From assembly GCF_022919215.1 (NCBI RefSeq), contig NZ_CP095046.1:2656501-2720500 (forward strand): a stretch of DNA of 64,000 nt. The letters are read 5' to 3'. Position 1 is the first letter of the stretch. Each line of letters opens with the position of its first letter. The notes under the pieces were generated by a model. The model ran no database searches. It had not been told where the DNA came from and was given only the letters and a program-made list of their open reading frames with translations. The translations under genes were made by a program, and so were the position numbers. This document shows positions 1 through 64,000 of this stretch, piece after piece. This DNA comes from Hymenobacter cellulosilyticus (GTDB lineage: Bacteria > Bacteroidota > Bacteroidia > Cytophagales > Hymenobacteraceae).

Positions 1-2
1 AC

Positions 3-2312
3 CAGCAGCGTCAGCTCCCCCAGATTTTCGACGTGCGCGACAAGCAGTCGGCGCTGCGGGCTGATAAAGTAGGGGACGAGTTTGGGGTGCAGTACATCCT
101 CAAAGGCCGTGGTGACGAGTACCAGCGCCTGGCCGACATTCAGGCGACTAAGGCCCCGCTCATTGTCAGCCTCAACTTCCCGGATGCCTATAATGTGGAT
201 GACGTGTACGACGCCTCTCGCATTTCGCTCGAGGAGCTCAAGCACTGGGAAATGGCCCCAGCCAACGCAGCTATTTTGGCCAAGGCTGGTGTGCCCTTCG
301 CGCTGTCGGCCGCCGACCTCAAGGACAAGAAGAAGTTTCTGCCCAACCTGAAAAAGGCCATTCAGTACGGCCTGACCGAGGAGCAGGCCCTACGCGCCCT
401 TACCGCCACACCCGCCGAGCTGATCAAGCAGCAAAACCAGGTCGGCAGCCTTAAGGCTGGTATGGTCGCCAACTTCCTGGTGTGCTCCAACCGCCTGTTT
501 GCCGACGACAACGTGCTGCTCGACAACTGGGTGCAGGGCCAGCGCTACCAGCTCAGCACCGTGCCCAGCGACTACCGCGGCGTGTACACGCTCAAAATCG
601 GTAGCCAGCCCGAAATGAAAATGCTGGTGGCCGGCAAGCCCGAAGCACCCGAAATGCGCATTGCCGTGGCGCCCAAAGACACGGTGCGCGGCACTTTGTC
701 GGTAAATGGCGAACTGGCTACCATCGTGTATAACCCCACGCCCAAAACCAAGGGTGCGGCTATTCGCCTCAGCGGCTTCTACACGCCCGAAACCCGCCTG
801 TTTCAGGGCGACGGGCAGCTGGCCGATGCCTCGCAGGTGAAGTGGAGCGCCCAGCGCCAGGAGGAAGCTACCCGCGCCGCCCGCCGCGACTCGGCCAAAG
901 CGCCCGAGCCCGTGCAGATTGGCCAGGCCCTGTTTCCCTTCGTAGCCTTTGGCCGGACCCAGGTGCCTCAGCAGGAAACGGTGGTTATTAAGAATGCCAC
1001 CGTGTGGACCAGCGAGGCCGCCGGTAGGCTCGAGAACACCGACGTACTGCTTCAGAACGGCAAAATTGCCAAGATCGGCAAGAACCTGAGCGTACCTAAA
1101 GGCGGCCGCAGCATCGACGGCACCGGCAAGCACCTCACGCCCGGTATTATCGACGAGCACTCCCACATTGCCATCAGTGAGGGCGTAAACGAAGGCACTC
1201 AGGCCGTGACCAGCGAAGTGCGGGTCAGCGACGTGGTAGATGCCGAGGACATTGACGTGTACCGCGACCTGGCAGGGGGCGTGGTGGCTTCGCAGCTGCT
1301 GCACGGCTCGGCCAACCCCATCGGCGGGCAGTCGGCCCTGATAAAGCTGCGCTGGGGCATGACCGCCGAGCAAATGAAAATTGAGGGTGCGCCGGGCTTC
1401 ATCAAGTTTGCCCTGGGCGAAAACGTGAAGCAAAGCAACTGGGGCGAAATGAACGTGCTGCGTTTCCCCCAGACCCGCATGGGCGTGGAGCAGGTGTTTG
1501 TGGATGCCTTCACCCGGGCCAAGGAGTACGAGCAGGAGTGGAAGGCCTGGAACAAGCTGGGCAAGGGCAAGCAGAAGAAAGGGGAGGCCCCGCGCCGCGA
1601 CCTGGAGCTCGAAGCCTTGGTTGAAATCCTGAACCAGCAGCGCTTCATTACCTGCCACAGCTACGTGCAAAGCGAAATCAACATGCTGCTCAATGTGGCC
1701 GACCGCATGGGCTTCAAGGTCAACACCTTCACCCACATTCTGGAAGGCTATAAAGTGGCCGACAAGATGAAGGCCCACGGCGTGAATGCCAGTACCTTCT
1801 CCGACTGGTGGGCTTACAAAAATGAGGTGCGCGACGCTATTCCGTATAATGCCGCCATCATGCACGACGCGGGCCTGAACGTGGCCATCAACTCGGACGA
1901 TGCCGAAATGAGCCGCCGCCTCAACCAGGAAGCAGCCAAAACGGTAAAGTACGGCGGCTTGTCGGAAGAGGAAGCCCTGAAGCTGGTGACCATCAACCCG
2001 GCCAAGATGCTCCACCTCGACAAGAACATGGGGAGCATTAAGGAAGGCAAGGACGCCGACGTAGTGCTCTGGAACGACCACCCGCTCAGCGTATATGCCC
2101 ACGCGGAGCGCACCTTCGTGGATGGCCGCCAGATGTTCGACGTGGAATCGGACGCCAAGATGCGCCAGGAAGTAGAAAAGGAGCGGCTGCGCATCGTGCA
2201 GAAAATGTTGGACGCTAAGAAAGCTGGTGCCCCGACTCAGGGTGCCACGGCCAAGGCTAACAAGCACTTCCACTGCGACACGATGGGCGAAGACAAGGAA
2301 CTGGACAACTAA
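3..2312 (+). CDS. Amidohydrolase-superfamily protein, 5' end outside window
   Basis: The frame is open to the window edge, so the true start lies upstream. The visible 769 codons hold the last part of one amidohydrolase-like domain (ending near GSLKAGMVANFLV), a beta-rich linker, and a complete second domain that starts near IKNATVWTSEAAG. The second domain has the metal-binding HxH motif (DEHSHIA after TPGI), later histidines (ITCHSY, FTHILEG) and an INSDDAE segment, as in imidazolonepropionase-like and dipeptidase-like hydrolases. It is probably a metal-dependent hydrolase; substrate and localisation cannot be told because the N-terminus is missing. A related gene follows after 57 bases and is probably co-transcribed. 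Family confident, substrate unknown. Confidence 0.85.
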   Translation, partial: QQRQLPQIFDVRDKQSALRADKVGDEFGVQYILKGRGDEYQRLADIQATKAPLIVSLNFPDAYNVDDVYDASRISLEELKHWEMAPANAAILAKAGVPFALSAADLKDKKKFLPNLKKAIQYGLTEEQALRALTATPAELIKQQNQVGSLKAGMVANFLVCSNRLFADDNVLLDNWVQGQRYQLSTVPSDYRGVYTLKIGSQPEMKMLVAGKPEAPEMRIAVAPKDTVRGTLSVNGELATIVYNPTPKTKGAAIRLSGFYTPETRLFQGDGQLADASQVKWSAQRQEEATRAARRDSAKAPEPVQIGQALFPFVAFGRTQVPQQETVVIKNATVWTSEAAGRLENTDVLLQNGKIAKIGKNLSVPKGGRSIDGTGKHLTPGIIDEHSHIAISEGVNEGTQAVTSEVRVSDVVDAEDIDVYRDLAGGVVASQLLHGSANPIGGQSALIKLRWGMTAEQMKIEGAPGFIKFALGENVKQSNWGEMNVLRFPQTRMGVEQVFVDAFTRAKEYEQEWKAWNKLGKGKQKKGEAPRRDLELEALVEILNQQRFITCHSYVQSEINMLLNVADRMGFKVNTFTHILEGYKVADKMKAHGVNASTFSDWWAYKNEVRDAIPYNAAIMHDAGLNVAINSDDAEMSRRLNQEAAKTVKYGGLSEEEALKLVTINPAKMLHLDKNMGSIKEGKDADVVLWNDHPLSVYAHAERTFVDGRQMFDVESDAKMRQEVEKERLRIVQKMLDAKKAGAPTQGATAKANKHFHCDTMGEDKELDN

Positions 2313-2369
2313 GCTGGTCGCCTTTTTCGCTGAAAAGTCATCTGCTTCAACTTATTTAACTGCATTCTC

Positions 2370-3680
2370 ATGCGTTTTTCCGCATTATTTCTTTCTCTAA
2401 CCCTGCTCACGGCCACACCGCTGCTGGCCCAGGTGCCGGCCCCGGCGCCGGTCCAGAGTAAGCCCGTGCTGCTCGTGGGCGGCACCCTGCACGTGGGCAA
2501 CGGCACCGTGGTTCCCGACGCTGCCGTCGCTTTCGATAAAGGCCGCATCACCTACGCCGGGGCCCAGTCGGGCTTCAGCCAGGACAAATCGGCTTTTGAG
2601 GTGGTCGACGTGAAAGGCCAGGAAATCTACCCCGGCCTGATTCTGCCCAACACCACCCTGGGCCTGACCGAAGTAGAAGCCATCCGGGCCACCGTCGACG
2701 AGCGGGAAGTGGGTATGCTCAACCCCAACGTGCGGGCCCTGATTGCCTACAACACCGATTCCGACATCATCCCGACCGTGCGCACCAATGGCGTGCTGCT
2801 GGCCCAGGTGACGCCCCGCGGCGGCATGCTTTCGGGCCAGAGCAGCATCGTGCAGCTCGACGCCTGGAACTGGCAGGACGCGGCTGTAAAGGCCGATGAC
2901 GGCCTGCATCTGAACTGGCCCCCAATGGTGCTCAAGCTCAACCCGACGGAAGACCAGATGATGGTGGACCGGCGCGAAAAAACCCGGCAGCAGCAGCTGC
3001 GCGAGTTGGAGCAGCTGCTCTCAGAAGCCTCGGCTTACCGTGCCCTGCCCGCCGGCCGCAAGGAAAACCTGCGTCTCTCCTCCCTCAGCGGCCTGTTCGA
3101 CGGGTCTAAAACGCTGTTTGTACACGCCGACTACGGCAAGGAAATCATCGAGGGCGTGCGGTTTGCCAAGCGCCTGGGCGTGCAGAAGGTCACCGTCATC
3201 GGGGCCCGCGACGCCTGGATGATGCTCGATTTCCTCAAGCAAAACGACGTGGCCGTGGTTTTATCCCGGATTCACGCCCTGCCCCGCCGCTCGGGCGACG
3301 ACTACGACCTGCCCTACAAGCTGCCCAGCCTGCTGCAGCAAGCCGGCGTGCGGTTCTGCCTCGACTATGAAGGCGACCAGGAAACGGCCGGCTCCCGCAA
3401 CCTGGCCTTTATTGCCGGTACCGCCGCCGGCCACGGCCTGACTAAGGAACAAGCTCTGACGGCCGTCACGCTCAGCCCCGCGCGCATTATGGGCGTAGAT
3501 AAAGACTATGGCAGCCTGGAAGCGGGTAAAAGCGCCACGTTGGTCGTGAGCAGCGGTGATTTGCTGGATATGCGCACCAACAACGTAACCCGTGCCTTCA
3601 TCGATGGTCGGGCCTTCAACATGACCAACAAGCAGACGTACTTAAACCAGAAGTTTCGGTCAAAGTATGGGATGAAATAG
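2370..3680 (+). CDS. Exported amidohydrolase-like protein lacking the HxH motif
   Basis: The protein has 436 residues and a clear Sec signal peptide ending near LLAQ (residues 1-21). The amidohydrolase composite fold is recognisable: an N-terminal strand region (GGTLHVGNG), YPGLI where metal enzymes continue with a HxH motif, and the usual C-terminal LTKEQALTAVT / SLEAGKSATLVV end. After PGLI the sequence reads LPNTTLG, so the first two metal-ligand histidines are absent. It may be a non-catalytic partner of the upstream paralogue, whose first domain looks similarly degenerate. It sits 57 bases after that gene and is closed by a strong terminator. Fold assignment is firm; loss of catalysis is an inference. 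Confidence 0.85.
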   Translation: MRFSALFLSLTLLTATPLLAQVPAPAPVQSKPVLLVGGTLHVGNGTVVPDAAVAFDKGRITYAGAQSGFSQDKSAFEVVDVKGQEIYPGLILPNTTLGLTEVEAIRATVDEREVGMLNPNVRALIAYNTDSDIIPTVRTNGVLLAQVTPRGGMLSGQSSIVQLDAWNWQDAAVKADDGLHLNWPPMVLKLNPTEDQMMVDRREKTRQQQLRELEQLLSEASAYRALPAGRKENLRLSSLSGLFDGSKTLFVHADYGKEIIEGVRFAKRLGVQKVTVIGARDAWMMLDFLKQNDVAVVLSRIHALPRRSGDDYDLPYKLPSLLQQAGVRFCLDYEGDQETAGSRNLAFIAGTAAGHGLTKEQALTAVTLSPARIMGVDKDYGSLEAGKSATLVVSSGDLLDMRTNNVTRAFIDGRAFNMTNKQTYLNQKFRSKYGMK

Positions 3681-3701
3681 TCCATTCTTTCCCTTTGCAA
3701 G

Positions 3702-3740
3702 CAAGGCGCGGCTCACTTAGAGCCGCGCCTTGTTGGTTTT
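3702..3740 (+). terminator. Rho-independent terminator after the amidohydrolase pair
   Basis: A perfect 13-bp stem (3702-3714 with 3720-3732) with a five-base loop is followed by a T-rich tract. It lies 21 bases after the stop codon. Confidence 0.85.
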
Positions 3741-3866
3741 CAAACCAGGCTGTAATCTGGCAGGAAGTGTATATTATTTTGGCATTAGTCTGAGTTTCAA
3801 GCCCCCAATATCTTGAAATGCACTGCCTAAAGCACGATATATGATTTTTGTAACTATTAAGTGTAA

Positions 3867-4565
3867 TATATCAATAACACTGATTTTTGGAAAGTAGATA
3901 GTATTTGTTTAAGTTTAAACTGTATTACTAAGTGAGGCACTGCTTGACTTAGCAGGGAAGTAGAAGTGAAGTTGGCTTAGGGTATTGGGTTTACCCGGTT
4001 GTGGTCTAGTGAACGTTGCGCAAAACCTCTGATTCCATCTGTATATGACCAAAACGGCTACTGTAAACTCAGCTTCAATCAGCCTGTTTTAGCATTTATT
4101 TATACATAAATGTCTAAATAACAATGGATTGCAGTTTAGCAGTAGCACTGCAAAGCATAGATGTTAGTCCAGGATCTTTTTCCTTATCAAAGTAGATTTA
4201 AGAATTTAAACCAGATTGAATAAAAATTTAGCTTGATATGATGCAATATAATAATAACATCTTTATATTTGTTAAGAGCCCAGTAGGCTGAAGTAGCGAA
4301 TGTTTTCCTTCACTCTGATTTCCGTCCCCATTTGAAGTTTCTCTTCCATTTCAACACCTAACTCAACACATCATGGCGTCCAAAATTCTATCCTTTATTT
4401 GCCACGTGCCCCCAATGATGCCCGGCGCATTCCCATCTGCTGCTGCTGCGCCCGCCAAAACGAGCCGGGGAGCTGAGCGGAAAACCGATTCCAAAAGCTC
4501 GGGGGGCATTTTACTGCCATTTACGAGAATGAGCGGTTTGTCCGCTTCAAGTATATCAATAACAC
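3867..4565. repeat. 14-base exact direct repeat flanking an AT-rich segment
   Basis: TATATCAATAACAC occurs at 3867-3880 and again, same orientation, at 4552-4565, 685 bases apart. The copies bracket most of the AT-rich, gene-free stretch. This would fit a target duplication or attachment-site remnant, but the repeat is itself AT-rich and no integrase or transposase is present. Confidence 0.5.
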
Positions 4566-4593
4566 CAATGACTAATCTGCCCCAGTGGTAGAA

Positions 4594-4667
4594 AGCTGAA
4601 GCTCCCGCAGAATTACTTGCTACTCCCGGCGGAGTAGAGCCTGAATAGGTTTGCGGGAGCTTCAGCT
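4594..4667. repeat. Nested inverted repeat (16-bp outer, 6-bp inner stem)
   Basis: The outer arms at 4594-4609 and 4652-4667 are perfect 16-bp reverse complements. The 42-base interior holds a second hairpin, TACTCC/GGAGTA with a CGGC loop, at 4621-4636. There is no T tract on either side. It lies 57 bases before the ricin/OmpA gene start, so it may be a structured leader, a protein-binding site or a small mobile repeat. Confidence 0.6.
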
Positions 4668-4724
4668 GCCGGGGCTGCCCCGGATTTCATTTAACTTGCA
4701 CGCCAGTTCATCCTTTTTGCGTGC

Positions 4725-6759
4725 ATGATTCGTTCCCCGCGTAGCCTCCTGTTGTTTCTGTTCCTGCTGCTGGCTAGCTCGTTGGCTGCCCAGCAAGCTG
4801 CTTTTATTCCGGAAGAAAATGCGTGGTATGGGGTAGTGGCCCGCGGTAGCGGCCGTTCCCTGGATATCACCGGGTCGTCGGCGGAGGCTGGGGTAGCAGC
4901 TGTGCAGTGGGAGTTTACGCACGCATCCAGCCAGCAGTGGCGCTTTGTGCGCATCACGGCTGGTGGCGAATACTACCGCCTTGAAGCCAAGCACAGCAAC
5001 AAATGCCTCACGGTTGAAAAGCCTGACGAAAACGCTCACTTGGCCCAACGGCCCTGGACGGGCAGCTTCTACCAGCAGTGGAAGCTCGTGCCGGCCGGCC
5101 CCATTGGCAGCTACGAACTGGTAAACCGCGGCAACGATAAGTGTGCCGCTATTGCCGCCTCCGATAAGTTCAACGGAACTCCCATTGTGGCACAGCGCCC
5201 CGCTAACCGGGCTACGCAGCAGTGGCGTCTGTTTAAGCTGCATCTTAACCTAGATGCCAGCCAGCCCGGCTTTGGCCCCATCGAGGCCCTGACGGCCCTG
5301 AACACACCCGGCAATGAGCTGCAGCCGGTCTTGACGCCCGATGGCAAGACATTGTACTTCGCCCGGACCAAATTTGCGGGCAATACCGAAGGCAACACCG
5401 ATTCGGGGATATCTGGGTAAGCCAGTCGACCGACGGGCAAACCTGGGGCCCCGCTGTGCGGCTGGATGCGCTGAACACACGCCAGAATAATGGCGTGATG
5501 GCGGTGGTGGGAGCCGATGGCAGTCAGCTGCTGGTGCGCGGGCTATATGAGCGCGACGGAAGTTTCCGGGACGAAGGCGTGTCGTTGATAGCGCGGGCGG
5601 CTAGCACCAAGGGCAAGCCCGACCGGCCCCAGCCGCTGACGATCAGTAATTACTATACGGCCGGGGCTGCAACAACCTTTTTTATGGCCGCCGACCAGAA
5701 GACCCTGCTGCTGTCCTTGGAGCGGGGCGACTCGTTTGGTGGCAACGACCTGTACGTGAGCCGGCCCAAGGCCGATGGTACCTGGGGGAGCCCCAGAGCC
5801 TGGGCGGGGTGCTGAACTCGCCGGGTTTTGAGTTTGCCCCCTGGCTGGCTCCCGATGGCCGCACCCTGTACTTTTCTTCCTACGGACACGCCGGCTACGG
5901 CGGGGCCGATATTTTCGTGAGTACCCGCCTGGACGATACATGGTCGAAGTGGAGTGAGCCCCGCAACCTGGGACCTACGCTCAACGGGCCAGGTTTTGAC
6001 GCCTACTTTATGCTCAGTCCCGATGGCAAGCAGGCGTACTACGCCGCTTCCCGCACAACCAATGGCCCGGCCGAACTGTATCGTACGGCCGCTAGCGTCA
6101 CTCCGCCCACCGATACGACCAAGCCTGCCGCACCGGAAGCTCCAGCGGTGGCCCGCCGCGCCCTGCTCACGGGTAAGGTAATAGACGCCAAGACGCGCGC
6201 GGCGGTAAAGGCCGAAGTGAAGGCCATTCGTCTCGATAATGACATTGCCTTTAACGCCACCGTGCGCACCGACGCTTCGGGCTCCTTCCAGTTTTCCCTG
6301 CCGCCGGGTAGCTACCGGCTGGCGGCTGCCAGCCCGAATTACCTCACCGGCACCGACACGGTGCGCATGGTAGCAACGCTTACCCGGGAAATAGCCCTGG
6401 TGCCGGCCGCGGTGGGAGGCAAGCTAGAACTGCCCACCCTGATTTTTGCCCAGGGCAAATACACCTTGCTGCCGGCTTCCTACGCCGAACTCAACCGCTT
6501 GGCCCGCACCCTTACTGACAACCCCACGGTGAGTATTCGCCTGGAAGGACACACCGACAATCAGGGCAATGCTGACCTGAACCAGAAGCTGTCAGAAGAT
6601 CGGGTAAAGGAAGTGCGGCGCTACCTCGTCACGCGGGGCGTTGCCGAGGGCCGCATTACGACCGTGGGCTTTGGGGGCAGCAAGCCCCGCGCCAGCAACG
6701 CCAAGGAAGAAACCCGCAAGCTGAACCGCCGCGTGGAATTCACGATAACCAAGCAGTAG
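4725..6759 (+). CDS. Ricin-lectin / PD40-repeat / OmpA-domain envelope protein (two apparent frame breaks)
   Basis: Joining three overlapping frames gives one protein of about 678 residues. The order is: signal peptide (to about residue 22); a beta-trefoil lectin domain with three QQW motifs (SSQQW, FYQQW, ATQQW); WD40-like PD40 segments (LTPDGKTLYFA, LAPDGRTLYFSS, LSPDGKQAYYA); a carboxypeptidase-regulatory-like beta-sandwich; and a C-terminal OmpA domain with the peptidoglycan-binding GHTDNQG motif. It probably anchors in the outer membrane and binds peptidoglycan, with the lectin reading glycans. The frame breaks at the G-runs 5405-5408 and 5784-5788 are each cured by one added G, giving SGDIWVS and WGEPQSLGG. 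I treat them as sequencing errors. Confidence 0.8.
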
Positions 6760-6831
6760 CTTTCTGCGAATACAAGCAGGCTTCGTTTCTCGTAATTCAC
6801 CGTCCATTGGCTGGTTTAGCCTCTCTGCTGC

Positions 6832-7743
6832 ATGAAAGCTACTATCGTTCGTCAATATGAACTGCCCAATTTGCCGTCTGCGTCGGGCATTGAGCTGGTC
6901 GGTAATACGGCCTATATTATCGGCGACGATTCCCCGTTTCTGTATAGCTGCTCCGCCGAGTCATTGGCGCCGAATACACCCTTGGCCTTGTTTGAAACGG
7001 CCCACTTCAGCTCGGGCCGCATCCCGAAGGACCGTAAGCCCGATCTGGAGTGCCTGACTGCCATTACAACCGGCCCCGAAACGGCGCTGCTAGCCTGCGG
7101 CTCGGGAGCTACGGCGGCCCGGGAGCAGGGCTTCTGGGTGGCCTTGCCCGCTGGCCCCGGCACGGCTACGGTCCAGCCCGTGTCCTTAAGCCGGCTGTAT
7201 GCGGCGCTGCGGCAGGTTTTGCCCAAAGGCATTACCCTGAACTTGGAAGCTGCGGCGGCCACGGATACGGAGCTGCTGCTGTTTCAGCGCACGGTGGGGG
7301 CCGCTGCCGGCAACATTGTGTTCCGGCTGCCATTGGCCGCGGCTCTGGAATGCATCCGGCACCAGCGCGAAGTGCCGCCCGTGCAGCTACAGCATTTTGC
7401 CCTGCCCACTATTGAGGGCAAAGACGCGGGCTTTTCCGGAGCCTGTACTTTTGATAATAAGGTCTTTATCACCGCTTCGGTGGAAGACACCGCGGACGCC
7501 ATTGCCGACGGCGAGGTGCTGGGCAGCTTCGTAGGGGTACTGCCCGCTCCATCAGCTACTACCAAAGCAACGGCGCTACAGATGGCACACTTGGTGCTGC
7601 CCAATGGGCAACCTTACCGCGGCAAAGTGGAAAGCATCGTGGTGCGCCGGCCGCTCGGGGCAGGTCGGTATGAGGCCCTGCTGGTGACGGATGACGACGC
7701 GGGCGGCTCCACGGCGGTACTCATCGAACTGCACGCGGCGTAA
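6832..7743 (+). CDS. Hypothetical protein, probable beta-propeller-like
   Basis: A 303-residue protein without a signal peptide or membrane segment. It starts with a short conserved-looking block (LPSASGIELVGNTAYIIGDD) and contains repeated strand-rich segments. It resembles Bacteroidota proteins filed under domains of unknown function (possibly DUF6929), but I cannot assign it firmly. It follows the OmpA protein by 72 bases. It ends one base before the stop of a convergent small gene at 7745, so the two transcripts meet end to end. Confidence 0.7.
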   Translation: MKATIVRQYELPNLPSASGIELVGNTAYIIGDDSPFLYSCSAESLAPNTPLALFETAHFSSGRIPKDRKPDLECLTAITTGPETALLACGSGATAAREQGFWVALPAGPGTATVQPVSLSRLYAALRQVLPKGITLNLEAAAATDTELLLFQRTVGAAAGNIVFRLPLAAALECIRHQREVPPVQLQHFALPTIEGKDAGFSGACTFDNKVFITASVEDTADAIADGEVLGSFVGVLPAPSATTKATALQMAHLVLPNGQPYRGKVESIVVRRPLGAGRYEALLVTDDDAGGSTAVLIELHAA

Positions 7744-7744
7744 G

Positions 7745-7954
7745 CTACTGCGGCTCGTTTGCGGTAAGGCTAATTTTACGCAGCTGCCGGGCCAGCACGA
7801 CGGCGCGGCCTGTAGCAAACTCAACCAGCATGGAGCCGTTGCGGCCCCGGATGCATTTGCCCCGCTCGTCGCGCACGGCCTGGCATAGCTGCCCAACCAA
7901 GGGCGAATTGGTAAGACGGGCCAGCCGGTCGCCAAGGTAGCGGTAGGCACTCAT
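7745..7954 (-). CDS. Small conserved-looking hypothetical protein (69 aa)
   Basis: The frame starting at the ATG at 7954 overlaps the stop of the upstream membrane-protein gene (ATGA arrangement), which suggests translational coupling and supports this start over longer alternatives. The sequence is compact and basic, with a central CIRGRNGSMLVEF block typical of small Bacteroidota proteins of unknown function. No signal peptide or membrane segment. Third gene of a run with the FAD protein and multi-pass membrane protein. Confidence 0.6.
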   Translation of the reverse strand: MSAYRYLGDRLARLTNSPLVGQLCQAVRDERGKCIRGRNGSMLVEFATGRAVVLARQLRKISLTANEPQ

Positions 7955-8991
7955 GCGGTGACAGGTTTCGGACGCCGCCAGATAAAGCCGTCCAGCACGT
8001 AGTGCGTGGCCTGGGGCAAAGCCAGCAGCGGCACCAGCCAGGCCAGCAGCGTCGGGCTGCTGATGGCAGGCAAGTGCTGAAACCAGTTGAACACCGAGGC
8101 GTGTTCCCGCCACACCAGTCCGTCCCAGATGCCTTCCTCGAGGTAAGCCAGGCCAAAGAGCAGCCCCAGAAAGCCGACAATGGCGTAGATCTGGCCCAGG
8201 GGACGATGGGTGCCGGTGTTGGCAGCGGACCGGCTAATCCAGATCAGGGCCAGGTAGGGAATGCCGTGCGACACCACGTTGAGCAGGGTAAAGGCCAGGT
8301 CGCCGTTGAAATACACGATGCCGAAATACCAGGAAACCGCCGTGCCGCCCAGTAACAGGTTGCGGGGCCAGTTGAAGGTGCGGTAGAGCAGCCACTGGCG
8401 CGTTTCTTTGGCCAGATACAGCAGCAGCAGGGTCACATAAAGCAGGGTAGCCAGAAGCCGGCCGGTGGGCCAATCGTGCTGCAGAAAGTCGCCCTCCACG
8501 AACCAGGTAAAGTTGCGCGGTGCCGATAAGTGCCAGTAAACCAAGGGGTAAATAGTGGCGTAGTAGACCAGTACGGTGTCGAGCCAGCGGTGGGGCTGAG
8601 TAGGCTCCTGGCGCTGGTAGAGGCGCAGAAAACCGTATTGCTGCCGGATAAAGTGAAACACGGCCAAGTAGGCCAGGACCCGCCAAAACACCAGTCCGCC
8701 CAACTGGTGCAAGGCCACGCCGGCCGCGTAGCAACCCAGCGGAACCAGCCAGAGTAGGCGCTGCTGCTCCCGCCGCCGGGTCGAATCGAAGTAGGTACGA
8801 AACAGGGTGCTGTAGACGTGGGCCACATCAATGAACACGACCAGCACTACCCAGCCCACCACAGGCATCTGGGCGGAGGTGCGGAAATGAGTCGGTAGCA
8901 GCAAGACCAGCAGCAGTGCCACGAAGGGCGGCGACAACAGCCAGAGCCCGTCGAAGGCGGCGGAGCGAATCCAGGGTTGGGCTTGTCTCAT
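7951..8991 (-). CDS. Multi-pass membrane protein of unknown function
   Basis: The protein has 346 residues and about eight hydrophobic helices, for example PPFVALLLVLLLP and ATLLYVTLLLLYLA. Charged histidine- and tryptophan-containing loops lie between them, as in membrane-bound oxidoreductase-like proteins. I chose the ATG at 8991 because it overlaps the stop of the flavoprotein gene (ATGA, 8988-8991); a frame extension further upstream is antisense-like. The coupling to a Tat-exported flavoprotein suggests a joint role at the membrane. Function unknown. Confidence 0.75.
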   Translation of the reverse strand: MRQAQPWIRSAAFDGLWLLSPPFVALLLVLLLPTHFRTSAQMPVVGWVVLVVFIDVAHVYSTLFRTYFDSTRRREQQRLLWLVPLGCYAAGVALHQLGGLVFWRVLAYLAVFHFIRQQYGFLRLYQRQEPTQPHRWLDTVLVYYATIYPLVYWHLSAPRNFTWFVEGDFLQHDWPTGRLLATLLYVTLLLLYLAKETRQWLLYRTFNWPRNLLLGGTAVSWYFGIVYFNGDLAFTLLNVVSHGIPYLALIWISRSAANTGTHRPLGQIYAIVGFLGLLFGLAYLEEGIWDGLVWREHASVFNWFQHLPAISSPTLLAWLVPLLALPQATHYVLDGFIWRRPKPVTA

Positions 8992-10639
8992 ACCGCGCCG
9001 AGTAATTGGCGGGCCGCCCGGATGCCCTGGTAAAAGCCTTCTTCGAAAATGGACATACCGCTCAGGTCGGTGTGGGCAAAAAACAGTTTGTTGCGCAGGG
9101 GCCGGGCGGCCTGCTGCCGGCTTGGGTGCCATACCGAGCCAGGCGTGGGGGCCACCATGCCGTGGCCCCACACCCAGACGTCGGCCTGCTGCACCCGGGC
9201 CGTGATACCGCGGTGGGCTTTTTCCAGGTCGGCCAGAATCTGGGTGAGCCACTGGTCGTAGGTGTTTTTGTACGCGTTGCGGCGGGCCACCTGCGGTAAT
9301 TCTTCGGCCAGGGGCCAATAATAGGTAATCACCTTCTGCTGAGTGCCGAGCTGCACGTCCTGCTGATTGGCATTCACGTAGCCAACGGCTTTGGAGCCGT
9401 AGATGACGTTGTCCCAGCTAAGCGGGGCGCCGGGGCCCTGGGCAGGCCGTCGATGGTGAGGTTGGCTACCACCCAGGGGGCGCGGTGCAAGGTCAGCGGC
9501 ACGAGGCCGGGCGAATCCGGGAGCAGGCGTTGGGTTACAAACTGGGGCGTGGCCAGCAGGGCCTGCCGGGCTTCGACGCGGAGCGTTTCGTGGGTATGGG
9601 CATCGTAGGCCAGTACGCTCACGCCGGCGTCGGTTTCCTCCACGGCGTAAGCCAGCGTGTGGGGCAGAATGCCGGTAGCAGCCTGTTGGCGCAGGTGTTC
9701 AACCAAAAAGTTGTTGCCCTGGGGCCAGGTCAGCACGTCGCTGCTTTCGGCGTTGTGAGCCCGACCCTTGCGCGAAGCAAAGTAGTGAATACCAGCCCAG
9801 GCCGAGGTATGCTGGGCCGTGGTGCCGTAGTCGTCCTTGCAGCAGTAGTCGAGGTGCCAGCGCAGGTACTCGGAGGTGAAGCCGTGCTGCGCCAGGTAGT
9901 CGGCCAGGGAAATAGCGTCGAGCTGACGAAACTGCTCGTCCGTAGAGGAAGCGTCGACGGGAATCATGAAGGCGTCGCGGCCGTCGTGGCCTTTGGCTTG
10001 GCGGAAGTCCTCAATGAGCTGAAAGAAACGGGCTATTTGTTCCCTGTCAGCGGTTGGTACGCCCATTTCCGGCACGAGGCCGGTTTGCCAGTGCCCGTTG
10101 ATGTGCAGCCGCTCCTCCGGGTCGTGGCAGAGGTGGTACTCGTTGTAAATCGGCAGGCCGCTGGGCGAGGTGCCCGTAATAGTGCCGGTTTCGCGCAGAA
10201 AGTCCAGCAGCTCAGTATTGCGCGGGTCGGGCAGGGGTAGGTAGTGGGCGCCCCAGGGAAAGGCCGAAGTGGAATTGCGGCCGGCGGCAGAGTTGCCGCC
10301 CACCTGCTCATCGAGTTCCAGAAGCAACACGTTGTGCTGCCCGTGCCGGTGCAGCCACCGCTTAGCCGAAAGGCCAGCCACGCCGCCCCCGATGATAACC
10401 ACGTCGGCGCGCAGGGTGCGGGTAGGAGCGGGAAGCTGGCTGGGTTTCCAAAGCTTGTGGCCGGTGGCTTGGTTGGCTCCGCGCAAGGTACCCCGAATAT
10501 GAGCCCGCGCGGAGCCGGGGGCGCAGGATTCGAGCAGGCCCGGGCTTAGCAGCAGTCCGGCCACACCCAGGCCGGCGCGGCCGAGAAACTCGCGGCGGCC
10601 GGGCATAAACGGGCAGTGGGACGAATTAGCGGCAGACAT
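8988..10639 (-). CDS. Tat-exported FAD-dependent oxidoreductase, amine-oxidase-like (one apparent frame break)
   Basis: About 550 residues after restoring one base. The N-terminus carries a twin-arginine signal (GRREFLGRAGLGVAG) followed by LLESCAPG, which could also be a lipobox. Residues near 80 hold the Rossmann FAD motif VVIIGGGVAGLSA, then a GGNSAAGRN-like segment. The C-terminal part (NVIYGSKAVGYVN to FAHTDLSG) matches the usual FAD-binding end of amine-oxidase and phytoene-desaturase-type flavoproteins. The frame breaks at the G-run 9440-9442. It lies downstream of the polyamine-type operon on the same strand, so a periplasmic amine or polyamine oxidase is an attractive but unproven idea. 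Confidence 0.75.
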
Positions 10640-10748
10640 CAGGTAAGAAAATAGAAAGCAGAAGGGATGCGTTACCGCTTAGGAAAAACTTCCATCTTCT
10701 TTCCCAGGGTTGGAAATAAAGAGAAGGAGCAGCGGAATGAAGAGTGGA

Positions 10749-10874
10749 GCGTCCGATAAGAAGGCCGAAGCGTCCAATATGAAGATGCGAGAACCGGAAA
10801 TCGAGTTTCGAGAACTCGAAATTGGATAGCGAAGATCGGAAGTCGGGTTTCGGGAATCAAAACAGGAATATCGG
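10749..10874. repeat. Degenerate 21-base tandem repeat, six units
   Basis: Six consecutive units of exactly 21 bases (10749, 10770, 10791, 10812, 10833, 10854) share a diverged core like GAACCGGAAATCGAGTTTCGA. Read on the minus strand they give a heptad-like pattern of Ser, Arg, Asn/Tyr, Pro, Ile and Asp. The surrounding 380-base gap (10640-11019) between the SpeE-like gene and the flavoprotein has no other credible coding frame. Function unknown; it may be a structured spacer or replication-slippage product. Confidence 0.7.
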
Positions 10875-11019
10875 AAGCTTCGGCAGACGTAGCGTGGGTG
10901 CGAAAACGAGTTGATGAAGCCTGGAAGCGTAAGGGAATCATTCGGAAAGCTCCGGCAGACTGCGGCATGCAGCGTTAGCTTGCCTGAACTCGCTCGGAAA
11001 GATGATTTCCGGCCGGGCC

Positions 11020-12584
11020 CTAGTGCGTGTAAGGCCCCCAGTCGTCCTCGAAGTAGCGGACCAGGGCCTGGTTGTTGAGCTGGTTGATTTCGGTGGGCAC
11101 TTCGGCCATGTCGGGCGGGAAGTGGAGCATTTCCTTCAGGGTAGCGGCCGTGAGGTAACGCAGGCCCTGGGGCAGCTTCCCGTCGCCGCGCCAGTGGCCG
11201 TTGCGGCCGGCCAGGACGTAACCCCACTCCCCGAAGGAAGGCACGTAGGTATGGTAGGGAATGGTGTGAAAACCAGCGGCCTGCAGGGTGTGGCTGATGC
11301 ACCAGAACGACTTCTGAGCCACGTAGGGCGAAGTACTCTGCACCACCATCAGGCCGCCGGGCGCCAGCAGCTTGTGCAGCTCAGTATAAAAGGAAGTGCT
11401 GTAGAGTTTGCCGATAGAGTAGTTGGACGGGTCAGGGAAGTCGATAACCAGCAGGTCGTAGCGGGTAGTGTCTTGGCGCACCCACTGGTAGGCGTCGCCG
11501 TTGATTACCTGCACTTTGGCGTTGTTCAGCGCGCCTTTATTGAGGGCCAGCAGCATTTGGTTGTGCTGAAACAAGTGGGTCATACCCGCGTCGAGGTCGA
11601 CGAGGCGAATCTGTTGCAGCTGCGGGTACTTGAGCAGCTCGCGCACGGCCAGCCCGTCGCCGCCGCCCAGCACCAGCACGCGCTTGGCCTTCGGCAACGC
11701 TTGCATGGCCGGGTGCACCAGGGCTTCGTGGTAGCGGTACTCGTCGGCGGAGCTGAACTGCAGGTTGCCGTTGAGAAAAAGGCGCAACTCCCGGTTGTTG
11801 CGGGTAAGCACAATGCGCTGGTACACGGTGCTTTTGCTGTAGATCACCTGGTCCTGAAACGCCATGGTTTCGGTGTAGGTCATGATACGCTCGGCGTAGC
11901 CAAAGCCGACGGCCAGCAGCACCAGAGCCCCGGCCATGATACCGGCAAAGCTGCGGCGGTAGGGGCGGGTTTCGGGGAAGCGGTACAAGGCCACGGCCGC
12001 TACCACCACGTTCAGAGCCCCAAAAAACAGGGAAGTGCGAATCAAACCCAACTGGGGCACCAGCACCAACGGGAAGATAAGCGAAGCCAGCAACGCCCCG
12101 ATGTAGTCGAAGGTGAAAACCCGGGAAACCAGGTCCTTAAACTCGTAGCGGTTTTCCAGAATCCGCATTAGCAGCGGAATTTCCAGACCCACCAGAATGC
12201 CGGTTAATCCCACTAACGAGTAGAGAATCAAGCGAAAGGAGCTGACGTACTCGAAGAGCACGAAGAGCAAGGGCGCCGAGAAACCGCCCACCAGCCCCAC
12301 CAGGATTTCGAGGCGGATAAACCACTTGAGCAGGGCCCCGTCGAGGTAACGCGACAACCAGGAGCCGATGCCCATCGAGAACAGGTAGGCCCCAATGATA
12401 GTGGAAAACTGCGTAACCGAGTCGCCGAGCAGGTAAGAAGCCAGGGTGCCGGCAATCAGCTCGTAGATCAGGCCGCAGGTGGCAATAACGAACACCGAGC
12501 CCAGCAGCAGGGCCGGCAGGTGGTCGGAAGTAGGCGCAGTGGTGCGGCGGCCCGCCGGGGCGGCAGCACCGGCTCGTTACCCAT
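11020..12584 (-). CDS. Membrane-fused spermidine-synthase-like protein (one apparent frame break)
   Basis: About 521 residues after restoring one base at the G-run 12557-12560, which joins the ATG at 12584 to the main frame. The N-terminal half has about seven membrane helices (GLIYELIAG onward). The C-terminal half is a SpeE-type Rossmann domain with VLVLGGGDGLAVREL, the acidic RLVDLDAG strand end, and VIDFPDPSNYS in place of the usual DxxDP catalytic loop. SpeE enzymes transfer aminopropyl groups from decarboxylated AdoMet; the membrane-fused branch is biochemically obscure. The start overlaps the DUF350 stop by eight bases, so the two are coupled. Last gene of the five-gene operon. Confidence 0.85.
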
Positions 12585-12792
12585 GAATGGCGGCGCTGAT
12601 AATCAAAGCAACCGAGAGCATAAAGGCCGCCGCCACAATGGCTAGGGCGTTGTTGTGCTCGTCCACGATTTCCTTCCAGAGCGTTTTGGGCGTGAGCTTG
12701 TCGATAAGCACGAAGCTGATGACCAGAATCAGGATGCCCACCACCGAGTAAACGATGGAGGCCGTGATGAGCTTGAAGTTGAGGTATTCCAT
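12577..12792 (-). CDS. DUF350 small membrane protein (YjfL-like)
   Basis: A 71-residue protein with two hydrophobic helices (SIVYSVVGILILVISFVLI and ALAIVAAAFMLSVALIIS) separated by a charged LTPKTLWKEIVDEHNNA loop, the layout of DUF350/YjfL units. Established context: DUF350 genes in many bacteria neighbour DUF4178/DUF2491 proteins and polyamine-related enzymes, and in E. coli the yjf operon with a glutathionylspermidine-synthetase-like gene. It has only one DUF350 unit here. It overlaps the SpeE-like start and follows the 62-residue membrane protein by 77 bases. Confidence 0.8.
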   Translation of the reverse strand: MEYLNFKLITASIVYSVVGILILVISFVLIDKLTPKTLWKEIVDEHNNALAIVAAAFMLSVALIISAAIHG

Positions 12793-12869
12793 GCGGTGAA
12801 GTGGTGAAGTAGTGAATGAGTGAGTAACTGAGTACTTGCGAGGAGGCAGGACCCGGTTTACTTCTTCAC

Positions 12870-13058
12870 TTATTTATGATAGTAGTTGGCGCGGCCCACG
12901 CGGCCGCTGGAGTGGCTGCCGGTGCCGTTGAGGTTTTCGGTGGTTTCGTTGTCGTCGCCCAGCAGGCGGATGCCGTTGAGGCTAACCCACACGTAGCCAC
13001 CGTAGATCAGCAGGGCTACCACAAGGTAGAGGCGGAGGTTGAGCAGGTCGCGGAGCAT
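12870..13058 (-). CDS. Small single-pass membrane protein (62 aa), unknown
   Basis: One hydrophobic helix near the N-terminus (LYLVVALLIYGGYVWVS) is followed by a polar acidic tail rich in Asn, Thr, Gly and Ser. The gene sits 13 bases after the DUF4178 stop, in the same direction and in the middle of the polyamine-type operon, which is the main reason to accept it. I do not recognise a family. It may be a membrane subunit specific to this lineage. Confidence 0.6.
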   Translation of the reverse strand: MLRDLLNLRLYLVVALLIYGGYVWVSLNGIRLLGDDNETTENLNGTGSHSSGRVGRANYYHK

Positions 13059-13071
13059 ATGGCAGCAGGGG

Positions 13072-14394
13072 TTAGTGCAGGTGGGGAGAGGGAAAATTGC
13101 TGTTGTCCCAGCGCTGTTGTTCGTGGTGGTGACGGCGGAAATACAGGATAGTGGGGTAAATCAGCAGGGCTAGCATGAACAGCAGCAGGTTGCTGGGCAC
13201 CCAGGGATTCTCGGTGATGGTGACCGAGAAAGTGACCTGCCGGTTGTAGTCGGTAGAAGGGTAGAGGTTGAGGTGGTAACGGCCGGGCGGTACCTGATCC
13301 AGGGTAGCTTCGGCGTCCACGCTGCCTTCCGACCAGCCGTAGCCATCCTCTACGCCGGAGTAGTGTTCAATGCTCTTGCTAAACTCAAAGCCCTGACCGG
13401 TTTGCTCGTTCACCAGGCTCACCGGCAGCTCCAGCCACGTATTGTTCACGGAGGTGTGCAGCGCGAAGTCGAGCACCGCCGGCCCGTCCTGGATATCAAA
13501 CGAGTTGGAAACCTGTACTTTGCTAGTGGCCTCGGTCATGGCTCCCGGGGCGCTGCCCACTTCACTGACGAACTCCTGGCTGAGCAGCTGCCGACGGGGC
13601 CGCACACCCACCATGACCAGTTCGGTGAGCAGGGTGAGAATCAGCAGCAGCAGCGTGAAGTTCTTCAGCGTGGACCAAGAGTTGCCGCCGGGCATCGGCT
13701 GCACCGCTCCTACGCCCTCCCGGTAGGGCAGCCGGGACATGGTCAGGCCGAAGGCCTGGGCAACCTGCTGGGGCTCCAGGTGCTCGGCCCGGAACCAGTG
13801 CACCGCCTGGCCCTTTACTTTTTCCTCCACCAGCATCCGGGGCGGGGCCACAAACTCGGTTACGGTCAGCCGCTCGTCTTCCAGAATGTTCCAGTCGAAC
13901 TCGCCTGCCGCGTACAGGATGCGGGGCTGGTACTTGTTGTAGATGTTAAACTTCGTGTCGCCGTCCAGGGCCACGCGGTTGTTGCCGGAGTAGCCGGACA
14001 AGCCCTTGTGCTGCTCGGCGGAAGGCTGGATAAAGGTCCAGTGGCCCTCGTACACGGCCAGCTGGGCGTAGCCGGTGTCGGGGTTGAAGAGCATGAATTC
14101 GAGCCAGCGGGCCGGGGAGCCGGCTTCCTTGCGCAGCATGTAGCCCATCACGCGGTAGAGCCGCCCGTCGGGCAGGGTGCCGATGCTGCCCAGCGGCAGG
14201 ATGGGCGCTTCCCGCGGTATATCCTGAAACGACTTGAGCCGCTCGGGGCTGCCGTTGGCCTGCTGCCGAAACAGGGTGTGACACTCCGGGCAGCCAAACA
14301 CGATGCTGTTGACCGGGTCGTAATACGTGAGCTGGGCCAGGCAACTGGGGCAAGCCACGCGGGCTTCGAGAGAGGTAACCTGTCCGCTACTCAT
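13072..14394 (-). CDS. Zinc-ribbon DUF4178 membrane protein
   Basis: A 440-residue protein. Residues about 13-40 form a zinc ribbon (ACPSCLAQL and FGCPECHTLF). Next is a DUF4178-type beta-rich domain with LPLGSIGTLPDGRLYRVMGY and WLEFMLFNPDTGYAQL. A membrane helix follows (FTLLLLILTLLTELVMVGV), then a large extracytoplasmic beta domain, a second helix (LLLFMLALLIYPTILYF) and a His-rich tail. The start at 14394 overlaps the SpeD-like stop (ATGA). DUF4178 is known from polyamine and PspA-type envelope neighbourhoods, but its activity is not established. It is the largest scaffold-like member of this operon. Confidence 0.85.
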   Translation of the reverse strand: MSSGQVTSLEARVACPSCLAQLTYYDPVNSIVFGCPECHTLFRQQANGSPERLKSFQDIPREAPILPLGSIGTLPDGRLYRVMGYMLRKEAGSPARWLEFMLFNPDTGYAQLAVYEGHWTFIQPSAEQHKGLSGYSGNNRVALDGDTKFNIYNKYQPRILYAAGEFDWNILEDERLTVTEFVAPPRMLVEEKVKGQAVHWFRAEHLEPQQVAQAFGLTMSRLPYREGVGAVQPMPGGNSWSTLKNFTLLLLILTLLTELVMVGVRPRRQLLSQEFVSEVGSAPGAMTEATSKVQVSNSFDIQDGPAVLDFALHTSVNNTWLELPVSLVNEQTGQGFEFSKSIEHYSGVEDGYGWSEGSVDAEATLDQVPPGRYHLNLYPSTDYNRQVTFSVTITENPWVPSNLLLFMLALLIYPTILYFRRHHHEQQRWDNSNFPSPHLH

Positions 14395-14744
14395 CGGGCC
14401 ACCTCGGTTTTCGTTAGTTCCTCGCCCTCGAAAAACCGCAGCGTTTCGGCGTAGAGCTGCCGCACGGTGGCGGAATTGTCGCGCTGGTAGTTCGACAGAA
14501 ACACGTCGAAAGTGGCCTGTCCGAACTCGGGCCAGGTGTGGATGCTCAGGTGCGACTCGGTGAGGCCCACCACGGCCGTAAAGCTGGCGTTGGGAAACGA
14601 GTGGTAAACTTCGCCCACTTTTACGAGCCCCCAATGGCTGATTTGCTGGTCGAAGAAGGCCTGGCAGGCGGCGGCATCCGTCAGACGGGCCACCGGGGCC
14701 CGAAACGTTGCCAGGATGTGAAGCCCGGGAGAGTAAGAATGCAT
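14391..14744 (-). CDS. speD: S-adenosylmethionine-decarboxylase-family protein (SpeD-like, Cys replaced)
   Basis: A 117-residue protein of the short bacterial AdoMetDC (class 1B) family. The self-processing site is present: TESHLSIHTWPE, with Glu63-Ser64, where Ser64 would become the pyruvoyl group, and His69. By alignment to the Thermotoga maritima enzyme the catalytic Cys83 in its TCG motif falls in FLSNY here, giving Ser84. Processing may therefore occur but ordinary AdoMet decarboxylation is doubtful. SpeD relatives that decarboxylate ornithine or arginine instead are known, so substrate should be left open. First gene of the operon, 34 bases or so after a predicted transcription start, and translationally coupled to DUF4178. 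Confidence 0.8.
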   Translation of the reverse strand: MHSYSPGLHILATFRAPVARLTDAAACQAFFDQQISHWGLVKVGEVYHSFPNASFTAVVGLTESHLSIHTWPEFGQATFDVFLSNYQRDNSATVRQLYAETLRFFEGEELTKTEVAR

Positions 14745-14785
14745 TCCGTAACTATCAGGCTAAAATGGGTAGAGCACGACAGTTT

Positions 14786-14816
14786 CAAACTTACCCAGAA
14801 TAGCCCAGTTGCCCAA
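14786..14816 (-). promoter_or_regulatory. Bacteroidota-type promoter of the SpeD-like operon
   Basis: On the minus strand TTG (14816-14814) is followed after 20 bases by TAAGTTTG (14793-14786), matching the Bacteroidota -33/-7 consensus TTG and TAnnTTTG. It lies in the gap after bshB1, so the operon can be transcribed independently of bshB1. Confidence 0.65.
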
Positions 14817-14826
14817 GCCGCGCCGG

Positions 14827-15545
14827 CTAGCGCAGCTGAAACAGGTCGTCGACGCCCAGCAGACGACGGCAGGTAAAGCCCTCGGCAAAGGGCACATTAA
14901 TGTACTTGCCACAGTCGCGGGCCTGGCCTTCGAGTATCTTCAGAAAGTCGGGCGAGGAAATGTAGGTCGAGGTCGGGTCCTCGTAGTCGGGGTGGTAAAA
15001 CTGGCTTTTAAACGCCGTTACGGCTTCTAGCTTCCGCTCCCAGTACTCCGTAATATCCACCACGATGTCGGGCTTGACGTAGGTGTTGTGAATTACCTGT
15101 AGCATCAGATCAGGCCGCCAGGGCGGCTGCAGCTGACCCTCATACCGGGTTTCAATCTTGGGCAGCCCCGAGAGAAACGCCGCGTCGTGGACCAGGTTGG
15201 CGGCCCGGCCGTGGTCGGGGTGGCGGTCCACGTTGGGGTTGGTCAGAATAATGGAAGGCCGAAAGCGGCGAATTACCTGAATAACTTGCAGCTGATGGGC
15301 CTCGTCGTTGAGAAAGAATCCGTCGCGCATGCCCAGGTTTTCGCGCACGTGCAGCCCCAGGATGCGGGCCGCGTCGGCGGCTTCCTCGGCCCGCAGCTCG
15401 GCCGAGCCCGGGTGCCCAGTTCCCCGCGCGTGAGGTCCACCACGCCCACGCGCCGGCCCTTGGCAATGTGCTTCATGAGCGTACCCGCGCAGCCTACTTC
15501 GGCGTCGTCGGGGTGGGCCGCAATCATCAGGATATCGAGCTTCAT
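14827..15545 (-). CDS. bshB1: Bacillithiol biosynthesis deacetylase BshB1 (one apparent frame break)
   Basis: About 239 residues after restoring one base in the C-run 15407-15409, matching the usual family length. BshB1 is a zinc-dependent LmbE-type deacetylase that removes the acetyl group from GlcNAc-malate in bacillithiol synthesis. The AHPDDAEVGCAG metal motif is at residues 9-20; VDRHPDHGRAA in the middle supplies further ligands. The ATG at 15545 gives the expected MKLDILMIAAHPDD start. The flanking 278 bases upstream are filled by repeats. Cytoplasmic thiol metabolism; no other bsh gene is in the window. Confidence 0.88.
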
Positions 15546-15622
15546 AGAGGGAGTTAAGCGGAAACTGGCGGTAAGATAAGCGGGAAGCAAACCGCAAATG
15601 AGAACAGAACTTCACGCGAAGC

Positions 15623-15785
15623 GTCATGCTGAGCCCAGGTCAAGCATCTCGCGGGCCGCCGTTGGTAGAAGCAACAACACAAAAAAGAACGTCATGCTGA
15701 GCCCAGTCGAAGCATCTCTACCGCCACAGTAATCGGATTACTACAGCACGCGAGATGTCTCGCTCAGGCTCGACATGACGTTCTT
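15623..15785. repeat. Dispersed palindromic repeat, two direct and one inverted copy
   Basis: GTCATGCTGAGCCCAG-type units start at 15623 and 15691, and an imperfect inverted copy occupies 15749-15785, so 15686-15719 can pair with 15753-15786 as a large hairpin. The sequence style matches intergenic repeats that I associate with Hymenobacter-like genomes. No coding frame. It lies between the monooxygenase stop and the bshB1 start and may act as a transcript end or RNA-stability element. Confidence 0.7.
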
Positions 15786-15823
15786 AATGGAGTGGTCTTG
15801 ATAGAGCGTTCCGGAAAACCAGC

Positions 15824-16849
15824 TTACGCCAGCACCTGAATCACGGCTTCCGAGAAACGCTCCATTTCCTCGAGTTGGGGGCTGCACTGGAGCAGGAACA
15901 GATCCACGCCCACGGCTTCGAAGGCGGCAATGCGCTCGGCTACCTGGTCGGGCGTGCCGGTCAGGCCGGAGCGCAGGCCCCGGTTCGACACGGAGTAGTC
16001 CTGCAGACTCACCTGGTTTTCGAGCTGGGTGCCGGCCAGCCACTGCTGGTAGTTTTTGTAGCCGGCGGCCGAGCCCTGCACGTTGGTAATGCGCTCCAGC
16101 TCCTTCTTGACCTCGGCATCGGTGTTGCGCACCACCGAGTAGGCCGCAACGCCGAACTTCATGGGCGGCAAGCCCAGCTTGTCGCGGCGCTGGCTCAAGT
16201 CCTGAATGCGGCGGCCGATGGCCTCAGGCTCGTCGCCGTGCATCACGTAGCCGTCGCACTGGGCCGCAATCATGTTTTTGGCCGCTTCCGACTCACCGCC
16301 GGCGTAGATAAACGGCCGGGGGCGCGACACGGGCTTGGGCTGCAGAATCGAGTCGGTGACCTTGTAGAACTTGCCTTCGAAGGTGAAGTGGTCCTGCTTC
16401 CACATGTTGTCCACCACGTGCAGCCACTCGGCGGTGCGGGCGTAGCGGTCGTCGTGCTGCTCGAAGTGCACACCGTACTTCTTGGCCTCATCCTGCCACC
16501 ACGACGACACCACGTTCAGCGACAAGCGGCCGTTGCTGATGTGGTCGATGTTGGCGGCCTGCTTGGCCAGCAAAGCCGGCGAGTGAAACGTAGGCCGCAC
16601 GGCCACCATCAACTCGATTTTCTTGGTCACGGCGGCCAGGGCGGCGGCCGTGCTCCAGGCATCCAGACTCGGGGCTTCCTCACCCTTGATGTCGTTCAGG
16701 TTCAGCTCGGCAATGAGCGACAGGTCGTAGCCCAAATCCTCACTGCGCTGGGCCAACGTCTTGACGTAGTCCCAGTCGGCGCGCATGTTCTCGTCTTCGA
16801 CGTTGCGCAGCCACCCGCCAAAAACGGGCATCCAATATCCGTACCGCAT
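15824..16849 (-). CDS. LLM-class flavin-dependent monooxygenase (SfnG/SsuD-like)
   Basis: A 341-residue luciferase-like TIM-barrel protein. Features typical of the FMNH2-dependent alkanesulfonate and dimethylsulfone monooxygenases are visible: RYGYWMPVFGGW at the start, AKQAANIDHISNGRLSLNVV, EQHDDRYARTAEW, the YAGGESEAAKNM phosphate-binding segment, and TGTPDQVAERI near the end. These enzymes use reduced FMN and oxygen to release sulfite from organosulfur compounds, but the barrel also serves other oxidations. It follows the ATP-grasp gene by three bases, so both are under the upstream SAM riboswitch. No flavin reductase gene is adjacent. Confidence 0.85.
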   Translation of the reverse strand: MRYGYWMPVFGGWLRNVEDENMRADWDYVKTLAQRSEDLGYDLSLIAELNLNDIKGEEAPSLDAWSTAAALAAVTKKIELMVAVRPTFHSPALLAKQAANIDHISNGRLSLNVVSSWWQDEAKKYGVHFEQHDDRYARTAEWLHVVDNMWKQDHFTFEGKFYKVTDSILQPKPVSRPRPFIYAGGESEAAKNMIAAQCDGYVMHGDEPEAIGRRIQDLSQRRDKLGLPPMKFGVAAYSVVRNTDAEVKKELERITNVQGSAAGYKNYQQWLAGTQLENQVSLQDYSVSNRGLRSGLTGTPDQVAERIAAFEAVGVDLFLLQCSPQLEEMERFSEAVIQVLA

Positions 16850-16852
16850 GAC

Positions 16853-17881
16853 TTAGTGAATAGAAGCCGCAACCGGCTGTTGAGCGTTTGAAACAGTAGT
16901 CTTGGCAACGGGCTGGGCAGCGGCAGTCGTCCCGATCTGGGTTTCCAGGTAGTCCACAAAGCGGGCGTAGGGGTCGAAGCCGACCACGTTCACGGCATCG
17001 GCCACGAAGTTGGACAGGGCGTTGATGTCGTAGAAAAGCACGTCGCCGGTCCGGTCGTCAATCAGGTACTCGATGCCGCCCACGTCGATTTTGGCGGCGG
17101 CCACGATGCGCTCCACGGCTTCGATTACCTCCGCTGGGGGCGTAAAGGCTTCCACCTGAATGCCCTTTTTGGGTGCTTCGGTCAGGCAGAACTCAGCCGA
17201 CTGCTCCTCGGGAATCTGGCAGATTTCGGCCGGGCACAGGTTGAAGCTTTCCCCGGTCGTAAACACCTTCATGGCGTAGAGAAACTTGCCGTCGAGGGTT
17301 TCCACGCGGTGAATGTTACCACCGCGGGGCGTCACGTACTCCTGCACCAGGGCCGTCTGGTCGATGCCCAGATCAATCTGGTTGGCTTCGACGGCAGCGT
17401 GAATACCTTCAATCGTGTCGAAGCGGATAATGCCCGCGCCACTGCCGCCAATGTTGACTTTCACCACAATGGGGAACTGCAGTTGCTGGGCGGCGTCGGC
17501 AATGCGGGAGGCGTGGTTGACCACGAAGGACTTCGGATATTTCAAGCCCAGCGAGGCAAACAAGGAAAGCTGGCGGGCCTTGTTGGTTTCGATGGCCGTA
17601 GCGGCCGAGCCGTTGATAATACGGGTGCCGATACGCTCCAGGTGAGTGGCAAAACCGGCCGTGTGGAAGATGCCCTGGCCGTGGCCGCGCAGGTAGGCGG
17701 AAGAGCTCATCCGGTTCACAACCAGGGAGTAGCGGCTCTCCTGTTCGGCCGGGTCAAAGAGGTGGTGGGCCGCGTCAATTTTCTCGTAGGGCAGGCCCCG
17801 GCGGTCAAGCTCGGCAAACAGGGGCTTAAACCATTCGGGGTGCTCGTAATAAATGCCAATCGGCTTTTGGGGCTGGGCCAT
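16853..17881 (-). CDS. RimK-like ATP-grasp ligase
   Basis: A 342-residue protein. The N-terminal pre-ATP-grasp part (IGIYYEHPEWFKPLF) is followed by an ATP-grasp fold: an LGLKYPKSFVV lead-in, the FPIVVKVNIGGSGAGIIRF nucleotide-binding segment, VQEYV, and a C-terminal VLFYDINALSNF magnesium site. ATP-grasp enzymes join a carboxylate to an amine or thiol through an acyl phosphate. I chose the ATG at 17881; a longer frame to 18001 begins with unlikely sequence. It is first in a two-gene operon with the flavin monooxygenase and sits about 400 bases behind the SAM riboswitch. Substrate unknown. Confidence 0.8.
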   Translation of the reverse strand: MAQPQKPIGIYYEHPEWFKPLFAELDRRGLPYEKIDAAHHLFDPAEQESRYSLVVNRMSSSAYLRGHGQGIFHTAGFATHLERIGTRIINGSAATAIETNKARQLSLFASLGLKYPKSFVVNHASRIADAAQQLQFPIVVKVNIGGSGAGIIRFDTIEGIHAAVEANQIDLGIDQTALVQEYVTPRGGNIHRVETLDGKFLYAMKVFTTGESFNLCPAEICQIPEEQSAEFCLTEAPKKGIQVEAFTPPAEVIEAVERIVAAAKIDVGGIEYLIDDRTGDVLFYDINALSNFVADAVNVVGFDPYARFVDYLETQIGTTAAAQPVAKTTVSNAQQPVAASIH

Positions 17882-18275
17882 GGGGTTGTAATAGAAAAAG
17901 AAGTGTGACAAGGGAAGGGCCCGGCCGCAGTAGCGCGGCAGACGGGTAACAGCCGCCGACAGCTTAGCCGCTCTAAAGACGCTTAGCGCCGAAAACCCCA
18001 CAGGCCAACCCGACAGACGCGCCGCAACGCAGCGGGAGCTGTTTGGTTAAAGCCAAGCAAGGCAGGGGACGCAGCAGGCTACAAGCCAGGGCGGCAAAGC
18101 AAAACCAACACAGCGGAAACTGGCTGGTCAGCCGGCAGGGGAGAAGTGGGCGTGACTAGCAACAACAGCCAGCGCCGGCCAGAGGCCAACAACAGACTGC
18201 GGCAGGAGCAGACTGGGGCTGGGCTACGAAAGCAGCGGAGAAGGCAGAAAAGTTGTTGGCAGTGTCCACGGCAAC
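17882..18275 (-). other. Long leader between SAM riboswitch and ATP-grasp gene
   Basis: About 390 transcribed but apparently non-coding bases. A 74-codon Cys-rich minus-strand frame begins inside the riboswitch aptamer and is not credible. Just after the aptamer an AAGTTG/CAACTT pair with a following T run (about 18275-18246 on the minus strand) could be a weak terminator in the expression platform. Confidence 0.4.
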
Positions 18276-18375
18276 TTGTTTTTATATGGTCAGGACTTGG
18301 CACCGTTCCAGCTCATCACTGGGGGTTGCCGGCGTATCGTCGAGCCTGTCTCTCCACGCCTCTGTATAAAAACAA
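18276..18375 (-). ncRNA. SAM-I (S-box) riboswitch
   Basis: On the minus strand an 11-bp P1 helix is perfect (18375-18365 with 18286-18276). Inside it, in order, are the S-box landmarks: GAGGCGTGGAGAGAC, then CGCCGGCAACCCCC, an AGTGATGAGCTGGAAC arm, and GGTGCCAAGTCC before the 3' P1 strand. This is the S-adenosylmethionine-sensing aptamer class. A promoter ends about 20 bases upstream. It should switch off the ATP-grasp and monooxygenase genes when SAM is plentiful. Confidence 0.85.
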
Positions 18376-18402
18376 TCCTTTGGTCAGAAAGAATTGACTC
18401 TG

Positions 18403-18434
18403 CAAAGGTAAGGCGATGCACGGCACAGTTACAA
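18403..18434 (-). promoter_or_regulatory. Promoter of the SAM-riboswitch operon
   Basis: On the minus strand TTG (18434-18432) and TACCTTTG (18410-18403) are separated by 21 bases, matching the Bacteroidota consensus. Transcription would start about 20 bases before the riboswitch P1 helix. Confidence 0.65.
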
Positions 18435-18490
18435 TACCCCGGCCGGGCCCCGATTTTCCTGCCTTCTTAGCGCAGAGTAGCCTATAAACA

Positions 18491-18523
18491 GCAAAGCCCC
18501 GCAGAGGTTCCGCGGGGCTTTGC
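18491..18523 (-). terminator. Terminator of the SGNH hydrolase gene
   Basis: A perfect 12-bp stem (18491-18502 with 18512-18523) lies 31 bases beyond the stop of the minus-strand gene and is followed on that strand by a T-rich stretch. Confidence 0.7.
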
Positions 18524-18553
18524 CGGATAACGTCAATGAGTGGCTTTCAGCCG

Positions 18554-19552
18554 CTAGGCGTCGGTTTTGGCTTTCACCTTCACTTTGTTCTTGCGGGCTT
18601 TGCGCGGGCCGTGCGCCACAGAAAAAGCCCTGGGCCTAGCTGCCAGCACTTGCTCGGCCGCCACGCGCTGCAGAGCCACGGCCTGTTCGGGCAATAGGCC
18701 CAGCGCGGCGGCGGCCTCTTCCCGAGAACCGAGGCGGCGCGGGTCATAGTCGGTGATTTCGCCGAACAATACGCAGGCACTCAGGTAGGCCCCGGCCGTG
18801 CCGGGGTGGTAGTTGTCTTCGCCCCACAGGTCGAGCTTGCCGGGTTCGGGCTGGTAGGGGTTGCGCTGGGCCACGCCGGTTTGCACGGCCCGCAGCCAGG
18901 CGTCGCCGGCCGGGGCCACGCCCGCAAACCGGCCATTAGCGCGGGCTGCTTCGTAATAGCCGCGGTGCAAGTCATGGGTCATCGAGTCGAGGGGCAGGCC
19001 GGAGTAGGCTTTGCCGGGTAGGTAGGTCTGGTCGGCCCGGGCCCAGGTCTGGTAGAAGTACAGCCGGGCCGCGGGGTTGGCCGTGTGCACGGCCTGCTCG
19101 ATGCGGGTCGAATAGTCGCGGAACGTGCTGGGCCGGCCGCCGCGCCGGGTGGGCAGGGGCCACATGCTGTGCTCCTGCAGCACCACTGTGTGCCAGCGCG
19201 GCTGCTGCAGCGTGAGTTGGGCGCTGTCGTAGTGCAGCTTCAGCGACTCGCCGTTGATGCACTGAAAATGCACCTCATAGGGCAGGCCGGCCTGGTCGGC
19301 AAACTTCTTGAAAATAGCCGGAATTCCGCCCCATTCCCCGGTTTTCTGCTTCCCAACCCGCTCAATGGTAATAGCGCCCGAGTTGTAGCTGAATACCGGA
19401 TTGTAGCGGCCGTGCAGAAAGCTGTTGCCCACAAACAGGATGGTTGTGGGAGCTGGTGCCCGCTGGGCCCGGCTGCCAACGGGGCCACCTAGCAGGAGTG
19501 TAAGCAGGAAAACAGCACGGAGCAGACGAAGCCGGGGCCAGGTACAAAGCAT
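18554..19552 (-). CDS. Secreted SGNH-hydrolase-like protein (DUF4886-like)
   Basis: From the ATG at 19552 the protein has 332 residues and begins with a signal peptide (LLRAVFLLTLLLGGPVGSRAQ). The GDSL/SGNH signature appears as ILFVGNSFLHG near the mature N-terminus. A C-terminal GEDNYHPGTAG segment supplies the Asp-x-x-His pair. Such enzymes hydrolyse esters, often on polysaccharides. The C-terminus is a Lys-rich tail (KARKNKVKVKAK). A 45-base longer frame upstream exists but lacks a better start. It is monocistronic, with its own terminator. Confidence 0.75.
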   Translation of the reverse strand: MLCTWPRLRLLRAVFLLTLLLGGPVGSRAQRAPAPTTILFVGNSFLHGRYNPVFSYNSGAITIERVGKQKTGEWGGIPAIFKKFADQAGLPYEVHFQCINGESLKLHYDSAQLTLQQPRWHTVVLQEHSMWPLPTRRGGRPSTFRDYSTRIEQAVHTANPAARLYFYQTWARADQTYLPGKAYSGLPLDSMTHDLHRGYYEAARANGRFAGVAPAGDAWLRAVQTGVAQRNPYQPEPGKLDLWGEDNYHPGTAGAYLSACVLFGEITDYDPRRLGSREEAAAALGLLPEQAVALQRVAAEQVLAARPRAFSVAHGPRKARKNKVKVKAKTDA

Positions 19553-19616
19553 AGCAGAGACGACACACGGCGCAACAGGCCGCAACGGAAGCTGCAAAAG
19601 TACGGGTTTGCCGGTG

Positions 19617-20948
19617 CTACCCGCGCTGGTCAGCCGGCGCCGTGGTGTGCTGTGCTACCAGGTCCGACTCGGCCGGGGCCCCTGCACCCTGCAAAGCCAG
19701 CTGGTGGCGGGCTTCGTCGAATTCGCCCTCACTTTTGGCAATGACCAGGGTGGCTACCCCGTTGCCGATAACGTTGGTAATGGCCCGGGCTTCACTCATG
19801 AATCGGTCGACGCCCAGCAGCAGGGCCACGCCTTCCACCGGAATAACTTTGGTAGCCGCCAGCGTGGAGGCCAGCACGATAAAGCCCGACCCCGTGACGC
19901 CGGCCGCGCCCTTGCTGGTCAGCATCAGAATGCCAATCAAGGTCAGCTCCTGGGTGAGGGAAAGCTCGATGCCGAAGGCCTGGGCCAGAAAAATTGTGGC
20001 AATGCTGAGGTAGATGCTCGTGCCGTCGAGGTTGAAGGAATAGCCCGTTGGGATGACCAGGCCGGCCACCGAGCGGGAGCAGCCGTAGCGTTCCAGCTTG
20101 TCAATCATGCGCGGCAAAGCCGATTCCGAGGAGGACGTGCCCAGCACCAGCAGAATTTCCTCCTTGATAAAGCCTAGAAAGCGCCACAAGCTCAGCTGGT
20201 AGTAGCGCATGATCAGGTTGAGCACCCCGAAGATGAACAAAAACATGGTCAGGTACACCACCAGCATCAGCTTGCCCAGGGGCAGCAGCGTGCTGATGCC
20301 GTACTTGCCGATGGTGAAGGCCATGCCCCCAAACGCACCCAGCGGCGCCAGCTTCATGACCAGGCCCAGCACGGCAAACATTACGTGCGACAACCGCTCG
20401 AAGGTGCCAATCAGGGGCTGGCTGTAGGACTCCGGAATCCGGCCCAGAGCCACGCCAAACAGCACGGCAAACAGCAGTACCTGCAGCACGTCGCCTTCGG
20501 CGAAGGCGCCCACCACGCTGTGGGGTACCACATGGGTGAAAAACTCCACCCAGTTCATTTCCCCGGCCTGGGCTGTGTATTTGGAGGCTTCTGCCGCCTG
20601 GGCCGCCGTTTGGGTAGCCACTCCGGTCCGCGCGTCGATGCCCGCGCCGGGCTGGGTCAGGTTGGCCGCCGTGATGCCGATAACCAGGGCCAGGGTTGTC
20701 ACGATTTCGAAGTACAGCAAGGCCTTGCCGCCCACCCGGCCCACCTTTTTCATGTCGCCCATGCCGCCAATGCCCAGCACCACCGTCAGGAAGATGATGG
20801 GGGCAATGAGCATCTTAATCAGGTTGATAAACGTGTCGCCGATGGGCTTGAGGCTGGCTCCAAAGCCGGGAAACAACGCCCCCACCGCTATGCCCAGCGC
20901 AATGGCAGTAAGAACCTGAAAGGTGAGGTTGGACGAGAGTTTCTTCAT
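19617..20948 (-). CDS. Dicarboxylate/amino-acid:cation symporter (DAACS family)
   Basis: A protein of about 443 residues with eight hydrophobic segments and two hairpin motifs. The family landmarks are clear: [15 protein letters not shown], the serine-rich hairpin [30 protein letters not shown] (the NLDGT cation/substrate site), and [18 protein letters not shown]. These inner-membrane carriers (DctA, GltP, GltT) import succinate, malate, fumarate, glutamate or aspartate with protons or sodium. I prefer the ATG at 20948 over a TTG 15 bases upstream. Stands alone; specificity cannot be read from sequence. Confidence 0.9.
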
Positions 20949-21296
20949 GAAATTCGGAAGCAAGCAGCAAATTCGGAAGCAGGCGGGAAGCGGGAAGGCG
21001 GAAAAACTCCTACTCTGAATCTGTACTGCGGGTTTGCGGCTACCGCCAGCCGTGAAGATACCCGGAATCTGCGGGGACGGCAGAAGCAGCCCTTACCTGG
21101 AGGTGACCAAAAGAGGGAATTTCAAGTGCAGCCGAGGCCAAACATAGAGCAGCTTGTTGTTGCAATAGTTCTAATTATTAGCTACATTATCCTGGTTGTT
21201 GTGCTGCACCCTCCGGGGAATTTTGGGGCCGGCGCGGAAGCCAACTTGCGAGTACTGTTGCCCATCAAAGCGTTGCTCACTACAAGTCTGATTCCC
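20949..21296. other. Intergenic region between divergent symporter and stress-protein genes
   Basis: No credible coding frame of its own. A long plus-strand frame that runs through here into the stress protein is antisense to the symporter and lacks protein character. I see no strong TAnnTTTG promoter in either direction. Confidence 0.5.
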
Positions 21297-22142
21297 ATGA
21301 AAAACCTTCTGGTACCCACCGATTTTTCGCCCGCCGCCCACAACGCCTTCGAAGTGGCTGTGCGACTGGCCCAGCGCACCGGCGGCGCAGTTACGCTGCT
21401 GCACGTGGAAGAGCACAACGACACGCCCCGCTTCAGCTCTTCCGGGGGCCGTATGGGCGGCAGCAGCCTGGAAGACGTGTTTATGCTCAAGTATCTGCAG
21501 AAAATAAAGCACCAGATGCACGAGCTCAAAGCCGAAGGGCAGCGCCTGGCCCCCGACGTGCCCGTAGAAGACGTGCTGCGCACCTCCAGCCTGGTTAATT
21601 CCGTGCTCGACGTAATTGCCGAGCGGCAGATTGACCTAGTGGTGATGGGCGCCCAGGAACACAGTGCCTGGCAGCACTTTTTTGCCGGCTCCAACACCGA
21701 GCGGCTCGTGCGCATGGCGCCCTGCCCGGTGCTTACCGTCAAGCATCCCGAAATGCAGTTCAACGTGCAGCACATCGTGTTTCCATCGGACTTCTCGGCC
21801 GAGGCCGACCGCGCCGTACCCGATTTGCAGCGGATACAGGCCATTTTTCCCGACGCTACGCTGCACCTGCTCAAGGTGGTGCCCGACATTGACCACTACA
21901 GCGAGGCCCTGACCCAGATTCAGTCCTTTACTGAGCGTCACCGCCTCGAGCACTGCGAAGCCGACGTAATTGATGCCTCCAACGCCAGCGTGGGCATTCC
22001 GCTCTTTGCCCAGCAGACCCACGCCGACCTGGTCGTGATGCCCACCCACGCCCATACCGGCCTGAGTCATTTTCTGCACCATAATGTAGCCGAGAATGTA
22101 GCCCTGCACGCCGTCCCGCCGGTGCTCACGTTTCGGTTGTAA
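21297..22142 (+). CDS. Universal stress protein, tandem UspA domains
   Basis: A 281-residue protein with two UspA-type domains in tandem. The first begins KNLLVPTDFSPAAHNAFEVA and closes with DLVVMGAQEHSAWQHFFAGS then NTERLVRMAPCPVL; the second begins QHIVFPSDFSAEADRAV and ends ADLVVMPTHAHTGLSHF. The GxxG-type ATP-binding loop is only partly kept. Tandem UspA proteins are common in Bacteroidota and linked to stress survival. The ATG at 21297 matches the family start. Followed by a strong terminator. Confidence 0.88.
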   Translation: MKNLLVPTDFSPAAHNAFEVAVRLAQRTGGAVTLLHVEEHNDTPRFSSSGGRMGGSSLEDVFMLKYLQKIKHQMHELKAEGQRLAPDVPVEDVLRTSSLVNSVLDVIAERQIDLVVMGAQEHSAWQHFFAGSNTERLVRMAPCPVLTVKHPEMQFNVQHIVFPSDFSAEADRAVPDLQRIQAIFPDATLHLLKVVPDIDHYSEALTQIQSFTERHRLEHCEADVIDASNASVGIPLFAQQTHADLVVMPTHAHTGLSHFLHHNVAENVALHAVPPVLTFRL

Positions 22143-22167
22143 CGGCCTTCGCCATTGTTCTGCATTC

Positions 22168-22201
22168 AAGCCGCGGTTTCCCGGGAGGCCGCGGCTTTTT
22201 T
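22168..22201 (+). terminator. Terminator of the universal stress protein gene
   Basis: A 9-bp GC-rich stem (22168-22176 with 22189-22197) with a 12-base loop is followed by a T run. Confidence 0.8.
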
Positions 22202-22324
22202 AACCCGTTTCGCGCTACCGGCTTCTTCTAATTAAGCCTTCGGGTAAACCTAAGCAGGGGCAAGGGAGTTGAAACAGCCAGCCGGTTTCGGCCGGCGCTT
22301 TTCCACTCTTAATTTCCCTAGCGA

Positions 22325-23167
22325 ATGGCTACCACACCCAAACACTGGTTTATTACCGGCGTCAGCACCGGTTTCGGCGCGGCGCTGGCCGAGCTGCTGC
22401 TCGAAAAAGGCGACAAAGTAGCCGCTACCTTCCGCCAGCAGGAGCAGGCCGATGAATTCACCCAAAAGGCTGGCGAAAACGGCCGCGGCTTCGTGGTAGA
22501 GGTAACCGATGAGGCCCAGGTCAAGCAGGGTATTGCCGACGCCATTGCCCACTTCGGTCATCTGGATGTTATTGTCAACAACGCGGGCTACGGCTCTCTG
22601 GGCAGCATCGAGGAAATCGAGGCGGCCGAGGTGCAGCGGCAGTTCGACGTCAACGTCTTCGGGCCTTTGCACGTGCTGCGGGCCGTGTTGCCCCACCTGC
22701 GCGAGCGGCGCAGCGGCCACGTGCTCAACATCACCAGCATCGGCGGCCTGAAGACTTTCCCTGGCGTGGGCGTGTATAATGCCAGCAAGTTCGCTCTCGA
22801 AGCTATTGGCGAAAGCCTGGCCCAGCAAGTTGCCCCGCTTGGTATCAAGGTTACCAACATCGAGCCCAGCGGCTTCCGCACCGACTGGGCCGGCCGCTCG
22901 GCCAACATCGTTACCACCGGCATCGAGGATTACCAGGCCACGGTGGGCGAAAACCTCAAGGGTATTCAGGGCTACAGCGGCCGGCAGCCCGGCGACCCGC
23001 AGCGTGCCGCCCAGATTATGTACGACCTGGTGCGCGAGGAAAATCCGCCCCTGCACCTGCCCCTGGGCAAAGCGGCCGTGAAAGGCGCCCGGGACAAGTT
23101 TGCCAACCTGCTTAAGGAGCTGGAAAGCGTGGCCAGCCTCGGCGACTCGGCCGACTTCCCGGAATAG
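22325..23167 (+). CDS. Short-chain dehydrogenase/reductase
   Basis: A 280-residue classical SDR. Visible: the cofactor loop TGVSTGFGAAL near residues 12-22, the NNAG motif (IVNNAGYGS), the catalytic ITSIG Ser with YNASK (Tyr-x-x-x-Lys), and PSGFRTDWAG after strand 6. An Arg in TFRQQ after strand 2 suggests NADP(H). It probably oxidises or reduces a small alcohol or ketone; the substrate is unknown. Monocistronic with its own terminator. Confidence 0.9.
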   Translation: MATTPKHWFITGVSTGFGAALAELLLEKGDKVAATFRQQEQADEFTQKAGENGRGFVVEVTDEAQVKQGIADAIAHFGHLDVIVNNAGYGSLGSIEEIEAAEVQRQFDVNVFGPLHVLRAVLPHLRERRSGHVLNITSIGGLKTFPGVGVYNASKFALEAIGESLAQQVAPLGIKVTNIEPSGFRTDWAGRSANIVTTGIEDYQATVGENLKGIQGYSGRQPGDPQRAAQIMYDLVREENPPLHLPLGKAAVKGARDKFANLLKELESVASLGDSADFPE

Positions 23168-23189
23168 CGCCCCGGTTCTCAATAATCAG

Positions 23190-23226
23190 AAAAGCCCTTT
23201 GGAATTGCTCCAAAGGGCTTTTTTGT
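23190..23226 (+). terminator. Terminator of the SDR gene
   Basis: A perfect 14-bp stem (23190-23203 with 23209-23222) with a five-base loop runs into six T residues. Confidence 0.9.
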
Positions 23227-23476
23227 ATTCGCGCTTTTCCGGCAAGCTGATGGGCACGGCTTCAAGTGCTAGGGGAGTAGTCTCAGAAAGTGTTTTGGTG
23301 CGCGGGAATATCTGCACGCGGGAGCAAAGGTGACTAGGGTCAATATTAAGTTTCCTTTATGCTTATATTACCATTTACAGATTAGGAAAATGTTATGCAT
23401 ACATCACTAAATCATGACTCTACCTTCGCGGCGAAATTCAGAGGGAAGGCCTCTGATAAACAAAAAAGCCATTTGT

Positions 23477-26400
23477 ATGAATCTGAAACCCTACTTACTG
23501 CTGCTGTTAGGCTTTGTGCTTTTCACTAACGGCCAGTTTGCCGCCGCCCAGGGCGTAACCACCGCCGCCATGAAGGGCGTGGTGCTCGACGCCAAAGGCG
23601 AGCCCCTGCCCGGGGCCACTGTGGTAGCTACCCACTTGCCCACCGGCACGCCCTACGGCACGGCCACCCGCTCCAACGGGCAGTTTGACTTGCTCAACCT
23701 GCGCGTGGGCGGCCCCTACGAAGTCAAAGTGTCCTTCGTGGGCTACACTACCTATTCTCAGGGCAACATTCAGTTGGCCCTGGGCAAAACCTTTGAGGTC
23801 AACGTCAACATGGCCGAGGAAGGCCGCACCCTGGGCGAAGTGGTGGTAAAAGGCAACCGCGACGGTATCATCAACAAGGACCGCACCGGGGCTTCCACCA
23901 ACGTCAACAACGCCGCAATTCGCACGCTGCCCACCATCAGCCGCTCCCAGGAAGACTTCACCCGTCTCACCCCGCAAAGCAGCGGCCTGAGCTTTGGCGG
24001 GCGCAACACGCTCTACAATAACTTCTCCCTCGACGGCTCCATCTTCAACAACTCCTTCGGCCTGGATGCGCCCACGCCCGGCGGCCAAACCAACTCCCAG
24101 CCCGTGTCGCTCGATGCCATTGAGCAGCTCGAAGTAAGCCTGGCGCCCTACGACGTGCGCCAGGGCGGCTTCACCGGGGCCGGCGTGAATGCCGTAACCA
24201 AGAGCGGCACCAACGATTTTAAGGGCACGGTCTACACCTTTCTGCGCAACGAGAAGCTTATCGGCGAGAAAGTCGGCGACGTGACCGTGCGTAACCCCGA
24301 CCTGAAATTCAACCAAACCGGCTTTGCCCTGGGCGGCCCGATTATCAAGAACAAGCTGTTCTTCTTTACCAATGCCGAAATTACCCGCCGCGACGACCCG
24401 GGCCTGACCTTCCGGCCCGCCCGCGATGCGGCCGAGGCTGCCGCCGCCCTCAACGGCCAGGCCGACGGAGTGAGCCGGGTGCTGGAAAGTGACCTGATTG
24501 CCATTCGTCAGCGCCTGCAGAGTGTGTATGGCTACGACCCGGGCTCCTACCAGGACTTCAAATACCGCACTTCCAGCGACAAGCTGCTGCTGAAGCTCGA
24601 CTGGAACATCAACGACAAGAATACCTTCTCGGTGCGCTACAACTTCCTGCAGAGCTTCCGCGAGCAAGGTCCGCACCCCATTGCCATTGCGCCTTCGTCG
24701 CGGGTGCAGAGCGTGAACACGCTGCAGTATTCCAACTCGGGCTATACCATCAACAACGGCCTGAACTCGGTGGTCGGGGAGCTGAATTCGCGCTTCGGGG
24801 AGAAATTCAGCAACAAGGCTCAACTCAGCTTTTCGGCCTTCCGCGACGTGCGCGACCTGCCCAATGCCAAGCTGTTTCCCCAAATCGACATCACCAAGAA
24901 CGGCACGACCTACGTGAGCGTGGGCACCGAGCAGTTTTCGGCCAACAACGAGCTGAATCAGAACATCACCCAGTTTACCGACAACCTGAGCTACTTCGCC
25001 GGGGCCCACGTGCTCACGGCTGGCGTTACGTACGAGCGGTTCAGCTTCTTCAACGCCTTCAACCTGGCCCGCTACGGCTACCCCTACTTCGGCGGCCTCG
25101 ACATCGACCAATTTTACAAAATCACTACGCCCGGCAGCACTGACTTTGTGGACCTGAATGCCCTGGCTACGGCCGGCGGCCAAAAGCCGGTGAAAGGCGT
25201 GGACGTGAACGTGGCCCAGCTCGGCCTCTACGCCCAGGACGAGTGGAACGTGACGCCGGACTTCAAGCTGACGCTGGGTTTGCGGGCCGATATGCCCATC
25301 TACGACACCACCGTGCCGCAAAACCAGCAGATTCTCAACGCCCCGCTGCTCGACTCCAACGGCCAGCCGGCCAAGGTCGACGTGACGCAGTTTCCGAAGG
25401 CTACGCCGCTGTTTTCGCCCCGCCTGGGCTTCAACTACTCGCTCACGAAAAGTGAGTACACCACCCAGCTGCGCGGGGTACCGGTATCTTCACCGGTCGT
25501 ATTCCCTTCGTCTGGATTAGCAACCAGGCTTCCAACTCGCAGTTTGATGCCGGCTATACTTTCCAGATCAACGGCACGGCCCGCAACTTCAAGTTTCCGC
25601 AGGTGTGGCGCTCCAACCTAGCCATCGACCAGCAGTTGCCCGGCGGCATTGTGGCTACCCTGGAAGCCATTTACTCCAAGGACCGTAACGCGGCCATTCA
25701 CCGCAACTACAACTTCGTCACGCCCACTGAGCGCCTGAGCGGGGCCGACAACCGCCTGATTTACCCGGCCTCCGGTCCGCGCATTGCCTCCGGCTTTACC
25801 GGCCCCGACGGTCAGTTCAGCTTCCTGGACGCGGGCGTGATTGTGCTCGAAAACACCAACAAGGGCTACCAGTACAACCTGACGGGTCAGCTTAAGAAGG
25901 ACTTCGCCAACGGCCTGTATCTGACGGCGGCTTATACCTATTCCAAGGCCAAGGACGTAACCTCCAACCCCGGCGAAATTGCGGCCGACGCCTACCAGCG
26001 TAACCCCGTGGTGGGCAACACCAACGAGCCCCAGTTGGCTTACAGCGACTTTGGCCTGCAGCACCGCATCATCGCGGCCGCCGGCAAGCGCTTCGCCTAC
26101 GCCGACGACAAGCTGGCTACCACTCTCAGCTTCTTCTTCGAAGCCGCCCAGGGCAACCGCTTTTCCTACACCTACGCCGGCGACCTGAACCGCGACGCTA
26201 TTGCCGGCAACGACCTGCTGTTTGTGCCCGCCTCCCGCGACCAGATCAACCTGGTCGATATTCGCGACGCGCAGAACAACGTGCTCGTAACGGCTGCCCA
26301 GCAGTGGACGCAGCTGAACGCCTACATTGAGCAGGACGACTACCTGAGCTCCCGCCGCGGGCAGTACACGGAGCGCAACGGGGCCATCAGCCCCTGGTAC

Positions 26401-26688
26401 ACCCAACTCGACGCCAAGCTGCTCCAGGATTTCTCGGTAAAAGCCGGCAACAAGAAGCACACGCTGCAACTCAGCCTCGATGTACAGAACCTGGGCAACC
26501 TGCTCAATGCCGACTGGGGCGTACGCCGGGTGTTTGCCAACAACCGCTTTATCGAAACCTCGTACCCCGCAGCCACGCCCGAGACGCCGGCATTTCAGTT
26601 CCGCGGTGGCAACCAGACCTTCGTCAACAACACCGACTTCAATAGCCGCTGGCGCGCCCAGGTCGGCCTGCGCTACATCCTCGACTAA
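23477..26688 (+). CDS. Large Oar-like TonB-dependent receptor (one apparent frame break)
   Basis: About 1,070 residues after adding one G to the run 25475-25478, which gives LRGGTGIFTG at the junction. The start at 23477 gives a good signal peptide (LKPYLLLLLGFVLFTNG). A carboxypeptidase-regulatory-like domain follows (MKGVVLDAKGEPLPGATVVA), then a plug-like region (NKDRTGASTNVNNAAIRTLP) and a long outer-membrane barrel ending in RAQVGLRYILD. Size and layout match Oar-type receptors, proposed to move large ligands or peptides. No SusD-like partner is adjacent, so it is not a classic glycan-uptake pair. Ligand unknown. Closed by a strong bidirectional terminator. Confidence 0.85.
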
Positions 26689-26707
26689 GGCCGTAAGGCC
26701 GCGTACA

Positions 26708-26745
26708 AAAAAAAGCCCGAAGCATAGCGCTTCGGGCTTTTTTTG
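26708..26745 (+). terminator. Terminator after the Oar-like receptor
   Basis: A GC-rich stem GCCCGAAGC (26715-26723) with GCTTCGGGC (26729-26737) is flanked by A-run and T-run arms, so it could work in both directions. Confidence 0.85.
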
Positions 26746-27195
26746 TGGTAGCTATTCAGGTATACAACGTGCTGGTAATAAGTATTAGGCCACTTGCTTT
26801 AAAAGACTTGGACTGGGGCCGTCAGCTGGTGCAGGCTAGGTTGGTCGGGGGCTGCTACCTGGAGCGGGGTAGGTCGGGGTGCCAGTTTGCGGTACCCAAA
26901 CGAGCCGGGCCGGTAACTAAAGGAAACGCAGGCTGCCCGGGTCATACAAACAGGGCTGGGGTGGCGCCCTCCGCAACGGGTAGCAGCGGCACCGGGCGTA
27001 GGGACGAGGCTACGAAGAGAAGGCAGCGGTGGAGCAACGTTTTCATAGTCAGAGGCAGAGCAGCGTCAGTGAGTTTCTGCTGCAAAATTGCCGCTGGCGT
27101 GTTACTTCAACGTTCCGCTACAATCAAGAATCCGTTAATTGCCACTGGCCGATGCAGGTTTACAAACCTAGAAGTAGGTGAAGGGTCGTTTGAGC
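26746..27195. other. Gene-free stretch with a possible gene fragment
   Basis: A plus-strand frame through here has no protein-like character. On the minus strand the ATG at 27046 opens a 34-codon frame (to 26942) beginning MKTLLHRCLLFVASS, which looks like a signal peptide, then stops. It may be the head of a decayed secreted-protein gene or chance. Confidence 0.35.
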
Positions 27196-28092
27196 TTAGG
27201 CCTGGAAATAGTCTCCCTGTGCAAGGTCCGTCAACAGGTCGGCCTCACGGGGTTGCCAGCCGAGCTGCTGCTGGGTGAGCAGGCTGGAGGCCGGACTGTT
27301 GAGTTCCAGAAAATACGCCAGCCAGCCAAAGTGGGCAGCGGCTTCTTCGGGAGTTTTGGCTACTACCGGTAGGTTCAGACGGCGCCCGATTACCCCGGCC
27401 AATTCGCGGATTGGAATGCCTTCTTCCGCAACCCCATGATACCGGGAACCTGCCACCCCCTTTTCCAGCGCCAGCCGGAAAAGCCGGGCCGCATCGAGCC
27501 GATGCACGGCGGGCCAGCGGTTGAGCCCGTCGCCGATGTAGGCCGACACGCCTTGCTCCCGGGCAACCCGGATGAGGGCCGGCACGAAGCCATGGTCGCC
27601 GGGGCCGTGCACCGATGGGGGCAGGCGTATTACGGCCGAGCGTACGCCCTGGGCGGCCAGGGCCAGCACGGCTTCTTCTGAGGGCACGCGCGGCGCTCCG
27701 GCGGAGGCAGGGTCGGCGGCATCCTGCTCGGTAGCCAGGCGGTTGGGAGGAAGCAGCGCCGTGCCGGAGGTGATGACAAAGGGCCGGTTTGAACCCGCCA
27801 GAGCGGCTCCAATGGCCTCAACGGCCCGAAAATCCATGGCTCCGGCCCCGGCGTAGTCGGAAAAGTCGTGCACGAAAGCCGTGTGAATCACCCCGTCGGT
27901 GGCGGCAGCCCCGCGCCGGAGGCTATCCAGGTCGTCGAGGGAGCCGGGGTGGGCCGTAGCGCCGGCGGCCACCAGGGCCTGAGCGGCGGCCTCGGAGCGG
28001 GCCAGGCCCAGCACCTGATGGCCGGCACCTATTAATTCCTGAACAATGGCCGAGCCGATGAAGCCCGTAGCGCCGGTTAAGAAAACACGCAT
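27196..28092 (-). CDS. NAD-dependent epimerase/dehydratase-like (extended SDR)
   Basis: A 298-residue atypical extended SDR. The N-terminal MRVFLTGATGFIGSAIVQEL holds the TGxxGxxG cofactor loop, ARSEAAA follows strand 2 (Arg, so NADP(H) preference is likely), and RLPPSVHGPGDHGFV and GDGLNRWPAVHRLDAARLF match the NmrA/YwnB-like and nucleoside-sugar-epimerase-like subgroup. The canonical YxxxK is not obvious. The ATG at 28092 is chosen because it starts the Rossmann strand. It lies 106 bases after the AraC-family gene on the same strand, which may control it. Confidence 0.85.
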   Translation of the reverse strand: MRVFLTGATGFIGSAIVQELIGAGHQVLGLARSEAAAQALVAAGATAHPGSLDDLDSLRRGAAATDGVIHTAFVHDFSDYAGAGAMDFRAVEAIGAALAGSNRPFVITSGTALLPPNRLATEQDAADPASAGAPRVPSEEAVLALAAQGVRSAVIRLPPSVHGPGDHGFVPALIRVAREQGVSAYIGDGLNRWPAVHRLDAARLFRLALEKGVAGSRYHGVAEEGIPIRELAGVIGRRLNLPVVAKTPEEAAAHFGWLAYFLELNSPASSLLTQQQLGWQPREADLLTDLAQGDYFQA

Positions 28093-28197
28093 GAGTAAGT
28101 CCTTTAGTGGATGTGAAGTACGCCACAAAGGTCAGGGGAGCCGAAGGCGGCCAAGCTGCGCTGGTCAAACCATCTACTGAATAATTCAAACAATGTC

Positions 28198-29127
28198 TTA
28201 TTCGCGAAAAGCGCCGGGGGGCAGACCGGTTTGCCGCTTGAAGAAATTACAGAAGTGGGCTACGTCGGCAAAGCCCAGGCTGTCGGCTATTTCGGAGATG
28301 TTCCAGTTGGTTTGCTTCAGCAGGATTTTGGCTTCCTGCGCCACCCGGCTCCCAATCAGGGCAGTGGTAGTGCGGCCCGTGGTTTCCTTTAGCACCCGGT
28401 TGAGGTGGTTGACGTGGACGGCCAGGTGGTCGGCATAGTCCTTGGCCGTGCGCAGTCGTAACTGCTGCTGCGGAGTTTCGAGCGGAAACTGTCGTTCCAG
28501 CAGCTCGGCAAACAGCGCCGTTACCCGCGCCGCGGCATTGGGCGTATGCGCCAGGGCCGGAGCCGGCTGCAGCTTCTGCCCGAAGTGAATCAGCTCCAGC
28601 AGGTAGGTGCGCAGCAGGTCGTACTTATAGGCATAGGTGGAGTTGATTTCCAGCGTCATTCTTTGAAAAATACCCTCGATGGCCGCATAATCGGCGTCCG
28701 TTACTTCCAGCACCGGATAAGCGCCCGGCTGAAAAATCGGCAGTTCCTCCAGCACCACGCCGCTCTTGGCGGGCAGCAAAAACTCGTCGGTGAAGATGCA
28801 GAAGTACCCGGTTTGGTCTAAGTCCTGGGGCCGCCACCGGTAGGGCACGCGGGAAGTGGCAAACCACAGGCCGTTGCGGGCAATGTCTACTACTTTATCG
28901 GCATTCTCAACCCGGCTACGCCCCCGGATCAGGCTGATTTTGTAGAAGGCCCGCCGGTCAAACGTCATCGGCGGCCGGTGCCGGTAGCCGGCTATCAGAT
29001 CGGCCACGCGGAAGACGTTGAAATGGCCCACTTCCCGCTGAATATCCGGTGGCAGCAAGGCTTCGGGCGCTACATCAGTGCCGGAATTAAACGTAGTGTA
29101 GAATTCTTCGAGCGAGTTGGGCTTCAT
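28198..29127 (-). CDS. AraC-family transcriptional regulator
   Basis: A 309-residue protein. The N-terminal 190 residues form a cupin-like sensing region (FYKISLIRGRSRVENADK). The last 100 hold a double helix-turn-helix AraC DNA-binding domain (KDYADHLAVHVNHLNRVLKE; NISEIADSLGFADVAHFCNF; FKRQTGLPPGAFR). It probably responds to a small molecule and may control the downstream SDR gene at 27196. A TACCTTTG element just upstream of the start on the minus strand resembles a -7 box, but the matching -33 element is not clear. Confidence 0.88.
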   Translation of the reverse strand: MKPNSLEEFYTTFNSGTDVAPEALLPPDIQREVGHFNVFRVADLIAGYRHRPPMTFDRRAFYKISLIRGRSRVENADKVVDIARNGLWFATSRVPYRWRPQDLDQTGYFCIFTDEFLLPAKSGVVLEELPIFQPGAYPVLEVTDADYAAIEGIFQRMTLEINSTYAYKYDLLRTYLLELIHFGQKLQPAPALAHTPNAAARVTALFAELLERQFPLETPQQQLRLRTAKDYADHLAVHVNHLNRVLKETTGRTTTALIGSRVAQEAKILLKQTNWNISEIADSLGFADVAHFCNFFKRQTGLPPGAFRE

Positions 29128-29173
29128 AGCTGATAGTTGTAAAAATCAAAGGTAGCTACAACTGGCCCAACGC

Positions 29174-29941
29174 CTACTGATACGGGTTATCAAACTGATG
29201 GGCGTTGATTGTGCCCCGGAAGGAAGGCGAATAGTTGCGCCCCAGCTTTAGCCGTAACTCGGTAGCAACCTCCCCGTGAGGAATAAAAACCGAGGTCAGC
29301 ACAATGTGCTGCGGCGGCAGAAAGACTGACTGTAAGCCATTCCCGCAAGCGTAGATAAAGGACCGCTCGATGCCGCGCCACTGGCCGTGCTGGTCTTTGG
29401 CTTCGAGCTGCAGGAAAACATGCTCGCCGGCACCAACGAAAAGCGTGTCTTTGCGGATGTTGCGCAGCATTACGGGGTAGGAGTCGTACCAACGGCTGAG
29501 CGTATCACGCGGCCATTCATATTCCTGCACGGCCTTAATACATTGAGAAGTATCTACAGTGATTTGCAGCGGGACATGCTCGGCCATTGGCCATTGGGGC
29601 GAGCGGGCAGTACTCTCATGGTTCCAGGCAAAAGCCAACAGCGGGTTCGAAACTCGCTTTTGCCTGGTGGGCGGCAAAAGAAAAGTCGTAAGCCCGTGAT
29701 TCAATAAAACGGTATCCTGATACGGTCCAATGTACAGGAAGCGGTGCTCGGTGCTTGCCCCCGACGTTGCCCTGCGCGCCGTGCTGGCTTGGCGCAAAGT
29801 ATCCTGCACGATGGGGAAAGCAGGAGCGGCGGGGGCGCGTACCGTCTTGATTTCCTGCTTGGCTTCCTTATGCTGCGAACCACAGGCGGGCAGCAGTAGT
29901 ACTGCCAGCAGAAGCGCGAACGGCGAGCAGGAAAATCTCAT
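29174..29941 (-). CDS. Hypothetical lipoprotein
   Basis: From the ATG at 29941 a 255-residue protein begins with a lipoprotein signal (FALLLAVLLLPACGS, Cys lipobox). The mature part has mixed beta strands, including VPLQITVDTSQCIKAV and LFVGAGEHVFLQLEAKD, and one central Cys. I do not recognise a family. It is followed in order by another lipoprotein gene upstream (30090) on the same strand, 148 bases away. Probably anchored in the outer or inner membrane facing the periplasm. Confidence 0.65.
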   Translation of the reverse strand: MRFSCSPFALLLAVLLLPACGSQHKEAKQEIKTVRAPAAPAFPIVQDTLRQASTARRATSGASTEHRFLYIGPYQDTVLLNHGLTTFLLPPTRQKRVSNPLLAFAWNHESTARSPQWPMAEHVPLQITVDTSQCIKAVQEYEWPRDTLSRWYDSYPVMLRNIRKDTLFVGAGEHVFLQLEAKDQHGQWRGIERSFIYACGNGLQSVFLPPQHIVLTSVFIPHGEVATELRLKLGRNYSPSFRGTINAHQFDNPYQ

Positions 29942-30089
29942 GGAAGAAACAACAGGGCGAGTAGCTGCCAAAATACCACCTCTTAGCCAGGTTTTTCCTA
30001 TTATGAGCAAATTCGGAGTAGCCTGATGCTTTATCTTATCGGTAATGAGTATTCTCTTGCTAAAAGGCACCTGCTGCGGCGGTTAGCTA

Positions 30090-30647
30090 CTAAGGCTGCA
30101 GATTGACCGTAGAACTAGTGGTCTTGTATGCTTTGCCACCCACCAAGTGTATGCGCACCTGAAACTGCTGGTTGCCTGCGCGGGCAGGAGGGGCGGTAAG
30201 GGTTACGTACTGGTTGTTAATGTGCTTGGCTTCTCGGGGGCTCACCAGAAAATCATTTAAAGCAGTGGTGCCAATGCGCGCCAAATCATTTAAAGAAGTG
30301 CCCGCAGGATGCTGAGCGTCGTAGTCATTGCTGCTCGTTACCACCAGGGAATCTACCTCGCCGATAAAGATTGGGGAAGCGGAAATACAATCAGCCCAGG
30401 CCGCGAAGCCTCCCCTTTGGGGTACGAATGCAGTAGGTGGTACCAGTTCCAGCCCCAGCAGCAGGTCTTTCGCTTGCACCATTTGGCGGTTTGCCAGTAC
30501 GCCTGTTTGCTGGCTATAAAGAATTAGATTGATGCCATCCACCTTCATAGTCGGATCGGGGTTCGGGCAAGCACTTTCGCAAGCCGGCAACAGCAGAAGC
30601 AGCGAAACGCAAAGCAATCCAACCCGGACAAGTTCGTTCATTCTCAT
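30090..30647 (-). CDS. Hypothetical lipoprotein
   Basis: A 185-residue protein with a lipoprotein signal peptide (GLLCVSLLLLLPACESAC). The mature part contains a short CPNPDPT segment, a DCISASPIFIGEVDSL block and an immunoglobulin-like run of strands at the end (NQQFQVRIHLVGGKAY). It resembles short Bacteroidota lipoproteins of unknown function. Same strand as the lipoprotein at 29174; they may be co-transcribed. Confidence 0.65.
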   Translation of the reverse strand: MRMNELVRVGLLCVSLLLLLPACESACPNPDPTMKVDGINLILYSQQTGVLANRQMVQAKDLLLGLELVPPTAFVPQRGGFAAWADCISASPIFIGEVDSLVVTSSNDYDAQHPAGTSLNDLARIGTTALNDFLVSPREAKHINNQYVTLTAPPARAGNQQFQVRIHLVGGKAYKTTSSTVNLQP

Positions 30648-30880
30648 AAAGTAAGGCTAAGAGTTAACCGCTGAGCACAAGATACCTGGCTTTATTTTAT
30701 TTCATGGGAAGGGTACAAAATGCGGCTAAGTCTGATGCTTTATAGAAAAGTGTAGGCACTCAGTAAGGTCTATATTTATCGGGTCCTATCTCAAAGATAC
30801 CAACTGCGGAAAAGCACTGTTTGGGTGAACTGTGGTAAGTTGTAGCTTAAGTGATGTTAGTTGACCTCGGTAAATGCAAG

Positions 30881-31279
30881 ATGGTAAAATGCGCTTATGT
30901 AGTGCTGCTCGTTCTCCTTACCAGTAGTTATTCATTTGGGCAGGTCCCTGTCCGACAAGAGCAGGAAGTAAGACGTGCTTGGAAATTGCTCCTGGCTCAA
31001 ATGCAAACTGGGACGCTTGCCGCTACCAAAGAATTGATGACCGATGCTGCCTTTGCCTCCCTGACGCAAGGGGTTAAGGCAACGGAATATGCCGAGGCGC
31101 TTCGAAGGTTTTCGAGGCAGAATAAACAGGAGCCAGTTACTGTACAAGTCATTAGCCCAACTGAGGCAATAGTAGAGGTTGGCCAACTTGATGTAGAGGC
31201 CGGATTCTATCTATCGGAGTTTGACTTTGAATACCAAGCAGGCAAATGGCTGCTGGTGGCCTTCTACCCTAACAAATGA
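30881..31279 (+). CDS. Hypothetical exported protein (NTF2-like?)
   Basis: From the ATG at 30881 a 132-residue protein with a signal peptide (YVVLLVLLTSSYSFGQ). The mature part has two helices followed by a sheet (VTVQVISPTEAIVEVGQL; FDFEYQAGKWLLVAFYPNK), the order seen in SnoaL/NTF2-like folds that track polar ligands, but this is a guess. An alternative ATG at 30851 adds ten residues before the signal peptide. Codon use is less GC-biased than in neighbouring genes. Confidence 0.6.
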   Translation: MVKCAYVVLLVLLTSSYSFGQVPVRQEQEVRRAWKLLLAQMQTGTLAATKELMTDAAFASLTQGVKATEYAEALRRFSRQNKQEPVTVQVISPTEAIVEVGQLDVEAGFYLSEFDFEYQAGKWLLVAFYPNK

Positions 31280-31539
31280 TGCTGCCGTTTTTTACTTTCG
31301 CTGCGCAGGGGCCTTATTGGCTGAACGTGGTACTTTTCCGGGGAATAGGCGCCAATTTGAATGTTTGTGAAACGCGTTCCTGCGGGCCATTGACTAAGCC
31401 TTAACTCAAAAATGAGTTTCGTACGCCCGCCTCGCGTTACTAGGACCAACTGGGCACCTTGCGTCGAATTGATTCCTCCCGTTCACCAAAAAGAGCCTTC
31501 AGCTAACGGCATCTAACTTACTGCTCCGTCTTTCCACTG

Positions 31540-32148
31540 ATGAACGTAATTGTAAAGAGGTTATTAATTACCACAGGCGTTGTTGTTGCTCTGATGGTAG
31601 GGGCCTACACATGTTGGCTGATTGTTCTGGCGCACGCATTCGGAGCGTTTGACCCTACCTACACCAAAGCTGACCTCATCCGCCACTACGAGGCGAAGGC
31701 CCCGGAACTCTGGGCGCTTAACGCCTACATTAACTCCATCGTGCCGGCCCACCAGTCAGTTGACATTGAGTTTGACGGGCAGCGTACCATTCCCATTTTT
31801 CACCTCAAGGTTAACGGTATATACGACAGTAACTGGGATGTTAAATGGGATTCTGCCCAAGCCGACACCCTGTTGCACCAACTCGGCTGGACTCGGCAAA
31901 CCCTAACGACCCTGCAAGCCAAGCTCGACCAGGCCGGGTGCATTTCCATTGCCAGCGGCGAGCCGTGCACCATTGGCTACCAGCGCAGCGGAATGGGCAA
32001 GTATTCGTACAACCTCTTCTCCGGCCCCCTGAGCGACAGTTTGAAAGTCCAGTATAGCAGCGGCTGCACCCATATTGTCTACAAGCCCCAGGTGGTGCTG
32101 GAGTACGGGGGCGGGGCCGTCGGACCGCAATGTTTTGAGGAGCAGTAA
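31540..32148 (+). CDS. Hypothetical single-pass membrane protein
   Basis: A 202-residue protein with one N-terminal membrane helix (LLITTGVVVALMVGAYTCWLIV) and a soluble domain outside. The soluble part contains the segment DLIRHYEAKAPELWALNAYI, a beta region (SVDIEFDGQRTIPIFHLKV) and three cysteines near the end that may form disulfides. I do not recognise a family. It stands alone; the 260 bases before it (31280-31539) show nothing recognisable. Confidence 0.6.
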   Translation: MNVIVKRLLITTGVVVALMVGAYTCWLIVLAHAFGAFDPTYTKADLIRHYEAKAPELWALNAYINSIVPAHQSVDIEFDGQRTIPIFHLKVNGIYDSNWDVKWDSAQADTLLHQLGWTRQTLTTLQAKLDQAGCISIASGEPCTIGYQRSGMGKYSYNLFSGPLSDSLKVQYSSGCTHIVYKPQVVLEYGGGAVGPQCFEEQ

Positions 32149-32314
32149 GTCTACACTAATAGCTACTGCTCAAGGGGCTCAACATGGCTGGCTCACACGA
32201 TTAATGGTGGCCATATTCCGCGAAACGGGAATTTAGGTAGCCTCCATTTTGAGATAGGGACTGATTTAGCGGCGGGGCATTGAAAAAACTATGTATAGCG
32301 CACAAATGCAAAAA

Positions 32315-32362
32315 GCCTGAAAACGGACCCTTCTGATTGCTCAGGATGGTCCGTTTTCAGGC
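32315..32362 (-). terminator. Terminator of the hscB / tRNA-Leu transcript
   Basis: A perfect 15-bp stem (32315-32329 with 32348-32362) is followed on the minus strand by a T run (opposite AAAA at 32311-32314), 28 bases beyond the tRNA. Confidence 0.75.
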
Positions 32363-32389
32363 TAATAGGCAGGTATTGCTACCTCAGGG

Positions 32390-32471
32390 TACCCGGAGCC
32401 GGAGTCGAACCGGCACATCTTTCGATATCGGTGTTTGAGACCGACGCGTCTACCGATTCCGCCATCCGGGC
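32390..32471 (-). tRNA. tRNA-Leu (anticodon CAA)
   Basis: The minus strand folds as a class II tRNA: acceptor GCCCGGA with TCCGGGT (last pair G-U), a D arm with GGTAGAC, an anticodon loop CTCAAAC giving CAA, a variable arm, and the T arm GCCGGTTCGACTCCGGC. CCA is not encoded in full. It lies directly after hscB and before a terminator. Confidence 0.9.
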
Positions 32472-32489
32472 TGAACACGTTCCCACGAC

Positions 32490-33026
32490 TCAGGAACGGG
32501 TTGCAAACTTAGCGAGACTTTCGTGAATACGCAACAAATACCGCTTTTTCAGATAATAGGTGCGGATTTGCTGTAGGGCCTGAGGCCTCACATCGGCTGG
32601 TAAGCCCTCATAGCCAGCCAGAACCGGCGCAATGCCTGCGTCTAAAGTTTCGGTCAAATTTTGGGTTTCTTGCTCTAGGCGCTGTACAGCGGCTGGGTCG
32701 GGCTCAAACTCCAGCTCCATCAGCTGCTCGTTCAGCTCCATTACTTCCATCAGAAAATCAGCGGGCAGCTCCTGCTTGCCTTCCTCCAATAGTCCGTGCC
32801 GGCCCAAAATGTAAGCCATGCGTTGATCGGGGTGGGAGAGGGTGCGGTAGGCGTTAGTATTGAGCGTGGCCAGCTGCAGAATCTCCTGCTGCCGCTCGGG
32901 CGTGGCCGTGGCGTGAAAATCGGGGTGGTACTCACGGCTTAGAGCGTAGTATTTGCTTTTCAGCGTGGCCGCGTCGGGCTGAAAGGATTCGGGCAGGCCG
33001 TAAAATTCGAAGTAGTCGGGGTTCAT
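32490..33026 (-). CDS. hscB: Fe-S cluster assembly co-chaperone HscB
   Basis: A 178-residue J-domain protein. HscB delivers the scaffold IscU to the Hsp70 HscA and stimulates its ATPase during iron-sulfur cluster transfer. The J domain fills the first 75 residues, with the HPD motif in YHPDFH and the NTNAYRTLSHPDQRMAYILG segment usual for HscB. The C-terminal three-helix domain (FLMEVMELNEQLMELEF) binds the scaffold. Its start overlaps the stop of the ABM gene (ATGA). Length agrees with the family. No hscA or iscU in the window. Confidence 0.9.
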   Translation of the reverse strand: MNPDYFEFYGLPESFQPDAATLKSKYYALSREYHPDFHATATPERQQEILQLATLNTNAYRTLSHPDQRMAYILGRHGLLEEGKQELPADFLMEVMELNEQLMELEFEPDPAAVQRLEQETQNLTETLDAGIAPVLAGYEGLPADVRPQALQQIRTYYLKKRYLLRIHESLAKFATRS

Positions 33027-33346
33027 CAGCTAGTGGGCCGGGGAGTAGAAGTGGAGTCCGGGCCCGCAGGGTATACGGAGAAGGCCAGGGGTGGGGCGGC
33101 AAACAGGGCCTTGGTAGTGGGCCACACTTGCCCAAACAGCGCCGAGCGGCGGTAGTTGTTCAGGTCGTCGGCCGAGTTCCAGTGGCTGTGGGTGCAATAC
33201 ACGTTGGGCATGTCGGCATCCTGCCAGAGCTCTAAATGCTGGCAGCCGGGCATATTCCGGATTTTATTTTCCGAGTCCCGAAATATGGCCAGGAAATCGG
33301 CTACTTTTTCCGGCTGGAAAGTCATGCGCACAATACGGGTAAGCAT
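33026..33346 (-). CDS. Antibiotic-biosynthesis-monooxygenase (ABM) domain protein
   Basis: A 106-residue single ABM domain: a ferredoxin-like fold with MLTRIVRMTFQPEKVADFLA at the start and CQHLELWQDADMPNVYCTHS then HWNSADDLNNYRRSALF in the middle. Family members are small dimeric oxygenases or heme-degrading proteins; many have no known substrate. The protein ends in a Ser/Thr/Pro tail. It is translationally coupled to hscB, which hints at a housekeeping rather than a biosynthetic role. Confidence 0.85.
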   Translation of the reverse strand: MLTRIVRMTFQPEKVADFLAIFRDSENKIRNMPGCQHLELWQDADMPNVYCTHSHWNSADDLNNYRRSALFGQVWPTTKALFAAPPLAFSVYPAGPDSTSTPRPTS

Positions 33347-33484
33347 ATGGCGGAAAGGGCGTTAGAGCAGCGGAAAAAAGTGACTGACACAATGGCTTAC
33401 ATTACTTAACATAATAAATAAACAAATCAAAAAGCCGTTTTAAGACCCAGGAACACAGTTTTTAGGTTCTATTCCAAGTAGAGC

Positions 33485-34255
33485 TTAGACCTCAGTGGGG
33501 AAGCGTATATCCACTTGGGAGTCGAAGTAGAGGCCGAGCAGTTCGGCGGCATTGCCCTGGTTCACGCCGATGCAAAGCCGGTCCTGACTGTTGAAAATGC
33601 AGACGGCATCACCTGGATCGGCAGCCTGGAAGTGGGCGGCAATGTCGCGCACGGTTTCGCGGGCAAAGTGAATGGTGCAGGGTCGGCCGCGGCCGATTAC
33701 TTCCAGGGCCGTGCGGCTGATGTTGGTAATTAAATTACCGTAGTGGTCCACGTGAATGACGTGACCAGTAATGCGGTTGTCCTGCAGGCGCAGCTGCCGG
33801 TTCAGCAGTTGGTAGGAGTCGGTTGCAATGGGCCCTAGGTCGGAAATCAGACCGCCTTTGGCTAAATGCACGGCGGCCGGGGCCAGGATGTCGCGGGTGG
33901 GAGAGGAGGTAGCCTCGGCCGGAATCTGGACCAGTTCCTCGGGCTTGCCGTCGGTAAGCAGGGCCAACAGGCCGTTATTGGCCGCCACAAAGTAATGATC
34001 CTCGAACAGGGCGGCCTGCCAACTGCCTTTGCTGCCGCCGTGGTCGTTGACGCCCACGAGGTGCACCGTGCCCTTCGGGAAGTCCCGAAATACGGAATCG
34101 AGAACGTGTAAGGCGTGCGCGATGTTAAAGGGTTCAACAGCGTGGCTGATGTCCAGAACCGGTTGGGTGGGCGCCAGCTGCATAATCCGTGCTTTCACCG
34201 CGGCCACGTAATGGTCGCGGTATCCAAAGTCGGACAGAAACGTAATCAGCCCCAT
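33485..34255 (-). CDS. SAM hydroxide adenosyltransferase (DUF62 / chlorinase-fluorinase-like)
   Basis: A 256-residue protein of the DUF62 family, whose common members hydrolyse S-adenosylmethionine to adenosine and methionine; rare members halogenate. Visible: ITFLSDFGYRDHYVAAVK at the N-terminus, LDISHAVEPFNIAHA, the GVNDHGG metal-free substrate loop region, and VIHVDHYGNLITNI in the C-terminal beta barrel. Length matches. It is divergent from the phoH gene with a 133-base shared upstream region containing a TACTTTTG -7-like box for this gene. With the SAM riboswitch it is the second SAM-linked element in the window. Confidence 0.88.
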   Translation of the reverse strand: MGLITFLSDFGYRDHYVAAVKARIMQLAPTQPVLDISHAVEPFNIAHALHVLDSVFRDFPKGTVHLVGVNDHGGSKGSWQAALFEDHYFVAANNGLLALLTDGKPEELVQIPAEATSSPTRDILAPAAVHLAKGGLISDLGPIATDSYQLLNRQLRLQDNRITGHVIHVDHYGNLITNISRTALEVIGRGRPCTIHFARETVRDIAAHFQAADPGDAVCIFNSQDRLCIGVNQGNAAELLGLYFDSQVDIRFPTEV

Positions 34256-34388
34256 GCCGGAATTTCTCAGTTCTTCGTACTATTGTTTACCCTGTCTAGG
34301 GGCGGCAAAAGTAGGCGATTTGGACGGAACCAGTGCCCCTTTCGCCATCAGCATTCTCTAACTCTCTCAGCTTAAAAGCAACTACAGT

Positions 34389-35501
34389 TTGGTCGAGAAA
34401 ATCATCACGCTCGAAAACGTCTCTCTTGTCGACTTCCTCGGACCCGACAATCAGAACATCCGCCAGCTGGCCGCGGCCTTTCCCGGCAGCAAAATCATTT
34501 CGCGAGGCAACGAAATTAAGATTCAGGGGCAGACGCCCGTAATTGCCAGGATCAATGAAATCCTGTCGTCCCTGATTGAGCATTACCACCAATTCGGGCA
34601 AATCACTGACAGAACCGTGGCGCAATACTTGGCTTCGGCCGATGACGAGATGGAGGAGCGGCAGATTGCCATGACTTCCCCAGCCGACGTTATCGTGTTT
34701 GGGGCTAAGGGCGGCGTTATCAAGGCCAAAACCCCGAACCAGCAGAAATTAGTCGATGCCGTTATGCGCAACGACCTGGTTTTTGCCCTTGGGCCGGCCG
34801 GTACCGGCAAAACCTATATTTCGGTGGCCTTGGCCGTGCGGGCGTTGAAAAATAAGGAGGTCAAGAAAATCATCATTTCCCGTCCCGTCGTGGAAGCCGG
34901 CGAAAGCCTGGGTTTCCTGCCCGGCGACATGAAGGAGAAGGTTGACCCCTACCTGCGCCCGATTTACGACGCCCTGGAAGACATGATTCCGGCCGAAAAG
35001 CTGAAATTCTACCAGGAAAACAAGATTATCGAAATTGCCCCGCTGGCCTACATGCGCGGCCGTACGCTCAACAACGCCTTCGTGCTGCTGGATGAGGCCC
35101 AGAACACCACGCCTTCCCAGCTGAAGATGTTTTTGACCCGCATGGGCCCCACGGCGAAAGTCATGGTGAACGGTGACCGAAGCCAGATTGACCTGCCCAC
35201 CAAGCAGAAGTCGGGCTTGATGCAGGCCCTGGACATCCTCAAGGACGTGCGCGGCATCGGCTTCGTGGAAATGAGTGCCGACGACGTGGTGCGTCACCGC
35301 CTGGTAAAGGAAATCGTGGTGGCTTACGACCGGCACGATGTGCAGGAGCAGCGCGACCAGGCCAACCGGCCCGTGCGTGAGGCCCGGCCCTACCGCTCGT
35401 CGAACCCGGCCCAGGCTCCCGACCCGGCCCGTCACCCCGACGCCCGGCCCGAGAATGACGGCATGAGCAATTTGCCCGTCAATCATGAGCAGCAACTGTA
35501 A
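34389..35501 (+). CDS. phoH: PhoH-like ATPase
   Basis: A 370-residue PhoH-family P-loop ATPase. The N-terminal 110 residues include a KH-like RNA-binding region (LAAAFPGSKIISRGNEIKIQ). Walker A is ALGPAGTGKT near residue 138; Walker B is VLLDEAQNT; an arginine-type sensor region is MVNGDRSQIDLP. PhoH/YbeZ proteins are linked to rRNA maturation together with YbeY. The start codon appears to be TTG at 34389, giving the usual VEKIITLENVSLVDFLG beginning. The last 40 residues are a disordered Pro/Arg tail. A terminator follows. Confidence 0.9.
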   Translation: MVEKIITLENVSLVDFLGPDNQNIRQLAAAFPGSKIISRGNEIKIQGQTPVIARINEILSSLIEHYHQFGQITDRTVAQYLASADDEMEERQIAMTSPADVIVFGAKGGVIKAKTPNQQKLVDAVMRNDLVFALGPAGTGKTYISVALAVRALKNKEVKKIIISRPVVEAGESLGFLPGDMKEKVDPYLRPIYDALEDMIPAEKLKFYQENKIIEIAPLAYMRGRTLNNAFVLLDEAQNTTPSQLKMFLTRMGPTAKVMVNGDRSQIDLPTKQKSGLMQALDILKDVRGIGFVEMSADDVVRHRLVKEIVVAYDRHDVQEQRDQANRPVREARPYRSSNPAQAPDPARHPDARPENDGMSNLPVNHEQQL

Positions 35502-35524
35502 GCCGGAATCTGGCTGACCTTGAA

Positions 35525-35560
35525 AAAAGAACCACCCACGCTGCGGGTGGTTCTTTTGTT
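35525..35560 (+). terminator. Terminator of phoH
   Basis: A perfect 13-bp stem (35525-35537 with 35545-35557) with a seven-base loop continues into TGTTTT, 24 bases after the stop. Confidence 0.85.
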
Positions 35561-35621
35561 TTGCGCCGGCCCGCGTTACTTTGTACTTCTACTTTCCTGC
35601 CTGCTTCAGGCCTTACTGCCC

Positions 35622-36062
35622 ATGATTACCGCCGAGCCCGTTTCTGACCTGCGCGACCTTGACGCCGCTTTTACCATCCGCGAAACTGTATTTGTGCACG
35701 AGCAAGGCGTGCCCGCCGATGCCGAGTACGACGTGCACGACCGCACCGACGCCCGGCACTACCTGGCCCGGGCTACTGACGGCACGCCTTGCGGAGCCGC
35801 CCGCTGGCGCACCACCGACAACGGCGTAAAGCTGGAGCGTTTCGCCGTGTTGGAAGCTTTTCGCAATCAGGCTGTGGGCAGCGCGCTCCTCAAACGAGTG
35901 TTGGAAGACGTGCAGGCTGCGCACCCCGAAGCTACCGTGTACCTAAATGCTCAGCTGCGGGCTATTCCATTCTATGAGCGGCACGGCTTCAGCAAGGTCG
36001 GAGACCAGTTCACGGAGTGCGACATTGAGCACTTCAAGATGATCTGGAACAAGCCAGGGTAA
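35622..36062 (+). CDS. GNAT-family N-acetyltransferase
   Basis: A 146-residue GNAT protein of the YjdJ/ElaA-like type. The fold is visible from FTIRETVFVHEQGVPADAEY through AARWRTTDNGVKLERFAVLE and the acetyl-CoA pyrophosphate loop RNQAVGSALLKRVLED to IPFYERHGFSKVGDQF. It transfers an acetyl group from acetyl-CoA to an unknown amine. A longer frame from 35520 starts inside the phoH terminator, so I prefer the ATG at 35622. The next gene starts five bases downstream. Confidence 0.87.
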   Translation: MITAEPVSDLRDLDAAFTIRETVFVHEQGVPADAEYDVHDRTDARHYLARATDGTPCGAARWRTTDNGVKLERFAVLEAFRNQAVGSALLKRVLEDVQAAHPEATVYLNAQLRAIPFYERHGFSKVGDQFTECDIEHFKMIWNKPG

Positions 36063-36067
36063 ACGAC

Positions 36068-36523
36068 ATGAAAACTCAAGCCTGCGGTCTGCTGTTGCTG
36101 ACTCTGATGTCTGGCAGTGCCTTCCAACCTAAGTCAGCCCTGCGTATCGAGGCGGGATACTGGCTGCGCGGGCTTGTTGGCGGTACTACAATGGCGGCGC
36201 TGTCTGAGTATCAGGTGCTGCAGAAAACGGCTTCACGTGACACTTTAACGGCCTCTCAAGTAGATACGCTGCAGAAGATTCTGAGTCGAGCCAGTAGTAG
36301 TAGACACTGGCAGCAGAAGCTGGGCGGGCGCTATGCGGCCTTGGAGGTGACCGTGGGCCAGCAGCCGGTGCCGTTGCTAATTGCCGAATCGGGCCGGCTG
36401 GTAGTGTTGCTCGACAAGCTAGGGCGAAGCGCTGTAGCTCCCGGCCACAACTACCATATTAATAATAGGGCTGATCAAACCTGGCTGCGTCGCTTCGCCA
36501 GTGCTCCGGTAAAAGGTGAATAA
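36068..36523 (+). CDS. Hypothetical exported protein (151 aa)
   Basis: A short protein with a likely signal peptide (ACGLLLLTLMSGSAF). The rest has a helical first half (SEYQVLQKTASRDTL; SQVDTLQKILSRAS) and a strand-rich middle (YAALEVTVGQQPVPLLIAES). I do not recognise a family. It starts five bases after the GNAT stop, which suggests co-transcription. Confidence 0.55.
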   Translation: MKTQACGLLLLTLMSGSAFQPKSALRIEAGYWLRGLVGGTTMAALSEYQVLQKTASRDTLTASQVDTLQKILSRASSSRHWQQKLGGRYAALEVTVGQQPVPLLIAESGRLVVLLDKLGRSAVAPGHNYHINNRADQTWLRRFASAPVKGE

Positions 36524-36590
36524 CTACGGACAAGTTTGAGTATACTTGGTGCTCTAGAGCATTATTGTTAGTTACTCAGGCTATTCCGTT

Positions 36591-38856
36591 ATGATTCAGT
36601 GGGCTCCCTATGCCTTCGTGCGCCTGTTTTTGGCCCTTGCCGCCGGCGTATTAACCTACCTGTACTTCGGGGCCGCGTGGCCCGACTTCCGCGGGCCGCT
36701 GGTGGGCCTCACGCTGCTGTTTGTGGCCTTGCAAACCTGGGCCAACCGTCAGCCCGCGCCCGGGCCCACCGAGGCAGCCGGCTGGCTGGCGCTGTTTACT
36801 TTGTTTGTGGCCGGCCTCACGCTTACCCAGCAGGCTACCGAAAACCGCCGGCCCGACCACCTGAGTCAGCTCAAAGGCACCATCGAGTTTTACCGCGCCG
36901 TAGTCGATGACTATACCGTGGTGCGGCCTGCTACCTATGCCACTACCGTGCGGGTGTCGGCCGTGCGCATCCGGGGGCAGTGGCAGGCGGCGCTGGGTGG
37001 TATCCGGGTATCGGTGCCGCGCGACTCGGGCGTAGCCGCCCCCGCTACGGCGACATATGGCTAGTACGGGGTGGCCCGGCGCCGGCCAAAGCCCCGCTCA
37101 ACCCCGGCGAGTTTGACTACCGCCGCTACTTGAGCTACCACCAGGTGTACCACCAGCAGTTTATTCACCCCGACCAGTACCAACTGCTGGCCTTGCAGCC
37201 GCCTTCGTATCTGAAGGCTGTCAGCATGCGGGCCGCCCGGGTACTCGACGGGGTTTTCCGGCAGTACGTGCGCGAAAAGCGCGAATACGCCCTGGCCTCG
37301 GCCCTGGTGCTGGGCATCAAAGACGAAGTGGATCAGGACACCAAGCAGGCCTACGCCAGCACCGGCACCACGCACATCATGGCCGTGTCGGGTCTGCAGG
37401 TGGGCTTGCTGTTTACGCTGGTGACGTGGCTGCTGCAACGGCTTTTCGGCGGCACCCGCGGGTTTCGGTTTTGGTCGGCGGGCGTGGGGCTGGTTGTTAT
37501 CTGGAGCTACGCCTTTCTGACGGGCTTGTCGGCTTCCGTGCTGCGGGCGGCCGTGATGTTCACCTTCGTGATTCTGGCCCGGGCCTCGGGGCGGCAAAGC
37601 AATATGTACAACACGCTGGCCGTAGCGGCATTTTGCCTGCTCTGCTACGACCCGTACCTGCTGGTGGACGTTGGTTTTCAACTTTCCTTTTTGGCGGTGC
37701 TCAGCATCGTCTACCTGCAGCCCCGCATTGCCGACAAGCTCGATTTCAAGGACCAAGCCGCGGCCCGAATCCGGCCCTGGCAGCCCTTGGCGGTGCAAAA
37801 ATCCTGGAAGGTCGCCGGCTGGACGGCCGACTGGATCTGGCAGGCCACGGCGCTGTCGTTGGCCGCGCAGGTTGCTACGTTTCCGCTGGGCCTGTTTTAT
37901 TTTCACCAGTTTCCGCTCAGCTTTCTGGCTTCCAACCTCGTGGCCGTGCCCATTTCCTCTTTGGCCGTGTACGTGGGCCTGGGCCTGCTCATGGTCAAGG
38001 GTCTGGTGGCAGTGGGCGGTTTATTTTTGCCCGCAACGGTGGTTTCCGTGCTCGATTGGCTGCCCAAGCTCCTTGGTAAGCTGTTCGAAACAATGATTTG
38101 GCTTTTCAACGAGTACATCTTCTGGATTGGTCGCACCATGCCTGGGGCCCTGATTCAGAACGTGCACGTGACGCCCCTGCAGGCTTGGCTGATTTTTGCC
38201 ATGATTCTGGCCCTGCTAACGTTTCTGGCCGTCAAGCGGCTGCCGTGGCTGGGGCTGGCCTGCACCCTGATGGCCGTGTTTGCCGGCACCCGGGTGTGGG
38301 CCGCCCGCACCCTTGCCACCGATGAGGAGCTGATAATCTACAGTATTCCGCGCCGCTCGGTGTGCGGTTTCTGGCAGGGCGCTGCCGCCCATATTGTTAC
38401 CGTCGACTCCTTGCCGCTTTCAGAAACGGAGCGGACTTACCGCATTGTGCCAGGTATTATTCAGCGCGAAGCCCGGCGCGTAATCTACCACACGGGCTGG
38501 CAGCCGGCGCCCGTGCCCACGGCTCAGCCCACACCCCACGTAACGGTGGCCGTGTGGCGCGGCCTGCGGCTGGCCTTCGTGAGCGGCCAAATAGATGCGG
38601 CCCGGCAGGCTACTCCGGTACAGGTAATTATACTGCGCCGCAATGCCTGGGTGAAGCCCAGCGAGTTAGCTCAGCTGTTTGGCCCGGGGCTCGGGTTATT
38701 TTCGATTCTTCCTGCAAATCCTGGTACGTTGCCCGGCAGGATTCTTTGCTGCAAGCTGCTGGATTTCAGACCCATGACGTTACTAGCCAAGGCGCGTTTA
38801 TCATCCGGTCGCGGCCACTGGTCGGCTCATCGGGGGCGCTGACCGAAACCGAATAG
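36591..38856 (+). CDS. comEC: ComEC/Rec2 competence channel (two apparent frame breaks)
   Basis: About 755 residues after adding one C to 37039-37043 (giving VAAPRYGDIWLVRG) and one G to 38686-38689 (giving GPGARVIFDSSCK). ComEC forms the inner-membrane channel for single-stranded DNA in natural transformation. Visible: three N-terminal hydrophobic helices, the extracellular OB-like region (AYASTGTTHIMAVSGLQVGL, a hallmark of the competence domain), and many more helices (LVDVGFQLSFLAVLSIVYL). The C-terminal part is short and lacks the full metallo-beta-lactamase domain of Bacillus ComEC, as usual in Bacteroidota. Both breaks are in G/C runs and probably artefacts. Confidence 0.88.
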
Positions 38857-38899
38857 GGCCCAACCTCGCTATATAGTTTATTTAGAGCACCATTTTTGT

Positions 38900-38907
38900 T
38901 ACGTTTG
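38900..38907 (+). promoter_or_regulatory. Candidate -7 element of the enoyl-CoA hydratase gene
   Basis: TACGTTTG matches the Bacteroidota TAnnTTTG box. A weak TTTA lies 19 bases before it. The start codon is about 92 bases downstream. Confidence 0.35.
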
Positions 38908-38999
38908 GTTGAATACCAACCTTGTGCTGTTCGGGTTGTGCGCCGTTTGTCTTTGGTAGCGTACAGTCCTGCTTTTCACCGCTTTGCAACGACCCCGTC

Positions 39000-39812
39000 A
39001 TGGATAATATGCCTACCCAGGAGCTAGAAGCGCTGCGCTACATTCGCTACGAAACGCGCGACGCCATCGGCTACATCACCCTCAATCGTCCTGATAAACG
39101 CAATGCCCTTAGCTACGACGTGGTGTCGGAGCTTAAGGAGGCTTTTGAGTTTGCCGAGGAAGATGAATCATGCAAAGTAATCGTGCTGCGGGCCGAAGGG
39201 TCAGCCTTCTGTGCCGGCGCCGATCTGGGCTACATCCAAGAGCTGCAGGGCTTTGGCTACACTGATAACCTGGCTGATTCCACGCACCTGATGCAGCTGT
39301 TTCACCAGATTTATACCCTTAAAAAAGTGGTTATCGGGCAGGTGCAGGGCCACGCGCTGGCTGGTGGCTGCGGTCTGGCTACCATCTGCGACTTTGCCTT
39401 TGCCGTACCCGAAGCCAAGTTTGGCTACACGGAAGTAAAAATTGGCTTTCTGCCCGCCATTGTGAGCGTATTTCTCGTGCGCAAAATAGGGGAGGCCCGT
39501 ACCAAGCAGCTCCTGCTCACTGGGGACGTTATTTCGGCCCAGGCCGCGGCCGATTTTGGCTTGGTCAATTTCCTGGTATCCAAAGAGGAACTGGCCGAAA
39601 AGGTATATGAATTTGCCCGCCGGCTGTGCGTCGAGAATTCCGGGCAGAGCATGGAGCTGACCAAGGAAATGCTGGCCCGTATTCCGGAAATGGCCCTTGA
39701 GGACAGTCTTCGCTACGCCGCCCAAATGAACGCCGAGGCCCGCGGCTCCCTCGACTGCCGCCGCGGTATTGCCGCTTTCCTGAGCAAAGAAAAGATTACC
39801 TGGGACAACTAA
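39000..39812 (+). CDS. Enoyl-CoA hydratase/isomerase family protein
   Basis: A 270-residue crotonase-fold protein. It begins with YIRYETRDAIGYITLNRPDKRNALS, and the oxyanion-hole segments are AEGSAFCAGADLGYI and VQGHALAGGCGLATICDF. A Glu in EAKFGYTEVKIGFLP is at the position of a catalytic glutamate. It would hydrate or isomerise a CoA thioester in fatty-acid or amino-acid degradation. I chose the ATG at 39000 because the upstream extension is Cys-rich and unlike the family. Monocistronic with a strong terminator. Confidence 0.9.
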   Translation: MDNMPTQELEALRYIRYETRDAIGYITLNRPDKRNALSYDVVSELKEAFEFAEEDESCKVIVLRAEGSAFCAGADLGYIQELQGFGYTDNLADSTHLMQLFHQIYTLKKVVIGQVQGHALAGGCGLATICDFAFAVPEAKFGYTEVKIGFLPAIVSVFLVRKIGEARTKQLLLTGDVISAQAAADFGLVNFLVSKEELAEKVYEFARRLCVENSGQSMELTKEMLARIPEMALEDSLRYAAQMNAEARGSLDCRRGIAAFLSKEKITWDN

Positions 39813-39870
39813 GTTCTGTCGTTTCTCGGCACCTATTGGTCTTGGGGCCGGGTCAAAAAGAGGTTACTTG

Positions 39871-39908
39871 CAAAAATGTTCTGGCCTAACAGTCAGAACA
39901 TTTTTGCC
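39871..39908 (+). terminator. Terminator of the enoyl-CoA hydratase gene
   Basis: A perfect 13-bp stem (39871-39883 with 39894-39906) with a ten-base loop; its ends supply A and T runs, so it may act on both strands. Confidence 0.8.
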
Positions 39909-39967
39909 TTATTGCTGCTTTCTGCTTCTATAAGAGCCCTGATTCATCCACTGCTTAATTCTTTTCC

Positions 39968-40471
39968 ATGACAACGTGGGCAGCCGTGGCCGTCACGACG
40001 GCTACTTTCCTGGGAATGGAGTTTGTCGCCTGGTTTATGCACAAGTATGTGCTGCATGGTGCGCTGTGGTTTTTGCACCGCTCGCACCACGTGCGGCATC
40101 CCCATCATTTTGAGCGCAACGACTTTTTCTTCCTGTTTTACGGGGCGCTTTCCATGGGCGGCATTATGTACGGCTCAGATGAGAAAAGCTGGCCTTTCTG
40201 GGTGGGCATCGGCATTGCGGCCTACGGCACGGTATACTTTTTTGTGCACGACGTGCTGATTCATGGGCGGCTTCGGTTCTGGCGCAAGTCGAGCAACAAG
40301 TACCTGCGCGCCCTGAACATGGCTCATAAGATGCACCACAAAACCACCGGCCGCGACGGTTCGGAGGAATTTGGCATGCTGTGGGTTTCGCCGAAGTATC
40401 TGGAGCTGGCCCGCCGTAAACCGGCACCCGTGCGGTCGGGCAAAACCGTAATTACCTCATCAAATTCGTAG
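39968..40471 (+). CDS. crtZ: Beta-carotene hydroxylase CrtZ
   Basis: A 167-residue fatty-acid-hydroxylase-type diiron membrane enzyme. Histidine motifs: HKYVLH (25-30), HRSHH (37-41), HDVLIH in the third segment, and HKMHH. CrtZ adds hydroxyl groups at C3 and C3' of beta-ionone rings, giving zeaxanthin-type carotenoids. The size and the MEFVAWFMHKYVLHG start are typical. It is followed after eleven bases by the CarH-like regulator gene, so the two are probably co-transcribed. Confidence 0.92.
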   Translation: MTTWAAVAVTTATFLGMEFVAWFMHKYVLHGALWFLHRSHHVRHPHHFERNDFFFLFYGALSMGGIMYGSDEKSWPFWVGIGIAAYGTVYFFVHDVLIHGRLRFWRKSSNKYLRALNMAHKMHHKTTGRDGSEEFGMLWVSPKYLELARRKPAPVRSGKTVITSSNS

Positions 40472-40482
40472 GGCTGGCCATC

Positions 40483-41381
40483 GTGGGACAATTTTCAATC
40501 AGCGACCTGGAGAATATCTCCGGCATCAAGGCGCATACCATCCGAATGTGGGAGCAGCGCTACGGCATTCTGCAGCCGGTTCGCACGCACACCAACATCC
40601 GGACGTATTGCGACAACGACCTGCGCCGTTTGTTGAACGTGGCCACTCTTTGCGGACAGGGGCACCGTATATCCAAAGTAGCCCAGCTAAGTGAGCAGGA
40701 ACTGGCCTCGGCCGTTATTGCCTGCTGCGAAAACCCGCACGACTACAGCCGGCAGATCAACTCCCTGCTGGCCGCAACGCTGGAGATGAACGAGCCCCAG
40801 ATCTGCAAGCTGCTCGGTGGGGCCGCGCAGCAGCTAGGGTTTGAGCAGGCCATAATGCGCGTGGTATATCCCTTTTTGCAGCGCATCGGCATCTTGTGGC
40901 AAACCGGCAGCATCAACCCTGCTCAGGAACATCTGGTTACCAATATCATCCGGCAGAAAATTGTGGCTGCTACCGACCAGCTGCCCCCGGTAAATCCCAA
41001 AGACGCCCGGCGTTGGGTGCTGTTTTTACCCGAGGGTGAGCTGCACGAGCTGGCCCTGCTGTTTATGAACTACGCCTTGCGGGCCCGTACCCAGCACGTG
41101 TTGTATCTGGGGCAAAACCTGCCGGAGTCGGAGCTGACAGCCGTGTGCCAGACCTATGAGCCCCACGCCATTTGTACAGTGCTGACGGCCGTGCCTGAGC
41201 GGGGCAGGTGCAAGCTTACATCAACCACCTGGCCGAATTATGCGCTGGTGCCATGCTCGTTCTCTACGGTCCCCTGATGTGCTGCCAGGAGCTGGCTTTG
41301 CCTTCCAACTCCGTTAGTCCCCGGCTGATGACCGACTTTCTGGCTCTGGTTGAGGAGTTACAAGGGCCCAGTAAAAAATAA
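40483..41381 (+). CDS. CarH-like MerR regulator with B12-binding domain (one apparent frame break)
   Basis: About 299 residues after adding one G to 41201-41204, which restores GQVQAYINHLAELCAG and a full C-terminus. The first 70 residues are a MerR winged helix (YSISDLENISGIKAHTIRMW-type). The middle helix bundle contains the W-x9-EH motif (Trp139, Glu149-His150) and the Rossmann domain has E-x-H (Glu186-Leu-His188). These features mark CarA/CarH-type adenosylcobalamin photoreceptors that release DNA in light and induce carotenoid genes. The GTG start at 40483 gives the MerR beginning. It lies between crtZ and a sigma-factor gene, consistent with control of pigment synthesis. Confidence 0.88.
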
Positions 41382-41407
41382 AATTTTGGCTTTCTAACTG
41401 AACTGTA

Positions 41408-41438
41408 GCGCAACCCCCACCGGGTTGCGCGTTTGTTT
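41408..41438 (+). terminator. Terminator after the CarH-like gene
   Basis: A 9-bp stem (41408-41416 with 41422-41430) with a short C-rich loop is followed by GTTTGTTTT, 27 bases beyond the stop. Confidence 0.75.
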
Positions 41439-41574
41439 TCAGCCACTTCAGCTTGGTTCTTTCACCGCGCAAAAATTTGGGTTCACCTTCCGAAAAGGGA
41501 GGCAAGCCGAATTTATGTTCAAAAGGTCGGCTGCTCAGTGCCTGGGTCGTACCTTGGTCGCCGAATTAATGTAC

Positions 41575-41634
41575 CGACATTGAATTTCAGTCCAGTTGAG
41601 AAAAATTCTTAACTAGAGTAGTCGACATTCAATT
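41575..41634. promoter_or_regulatory. Candidate operator: repeated CGACATT(G/C)AATT upstream of sigma gene
   Basis: CGACATTGAATT (41575-41586) and CGACATTCAATT (41623-41634) are direct repeats 48 bases apart in the 300-base gap before the sigma-factor gene. The second abuts a TATATTTG -7-like box at 41642-41649. A weaker relative, GACATCAAATC, occurs upstream of crtI near 45203. They could be binding sites for the CarH-like regulator. Confidence 0.45.
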
Positions 41635-41680
41635 GTTCCCGTATATTTGTTTAACCTTTTGCCACGAAAAGCTAAACAGT

Positions 41681-42196
41681 ATGACCTCTTTGGAATTCAC
41701 CGATCAAGTACAAAAGATTTCTTACTCTCTGAAGCCCGTGGCCATGAACCTGACTCGCGACGCTGACGATGCCAAGGACCTGGTCCAGGAAACTCTGCTC
41801 AAAGCCATGCTAAACAAGGACAAGTTTAAGGCGGGCACCAATTTGAAGGCGTGGTTGTACACCATCATGCGCAACACCTTCATTAACAACTACAATAAGA
41901 TTACCAAGCGCAATAGCAATATTGACAGCACCGAGTATTTTCAGTATTTCAATACCGACGAAAACTATATCACCCACAACGGAGCCACTTCTGACTTCGT
42001 GGTAACGGACATCAACGAGGCTATTTCCAACCTCTCAGCCGACTACCGTACGCCGTTCATGATGTACTACATTGGCTACAAGTACCTGGAAATTGCTGAG
42101 AAGCTGCAGATTCCGATTGGAACGGTGAAGAACCGGATTCACATAGCCCGCAAGGAGCTGAAAGACGCGCTGAAAGTGTACGCTCCCGGCGTGTAA
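41681..42196 (+). CDS. ECF-type RNA polymerase sigma factor
   Basis: A 171-residue sigma-70-family factor with region 2 (VAMNLTRDADDAKDLVQETL then WLYTIMRNTFINNYNK) and region 4 (NLSADYRTPFMMYYIGYKYL; AEKLQIPIGTVKNRIHIARK). It would direct RNA polymerase to a special promoter set. In Cytophagales such genes often sit beside a MerR/CarH gene and crt genes, so light- or stress-dependent control of carotenoid synthesis is likely but inferred. I prefer the ATG at 41681 over a longer frame from 41633. No anti-sigma gene is adjacent. A strong terminator follows. Confidence 0.88.
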   Translation: MTSLEFTDQVQKISYSLKPVAMNLTRDADDAKDLVQETLLKAMLNKDKFKAGTNLKAWLYTIMRNTFINNYNKITKRNSNIDSTEYFQYFNTDENYITHNGATSDFVVTDINEAISNLSADYRTPFMMYYIGYKYLEIAEKLQIPIGTVKNRIHIARKELKDALKVYAPGV

Positions 42197-42232
42197 GGAA
42201 TAGATTAATAACACTTTGCGCCTGAGCGTAAT

Positions 42233-42284
42233 ACGGGCCGCCAGCCACGGAGCATCTGCTCCCAGCCGGCGGCCCGTCGTTTTT
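42233..42284 (+). terminator. Terminator of the sigma-factor gene
   Basis: A 10-bp outer stem (42233-42242 with 42268-42277) encloses a GGAGC/GCTCC hairpin (42249-42262) and is followed by six T residues. It lies just before the stop of a convergent gene. Confidence 0.75.
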
Positions 42285-42294
42285 TCCAGACAAA

Positions 42295-43899
42295 CTAGAA
42301 GTCAAACAGGTTGAACCGCTTGGTGCTGGGACGAGCTTCGAGCCGGGTAGCGGGCCGGCGCCCCACAGGTGGCTTGGCGGCGGGAGCCGGATTCGGGGCT
42401 GCCTGGATATAGCGGTGCTTGATGCGCATGTCCTGGGCCGCGAAAGGGCCGGTCTGGGCCGGGTAAAATGCCAGGTGCGGCCGTTGCACCTCGGGCAGCA
42501 TCCGCCACGACTCCCGAAAATCCTGGTTGATGCGCTGCAGCTCGGTGAAAAAATCCTGGCTGGCGCGGGCCGCTTCGGAATCGGCCAGGAACTGCCCGGC
42601 TTCCAGTTCCAGACAGATTTGCAGGCTCTTATCGACCCGCTCGTTTTCGGCCGTAAACATGGTGAAGGACTGCACCCGACTAGCCAGGGTGGGGGTACTC
42701 ATCAGGGCCTCCTGCACATCGGGCGGCGCGATTTTGCAGCCGTAGAAAGCTACCGTCATGTCGGCCCGGCCGTAGTGCAGCAACAGGGCAGCTCACTGTA
42801 ACCAGGCGCTATATCGTCGGGCGTCAGGCCGCAGTCGGCCAGAATGCGGCGCAGCTCGGAGAAGCGGATGACCTGGCCCCGGTCGTGAATGTTGTAGCGG
42901 ATCTTGGGGCCAGGTAATAGGGCCGGCACAGGGTAATGAGCAGTTCGCCGGCCTCGGTTTCCTCGATGTAGAAGTCGGCGGGGTTGAACTGGAAGATGAC
43001 GGGCGTAGCCCCGGCGTACTTCACCAGGCGGGCGGCCAGTTCGGGCCGGCTTTGCACAGCTTTGCGCAGGGCAATGGTAAAGTCATTCTCACTGGAAATA
43101 TTAAGCTCCAGGTCGGAGGCTCCAAACGAGCCGTACACTTTGCGGATTCCCTTGGCTAGCAGGTAGTCACGCATGGGCTCACTCATGCCTTCTCCGCCGT
43201 AAATCATGGTCACGTTGTAGCTGTGCCAGTCGAGCGGGGCCGAGTCGACGAGCAGCTTCAGAAACGGCGGGTAGCCCAGGATAATGTACTGCTGGTCGGG
43301 CCCGAAAGACTGCAGCGTGTTGGTAATCTTCTGCACGTCGGGCCCCAGGGACTTAACCACGGTCGAGTCGGCAAACGACATGGTGATGTTGATACCCGTG
43401 GCCCAGGGCCCCAGGGCAAAGGCATTGATAAGAAAGTGCTGTCCCTGGCCTACTAGGTGGCTCAGGCCGAATTCGAGCATGCGCTTGTTGGCCCGCCGCT
43501 CGGCCTGCCCGCGCACCCAGTTGGTGGGCACCCCGCTGCTACCCGACGACTCATCGATAATGATGCCGTGGCCGGGAATCTTGCCGCCCAGGCACCGCTC
43601 ACCCAGGGAGTAGCGCTTGATGTAGTTTTCCTTGTCCATGATGGGCAGAGACGATAAATCCGGGATGAGGCCGTGCAGGCGGGGCCGCGGGCGTGGTGGT
43701 CGCGCAGGAAGCGCTGGTAAGCCGGGGCTTGCCGGCTGGCCATCCAGAATACGGCCAGGGCTTTCATCTTGCCGATGTTCCAGCGCATGGCCTCCATGTG
43801 GGGCAAAAACAAAAGGTTCATTGTGGTAAAATCCAGCTCCAGCACGTTGCGCCACAGACGAAGGGCATGCACAATTAGCAGAACAGCAAACGTTTTCAT
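42295..43899 (-). CDS. Adenylate-forming ligase, phenylacetate-CoA-ligase/CapK-like (three apparent frame breaks)
   Basis: Three overlapping minus-strand frames join into one protein of about 535 residues when one base is restored in each of the runs 43681-43684, 42906-42909 and 42786-42788. The adenylate-forming P-loop is IIIDESSGSSGVPTNWVRG. A middle TMIYGGEGMSEPMRDYL and KVYGSFGASDLELNI block and a C-terminal YGRADMTVAFYGCKIAPPDV complete the PaaK-type fold. Such enzymes activate a carboxylic acid as AMP ester and pass it to CoA or an amine. It starts four bases after the Tat nitroreductase-like gene. Substrate unknown. The last 40 residues are a basic Pro/Ala tail. Confidence 0.8.
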
Positions 43900-43903
43900 G
43901 GGC

Positions 43904-45007
43904 TTAGGCGTGAAGTAAAATGTCGTTGACGGTCAAACGGTAGCTTCGCGGGGGCTCCTGACTGTAACCCAGGCGCACAAGTAGCCAGGCGGGCTCCGTG
44001 GCCGGGGCCTGGCCGATGCGCTGGCTGAACTTGGTGTAAGCTGCGGGGTTGGTTATCACCGAGCCGAAGGGATGCAGGTACAGGTTGTGCCGGGTCATTT
44101 CCAGCCAGAGCTGCTGAAGCAGGGCCCCGGCCTGCACCCAGTCGGGGCGGGTGCCAAACGGTCCCTGCAGCCAGGCCACCGTGGTGGTGCCGTGCATCGA
44201 GTGCGTGTAGACCTTGCCCAGGATGCGGCGTTTCCAAGCGCTGCGAAACCGCTCACTATGAAAGAAGAAGTTGTGCATCAGCCGGCCCGGAAACCCCATG
44301 CAATGACTCCATAATCCGTCTTTCTGGGTGGCGGCCTGCTGGTCGGAAGTGCGGACCCAGGAGGCCAGCTCGGTGCGCACGGCCGGGTCGTCGAGGTCGG
44401 TGAAGAGAGTTTCGCGGTTCAGATCCAAAATAAAGCTGACCATGGCGGGCTCGTTGGTGAAGGTGAGCGTATGACCGTAAGTGGCCGCTATGGCGCTCAG
44501 CCGGTGCTGCACAGCCAGGGGAATTTCCCGGTTGTCGTAGTGCAGGCGGGAAGTTTTACGCTGCCGGATCAGTTCCCGGTCCAGCGCCGCCGGGGTGGTA
44601 GTGGGAGCCAGGTGCAGGGTGGCAAACAGCTGCAGGCCGGTAGCTGAATAGCTTAGTCGGGGCTCGGCGGCCTGCTGGGCGCTGAGGGCCAGACCCCGGG
44701 TCAGGGCCGCCAGGCGCAGGCACTCGATAAACATGCCCAGGCCCGCTACCGTGAAGCGGGAAGTTGGGTCGGTGTGGGGTAGCAGGCGGGCCGGGTCGTA
44801 GTAGAGCCGGGCCTCCGTGGCCGATACCACCTGCAGTTTCCAGGGCTGTACGTTGTGCGGACTTGGCGACCAGCGGGCGTATTCCAGAAGCTCTGCCCAC
44901 AGCGGGGCCGCTTCGGCGGCCCGGGCCCGACCCACACCTAACAGGGGCGCCAGCAAGGCGGCGGCGGTGCCCAGACTTGCGCGGTGCAGAAATTTTCGAC
45001 GGTGCAT
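43904..45007 (-). CDS. Tat-exported nitroreductase-family protein
   Basis: A 367-residue protein beginning with a twin-arginine signal (HRRKFLHRASLGTAAALLAP, cleaved near GRARA). The mature part has nitroreductase-like features: LLEYARWSPSPHNVQPWKLQ near the start, RQRKTSRLHYDNREIP in the middle, and LQQLWLEMTRHNLYLHPFGS near the end. Nitroreductase-fold enzymes bind FMN and oxidise or reduce small organics; Tat export fits a folded flavoprotein. It is the first gene of a two-gene operon with the adenylate-forming ligase and is divergent from crtI. Confidence 0.8.
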   Translation of the reverse strand: MHRRKFLHRASLGTAAALLAPLLGVGRARAAEAAPLWAELLEYARWSPSPHNVQPWKLQVVSATEARLYYDPARLLPHTDPTSRFTVAGLGMFIECLRLAALTRGLALSAQQAAEPRLSYSATGLQLFATLHLAPTTTPAALDRELIRQRKTSRLHYDNREIPLAVQHRLSAIAATYGHTLTFTNEPAMVSFILDLNRETLFTDLDDPAVRTELASWVRTSDQQAATQKDGLWSHCMGFPGRLMHNFFFHSERFRSAWKRRILGKVYTHSMHGTTTVAWLQGPFGTRPDWVQAGALLQQLWLEMTRHNLYLHPFGSVITNPAAYTKFSQRIGQAPATEPAWLLVRLGYSQEPPRSYRLTVNDILLHA

Positions 45008-45320
45008 ACTGGCAGGGGATAAGCGCAGGGCGGAACGGATTCGATAAGTGTCCGATGCCAGAAAAGCGCGGCCTTCGGTGTCGGAAATGTGCAGACTATT
45101 ATTCCCATAGTCACGCCAGTTTTAAGGTTTTTCAGACTTTTGGTATGGTAGATATGAGTTTATAACAATCTGATTAATAAAGTATATAATCGGTAAGGGT
45201 AGACATCAAATCATGTTTTCTCGGCGCCGATAATCTGCCCTGGCTGTTGCGGAAGAAGGGCGGGCCAAAACAAAGTTGGGAGCGGGTTTGTAGCTTGCCA
45301 CCACCTTTTACCTGCTCGTA
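45008..45320. other. Divergent control region between nitroreductase and crtI genes
   Basis: No coding frame with protein character. The 45110-45230 part is AT-rich and should carry the divergent promoters, but I see no full TTG-N19-21-TAnnTTTG match. GACATCAAATC near 45203 weakly resembles the repeats upstream of the sigma-factor gene. Confidence 0.4.
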
Positions 45321-46819
45321 TTGACTTCCGCTACTTCTCCCCAACACGTCCTTGTTATCGGCGCGGGCTTTGCCGGCCTTTCAGCGGCTACCTCCCTGGC
45401 CCAGCGCGGCTACCGCGTTACGGTGCTCGAGAAGAATGAAGGGCCCGGCGGCCGGGCCCGGGTGTTCCAGGCCCAGGGCTTCACTTTCGATATGGGCCCG
45501 AGTTGGTACTGGATGCCCGACGTGTTTGAGAAGTACTTTGCCCGCTTCGGCCGTAAGGTGTCTGACTACTACGAGCTGGAGCGCCTCGACCCGTCGTACC
45601 AGGTCGTGTTTGGGCCGAATGACGCGGTGGATATTCCGGCGAAAATGGCCGAGCTGCGCCAGCTCTTCGAGCACTACGAGCCCGGCAGCGCCGCCCGCCT
45701 CGACGAGTTTCTCAAGCAGGCCGCGTATAAATATGAAGTCGGCATCAACCGGCTGGTGTATGCGCCGAGCCGCTCGTTGCTGGAGTTTGCCGACCCCGGC
45801 TGCTGGTAGATATGGTGCGCATGGACGTGCTGCAGAGCATGCACAAGCACGTGCGCCGCTTTTTCCAAAACCCTAAGCTGCTGCAGCTGGTCGAGTTTCC
45901 GATTCTGTTTCTGGGTGCTACTTCCGAGAATACGCCGGCCCTGTACTCCCTGATGAACTACGCCGATCTGGCCCTGGGGACCTGGTACCCCAAAGGCGGG
46001 ATGCACCAGATTGTGCGCGGCATGGTGCAGCTGGCCCAGGAGCAGGGCGTAACGCTCGAATACAACCAGGAAGTGCAGGAAATACGGGTGGAAAACGGGC
46101 GGGCCATCGGCGTGCAAACGGCCGCCGGCTTCCGGGCCGCCGACATTGTGGTGGCCGGAGCCGACTACCACCACGCCGAGCAGCACTTACTAAAGCCCGA
46201 ATTCCGCCACTACGACGAAGCTTACTGGAATAAGCGCACCATGGCCCCCTCGTCGCTGCTGTTTTACGTGGGCCTCAACAAGCGCCTGCCCAAGCTGCGT
46301 CACCACAACCTGTTTTTTGACGAGGACTTCCAGCTTCACGCCCACGAGATTTATGAGCAGCCGCAGTGGCCCAGCAAGCCCCTGTTCTACGTATCGGCCC
46401 CGTCTCAGACCGACGCCACGGTGGCTCCGGAGGGCTGCGAAAACCTATTCTTGCTGATACCGGTAGCGCCCGACCTGGCCGACCCCGAAGAAACCCGGGA
46501 ACATTACTACCACCTGATTATGGACCGGCTGGAGCGTCACGTGGGCGAGAGTATCCGCGACGCAGTAGTATACAAGCGCAGCTATGCTCACCGCGACTTT
46601 ATGGCCGACTACCACAGCTACAAAGGCAATGCTTACGGCCTGGCCAATACCCTGCGGCAAACGGCCATTCTGAAGCCCACCCTGAAAAGTAAAAAGGTTA
46701 GCAACCTGTATTTTACGGGTCAGCTGACCGTGCCGGGCCCCGGCGTACCCCCGTCGCTGATTTCGGGGCAGGTAGTGGCCGGCGAGGTAGAGAAGGAGCA
46801 AGGCGCGGCCCGCAAATAA
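45321..46819 (+). CDS. crtI: Phytoene desaturase CrtI (one apparent frame break)
   Basis: About 499 residues after adding one C to 45794-45797, which gives FADPRLLVDMVRMDVL. CrtI introduces double bonds into phytoene to make lycopene or related polyenes at the membrane. The N-terminal FAD motif is VLVIGAGFAGLSAATSLAQR; EGPGGRARVFQAQGFTFDMG follows; the C-terminal FAD segment is NLYFTGQLTVPGPGVPPSLI. The start is a TTG at 45321 with no nearby ATG. It is separated from crtB by 169 bases that carry a promoter-like sequence. Confidence 0.92.
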
Positions 46820-46930
46820 GCAGGTCGAGTGTCGTTGCCGGATCTGCGTATCGCCGTGGCTAAACTGAAACCAACAGGCTATGAGCTGGTTAACGAATAA
46901 ACTAAACTGCTCAGCTGCCCGCACACGTAA

Positions 46931-46962
46931 TTGACAACAGGCCCTTCGATTTAGTACCTTTT
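46931..46962 (+). promoter_or_regulatory. Candidate promoter of crtB
   Basis: TTG (46931-46933) and TACCTTTT (46955-46962) are 21 bases apart; the second box matches TAnnTTTG except the last base. The predicted start is about 20 bases before the crtB GTG. Confidence 0.4.
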
Positions 46963-46988
46963 CCTTTCAGACCCCAAATCCGCCCCCT

Positions 46989-47830
46989 GTGGACCACGTT
47001 GCCCTCTTCGACCAAACCAGCCTGGCCTGTAGCAAGCTTATTACCAAGCGCTACAGTACGTCTTTCACGCTGGGCATCCGCACGCTCGACCCGCGGTTTC
47101 ACCTGCCGGTGTACGCCGTGTATGGCTTCGTGCGCTGGGCCGACGAAATCGTGGACACGTTTCATGACTATGATAAGGCGGCTCTGTTTGCTGATTTTAA
47201 GCGCCAGACCGATGAGGCTCTGGCAATGGGCTTCAGTCTGAGTCCGGTGCTGCACGCCTTCCAGCTCGTGGTGCGCCGCTACGGCATCGACCGGGAGTTT
47301 ATTGATGCTTTTCTTAAGAGCATGGAAATGGACCTGGAAGACCGCAGCTACCACCAGTCGATGTACGAGGAGTATATTTATGGCTCGGCCGAAGTGGTGG
47401 GACTGATGTGCCTGCGCATTTTTTGCGAGGGCGACACGGCTTTATTCGACAAGCTGCGCGAGCCGGCCCGCCGCTTGGGTGCCGCCTTCCAGAAGATCAA
47501 CTTTCTGCGGGATATCCGCTCCGATTACGAAGACCGGGGCCGGGTATACTTTCCCGGCGTAACCTACGAGCGGTTCGATGACGCCGTGAAGCGCGAAATT
47601 GAGGCTGATATCCGGGCCGACTTCGACGCGGGCTACGCCGGAATCGTGCAACTGCCGCGCTCGGCGCGCCTGGGTGTGTATCTGGCCTACGTGTACTACT
47701 TGAAGCTATTTCACAAAATCCGCCAACTGCCAGCGGCACGAATCTTGGGGAGCGGGTGCGCGTGCCCGACAACACGAAACTTTTACTGTTGATGGGCTCG
47801 TATTTTCGTTATCGCCTCCGGGCTATCTGA
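46989..47830 (+). CDS. crtB: Phytoene synthase CrtB (one apparent frame break)
   Basis: About 280 residues after adding one G to 47747-47750, which restores the end as LGERVRVPDNTKLLLLMGSY. CrtB condenses two geranylgeranyl diphosphates to phytoene. The two Asp-rich sites are present: VRWADEIVDTFHDY and FLRDIRSDYEDRGRVYFP. The start is probably GTG at 46989. It follows crtI and is followed after 18 bases by a small exported protein, so those genes form a unit. Confidence 0.92.
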
Positions 47831-47848
47831 CCACGAACTCCATCCCGC

Positions 47849-48376
47849 GTGAAACGTCTGTTGTTCTCTCTTTTCCCGCTTTTTTTCCTTCTTTCCGCTG
47901 TGTCCGAAACTTCGCCCTACCACCTTCCTTCCCTGCGCCGCCACTACGAGCAAGCTGCCGCCGATAAAACGGCCGGTGAGAAATTCTATAAGCTCATGGC
48001 TGATTACAACGACAAAGACGCCGTCGTACTGGGCTACAAAGGCGCGGCCGAAGCCATTCGGGCCCGCGACGCCTCGATGTTCAACAAGCTCACCTACGTG
48101 CAGGCCGCCAGCCGCACCTTCGACCAGGCTGTAGCTCTCGATCCGCATAATGCCGAGGTGCGCTTTCTGCGCTTTAGTGTGGAAAGCAACCTGCCTGGCT
48201 TTCTGAATCTAAGCCAGCACGTAGACGAAGACCGGAAGCTGCTCGTCCAAACCCTGCTGAAACACCCCAAATCGGGGCTGGATGCGGAAGCTTTCCAAAC
48301 GGTGCGCAACTTCCTGGTAAGCCGTGGCCACGTCAGCGACGAGGAAGCCCAGCAGCTAAACCGCGTGGCTCACTAA
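47849..48376 (+). CDS. Hypothetical exported protein in the carotenoid cluster
   Basis: A 175-residue protein with a signal peptide (LLFSLFPLFFLLSAVS). The mature part is helical and TPR-like, including YKGAAEAIRARDASMFNKLT and ASRTFDQAVALDPHNAEVRF. It lies 18 bases after crtB and ends in a strong terminator, so it belongs to the crt operon. I know of no assigned role; carotenoid trafficking or membrane organisation would be speculation. Confidence 0.7.
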   Translation: MKRLLFSLFPLFFLLSAVSETSPYHLPSLRRHYEQAAADKTAGEKFYKLMADYNDKDAVVLGYKGAAEAIRARDASMFNKLTYVQAASRTFDQAVALDPHNAEVRFLRFSVESNLPGFLNLSQHVDEDRKLLVQTLLKHPKSGLDAEAFQTVRNFLVSRGHVSDEEAQQLNRVAH

Positions 48377-48402
48377 GCAGAGCAATATCGCGAAGATTGG
48401 TG

Positions 48403-48440
48403 AAGAGCCGCGCTACTCAGTAGCGCGGCTCTTTTATTTA
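48403..48440 (+). terminator. Terminator of the crtB operon
   Basis: A perfect 13-bp stem (48403-48415 with 48421-48433) with a five-base loop runs into TTATTT. Confidence 0.88.
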
Positions 48441-48706
48441 TTCCGCTTGTTTTGTTTAACTTTTTGAGCTGAAAAGTGAAACAAAATGCAAGGTAAAAGG
48501 TATAGTATAAAGAAAACTAAATGACTCAAAGTTAAGTTGATGGAGCAGAGAGCTGCACAGCATAAGGCAAAACAGTGATTTGCGGCAGAGAAAAACCAGC
48601 GCCATTAACTTTTGATCTGCCAGAACCGCGTATATCCTGTTTTTCGTATCTTCTATTCTGTGAAGCTCACCCGTAACATTCCGTCCGCTTCCCTGGTTAC
48701 CGAGCT
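48441..48706. other. AT-rich region upstream of ispH
   Basis: With the preceding terminator this makes about 330 bases without a gene. It is A-rich and presumably carries the ispH promoter; no clear consensus pair is visible. Confidence 0.4.
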
Positions 48707-49555
48707 ATGCCGCACCACCTGAGCGTCCGTATTGACCCCAATTCCGGTTTCTGTTTCGGCGTAATCTATGCCATTCAGATGGCAGAGGATATTCTAGATG
48801 AGCAGGGCTACCTGTATTGCCTGGGCGACATTGTGCACAACGATGAAGAGGTGCAACGCCTGGAGCAGCGCGGCCTGCGCATTATCGATTACGACGTCTT
48901 TGCCCGGCTGCGCGAGGAAAAAGTGCTGATCAGGGCCCACGGGGAGCCGCCTAGCACCTATCAGACGGCTTTGGAAAACGACCTGACTCTGATTGATGCT
49001 TCCTGCCCGGTCGTGCTTAAGCTGCAGAACCGTATCAAGACCAGCTACGACAAGCAGGAGAAAATCTTCATCTACGGCAAGCACGGGCATGCGGAGGTTC
49101 GCGGCCTGCTGGGCCAGACCAGCGGCAACGCCGTCGTGTTTGAGAATCTGGACGAGCTGTTGAGCCATGAATTGCCGGCTAATATTACGCTCTACAGCCA
49201 AACCACGAAAAGCACCGACAGTTTCTACCGCATCAAGGGTGAGTTGGAGCACCGTGGCTACGCCGTAAACCCCAACGACACGATTTGCCGGCAGGTAAGC
49301 AACCGTGACAAAGACCTGCGTAAGTTTGCTGCGCAGTATGACCAGGTCGTGTTCGTGTCGGGTACCAAGAGCAGCAACGGCAAAGTGCTTTACCAGGTCT
49401 GCAAGGACACAAATCCTAATACGCACTTTATTTCCAAAGTAGAGGAGCTGTGTCCCACGCAGTTCCAGCCCGGCCAATCGGTGGGAATCTGTGGGGCTAC
49501 CAGCACGCCCATGTGGCTCATGGAAGACGTCCGCGACGCACTGTTGGCTATGTAA
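48707..49555 (+). CDS. ispH: 4-hydroxy-3-methylbut-2-enyl diphosphate reductase IspH
   Basis: A 282-residue IspH. It performs the last step of the MEP pathway, giving IPP and DMAPP for carotenoid precursors, with a [4Fe-4S] cluster. The three cluster cysteines are in SGFCFGV, DASCPVV and NDTICRQ. Substrate motifs: RAHGEPP, YGKHGHAEVRGL, YSQTTKSTD, SGTKSSNG and GATSTPMWLM. The size and RAHGEP variant are the Bacteroidota form. Its placement between crtB and crtW ties isoprenoid supply to pigment formation. Confidence 0.93.
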   Translation: MPHHLSVRIDPNSGFCFGVIYAIQMAEDILDEQGYLYCLGDIVHNDEEVQRLEQRGLRIIDYDVFARLREEKVLIRAHGEPPSTYQTALENDLTLIDASCPVVLKLQNRIKTSYDKQEKIFIYGKHGHAEVRGLLGQTSGNAVVFENLDELLSHELPANITLYSQTTKSTDSFYRIKGELEHRGYAVNPNDTICRQVSNRDKDLRKFAAQYDQVVFVSGTKSSNGKVLYQVCKDTNPNTHFISKVEELCPTQFQPGQSVGICGATSTPMWLMEDVRDALLAM

Positions 49556-49655
49556 ACCTGGCTAAGGCAAACCAGTAGCCTCTGGCGGCCGTTTGCTTCT
49601 TGTTGCGTCAACCCTCTTTTCCCAAGGCTGATTTGCCTTGCCTTTCTTTGTTTCT

Positions 49656-50396
49656 ATGCCCCAAACAGCGTTACAGCCCATTCCTCAAACCACGCGGGTG
49701 AAACCAGCCCCGTTAGGGTACACGGGCGTAGGCATTGCGCTGGTTATTGTTGGGTGCTGGGCCGGGCTGCTTACGTTTCTGTTGGCTTTTTACCGTCCCG
49801 ACTGGGGTACTCCCTGGCCTTATTTGCTGGTTCTGGTGCAGATGCACTTATACACCGGCCTGTTTATTACCGCCCACGATGCTATGCACGGCGTAGTTAG
49901 CCCAAACCAGCGGTTGAATACGGCTCTTGGTGCGGTTTGCGCCTTTCTGTTTGCCTTCAACTGGTATCCACGGCTGTTGCCCAAGCATCATCAGCACCAC
50001 CGCCACGTGGGCACCGAGGCCGACCCAGACTTTCACAACGGCCGGCACCCCGGCTTTCTGCCCTGGCTACTGCGCTTTGCCCTCAACTACGTAACCTGGT
50101 GGCAGATTGCCCTAATGGGGCTGACCTATAATCTGTTGAAGCTGGCCTTCCCCATGCCCAATGTCATTGCCTTCTGGATGGTCCCGGCAGTTTTGGCTAC
50201 GGTGCAGCTTTTCTTTTTCGGGACGTATTTGCCGCACCGCGGCGAGCATGCCCCGGAGAATGCGCATAAGTCGCGCACCCAGTTGCGGCATCATCTATGG
50301 GCTTTTGTTAGCTGCTACTTTTTTGGCTACCATTACGAGCACCACGACCAGCCCTATCTGCCGTGGTGGCGATTATGGCGCACGAAGGAAGCCTGA
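49656..50396 (+). CDS. crtW: Beta-carotene ketolase CrtW (fatty-acid-desaturase fold)
   Basis: From the ATG at 49656 a 246-residue diiron membrane enzyme. Its histidine motifs are TAHDAMHG, KHHQHHRHVG and GYHYEHHDQPYLPWW, with a GTYLPHRG segment, the pattern of CrtW ketolases rather than plain desaturases. CrtW puts keto groups at C4 of beta-ionone rings; with CrtZ this gives canthaxanthin-, adonixanthin- or astaxanthin-like pigments. A TTG 18 bases upstream is a possible alternative start. No lycopene cyclase gene is in the window. Confidence 0.88.
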   Translation: MPQTALQPIPQTTRVKPAPLGYTGVGIALVIVGCWAGLLTFLLAFYRPDWGTPWPYLLVLVQMHLYTGLFITAHDAMHGVVSPNQRLNTALGAVCAFLFAFNWYPRLLPKHHQHHRHVGTEADPDFHNGRHPGFLPWLLRFALNYVTWWQIALMGLTYNLLKLAFPMPNVIAFWMVPAVLATVQLFFFGTYLPHRGEHAPENAHKSRTQLRHHLWAFVSCYFFGYHYEHHDQPYLPWWRLWRTKEA

Positions 50397-50531
50397 GAGC
50401 AGTCTATGAGAATTTAACCTTAGTAGGGTATTTGCTAATAAAATACGGTTACAAGTAAATTTAAACCCGGAATATGGCTATATTGAAGCAGCTCAACCTA
50501 TCGTTGAGGCGCCCACCTAGCCATTACGCGT

Positions 50532-52575
50532 TTGCTGCACCTCTACGCGAAAGTTTGCCATGTCTGCTTCATCTGTCTAGTAGCCGTATTACTATCGGCA
50601 CCCGCTACACAGGCCTGGCCCTATGACGAAGTGCCTAGTCGGGCTTCTATCTCATCTTTAGCTTCTGCTGACGCAGCAGTACAGCTACGGCACGGCCTAC
50701 AGGTACTAGAAGCCGCCAAAGGCAAAAGTGCTGGTGAGCAGGCCCTTGGTCACCGCATTACGGGTTCGGCTCACTATAACTTGGGCTCTTTTAACCGGGC
50801 CGCCTACCACTTCCGGCAAGCGTTGCGGCTCGATCAGCAGGTAAAGAATCAATCGGCTGTAGCGTTGGATGAGGTGTGGCTGGGCTCCGTTCTGTGGAGC
50901 CAGGGGGATACGGGGCAGGCCCGACTGGTTTACCGGAAGGCGCTGCAAACCTTTTCCCGGCTAGGCTCGCGCACCGGGGAGGCGCAGGTGCAGACCAAGC
51001 TGGGACGGCTGTATGCCCAGCAAAAGAAGTGGGGGCAGGCCTTGGCCAGCCATTCCCGCGCTTTGCAGGGTTGGTTGCAACACCAGGACACAGTTCAGGC
51101 GGCCGCTGCGCTGAACGCTATGGGAAGCGTGTATTTACAGCAGAAAGCCTACAGTCGGGCCTTATTTTATCTACGTAAGGCCCGGCGCACAGCAAAAGCT
51201 TCGGATAGCCTGCGGCAGAGTGAGAGTCTGGTCAGTATTGGTAAGATCTACCAGGCCATGGGCAACTACGAAAATGCCCTGCCCAGCTTCCGGGAAGCAT
51301 CCCGCCTGATGCCAGCTAGGGCCCTGCCGGCACCACACGCGCAGCTGTACTATCTCATGGCCGCCGCCTACGATTCGCTGGGTCAACAGCCGGCTGCCGA
51401 ACAAGCTTTACAGCAAGCCTTAGTCTTGGCCCGCCGTAGTGGTTCCCTGACTTTGCTAAGTCAGCAGTACCGGGCGCTGGCAGCCGTATACCGCCGTATG
51501 GGACACTACCCGAAGGCATTGGCCGCTCTTACCCGCTTCTCGGGGCTGCAAGACAGCGTCTTTGCTCAGGAACGTTCGGCCCAGGTGGCGGAGCTGCGGA
51601 TGCGCTACGAAACCGAGAAGAAGGAGCGGGAAATTGAACTGCTGACCAAAGACCGGCAGATTCGGGAAGCAACTATGCGCCGGCAGGCCTTGTTGCGCAA
51701 TGCGCTGGCCGCCGGGGCTTACTTTTACTCATTATCGTGGGGGGCTCTACCGGGGGCGGCGGCAGCAGGTCCGAATCAACCGACTGCTGGAGCGGAAAAA
51801 CGCGGCCATCAACCACCAAAAAGAGGAGTTGGGGCGCCTTAACCGGACCAAGGATACCTTGTTTTCCGTCATTTCCCACGACCTGCGTAGTCCGCTCAGT
51901 TCCCTGTATTCGTTGCTGACGTTGCTGAATATGGGCTCCTTGCCGCCCGAGCGGCTGGCGTTGCACTCGGCCCGGCTTACCCGGGGGCTCAACAGCACCC
52001 TGCAGCTGCTCGACAACCTGCTGAACTGGTCGGCGGCCCAAATGAAGGATGATAAGATCCGGCCGGAACGGCTGCGGCTCGATGTGCTGGCCGAAGAGGC
52101 GGTAGCCCTGCTACTAGCCGATGCTGAGCGCAAAAGCATCTTTCTGCAAAACCAGCTGCCGGTACCCACTCTGGTGCGTGCCGACTTGAACATGACCCGG
52201 CTAATTTTGCGCAACCTGCTTGGCAATGCCATCAAGTTTACGCCGGAAAGCGGGACAGTAATCCTGACGGCAGCGCTGCACGGCTTTTACTGGAGCATTA
52301 GCGTGCACGATACGGGAATTGGTATTCCTGTGGCCGACCAAGAACGGATATTCGGTAAGGACGGGCCTTTTACTACCCTGGGGACGGCCCGGGAAAAGGG
52401 TACGGGGCTGGGGCTGCAGCTTTGCAAGGATTTTGTGGAGCGCAATGGCGGACAGCTGAGCTTTACCAGCGCGCCGGGGCAGGGCACCACCTTCACTTTT
52501 ACGCTGCCAGTCGCAGCCTCGGAAGCAGCCGAAATGGCGCCTCTGCCAGCTACTGCGGCTGTTGTCGCCGGATAA
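50532..52575 (+). CDS. TPR-containing sensor histidine kinase (two apparent base losses)
   Basis: About 681 residues after adding one G to each of the runs 51714-51717 and 51739-51744, which restores a membrane helix (GGLLLLIIVGGLYRGRR) between the two halves. The N-terminus is a signal/anchor (CFICLVAVLLSAPATQA). Five or so TPR-like repeats follow (GSAHYNLGSFNRAAYHFRQA; GRLYAQQKKWGQALASHSRA), then a coiled-coil, the helix and a HisKA-type H-box (FSVISHDLRSPLSS). The ATPase has RNLLGNAIKFTPE, DTGIGIP and GTGLGLQL. It probably senses envelope or internal signals through the TPRs and phosphorylates the convergent LytTR regulator. Starts at TTG. Confidence 0.85.
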
Positions 52576-53293
52576 GGGAGCGGTTGACGATACGCTCGGT
52601 CACCCGTTCACGGTAGGTTTGGCCTAAGGGCAGGGCATGGCCGCCCACGCGCACTTCTAAGTTGCTGACGGCCTCAATACGGGCCGTATTAACCAGGTAG
52701 GAACGGTGGGTACGCACAAACAGACCCGGCGGCAGCTGCTCTTCAATGTTCTTGAGGTTGACCAGCGTGAGGTGGGTGCGGCCATCGGCCGTGTTGATCT
52801 TGGTGAAGTCTTTCAGCGCTTCGATGTACAGCACTTCCCGATAGTGCAGACGCACGAACTGAGCGTCGGTGCGAATAAAGAACGAACCCCAACCCGAGAG
52901 AATATCCTGATTACCATCGTTTTCGACCAGACTCGTGCGTAGAATGCCGGCAATCTTATTTACAGCCTTCAAAAACCGGTCGAGGGAAATGGGCTTGAGC
53001 AGAAAGTCAATTACGTCCAGGTTGAAGCCTTCCATGGCGTATTGCGGGTAGGAAGTCATCAATACTACCAGGGGCGGGCGTTGCAGGGAGCGCACCAGGT
53101 CCAGACCGCTCAGGTGCGGCATGGTGACGTCCGAAAACAGTACCTGCACATCGTTGTGCATCAGATAGCGGTGTGCATCCAGCGGATCGGTAAAGGACGC
53201 TTTCACGTCCAGCACATCGGTCATGGCTACGTAGGCTTGCAGCAAATCCAGCACCAGCGGATCATCGTCGAGCAGCAGACAGCTAATCTTCAT
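52550..53293 (-). CDS. LytTR-family response regulator
   Basis: A 247-residue regulator. Receiver domain: acidic pocket LLLDDDPLVL, phospho-acceptor Asp in LFSDVTMPHLSGLDLV, conserved Lys in FLLKPISLDRF. LytTR DNA-binding domain: FIRTDAQFVRLHYREVLYIE, LKNIEEQLPPGLFVRTHRSY, LVNTARIEAV. Its 3' end overlaps the histidine-kinase 3' end by 26 bases in opposite orientation. Likely partner of that kinase. Upstream 53294-53552 is AT-rich and may carry its own and the next gene's promoters. Confidence 0.9.
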   Translation of the reverse strand: MKISCLLLDDDPLVLDLLQAYVAMTDVLDVKASFTDPLDAHRYLMHNDVQVLFSDVTMPHLSGLDLVRSLQRPPLVVLMTSYPQYAMEGFNLDVIDFLLKPISLDRFLKAVNKIAGILRTSLVENDGNQDILSGWGSFFIRTDAQFVRLHYREVLYIEALKDFTKINTADGRTHLTLVNLKNIEEQLPPGLFVRTHRSYLVNTARIEAVSNLEVRVGGHALPLGQTYRERVTERIVNRSLIRRQQPQ

Positions 53294-53552
53294 ATAGCAC
53301 GAGTTTCAGAAAGGAAGTTGGTGAATATAGAAAGTTTAAATTGATTAATGCAATTAATTATAAGAACAAAACAATAATGGACCTTCTAAAGGCCAGCTTC
53401 CGTCTACTTTTCAAGGCTGTTCCTCTACTTTAATGCTCTCGCTATAATTGGTTTAGATAAATTCTACTGGAATAGCTCCCTGAATATGCTAAGGTGGTTC
53501 CCGTTATTCTGTTTTCTCTGCATGCTTGCTCCCGCCTACACACCTATTCTTT

Positions 53553-54122
53553 ATGAAACGTTTCTCCAGTACATCTGGTGCGGGCCTGCCGCCCGTGGTT
53601 CTAGGTGTTGAGCTTACCATAGCCAACCACCAAGATTTGCGTAAGTCCATTCGGTCGGCCTTCGGGTTGAACACCCGGGCCATTAATCTGCGGATTGACC
53701 CCAGTATGGACTTGATTTACCTGTGCGAAATCACACTGCCCAATACGCTGCCTTGCCTAAGCAGCCTGACGCGGCCCGGGGTACTAGCCGTGCTGCTGCG
53801 CTCTATACGACTGGAGTGGCACCCGGAAACCAGTCAAAATATTGGACGCGGTACGTCTACGCTGGCGGCGCTGGAAAGCGGCAGCTGCTTTCTGACGGCC
53901 GGGGGCCGCAAAGTGTCTATTGCCTCCTTTACGAGCCGGCATGTGCATCCCACCCGCATTGTGATGGAGCCCCAGGGCCACCCCAACTTGCTGGAATATC
54001 TGCGGTCTGAATCCTTTACCCTGGAAATTTCGGGCACCAACCGGCGCCGGCTAACCCGGCCCTTAGCCTTCAGCGCGGTACTGGAATTTGATGTGCAACT
54101 GGCCCCCGGTGCTCATGCTTAA
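53553..54122 (+). CDS. Hypothetical protein (189 aa)
   Basis: A soluble protein without signal or membrane segments. It has a start MKRFSSTSGAGLPPVVLGVE and recognisable strand-helix blocks (SLTRPGVLAVLLRSIRLEW; KVSIASFTSRHVHP; LEFDVQLAPGAHA). No family recognised. The ATG at 53553 is preferred to a TTG 27 bases upstream. It is divergent from the LytTR regulator and could be its target. Confidence 0.55.
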   Translation: MKRFSSTSGAGLPPVVLGVELTIANHQDLRKSIRSAFGLNTRAINLRIDPSMDLIYLCEITLPNTLPCLSSLTRPGVLAVLLRSIRLEWHPETSQNIGRGTSTLAALESGSCFLTAGGRKVSIASFTSRHVHPTRIVMEPQGHPNLLEYLRSESFTLEISGTNRRRLTRPLAFSAVLEFDVQLAPGAHA

Positions 54123-54170
54123 GCAAAAGCACTAAAAGTATTGGTGTCGGTAAACCAGGCAGAAAATAAA

Positions 54171-54197
54171 ACAGCCTGCCCTTTGGGGGCAGGCTGT
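54171..54197. terminator. Bidirectional terminator between convergent genes
   Basis: An 11-bp stem (54171-54181 with 54187-54197) lies between the hypothetical gene and the convergent HMA gene; AAAATAAAA precedes it, giving a T-rich tail on the minus strand. Confidence 0.65.
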
Positions 54198-54234
54198 TGA
54201 GCATAAAGGACCAGGTTAATGTACGCAGGCGCTT

Positions 54235-54630
54235 TTAGTGGGCCGCATCCTGGTGCACGCTGTTGGTTTTCTTGCAGCAGTCGGGGAGCCGGTCATAGGC
54301 CCGGATTTCAGCCACCTGGTCATCGGCATCGTAGCCAGTGCGCTGCACAGCGGTGCGCAACGCGGCGGGGCTGGTTTTGTCGGGACGGTAGGAAACGGTC
54401 AGCACTTTGCTGGGCACGTCAAGCTGGGCTTGCTGCACGCCTTTCTCGTAGGCTAAGGCCTTTTCCAGACGAGTCTTGCACATGTCACATACGGCCGAGG
54501 TTTTAATTTGAAATACCTCCGTGGCGGGGCCTTTGCCTTTTGCAGCCGCGGCAGGAGCTTTTTGGGCAAAGGAAACCTGGGCGGTGAGTAGCAGCACGGC
54601 GGCCAGCCAAAACGACTTAAGAATTTTCAT
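54235..54630 (-). CDS. Exported heavy-metal-associated (HMA) domain protein
   Basis: From the ATG at 54630 a 131-residue protein with a signal peptide (FWLAAVLLLTAQVSFAQ). The HMA ferredoxin-like fold follows, with the Cys pair in SAVCDMCKTRLEKAL and GVQQAQLDVPSKVLTVSY then TGYDADDQ. A C-terminal CCKKTNSVHQDAAH tail adds two Cys and His. It probably binds Cu(I) or a similar soft metal in the periplasm. It lies after the TonB receptor on the same strand, so the three genes here form a metal module. Confidence 0.85.
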   Translation of the reverse strand: MKILKSFWLAAVLLLTAQVSFAQKAPAAAAKGKGPATEVFQIKTSAVCDMCKTRLEKALAYEKGVQQAQLDVPSKVLTVSYRPDKTSPAALRTAVQRTGYDADDQVAEIRAYDRLPDCCKKTNSVHQDAAH

Positions 54631-54718
54631 ACGAAGCAAAATAAGAAAAGAAGGATTGCGGCAAAGTTGGGCTTGGCTGTTCCGGTAACAAAGAGCTTGC
54701 CGGAAGAATTGCCAAAGC

Positions 54719-57012
54719 CTACTCAATTTTAAAGCGCAGGCCGGCGTAAGTCAGCCGTCCGTACGTAGGTCCCCAGATCATAGCGGCGTCGAACGAGGGG
54801 CCAAACGGCATATTGGCGCCCACAATCGGGTCGAGCTGCCGGTAGTTGGTCAGGTTTTCTACCCCCACATACACTTCCCAGCGCTTAAAGGCCCGCGTTA
54901 CCTGGGTATTAAGCAAGGCATAGCGCGGGGCATAATTGAGCGTGGTAGCCCCTGAGCCGTGCTCATGGGCCATGCTGCCGGGGTTATGGGCCAGGGGCCG
55001 CTGCCCAAACCACTGCGCCGTCAGGTCGGCGCGCCACTTGTCGAAGGCCGTAGCGTAGCCCACGTTGGCAAACAGCCGGTGGCGGGGCGTCAATGCCTTG
55101 GGCAGCAGCTCGCCAGCGTAGGTGGTGCGCACATCCAGATACTTATACGCCAGCTTGGTTTGCAGGCCTTTCACGGGCTCGAGCTGCACCTCGGTCTGCA
55201 GGCTGCGGGAAAAGGAGCGGCCTCCGGGCTCCAGATTCCCGATTTGCAGCAGGTTGGGGAAGGAGTACGCATCCGCCACTATCTGATTCTGGAATTCGGT
55301 GTGGTAGTAATCAGTGATAAACGTAGCCGGGTGGCCGGCTACGGTAAAGTATTGGGTGAAGCTGCCGCCCACGTTCCAGGCCCGCTCCGGGCGCAGGTTG
55401 TTGGAAATAATAAACTCGCGGGAGCTGACCAGCATGCCCGAGTTTTCGGCAATGGGGTTGGCCGTGCGGAAGCCGGTGCCGGCCGCCAGGCGCAGCACCG
55501 TATTCGCCGTGGCATCTACCTTCACGTTGAGCCGGGGCGTAAGCACCCAGCCGTAGAGGTTGTGGCGGTCCAGGCGCAGGCCGCCAACCAAGGTCAGGTT
55601 CTTGGCATTCTGGTAGGTATACTCGGCAAAAGCACCGGGCACCCGCTCATTGCGGCTGCGATGCTCGCGTTGGTACCGCTGGGCCGGCGTTTCAATAGGG
55701 TAGAGGTAGCCATCCTTATAAACCTCCGCGTAGTTGTCGTGCAAGTAGCTCAGCCCCAAGCGGTAGGTGTGGGCTGTGGTGCCCAACACGCTCTGAAACA
55801 GCAGCGTGGCCAGGCCCGTGCGCTGAGTGCCGTCGTAGGTGCGGATGCCGTAGCTGGAATCGAAGGCGTGACTGGTGCCGCTAAGCAGCAAACCCAAGCT
55901 CTGGTAGGGGCGGCCGGGCCAAGTGTACGAGGTCTTGGAAAAGCCAGTGTAACGGTCAGTGCTGAGCGTAGTGCCGTAGAAAGAGCCAGGCTTGTCGGTC
56001 CGGAAACCGATCTGTCCGCCTTCCCGGGTTTCGCGCAGGGCGCCCAGGCCCAGCTCACTCACAATGCCGTTGCCCGACTTGTACTTCCACTTATTAAATA
56101 CGTTGTACTGCGTGGCCAGGGGCAAATCCAGAAAGCCGTCCTTGTTCCGGTCGACGCGGCGGCCGAGGTGGTCGGAGTGCAGTAGCAGGGCCGTGCTCAG
56201 CTTTTTGCTTAGCGGAGTAGCCAGGTTCAGGTTGAGGTCAAATTTGCCCAGGTCGTTGCCATAGGCGTTGAACAGCAGCCGCTCCGCTTTGTCGGGCTCT
56301 TTCAGGCGCACGTTTACCTGGCCCGAAATACTCTCGTAGCCATTCACCACTGAGCCCATGCCCTTAATAATGTCGATGCCCTCAATCCAGGTGCCCGACA
56401 GGTAGCTGAGGCGGTAGGGCGTGGAAAGGCCGCGCAGGGCCGGCAGGTTGTCGACCGTAAGCAAAGAATAAGCGCCGTCGAGGCCCAGCAGCTGAATCTG
56501 CTTGGCTCCCGATACGGCATCAGTAGTCGATACTTCTACCGCCGCGTTGGTTTCGAAGCTCTCGGCCAGGTTGCAGCAGGCCGACTTGGTCAGGTCGCGG
56601 CTGGTAATAACCTGGGTGTTGGTAGGGGTAAGGGAGGAATAGGCGGGAGCCCTTTCCTCAATCTTGACTTCGCCCAGCTCTACCGAACGCCGCAGGGCCA
56701 CCCGCACGAAAGCCTGGCTGGTGGCCTCAATGGCAAGTGTGTCGGCTTTGTAGCCAAGGGAGTTGATAATCAGGTGACTGGCCGCCCCCGGGCGGGCCGT
56801 ACCAGCGTGAATTTTCCGGCGGCGTCGGTTGTCGCCGAGGCGTCGGCGGCTTCTAGCCAGCGCACCACGGCTCCGGGCAGCGGCGAATTGGCCACGGCAT
56901 CGGTAATCTGGCCCTGCACGGGCGCAATTGGATTGGATTGGGCGAAAACGCCGGCGCTGCTCAGCACCAGGCCGAGCGTAGCCGTAAAGCGTCGCCCTAA
57001 GGAAGACTGCAT
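54719..57012 (-). CDS. TonB-dependent receptor of a metal module (one apparent frame break)
   Basis: About 764 residues after adding one base to the C-run 56785-56789, which gives RPARGAASHLIINS. A signal peptide (TLGLVLSSAGVFAQ) is followed by a carboxypeptidase-regulatory-like domain (GQITDAVANSPLPGAVVRW), a plug (NTQVITSRDLTKSACCNLAE, SFETNAAVEV), and a barrel ending in YGRLTYAGLRFKIE. The Cys pair in the plug fits soft-metal recognition. The neighbours HMA and HYC_CC_PP suggest copper or another metal as the ligand. Ends 88 bases before the HMA start. Confidence 0.88.
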
Positions 57013-57089
57013 AAGGTCAGGTAGTTAGAGTTCTTCACGGAGAAAAACCGGGGACACTAGTCTCGCTCCCCGGAGCGCCGGAAGAAATT

Positions 57090-57539
57090 CTAAACCTGCC
57101 AGGTACACACAAACGTCAGCAGCGTACGGCCCGCCCGCAGGGGCGGAGAAGAGTCGCTGGCGTGCCACGGCGCTGCCGAAGCGAGCTGCGGGCTGGGAAA
57201 GGTAAAACTGCTGAAGCTGATGGGCAGCCAAACCAGCACTGCCGCTGGCAGCAGGAGCTTGGCGTGGCCAACGGAGGCAGCCTCCAACTTGTGAAAATGA
57301 GTGCCAAACTCGCAGCAGGACTTTTGCAGCCGGGCCTTGCCCGCTAGCTGATGATCGGCCAGCGAAGCGGACTTGGTGCCCGGAGGGCACTTATGCTCCG
57401 GCGCACTGAAAATAATGGCGGCCGTGCTGTGCCCACTGCTTCGGCAGGTATGCGACTGCACTGTGAGCCCCACCGAGGTGAGGAACACGAGCAAGGCCAT
57501 AATGCCGCTGAAGAGCCGGTGGCGCAGGGAGCGTTTCAC
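57090..57539 (-). CDS. HYC_CC_PP-family protein
   Basis: A 149-residue protein with an N-terminal membrane anchor or signal (LFSGIMALLVFLTSVGLT). The Cys-rich motif set VQSHTCRSSGHS, KCPPGTKS and KSCCEFGTHFHK defines the Bacteroidota HYC_CC_PP type, usually found next to TonB receptors and HMA proteins. It may bind or sense metals. First gene of the three-gene metal module. The C-terminal part has one more hydrophobic stretch (LLLPAAVLVWLPISFSSF). Confidence 0.75.
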   Translation of the reverse strand: MKRSLRHRLFSGIMALLVFLTSVGLTVQSHTCRSSGHSTAAIIFSAPEHKCPPGTKSASLADHQLAGKARLQKSCCEFGTHFHKLEAASVGHAKLLLPAAVLVWLPISFSSFTFPSPQLASAAPWHASDSSPPLRAGRTLLTFVCTWQV

Positions 57540-57774
57540 AAGGGCAAAGATACAACCGAAAGGGCAGAGGTCGGTGCAAAATCTACTGGCCGATGTGTAG
57601 AATATCGGGGCCTATCGTGCGCCACCTCAGGAGCTATTGGCTGGAAGCAAGGCTCGTATTATCTATCTGCCATTTTGGCAAAACAAACTTTTTGAGCTGC
57701 TGAGTCGCGGCATCACCAGTCCGCCGACTTTCAAAAAACGCTGTTAAATGGTCGGGAAACGCGTTTTTGCGTAG

Positions 57775-57798
57775 TGGTAGAAAATGGTAAATCGTGGT
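57775..57798 (+). promoter_or_regulatory. Candidate MraZ operator: three TGGT repeats at 10-base spacing
   Basis: TGGT occurs at 57775, 57785 and 57795 on the plus strand, exactly one helical turn apart. MraZ represses its own operon through short TGG-type direct repeats at about this spacing. The third repeat overlaps the -33 box of the predicted mraZ promoter. The 331 bases from 57540 to 57870 hold no other recognisable element. Confidence 0.6.
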
Positions 57799-57827
57799 TG
57801 CCTTTTCCTAGGCATTGCGTACTTTTG
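57797..57827 (+). promoter_or_regulatory. Promoter of the dcw cluster
   Basis: TTG (57798-57800) and TACTTTTG (57820-57827) are 19 bases apart, a perfect Bacteroidota-type -33/-7 pair. Transcription should start near 57834, about 37 bases before the mraZ ATG. Confidence 0.7.
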
Positions 57828-57870
57828 CTATCATCCCGTTCCCACGCCTCGTCGGCAACCCCTGGCATCT

Positions 57871-58347
57871 ATGAACCTTCTCTCTGGCGAATATGAGTGC
57901 AAGCTGGACCCGAAAGGGCGCTTGGTGCTGCCCGCCAAGGTAAAGGCCAATCTGCCCGAGGCCTCGGCCAACCAGCTGGTGCTGGTGCGCGGGTTTGAGC
58001 CCTGCCTGGTGCTGTACCCGCGCGAATCGTGGCGCGTGATTCACGACAAGGTCATGGCTCTGGATGAGTTTAACGAGGAGTACCGGCAGTTTCAGCGCAA
58101 CTTCTTCCGCGGTATGACCGAAGTGGAGCTCGACAACATCGGGCGCTTTATGCTGCCCCGCACCATGCTGCGCTACTCCGGCATTGAGAAAGAAGCCATT
58201 ATCGTGGGGCTGGGCAACCGCTGCGAAATCTGGGAGCCCGAGAAGTACGACGAGTTCCTCATCAAAGACCAGCAAAGCTTTTCCAAGCTGGCCCAGAAGT
58301 TTTTATCCACCGACACACCGCCCGCCAGCGGCCCCCTTGCCGCATGA
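57871..58347 (+). CDS. mraZ: Transcriptional regulator MraZ
   Basis: A 158-residue MraZ with two AbrB-like swapped-hairpin halves: SGEYECKLDPKGRLVLPAKV and NIGRFMLPRTMLRYSGIEKE, each with the DxxGR-type motif. It forms ring oligomers, binds DNA repeats upstream of its own operon and controls cell-division gene expression. The ATG at 57871 is chosen; a longer frame crosses the predicted promoter. The stop overlaps the rsmH start (ATGA). Confidence 0.93.
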   Translation: MNLLSGEYECKLDPKGRLVLPAKVKANLPEASANQLVLVRGFEPCLVLYPRESWRVIHDKVMALDEFNEEYRQFQRNFFRGMTEVELDNIGRFMLPRTMLRYSGIEKEAIIVGLGNRCEIWEPEKYDEFLIKDQQSFSKLAQKFLSTDTPPASGPLAA

Positions 58348-59275
58348 GCCCCGACTACGAAAACGATACCGCCTACCACCGCCCCGTGATGCTGGCCGAG
58401 TGCCTCGACGCCCTCGACCTGCGCCCCGACGGCCGCTACGTGGACGTGACTTTCGGCGGCGGCGGCCACACGGCCCGGATCTTGGAGCGCCTGACCACCG
58501 GCCAACTCTACAGCTTCGACCAGGATGCCGACGCCGAGCACGAGGCCCAGCAATTGGCCCGGCCCCAGTTTACCTTTATCCGGGCCAACTTCCGTGACCT
58601 GCACGCCGAGCTTGAGCAGCGCGACGCCCTGCCCGTGGATGGCCTGCTAGCTGACCTGGGCGTCTCGTCCCATCAGTTTGACACGCCGGAGCGCGGCTTC
58701 AGCACCCGTTTCGACGGACCCCTGGACATGCGCATGGACCCTGAGGCCGCCCGCACCGCCGCCGACATCGTGAACGAGTATTCCGAGGCCGAGCTGCACC
58801 GCATTTTCGGCATGTACGGCGAAGTAACCAACGCCCGGACCCTGGCTAACACTCTGGTTACGGCGCGGCGCGGGCAGGCAGTGCAGACCATCGCCGCCCT
58901 GAAAAAAGCTATTCAGCCTTGTACGCCCCGGGGCAAGGAAAATAAGTACTTGGCCCAGGTGTTTCAGGCCCTGCGCATCGAGGTGAACGACGAAATGGCT
59001 GCCTTGCAAGAAATGCTGCAGCAAACGGCCCAGGTGCTGCGCCCGGGTGGCCGCCTGGTCGTTATGTCGTACCACTCTCTGGAAGACCGGCTGGTTAAGA
59101 ACTTTATGGCTAAGGGTAAATTCTTCGGGAAGCCGAAAAAGACCTGTTTGGCCATACCAATACCCCTTTCGAGGTGCTGACGCGCAAACCCGTGGAAGCC
59201 ACCGCCGAGGAAATAGCCCTCAACAGCCGAGCCCGCTCGGCCAAGCTGCGCATCGCGGTGCGCCGCGACGAATGA
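58344..59275 (+). CDS. rsmH: 16S rRNA (cytosine-1402-N4)-methyltransferase RsmH (one apparent frame break)
   Basis: About 310 residues after adding one G to 59127-59129, which changes the tail to FFGEAEKDLFGHTNTPFEVL and restores the conserved end. RsmH (MraW) methylates C1402 of 16S rRNA using SAM. Motifs: RPVMLAECLDAL, VDVTFGGGGHTARILE (SAM site), LADLGVSSHQFD, RGFSTRFDGPLDMRMD, YHSLEDRLVKNFM. Second gene of the dcw cluster, coupled to mraZ. Confidence 0.92.
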
Positions 59276-59371
59276 AGCGGAGTTTGGCCGGATTTTCGCG
59301 CCGCGCCGCCCTCCTCGTGCCGTTGACTTTCTAAAGCCGATACGCCAACCTCCTTTTCCTCTCCCGAGATT

Positions 59372-60052
59372 TTGGCTACCAATACCCTCAAACCCGTCGC
59401 TAATACACCGCCCCGCGCCAACGTGCCCGGGAGGTGACGCCCCGCCGGTGGTGCCCGACCCCGCACCGGCCCCGAGCCGGAACCAGCTCCCAAGCCCAAG
59501 GTGGCCAAGGCCCCCAAACGCGAAAAAGCCGCGCCCCGTAGCACTTGGAGCGTATTTACGTTGCTCGACCGGCTCACCAGCGTCGACAGTATCTTCCGCG
59601 AAGGGCTGCCGGTGCAGTACCTGCCGCACGTGCTGTTCGTGATGTTTCTAATTCTGATTTACATCGGCAACACCCACTGGGGCTACCGCATGAACCGCAG
59701 CATTCAGAAACTCAAGCTCGAAACCGAAGACCTGCGCGCCGACTACACCACCCTGAAGTCGGACTACATGGAAGCCAGCAAGCAGAGTGAAGTGGCCCGC
59801 AAGGTGGCCGCCTACGGGCTGGTGGAAAGCTCTTCGCCACCGTTCCGCATTACCGTGCCCGCCGGCCGCCTCGACGAAGCCGAGCTGGACGCTCTGCCTG
59901 TACTTACGGCCGACTCCCTGGCAGCCATGTCGGCGGCCGACTCACTGGCCCTGACTGATTCGCTCGGTACCGGAGCCCAGTCGACTGCTGCTTCCTCCGC
60001 GCATAAGAAATCCACCAACCCTTCCCGCCAGAGCCATGAAAGGAAGCGTTAA
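59372..60052 (+). CDS. ftsL: FtsL-like cell-division protein (likely three base losses near the N-terminus)
   Basis: From 59501 the frame is clear: a basic start, LTSVDSIFREGLPVQYLPHV, a membrane helix (LFVMFLILIYIGNTHWGY) and a periplasmic coiled-coil (IQKLKLETEDLRADYTTLKS). This is the Bacteroidota FtsL_2 layout; FtsL joins FtsB and FtsQ to activate FtsI/FtsW. Upstream, a TTG at 59372 opens a compatible Pro/Ala-rich cytoplasmic segment if one base is restored in each of 59429-59431, 59440-59443 and 59470-59473. The exact start is uncertain. The 3' end overlaps ftsI by 17 bases. Confidence 0.75.
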
Positions 60053-62344
60053 AAAATCCATTGTAACCCGGGTCCGGCTGGCGTTTTTGGGCGTTTGCCT
60101 GTTTTCCTGCGCCATCGTGTGGAAAGTGTCGCGCATCCAGTTCAAGGAAGGTGAGAAATGGCGCGCCCTGGAGCAGGAGCGGCGCATTGTGTATCAGCCC
60201 GTGTTTGCCACCCGCGGCAACATCTACTCCGACAACGAGAGCATTATGGCTACCTCGCTGCCCTTCTTCCGGGTGGCCTGGGACCCGAGCGTAGTCGACA
60301 AAAAGACATTCGAAGGGGGAGTTGACTCCTTGTCCTTACTACTTTCCCGTTTCTTCGGCGACCGGACTCCTGATGAATATGAGCGCCGGTTGAAAAACGC
60401 CAAAAACGACAAGCTCCGCTACGTACGACTCAATTCCCGGCAGATCAACTTCCAGGAAAAGAAGATGCTGGCGAAGTGGCCCATTTTCCGGGGCGGCAAA
60501 AACAAAGGCGGCGTTATTTTCGAGAAGGTCGACAAACGCTTCCGGCCCTTTGGCGGCCTGGCTCAGCGCACCATTGGCTTCTTGAACGAAGACAAAAACG
60601 GGGCGGGCCTGGAGTTTACCTATAACCGCCACCTGGCCGGCAAAGACGGGGAAGCATTGTTTGAGCGCCTGCCCGGCGGCAACAAGCCTATCTACGACGG
60701 CACCGAAGTAAAGCCCCAGCCCGGCTACGACGTGAAAACCACCCTGGACATAAACCTTCAGGACGTGGCCGAAAACGCGTTGTACAAGTCGTTGGTGGAC
60801 AACAGCGCCCAGTACGGCTGCGTGATTCTGATGGAAGTGCAGACCGGCGAAATCAAGGCGGTAGCCAACCTGGGCAAGGTGGCCGACGGCGTATACCGCG
60901 AGGACTACAACTACGCCATTGCCGACCAGGGCCGTACCGAGCCGGGCTCTACCTTTAAGCTAGCCTCGATGATGGCCTTGCTGGAAGACAACCCCAGCCT
61001 TTCGCTCGACGACACGGTAAATACCGGCCGCACGGGCTCCATGCGTATTGCCGGTGCCGTCAAGACCGATACCCACGCCTACGGGCAGCTGTCGGTGAAG
61101 CAAGTCATTGAAAAGTCCTCCAACATCGGGGTAGCCAAGCTCATCAACGACCATTTCTCGCCCAACCCCAGCAAGTACACTGACTACCTCAAAAAGTTCG
61201 GCCTTCACCAGCCCCTGGGCTTTCAGATGGCAGGGAGGCCCGGCCGTATATCAAGGACCCGCACGACCGGTCGTGGAGCCGGACCTCGCTCAGCACCATG
61301 TGCATTGGCTACGAGCTGAAGCTGGCGCCCCTGCAAACCCTGGCCTTCTACAACGCCATTGCCAACAACGGCGTGAAGGTGCAGCCTATGATTGTGCGCG
61401 AAATCAAGCAGGCCGACAAGGTGCTGGAGCGTTTCGAAACCAAGGTGCTGATTCCCAAAATCTGCTCGGATGAAACCCTGAGCAAGCTGCGTCAGATGCT
61501 GGAAGGCGTGGTGCTGGAAGGCACGGCCAGCGCTATTCGGACGCCCGACTACAGCATTGCCGGCAAAACCGGTACGGCCTGGAAGTTTAAGAATGGCCAG
61601 TATACCAAGCAGTACTCGACCAGCTTCTGCGGCTATTTCCCCGCCGACAAGCCCAAGTACAGCTGCATCGTGGTCGTGGACTCGCCGAAAGGTGCCAACT
61701 GGTCCGGGGCCCAGGTAGCGGCCCCGATTTTCCGGGAGGTGGCCGACAAGGCCATGGCCCGCGACATGGCCAGCCAGCGGCCTTTGCTGGCCCGGGCGCC
61801 TTCCAATAAGTCGAAAGTACCGTACGTGCGCGCCGGTTTGCAAGATGAGCTGACGCTGGTGTGTCAGAAGCTGGGCGTGAGCAACCACTCCCAGGCTTCC
61901 GGCGACGACTGGGTGCGGGCCAACCGGGCTGACTCCAACGTGAATGCGGTGGACTGGAAGCCAGTAGCCGTGCGCCCCGGCCGCGTGCCCGACGTAACCG
62001 GCCTGACCCTGCGCGACGCCCTGTTCCTGCTCGAAAACCGCGGGCTGCGCGTCAAGGCCCTGGGTACCGGGCGGGTACGGCAGCAGTCGGTGGCGGCGGG
62101 CAGCGGCATCCGGCGCGGCACGGTGGTCACCCTGGCCCTAGAGCCGATTGGCACTAAGTCGGCCGCGGCGCCCCAGGCCCTGCCGGCGCCCGAGCCCACC
62201 CAGCTTACCGAAAACAAGTTGATTACCGCTGTCGACCAGGATGAAGCCAAACGCATAAAGGCTTTAAAAGCCAAGCGCCTGGCTCAGTACCGCCTTTCTC
62301 AGGAAGCAGCCAAGCGCGCTGAAGTGGCCAAGCCCAAAGCCTAA
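60036..62344 (+). CDS. ftsI: Penicillin-binding transpeptidase FtsI with PASTA domain (one apparent frame break)
   Basis: About 769 residues after adding one G to 61233-61235, which gives MAGEARPYIKDP. FtsI (PBP3) crosslinks septal peptidoglycan. Order: short cytoplasmic part, one membrane helix (LAFLGVCLFSCAIVWKV), dimerisation domain, transpeptidase with SxxK (Ser305 in PGSTFKLA), SxN (KSSNIG) and KTGT (AGKTGTAWK), then a C-terminal PASTA domain (VPDVTGLTLRDALFLLENRG) and a Lys/Ala-rich tail. The gene is essential, which is strong evidence that the frame break is a sequencing error. The stop overlaps murE (TAATG). Confidence 0.92.
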
Positions 62345-63915
62345 TGCCGCGTGCCGGGCCTTTCCAGGAGGCCGGATTTACCTCTCTTACTCACCCGAAA
62401 AAGCGGTTTGTTAGCCGCCCTCCTCGTTTGAATACTGCCGATAACTTAGCTGTTCCTCTTTCTTCGTTGCTGACGGACCTCACGGTGCGGGCTCAGGTGG
62501 GCCCCAACGACCCGCCGGTGCTCAGCCTCACGCTGGATTCCCGCCAGGCCCAGCCGGGCGCGGTGTTCTTTGCCTTGCGCGGCGCCCAGACCGACGGGCA
62601 CCAGTTTATTGCCAAAGCCGTAGAGCTGGGCGCGTCTGTGGTGGTGTGTCAAGAAGTGCCCACCGAAACTGTGGCCTCCACGACCTACGTGCAGGTAGCT
62701 GACAGTGCCGAGGCCATGGCCTACATGGCGGCCGCTTTCTACGGGCACCCGTCGCGGCAGCTCAAGCTGGTGGGCGTAACGGGCACCAACGGCAAAACCA
62801 CCTGCGCCACGGTGCTGCACAAGCTGTTTCGGGAGCTGGGCTACCACGTGGGCCTGCTCAGCACGGTGCAAAACCAGATTGACGAGCAGGTTATTCCCGC
62901 CACCCACACCACCCCCGACGCCATCCGCCTCAACGAGCTGCTGGCCCAGATGGTAAAGGCCGGCTGCACCCATTGCTTTATGGAAGTCAGCTCCCACGCT
63001 GTGGTGCAGCACCGCGTCACGGGCTTGCAGTTTGCCGGTGGCGTGTTTACCAACCTGACCCACGACCACCTCGACTACCACGGCACCTTCGACAACTATC
63101 TGAAGGCCAAAAAGGGCTTTTTCGACAGCCTGGGCAAAAAGGCCTTTGCCCTGACCAACGCCGACGACAAGCGCGGCCCAGTGATGCTGCAAAATACGGC
63201 GGCCCGCCGCGAAACCTACTCCTTGCGCGGTCCGGCAACCTACCGGGCGCGGCTGGTGGAAAATGCGGTGCATGGCCTCCACCTCGACGTAGACGGCCGC
63301 GACGTGCAGTTTCGCCTCATCGGGGTGTTCAACGCTTATAATATTCTGGCCGTGTATGGCGCGGCCGTGCTGCTGGGCGAGGAGCCCATGGAAGTGCTGA
63401 CCGTGCTGTCGGGCCTGACTTCGGCACCCGGCCGCTTCGAGCCGATTCTGGCCGAGAAAACCCGCATTACCGGCATCGTGGACTACGCCCACACGCCCGA
63501 CGCCCTGGAAAACGTGCTCGACACCATTGCCGACATTCGCCAGCCCAGCCAGCAGGTAATTACGGTGGTGGGCTGCGGCGGCAACCGCGACGCGGCCAAG
63601 CGGCCGATTATGGCCAATCTGGCCTGCAAGGGCTCCAGCCGCGTGGTGCTGACCTCGGATAACCCGCGCTTCGAAGACCCCAACGAGATTCTGCAGCAGA
63701 TGCAGGCCGGCGTGCAGGTGGCCGATTTAGGCAAAGTCCTGACCATTGCCGACCGGCGCGAGGCCATCAAAACGGCCGTAGCCTTGGCCCAGCCCGGCGA
63801 CATCGTGCTGGTAGCGGGCAAGGGCCACGAAAACTACCAGGAAATCAAGGGCGTCAAGAATGACTTCGACGACAAGAAAGTCCTGCAGGAAATGTTTGAC
63901 TTGCTCGGAAAATAA
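62344..63915 (+). CDS. murE: UDP-MurNAc-tripeptide synthetase MurE
   Basis: A 523-residue Mur ligase. It adds the third peptide residue to UDP-MurNAc-L-Ala-D-Glu. Motifs: the ATP loop VGVTGTNGKTTCATVL, MEVSSHAVVQHR, FTNLTHDHLDYHGTFDNY (with the carbamylated Lys region KAKKGFF), and VLTSDNPRFEDP. DNPR in the last is the signature of enzymes using meso-diaminopimelate rather than lysine. The first 28 residues are unusual; a TTG at 62428 (LNTADNLAVPLSSLL) is an alternative start. Cytoplasmic. Next dcw genes (murF or mraY) would lie beyond the window. Confidence 0.92.
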   Translation: MPRAGPFQEAGFTSLTHPKKRFVSRPPRLNTADNLAVPLSSLLTDLTVRAQVGPNDPPVLSLTLDSRQAQPGAVFFALRGAQTDGHQFIAKAVELGASVVVCQEVPTETVASTTYVQVADSAEAMAYMAAAFYGHPSRQLKLVGVTGTNGKTTCATVLHKLFRELGYHVGLLSTVQNQIDEQVIPATHTTPDAIRLNELLAQMVKAGCTHCFMEVSSHAVVQHRVTGLQFAGGVFTNLTHDHLDYHGTFDNYLKAKKGFFDSLGKKAFALTNADDKRGPVMLQNTAARRETYSLRGPATYRARLVENAVHGLHLDVDGRDVQFRLIGVFNAYNILAVYGAAVLLGEEPMEVLTVLSGLTSAPGRFEPILAEKTRITGIVDYAHTPDALENVLDTIADIRQPSQQVITVVGCGGNRDAAKRPIMANLACKGSSRVVLTSDNPRFEDPNEILQQMQAGVQVADLGKVLTIADRREAIKTAVALAQPGDIVLVAGKGHENYQEIKGVKNDFDDKKVLQEMFDLLGK

Positions 63916-64000
63916 AAATCAACGCCGCGCATTAGAGCTCTTTAACCGCCGATTACTAGAAAATCCGGACAAACGCAACAGTTGCCCAACCCCAAAAAAG

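Follow-up and report, generated by a model that had tools for sequence, protein, structure and literature searches.

In the clusters reportedly described by Li et al. 2019, an S-adenosylmethionine (AdoMet) decarboxylase adjoins a membrane-spermidine synthase fusion and DUF350; such fusions are said to have failed to complement an E. coli speE mutant, and a role outside polyamine synthesis was reportedly proposed. That work is cited by Ravi et al. 2024 (PMC11237479), whose passages on the CesT/Tir-PspA operon list a 7TM-spermine synthase, DUF350, DUF4178, and the lipoprotein ‘Ctha_1186’, and propose ‘aminopropylation of other substrates’. A chemically different relative exists in E. coli, where the ygiBC and yjfIJKLMC operons combine a polyamine-handling enzyme with a membrane-anchored DUF1190 partner bearing a Gly/Ser-rich tail, along with DUF350 (YjfL) and the PspA-like YjfJ. 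In these operons an ATP-grasp ligase replaces SpeE, and Gly-Gly replaces a terminal lysine: the YgiB and YjfM tails end in GG, beside YgiC and YjfC, named peptide-spermidine ligases in RefSeq and called peptidylpolyamine synthetases in PMC12568646.

The window studied here is a stretch of 64,000 nucleotides from Hymenobacter cellulosilyticus, a soil-type bacterium. Like the operon of Ravi et al. (PMC11237479, as described in those passages), its module contains a 7TM-SpeE, DUF350, DUF4178, and a small membrane-anchored partner, but it has no PspA, adds SpeD, an exported FAD oxidase, and a membrane protein termed MemP, and its partner is a single-pass protein instead of a lipoprotein. A resemblance to DUF350/DUF4178/polyamine neighbourhoods had been noted in the first-pass annotation. 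SpeD, membrane-fused SpeE, and DUF350 cluster as they reportedly do in Li et al. 2019, for which the acceptor was reportedly left open, whereas a candidate acceptor can be named here. No GspS-type ATP-grasp or DUF1190 Pfam match was found among the eight window proteins scanned. What we newly point out is that the C-terminal lysine of the 62-residue partner is kept across phyla.

Layout and distribution of the module

Five minus-strand genes had been annotated at this locus, and all five open reading frames are present where they had been placed (Table 1), in an order unchanged in 11/11 same-genus relatives that carry SpeE, an arrangement far above chance. SpeD and DUF4178 overlap by 4 bases (ATGA), gaps of 13 and 77 bases flank the 62-residue gene on its DUF4178 and DUF350 sides, respectively, and DUF350 overlaps SpeE. 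The operon had been taken to end there; instead, the run continues past SpeE by two overlooked genes, encoding the oxidase and MemP (overlapping by 4 bases), to position 7951. The Bacteroidota-type promoter proposed for the operon was not confirmed, as the upstream sequence, compared by eye, is not common to eight relatives; a sigma-70 scan, which does not cover Bacteroidota-type promoters, returned 0 sites.

Table 1. Coordinates of the seven module genes within the window.
Feature	Position	Strand	Evidence
SpeD-like S-adenosylmethionine decarboxylase, 117 aa	14391..14744	-	PF02675, 65.4 bits (cut-off 25)
DUF4178 protein, 440 aa	13072..14394	-	PF13785, 41 bits (cut-off 25)
62-aa single-pass tail protein, proposed acceptor	12870..13058	-	ORF; C-terminal ...YYHK
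DUF350 (YjfL-type) membrane protein, 71 aa	12577..12792	-	PF03994, 52.3 bits
Seven membrane helices followed by a SpeE-like aminopropyltransferase domain	11020..12495	-	NF002956, 672 bits
FAD-dependent amine-oxidase-type protein, twin-arginine-like N-terminus	8988..10639	-	PF13450/PF01593
MemP, polytopic membrane protein, 346 aa	7951..8991	-	invariant residues in 37 sequences

Two of these genes are interrupted in the assembly. The usual SpeE start codon, an ATG at 12584 that overlaps the end of DUF350 as in 10 relatives, is out of frame with the remaining gene, the first ~30 codons being frame-broken; the oxidase gene, which 10 relatives carry as one uninterrupted frame of 552-580 codons, is split into two frames (10639-9374 and 9377-8988). 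Because a BshB1-like gene upstream and two unrelated genes elsewhere in the same genome are likewise split, assembly indel errors are likelier than decay.

The seven-gene module is all-or-none in the genus: among 25 genomes, SpeD, SpeE, oxidase, and MemP occur together in the same 12, while the module is absent from 12 and decayed, without SpeE, in one. The set recurs in 80 named loci from about ten phyla (by record title), where SpeE is accompanied by DUF4178 (74), oxidase (73), DUF350 (70), SpeD (60), and MemP (44). The suggested search for co-occurrence thus finds that the genes do adjoin, and given this all-or-none pattern and recurrence across phyla, the objection that their homologues rarely do so fails. 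A few SpeE genes stand apart: four loci (L067, L068, L227, L228) and six set-1 loci, of which some lie on short contigs, have neither DUF350 nor a nearby tail, and L064 has DUF350 beside SpeE with no comparable tail. For this branch the stated lack of PspA is borne out: a query that does find PspA in four sister operons detected nothing PspA-like among the ORFs of the 80 stretches; the genome’s own PspA lies about 2 Mb from the module. A PF01916 homologue, possibly a homospermidine synthase, is present in 25/25 genus genomes, whether or not they carry the module, so polyamine supply seems to lie outside it.

Enzymes and membrane proteins

Both polyamine enzymes fall under the cut-offs of their canonical families. 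SpeD passes PF02675 and scores 59.1 bits against TIGR03330 (canonical AdoMet decarboxylase; cut-off 75.65). Aligned to solved SpeD, it keeps the processing Ser and the His, with Ser in place of the T. maritima Cys; across loci, Ser and His are found in 60/60, and the Cys position is Cys in 27/60 and Ser in 33/60. We take these residues to be the processing (pyruvoyl) serine, the catalytic histidine, and the catalytic cysteine, and because the last is mostly Ser in Bacteroidota, the activity of SpeD is uncertain.

SpeE, at 128.6 bits, is under the canonical soluble spermidine synthase model TIGR00417 (cut-off 249.55) and well over NF002956/PRK03612, the membrane polyamine aminopropyltransferase (672.4 bits, cut-off 472). 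Its active site is intact: the catalytic Asp pair (DxxD) and YHE are invariant in 81 sequences, as are the tested G and D of GGGDG, residues that presumably act in aminopropyl transfer. SpeE has the seven membrane helices annotated on first pass, and since inside loops average 3.65/2.72/3.81/2.36 K/R versus 0.05/0.86/0.95/1.11 outside (from hydropathy and charge averages), the catalytic domain is predicted to lie outside. A distant SpeE group has the same helices and inside loops, with a less clear final loop.

In the DUF4178 protein, described earlier as a zinc-ribbon DUF4178, the family assignment stands; the zinc-ribbon match itself is weak, and C15, C18, C35, and C38 are invariant in 43 aligned sequences. 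Its AlphaFold2 model (mean pLDDT 92.6) comprises a zinc ribbon and beta domain, predicted inside, a helix (237-264), a beta-sandwich (268-395), predicted outside, and a second helix (400-430). DUF350 reads as two helices. Matches of the oxidase to solved relatives (amine oxidases) are confined to the FAD-binding stretch, and a twin-arginine-like start is present in 46/68 sequences (strict pattern). MemP has no Pfam or NCBIfam match; its AlphaFold2 model has a mean pLDDT of 91.1, and four His (58, 113, 242, 330) as well as Asp/Glu residues are invariant in 37 sequences.

A terminal lysine in the small tail protein

The 62-residue protein had been flagged as a new single-pass protein, and it has no Pfam or NCBIfam match; what went unremarked was its kept C-terminal lysine. 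The protein is predicted to be N-in/C-out, with the motif RLLGDDNE after the helix and the C-terminus ...YYHK; RLLGDDNE and the terminal HK are invariant in 11/11 aligned tails and also in L063. A small single-pass protein ending in Lys (HK or GK) is found at 74/74 loci with DUF4178 upstream of SpeE. When the protein was picked blind to its last residue, 71/73 picks ended in Lys (57 HK, 14 GK); both remaining picks hit a wrong ORF, the correct one in the same gap ending in HK, and L130, which yielded no blind pick, carries a tail ending in HK. Only 2/27 other ORFs in these gaps end in Lys, and they are the two correct ORFs just mentioned. The lysine is encoded by AAA (55) or AAG (16), followed by TAA (40), TAG (21), or TGA (10), a mixture indicating that selection acts on the protein.

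Tails of this branch are mostly 45-70 aa with a Gly/Ser-rich linker. When 61 tails are aligned, no column other than M1 and K62 is invariant; a fixed final residue after a linker that is free to vary is the pattern expected of a reaction site. A profile search extends this further, 118/119 new relatives listed ending in Lys. In a second sample, a Lys-ending membrane protein or lipoprotein is present by inspection in 26/28 loci, the blind pick performing less well. The PspA-type sister operons (L237, L239-L241) have a lipoprotein at the tail position, ending in Lys and, with a lipobox by eye, lying outside; no oxidase, MemP, or SpeD is nearby in these stretches, so those genes are not needed for the tail. 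We take these lipoproteins to be those of Ravi et al. (PMC11237479), whose passages on the operon make no mention of a C-terminal lysine. The 62-residue protein is, from its conservation, a strong candidate for the sought aminopropylation target.

Proposed reaction and its alternatives

The first-pass annotation suggested a membrane complex that would produce an aminopropyl donor and modify an envelope target. This is the best general reading of the module, and the passages of PMC11237479 already put it essentially in print. Our more specific reading, which we favour tentatively as quite possible, is that SpeE aminopropylates the tail protein at its C-terminal lysine, working on the outer face, within a seven-gene envelope-modification module. 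We infer this chemistry and substrate as follows. SpeD would produce decarboxylated AdoMet (dcAdoMet), and the seven-helix SpeE would pass the aminopropyl group of this donor on to the epsilon-amine of the terminal lysine, acting at the outer side of the cytoplasmic membrane, where the tail is presumably anchored. Extending the C4 side chain of lysine by aminopropyl would give the skeleton of spermidine, so that the tail would carry a tethered polyamine at its end. Within the complex, DUF350 and DUF4178 may act as scaffold or gate, and in this branch the modification may be processed, sensed, or removed by the exported oxidase and MemP. The dcAdoMet is made inside and would have to pass to the outer face; we know of no route that carries it out.

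That gap is what favours placing the SpeE catalytic domain in the cytoplasm, with the tail C-in and the same modification made inside, since dcAdoMet is cytoplasmic. This seems quite improbable, as the inside-positive loops between the seven helices place the domain outside, tails of the lipoprotein type are exported, and the oxidase often has a twin-arginine-like start. Very improbable is an ordinary spermidine-synthesis operon that is membrane bound by chance: SpeD and SpeE are co-operonic and the NCBIfam name is polyamine aminopropyltransferase, but both enzymes miss the canonical cut-offs, 12/25 same-genus genomes lack the module and yet all have the PF01916 homologue, and the fusions reportedly failed to complement speE.

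The lysine could also have a different use, for example in linkage to peptidoglycan. Braun’s lipoprotein is joined via its C-terminal Lys, and tails predicted outside with Gly/Ser-rich linkers would suit covalent attachment to peptidoglycan or to some other polymer of the envelope, SpeE and SpeD then modifying a lipid or soluble amine. We consider this unlikely because, among the gene families searched for, the tail accompanies DUF350/DUF4178 and SpeE and the two E. coli counterparts, ending in Gly-Gly, could not be joined in Braun fashion. Somewhat less doubtful is a role of the lysine in docking or sensing, for instance as a product mimic in the active site of SpeE or the oxidase, with the enzyme making a small aminopropylated molecule; the intact SpeE active site, the several loci with SpeE and no nearby tail, and the amine-oxidase superfamily membership of the oxidase agree with it. 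Against it, a final residue that never changes behind a free linker fits a reaction site, and the two tail ends match two enzyme types, Lys with SpeE and Gly-Gly with the ATP-grasp ligase.

Aminopropylation of the terminal lysine would have partial parallels. Hypusine on eIF5A is a polyamine-derived group on a protein lysine, and microcin C carries an aminopropyl group from AdoMet on a ribosomal peptide; enzymes, donors, or sites differ, and neither is at an extracytoplasmic C-terminal lysine. More speculatively, extracytoplasmic terminal-lysine aminopropylation might be a new, widespread class, with DUF350 operons in two chemical versions, lysine aminopropylation (SpeE type) and Gly-Gly amidation with spermidine (YgiC type), giving almost the same product. 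The neighbourhood is partly published already. Membrane-fused spermidine synthases form a large family whose acceptor PMC11237479 leaves open, and the kept lysine now points to one residue of the 62-residue protein as a candidate. If true, aminopropylation of this residue would define a new protein modification, account for the adjacency of DUF350, DUF4178, and PspA to polyamine genes, and unite SpeE-type and ligase-type operons, those of E. coli K-12 included, in one scheme of polyamine-capped membrane tails.

Gene order in the window and among relatives

The five genes that the first-pass annotation placed on the minus strand, encoding SpeD, DUF4178, a 62-aa single-pass protein (the tail protein), DUF350, and SpeE, are all present, and the gene run continues past SpeE with genes for an FAD oxidase and a membrane protein, MemP. 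The SpeD and DUF4178 genes share an ATGA overlap, the gaps on either side of the 62-aa ORF are 13 bases (to DUF4178) and 77 bases (to DUF350), and the usual SpeE start is located inside the end of the DUF350 gene. An ATG at this place is the SpeE start in 10 relatives; in the window, the ATG at 12584 and the SpeE body are in different frames. The oxidase gene occupies two frames in the window versus a single open frame of 552–580 codons in relatives, and the gene just upstream of the operon, presumably a BshB1-like deacetylase, is split, its N-terminus and body being separate ORFs. Elsewhere in the genome, genes for a PF01916 homologue and a decarboxylase-type protein, both unrelated, are each broken into two pieces; in most relatives they are not. 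Assembly indel errors are therefore the likeliest cause of the broken frames in the window.

Coordinates of the features discussed (window positions unless a genome, G, or locus stretch, L, is named; G000 is the present genome)
Feature	Location	Strand	Remark
SpeD, DUF4178, tail protein, DUF350, SpeE	11020–14816	minus	five-gene run
FAD amine-oxidase-type gene	10639–8988	minus	twin-arginine-like start; 380 bases past SpeE
MemP, polytopic membrane protein	8991–7951	minus	overlaps oxidase gene end
BshB1-like gene (name assumed)	14827–15627		split
Presumed luciferase-like monooxygenase-type and ATP-grasp-type genes	15824–18001	same as operon	upstream
PF01916 homologue	G000:C1:5040090–5041006		two pieces
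Decarboxylase-type gene	G000:C1:3030884–3031956		two pieces
Second SpeE fragment	L026:12578–12904		G003, upstream of SpeD
Decayed module	L030:8590–11576		G012
Tandem double DUF4178–tail–DUF350	L130:5736–7898		Solitalea agri record

Among 25 same-genus genomes (our own and 24 others), 12 carry a full-length SpeE, a count that excludes weak matches (≤30% identity, four genomes) and the extra fragment in G003. SpeD, the oxidase, and MemP were each found in exactly those 12, with a second SpeD copy in G024, and Pfam detects DUF4178 in 11 of them, the twelfth (G017) having a 53% identity match. A thirteenth genome, G012, retains remnants of SpeD, DUF4178, oxidase, and MemP with broken frames, the DUF4178 remains adjoining the oxidase; neither SpeE nor the 62-aa gene was found at this locus. 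None of the module was found in the other 12 of the 25. The conserved co-occurrence proposed as a check on the first reading is borne out, as the order SpeD–DUF4178–62-aa protein–DUF350–SpeE–oxidase recurs in 11/11 relatives (10 as 15-kb stretches, and G017), with MemP next within the stretch in 10 and ~8 kb further on in the remaining one. The second SpeE fragment of G003, a 155-codon frame 88% identical to query residues 206–310, is a partial duplication. Other families of the order supplied five further SpeE stretches, three in which DUF350 accompanies SpeE (L064–L066) and two with SpeE alone (L067, L068).

We also scanned named assemblies, using an alignment of seven SpeE sequences, and kept the best 80 of at least 588 confirmed loci (set 1). 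Iterated module profiles derived from the genus (E up to 1e-4, match anywhere in the locus) were then run on these. Among these best 80, SpeD is present in at least 60, DUF4178 in at least 74, DUF350 in at least 70, the oxidase in at least 73, and MemP in at least 44, lower bounds because many contigs are short. By record title, the 80 loci, many of them MAGs, include Bacteroidota, Pseudomonadota, Acidobacteria, Verrucomicrobia, Gemmatimonadetes, Leptospiraceae, Nitrospirae, Oligoflexia, Obscuribacterales, and FCPU426. A phmmer search with the present genome's PspA found no PspA-like ORF in the 80 stretches; the same query does detect PspA in four sister operons. SpeD comes after the oxidase or MemP, not first, in the non-Bacteroidota loci L145, L149, L153, L160, L164, L167, L174, L182, and L189, and both tails of the tandem arrangement in L130 end SYYHK.

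The C-terminal lysine of the tail protein

A near-universal Lys end of the small ORF between DUF4178 and DUF350 was first spotted by eye. We then chose in each such gap, without reference to the last residue, the ORF whose segment was the most hydrophobic. This blind pick succeeded in 73 of the 74 loci with DUF4178 upstream, and Lys is the final residue of 71 of the 73 picks (HK in 57, GK in 14). In L124 and L166 the rule chose wrongly, the right ORF of that gap ending HK, and L130, which gave no pick, has an ORF with an HK end; with these three added by inspection, all 74 loci carry a Lys-ending small ORF. Among the 27 ORFs of these gaps that were not picked, two have a Lys end, namely the right ORFs of L124 and L166. 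Elsewhere in the module, Lys ends are found in SpeD (1/60), DUF4178 (4/115), DUF350 (0/71), the oxidase (3/75), and MemP (5/45), and Lys is not among the eight commonest SpeE ends listed. Lys is written with either of its codons, termination with any of the three stops, and the preceding residue with several codons; because of this variation, the signal lies at the protein level.

In an alignment of 61 tail proteins (the one in the window and those of 60 among the 71 picked loci, with starts trimmed in some), the start Met and last Lys are the only invariant columns, with a mean column identity of 21%; within the genus, all 11 aligned proteins carry RLLGDDNE past the helix and end HK. A search with a tail profile, which itself includes the Lys, yielded 2446 relatives (E up to 1e-3). 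Among the 120 matches listed, 118 of 119 new relatives end in Lys (GK in 117), the sole exception being shorter and cut in appearance, and none of the 120 has a Pfam family or a name other than hypothetical protein. A VPKSVRDNPGAYRS-like stretch ahead of the GGK/RGK end is common to Acidobacteria- and Gemmatimonadetes-type tails (L171, L178–L180, L184–L186, L188, L190, L193–L195, L198, L199); the L178 tail has this stretch, but an HK end.

In a second sample of 395 Bacteroidota-phylum genomes, 29, our own included, have a SpeE-7TM match (E up to 1e-60, distant query). The blind rule, designed for the short tail form, gave a Lys end in 18 of the 25 loci with DUF350 found; four of these picks (L229, L231, L233, L235) hit a chance ORF next to a longer lipoprotein, leaving 14 true picks, our own included. 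Inspection, which was not blind, shows a Lys-ending membrane protein or lipoprotein in 26 of the 28 loci other than our own, that of L246 having been found by asking for Lys ends. No tail was seen in L227 and L228, nor any DUF350; one locus with a tail (L230/L243) likewise shows no DUF350. Three loci (L237, L239, L241) share the published CesT-PspA layout of a 130-aa protein, PspA, a 182–183-aa protein, a lipoprotein, a long DUF350, and SpeE, a likeness in which PspA, DUF350, and SpeE are the components matched; in L240, PspA is located after SpeE. The lipoproteins of L237 and L239–L241, with a lipobox read by eye, end GGSGGK or GGFGK.

Of the three SpeE–DUF350 stretches from other families, two have an HK/GK-ended protein beside DUF350 (L065, ...RYGK; L066, ...RGGK), found by asking for such ends. 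L064 has DUF350 and SpeE, yet no comparable tail; its secreted 159-aa protein with a KKK end, 2.4 kb before DUF350, was left uncounted. No tail accompanies SpeE in L067, L068, and six set-1 loci lacking DUF4178, two of these six stretches beginning <1 kb before SpeE. G037, one of the genomes with a tail-less SpeE, has a GGSYGK-ended lipoprotein at a DUF4178 locus elsewhere (L032).

Enzymes and predicted topology

In 81/81 sequences, SpeE retains YHE, both Asp of the catalytic motif, and the G and D tested within GGGDG. It scores above the NF002956 membrane-family cut-off and below that of canonical SpeE. In SpeD, what we take to be the processing Ser and His are kept in 60/60 loci, and the column of T. 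maritima Cys83, the presumed catalytic Cys, holds Cys in 27/60 and Ser in 33/60, following lineage: Ser-type loci are Bacteroidota by title, and three Flavobacterium loci retain Cys. Since the PF01916 homologue, possibly a homospermidine synthase, occurs in 25/25 genus genomes with or without the module, general polyamine synthesis seems to be located outside the module. The four invariant His and invariant acidic residues of MemP suggest a metal site; its structure model is helical and confident, with no clear match among solved structures.

By mean hydropathy over 81 sequences, SpeE has seven helices ahead of its catalytic domain. Its loops carry 3.65, 2.72, 3.81, and 2.36 K+R on the N-terminal side versus 0.05, 0.86, 0.95, and 1.11 on the other, and the catalytic domain is therefore predicted to be outside. 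A distant SpeE group (10 of 12 sequences usable) has the same seven helices and inside loops, the last loop being less clear (2.6 K+R, 2.2 D+E). Net positive charge is higher ahead of the helix than behind it in 45 of the 71 small tail proteins, the same in 19, and lower in 7; tails of the lipoprotein type are exported. Of 68 oxidases, 46 show a strict twin-arginine-type pattern and 6 a strict lipobox, one Arg of the former region being invariant in 42 aligned. The sequence-based predictions for SpeE, tail protein, lipoprotein, and oxidase agree on the outer face.

Proposed reaction and its novelty

Aminopropyltransferases usually add a C3 unit to an amine ending a short chain. The C-terminal Lys of the tail would offer such an amine as the acceptor, and the product would be a spermidine-like chain capping the tethered tail. 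Decarboxylated AdoMet (dcAdoMet) might be carried outside by the seven-helix domain, DUF350, or MemP, which is a guess; dcAdoMet supply outside is the greatest difficulty for the model. The two E. coli tails examined end differently, YgiB in SMGG and YjfM in HWGG versus Lys here, and their genes adjoin ATP-grasp enzymes named peptide-spermidine ligases in RefSeq. These ligases would join spermidine to a carboxyl end, and the comparators fit the model.

Part of the neighborhood was reportedly described already by Li et al. in 2019. A later study also covers part of it and notes a related operon variant that includes a polyamine oxidase (Ravi et al. 2024, PMC11237479). In the open-licence literature searched, with not every search directed at these points, we found no report of the kept Lys, the small protein as acceptor, or the oxidase/MemP extension. 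Should this modification be demonstrated, it would represent a new class.
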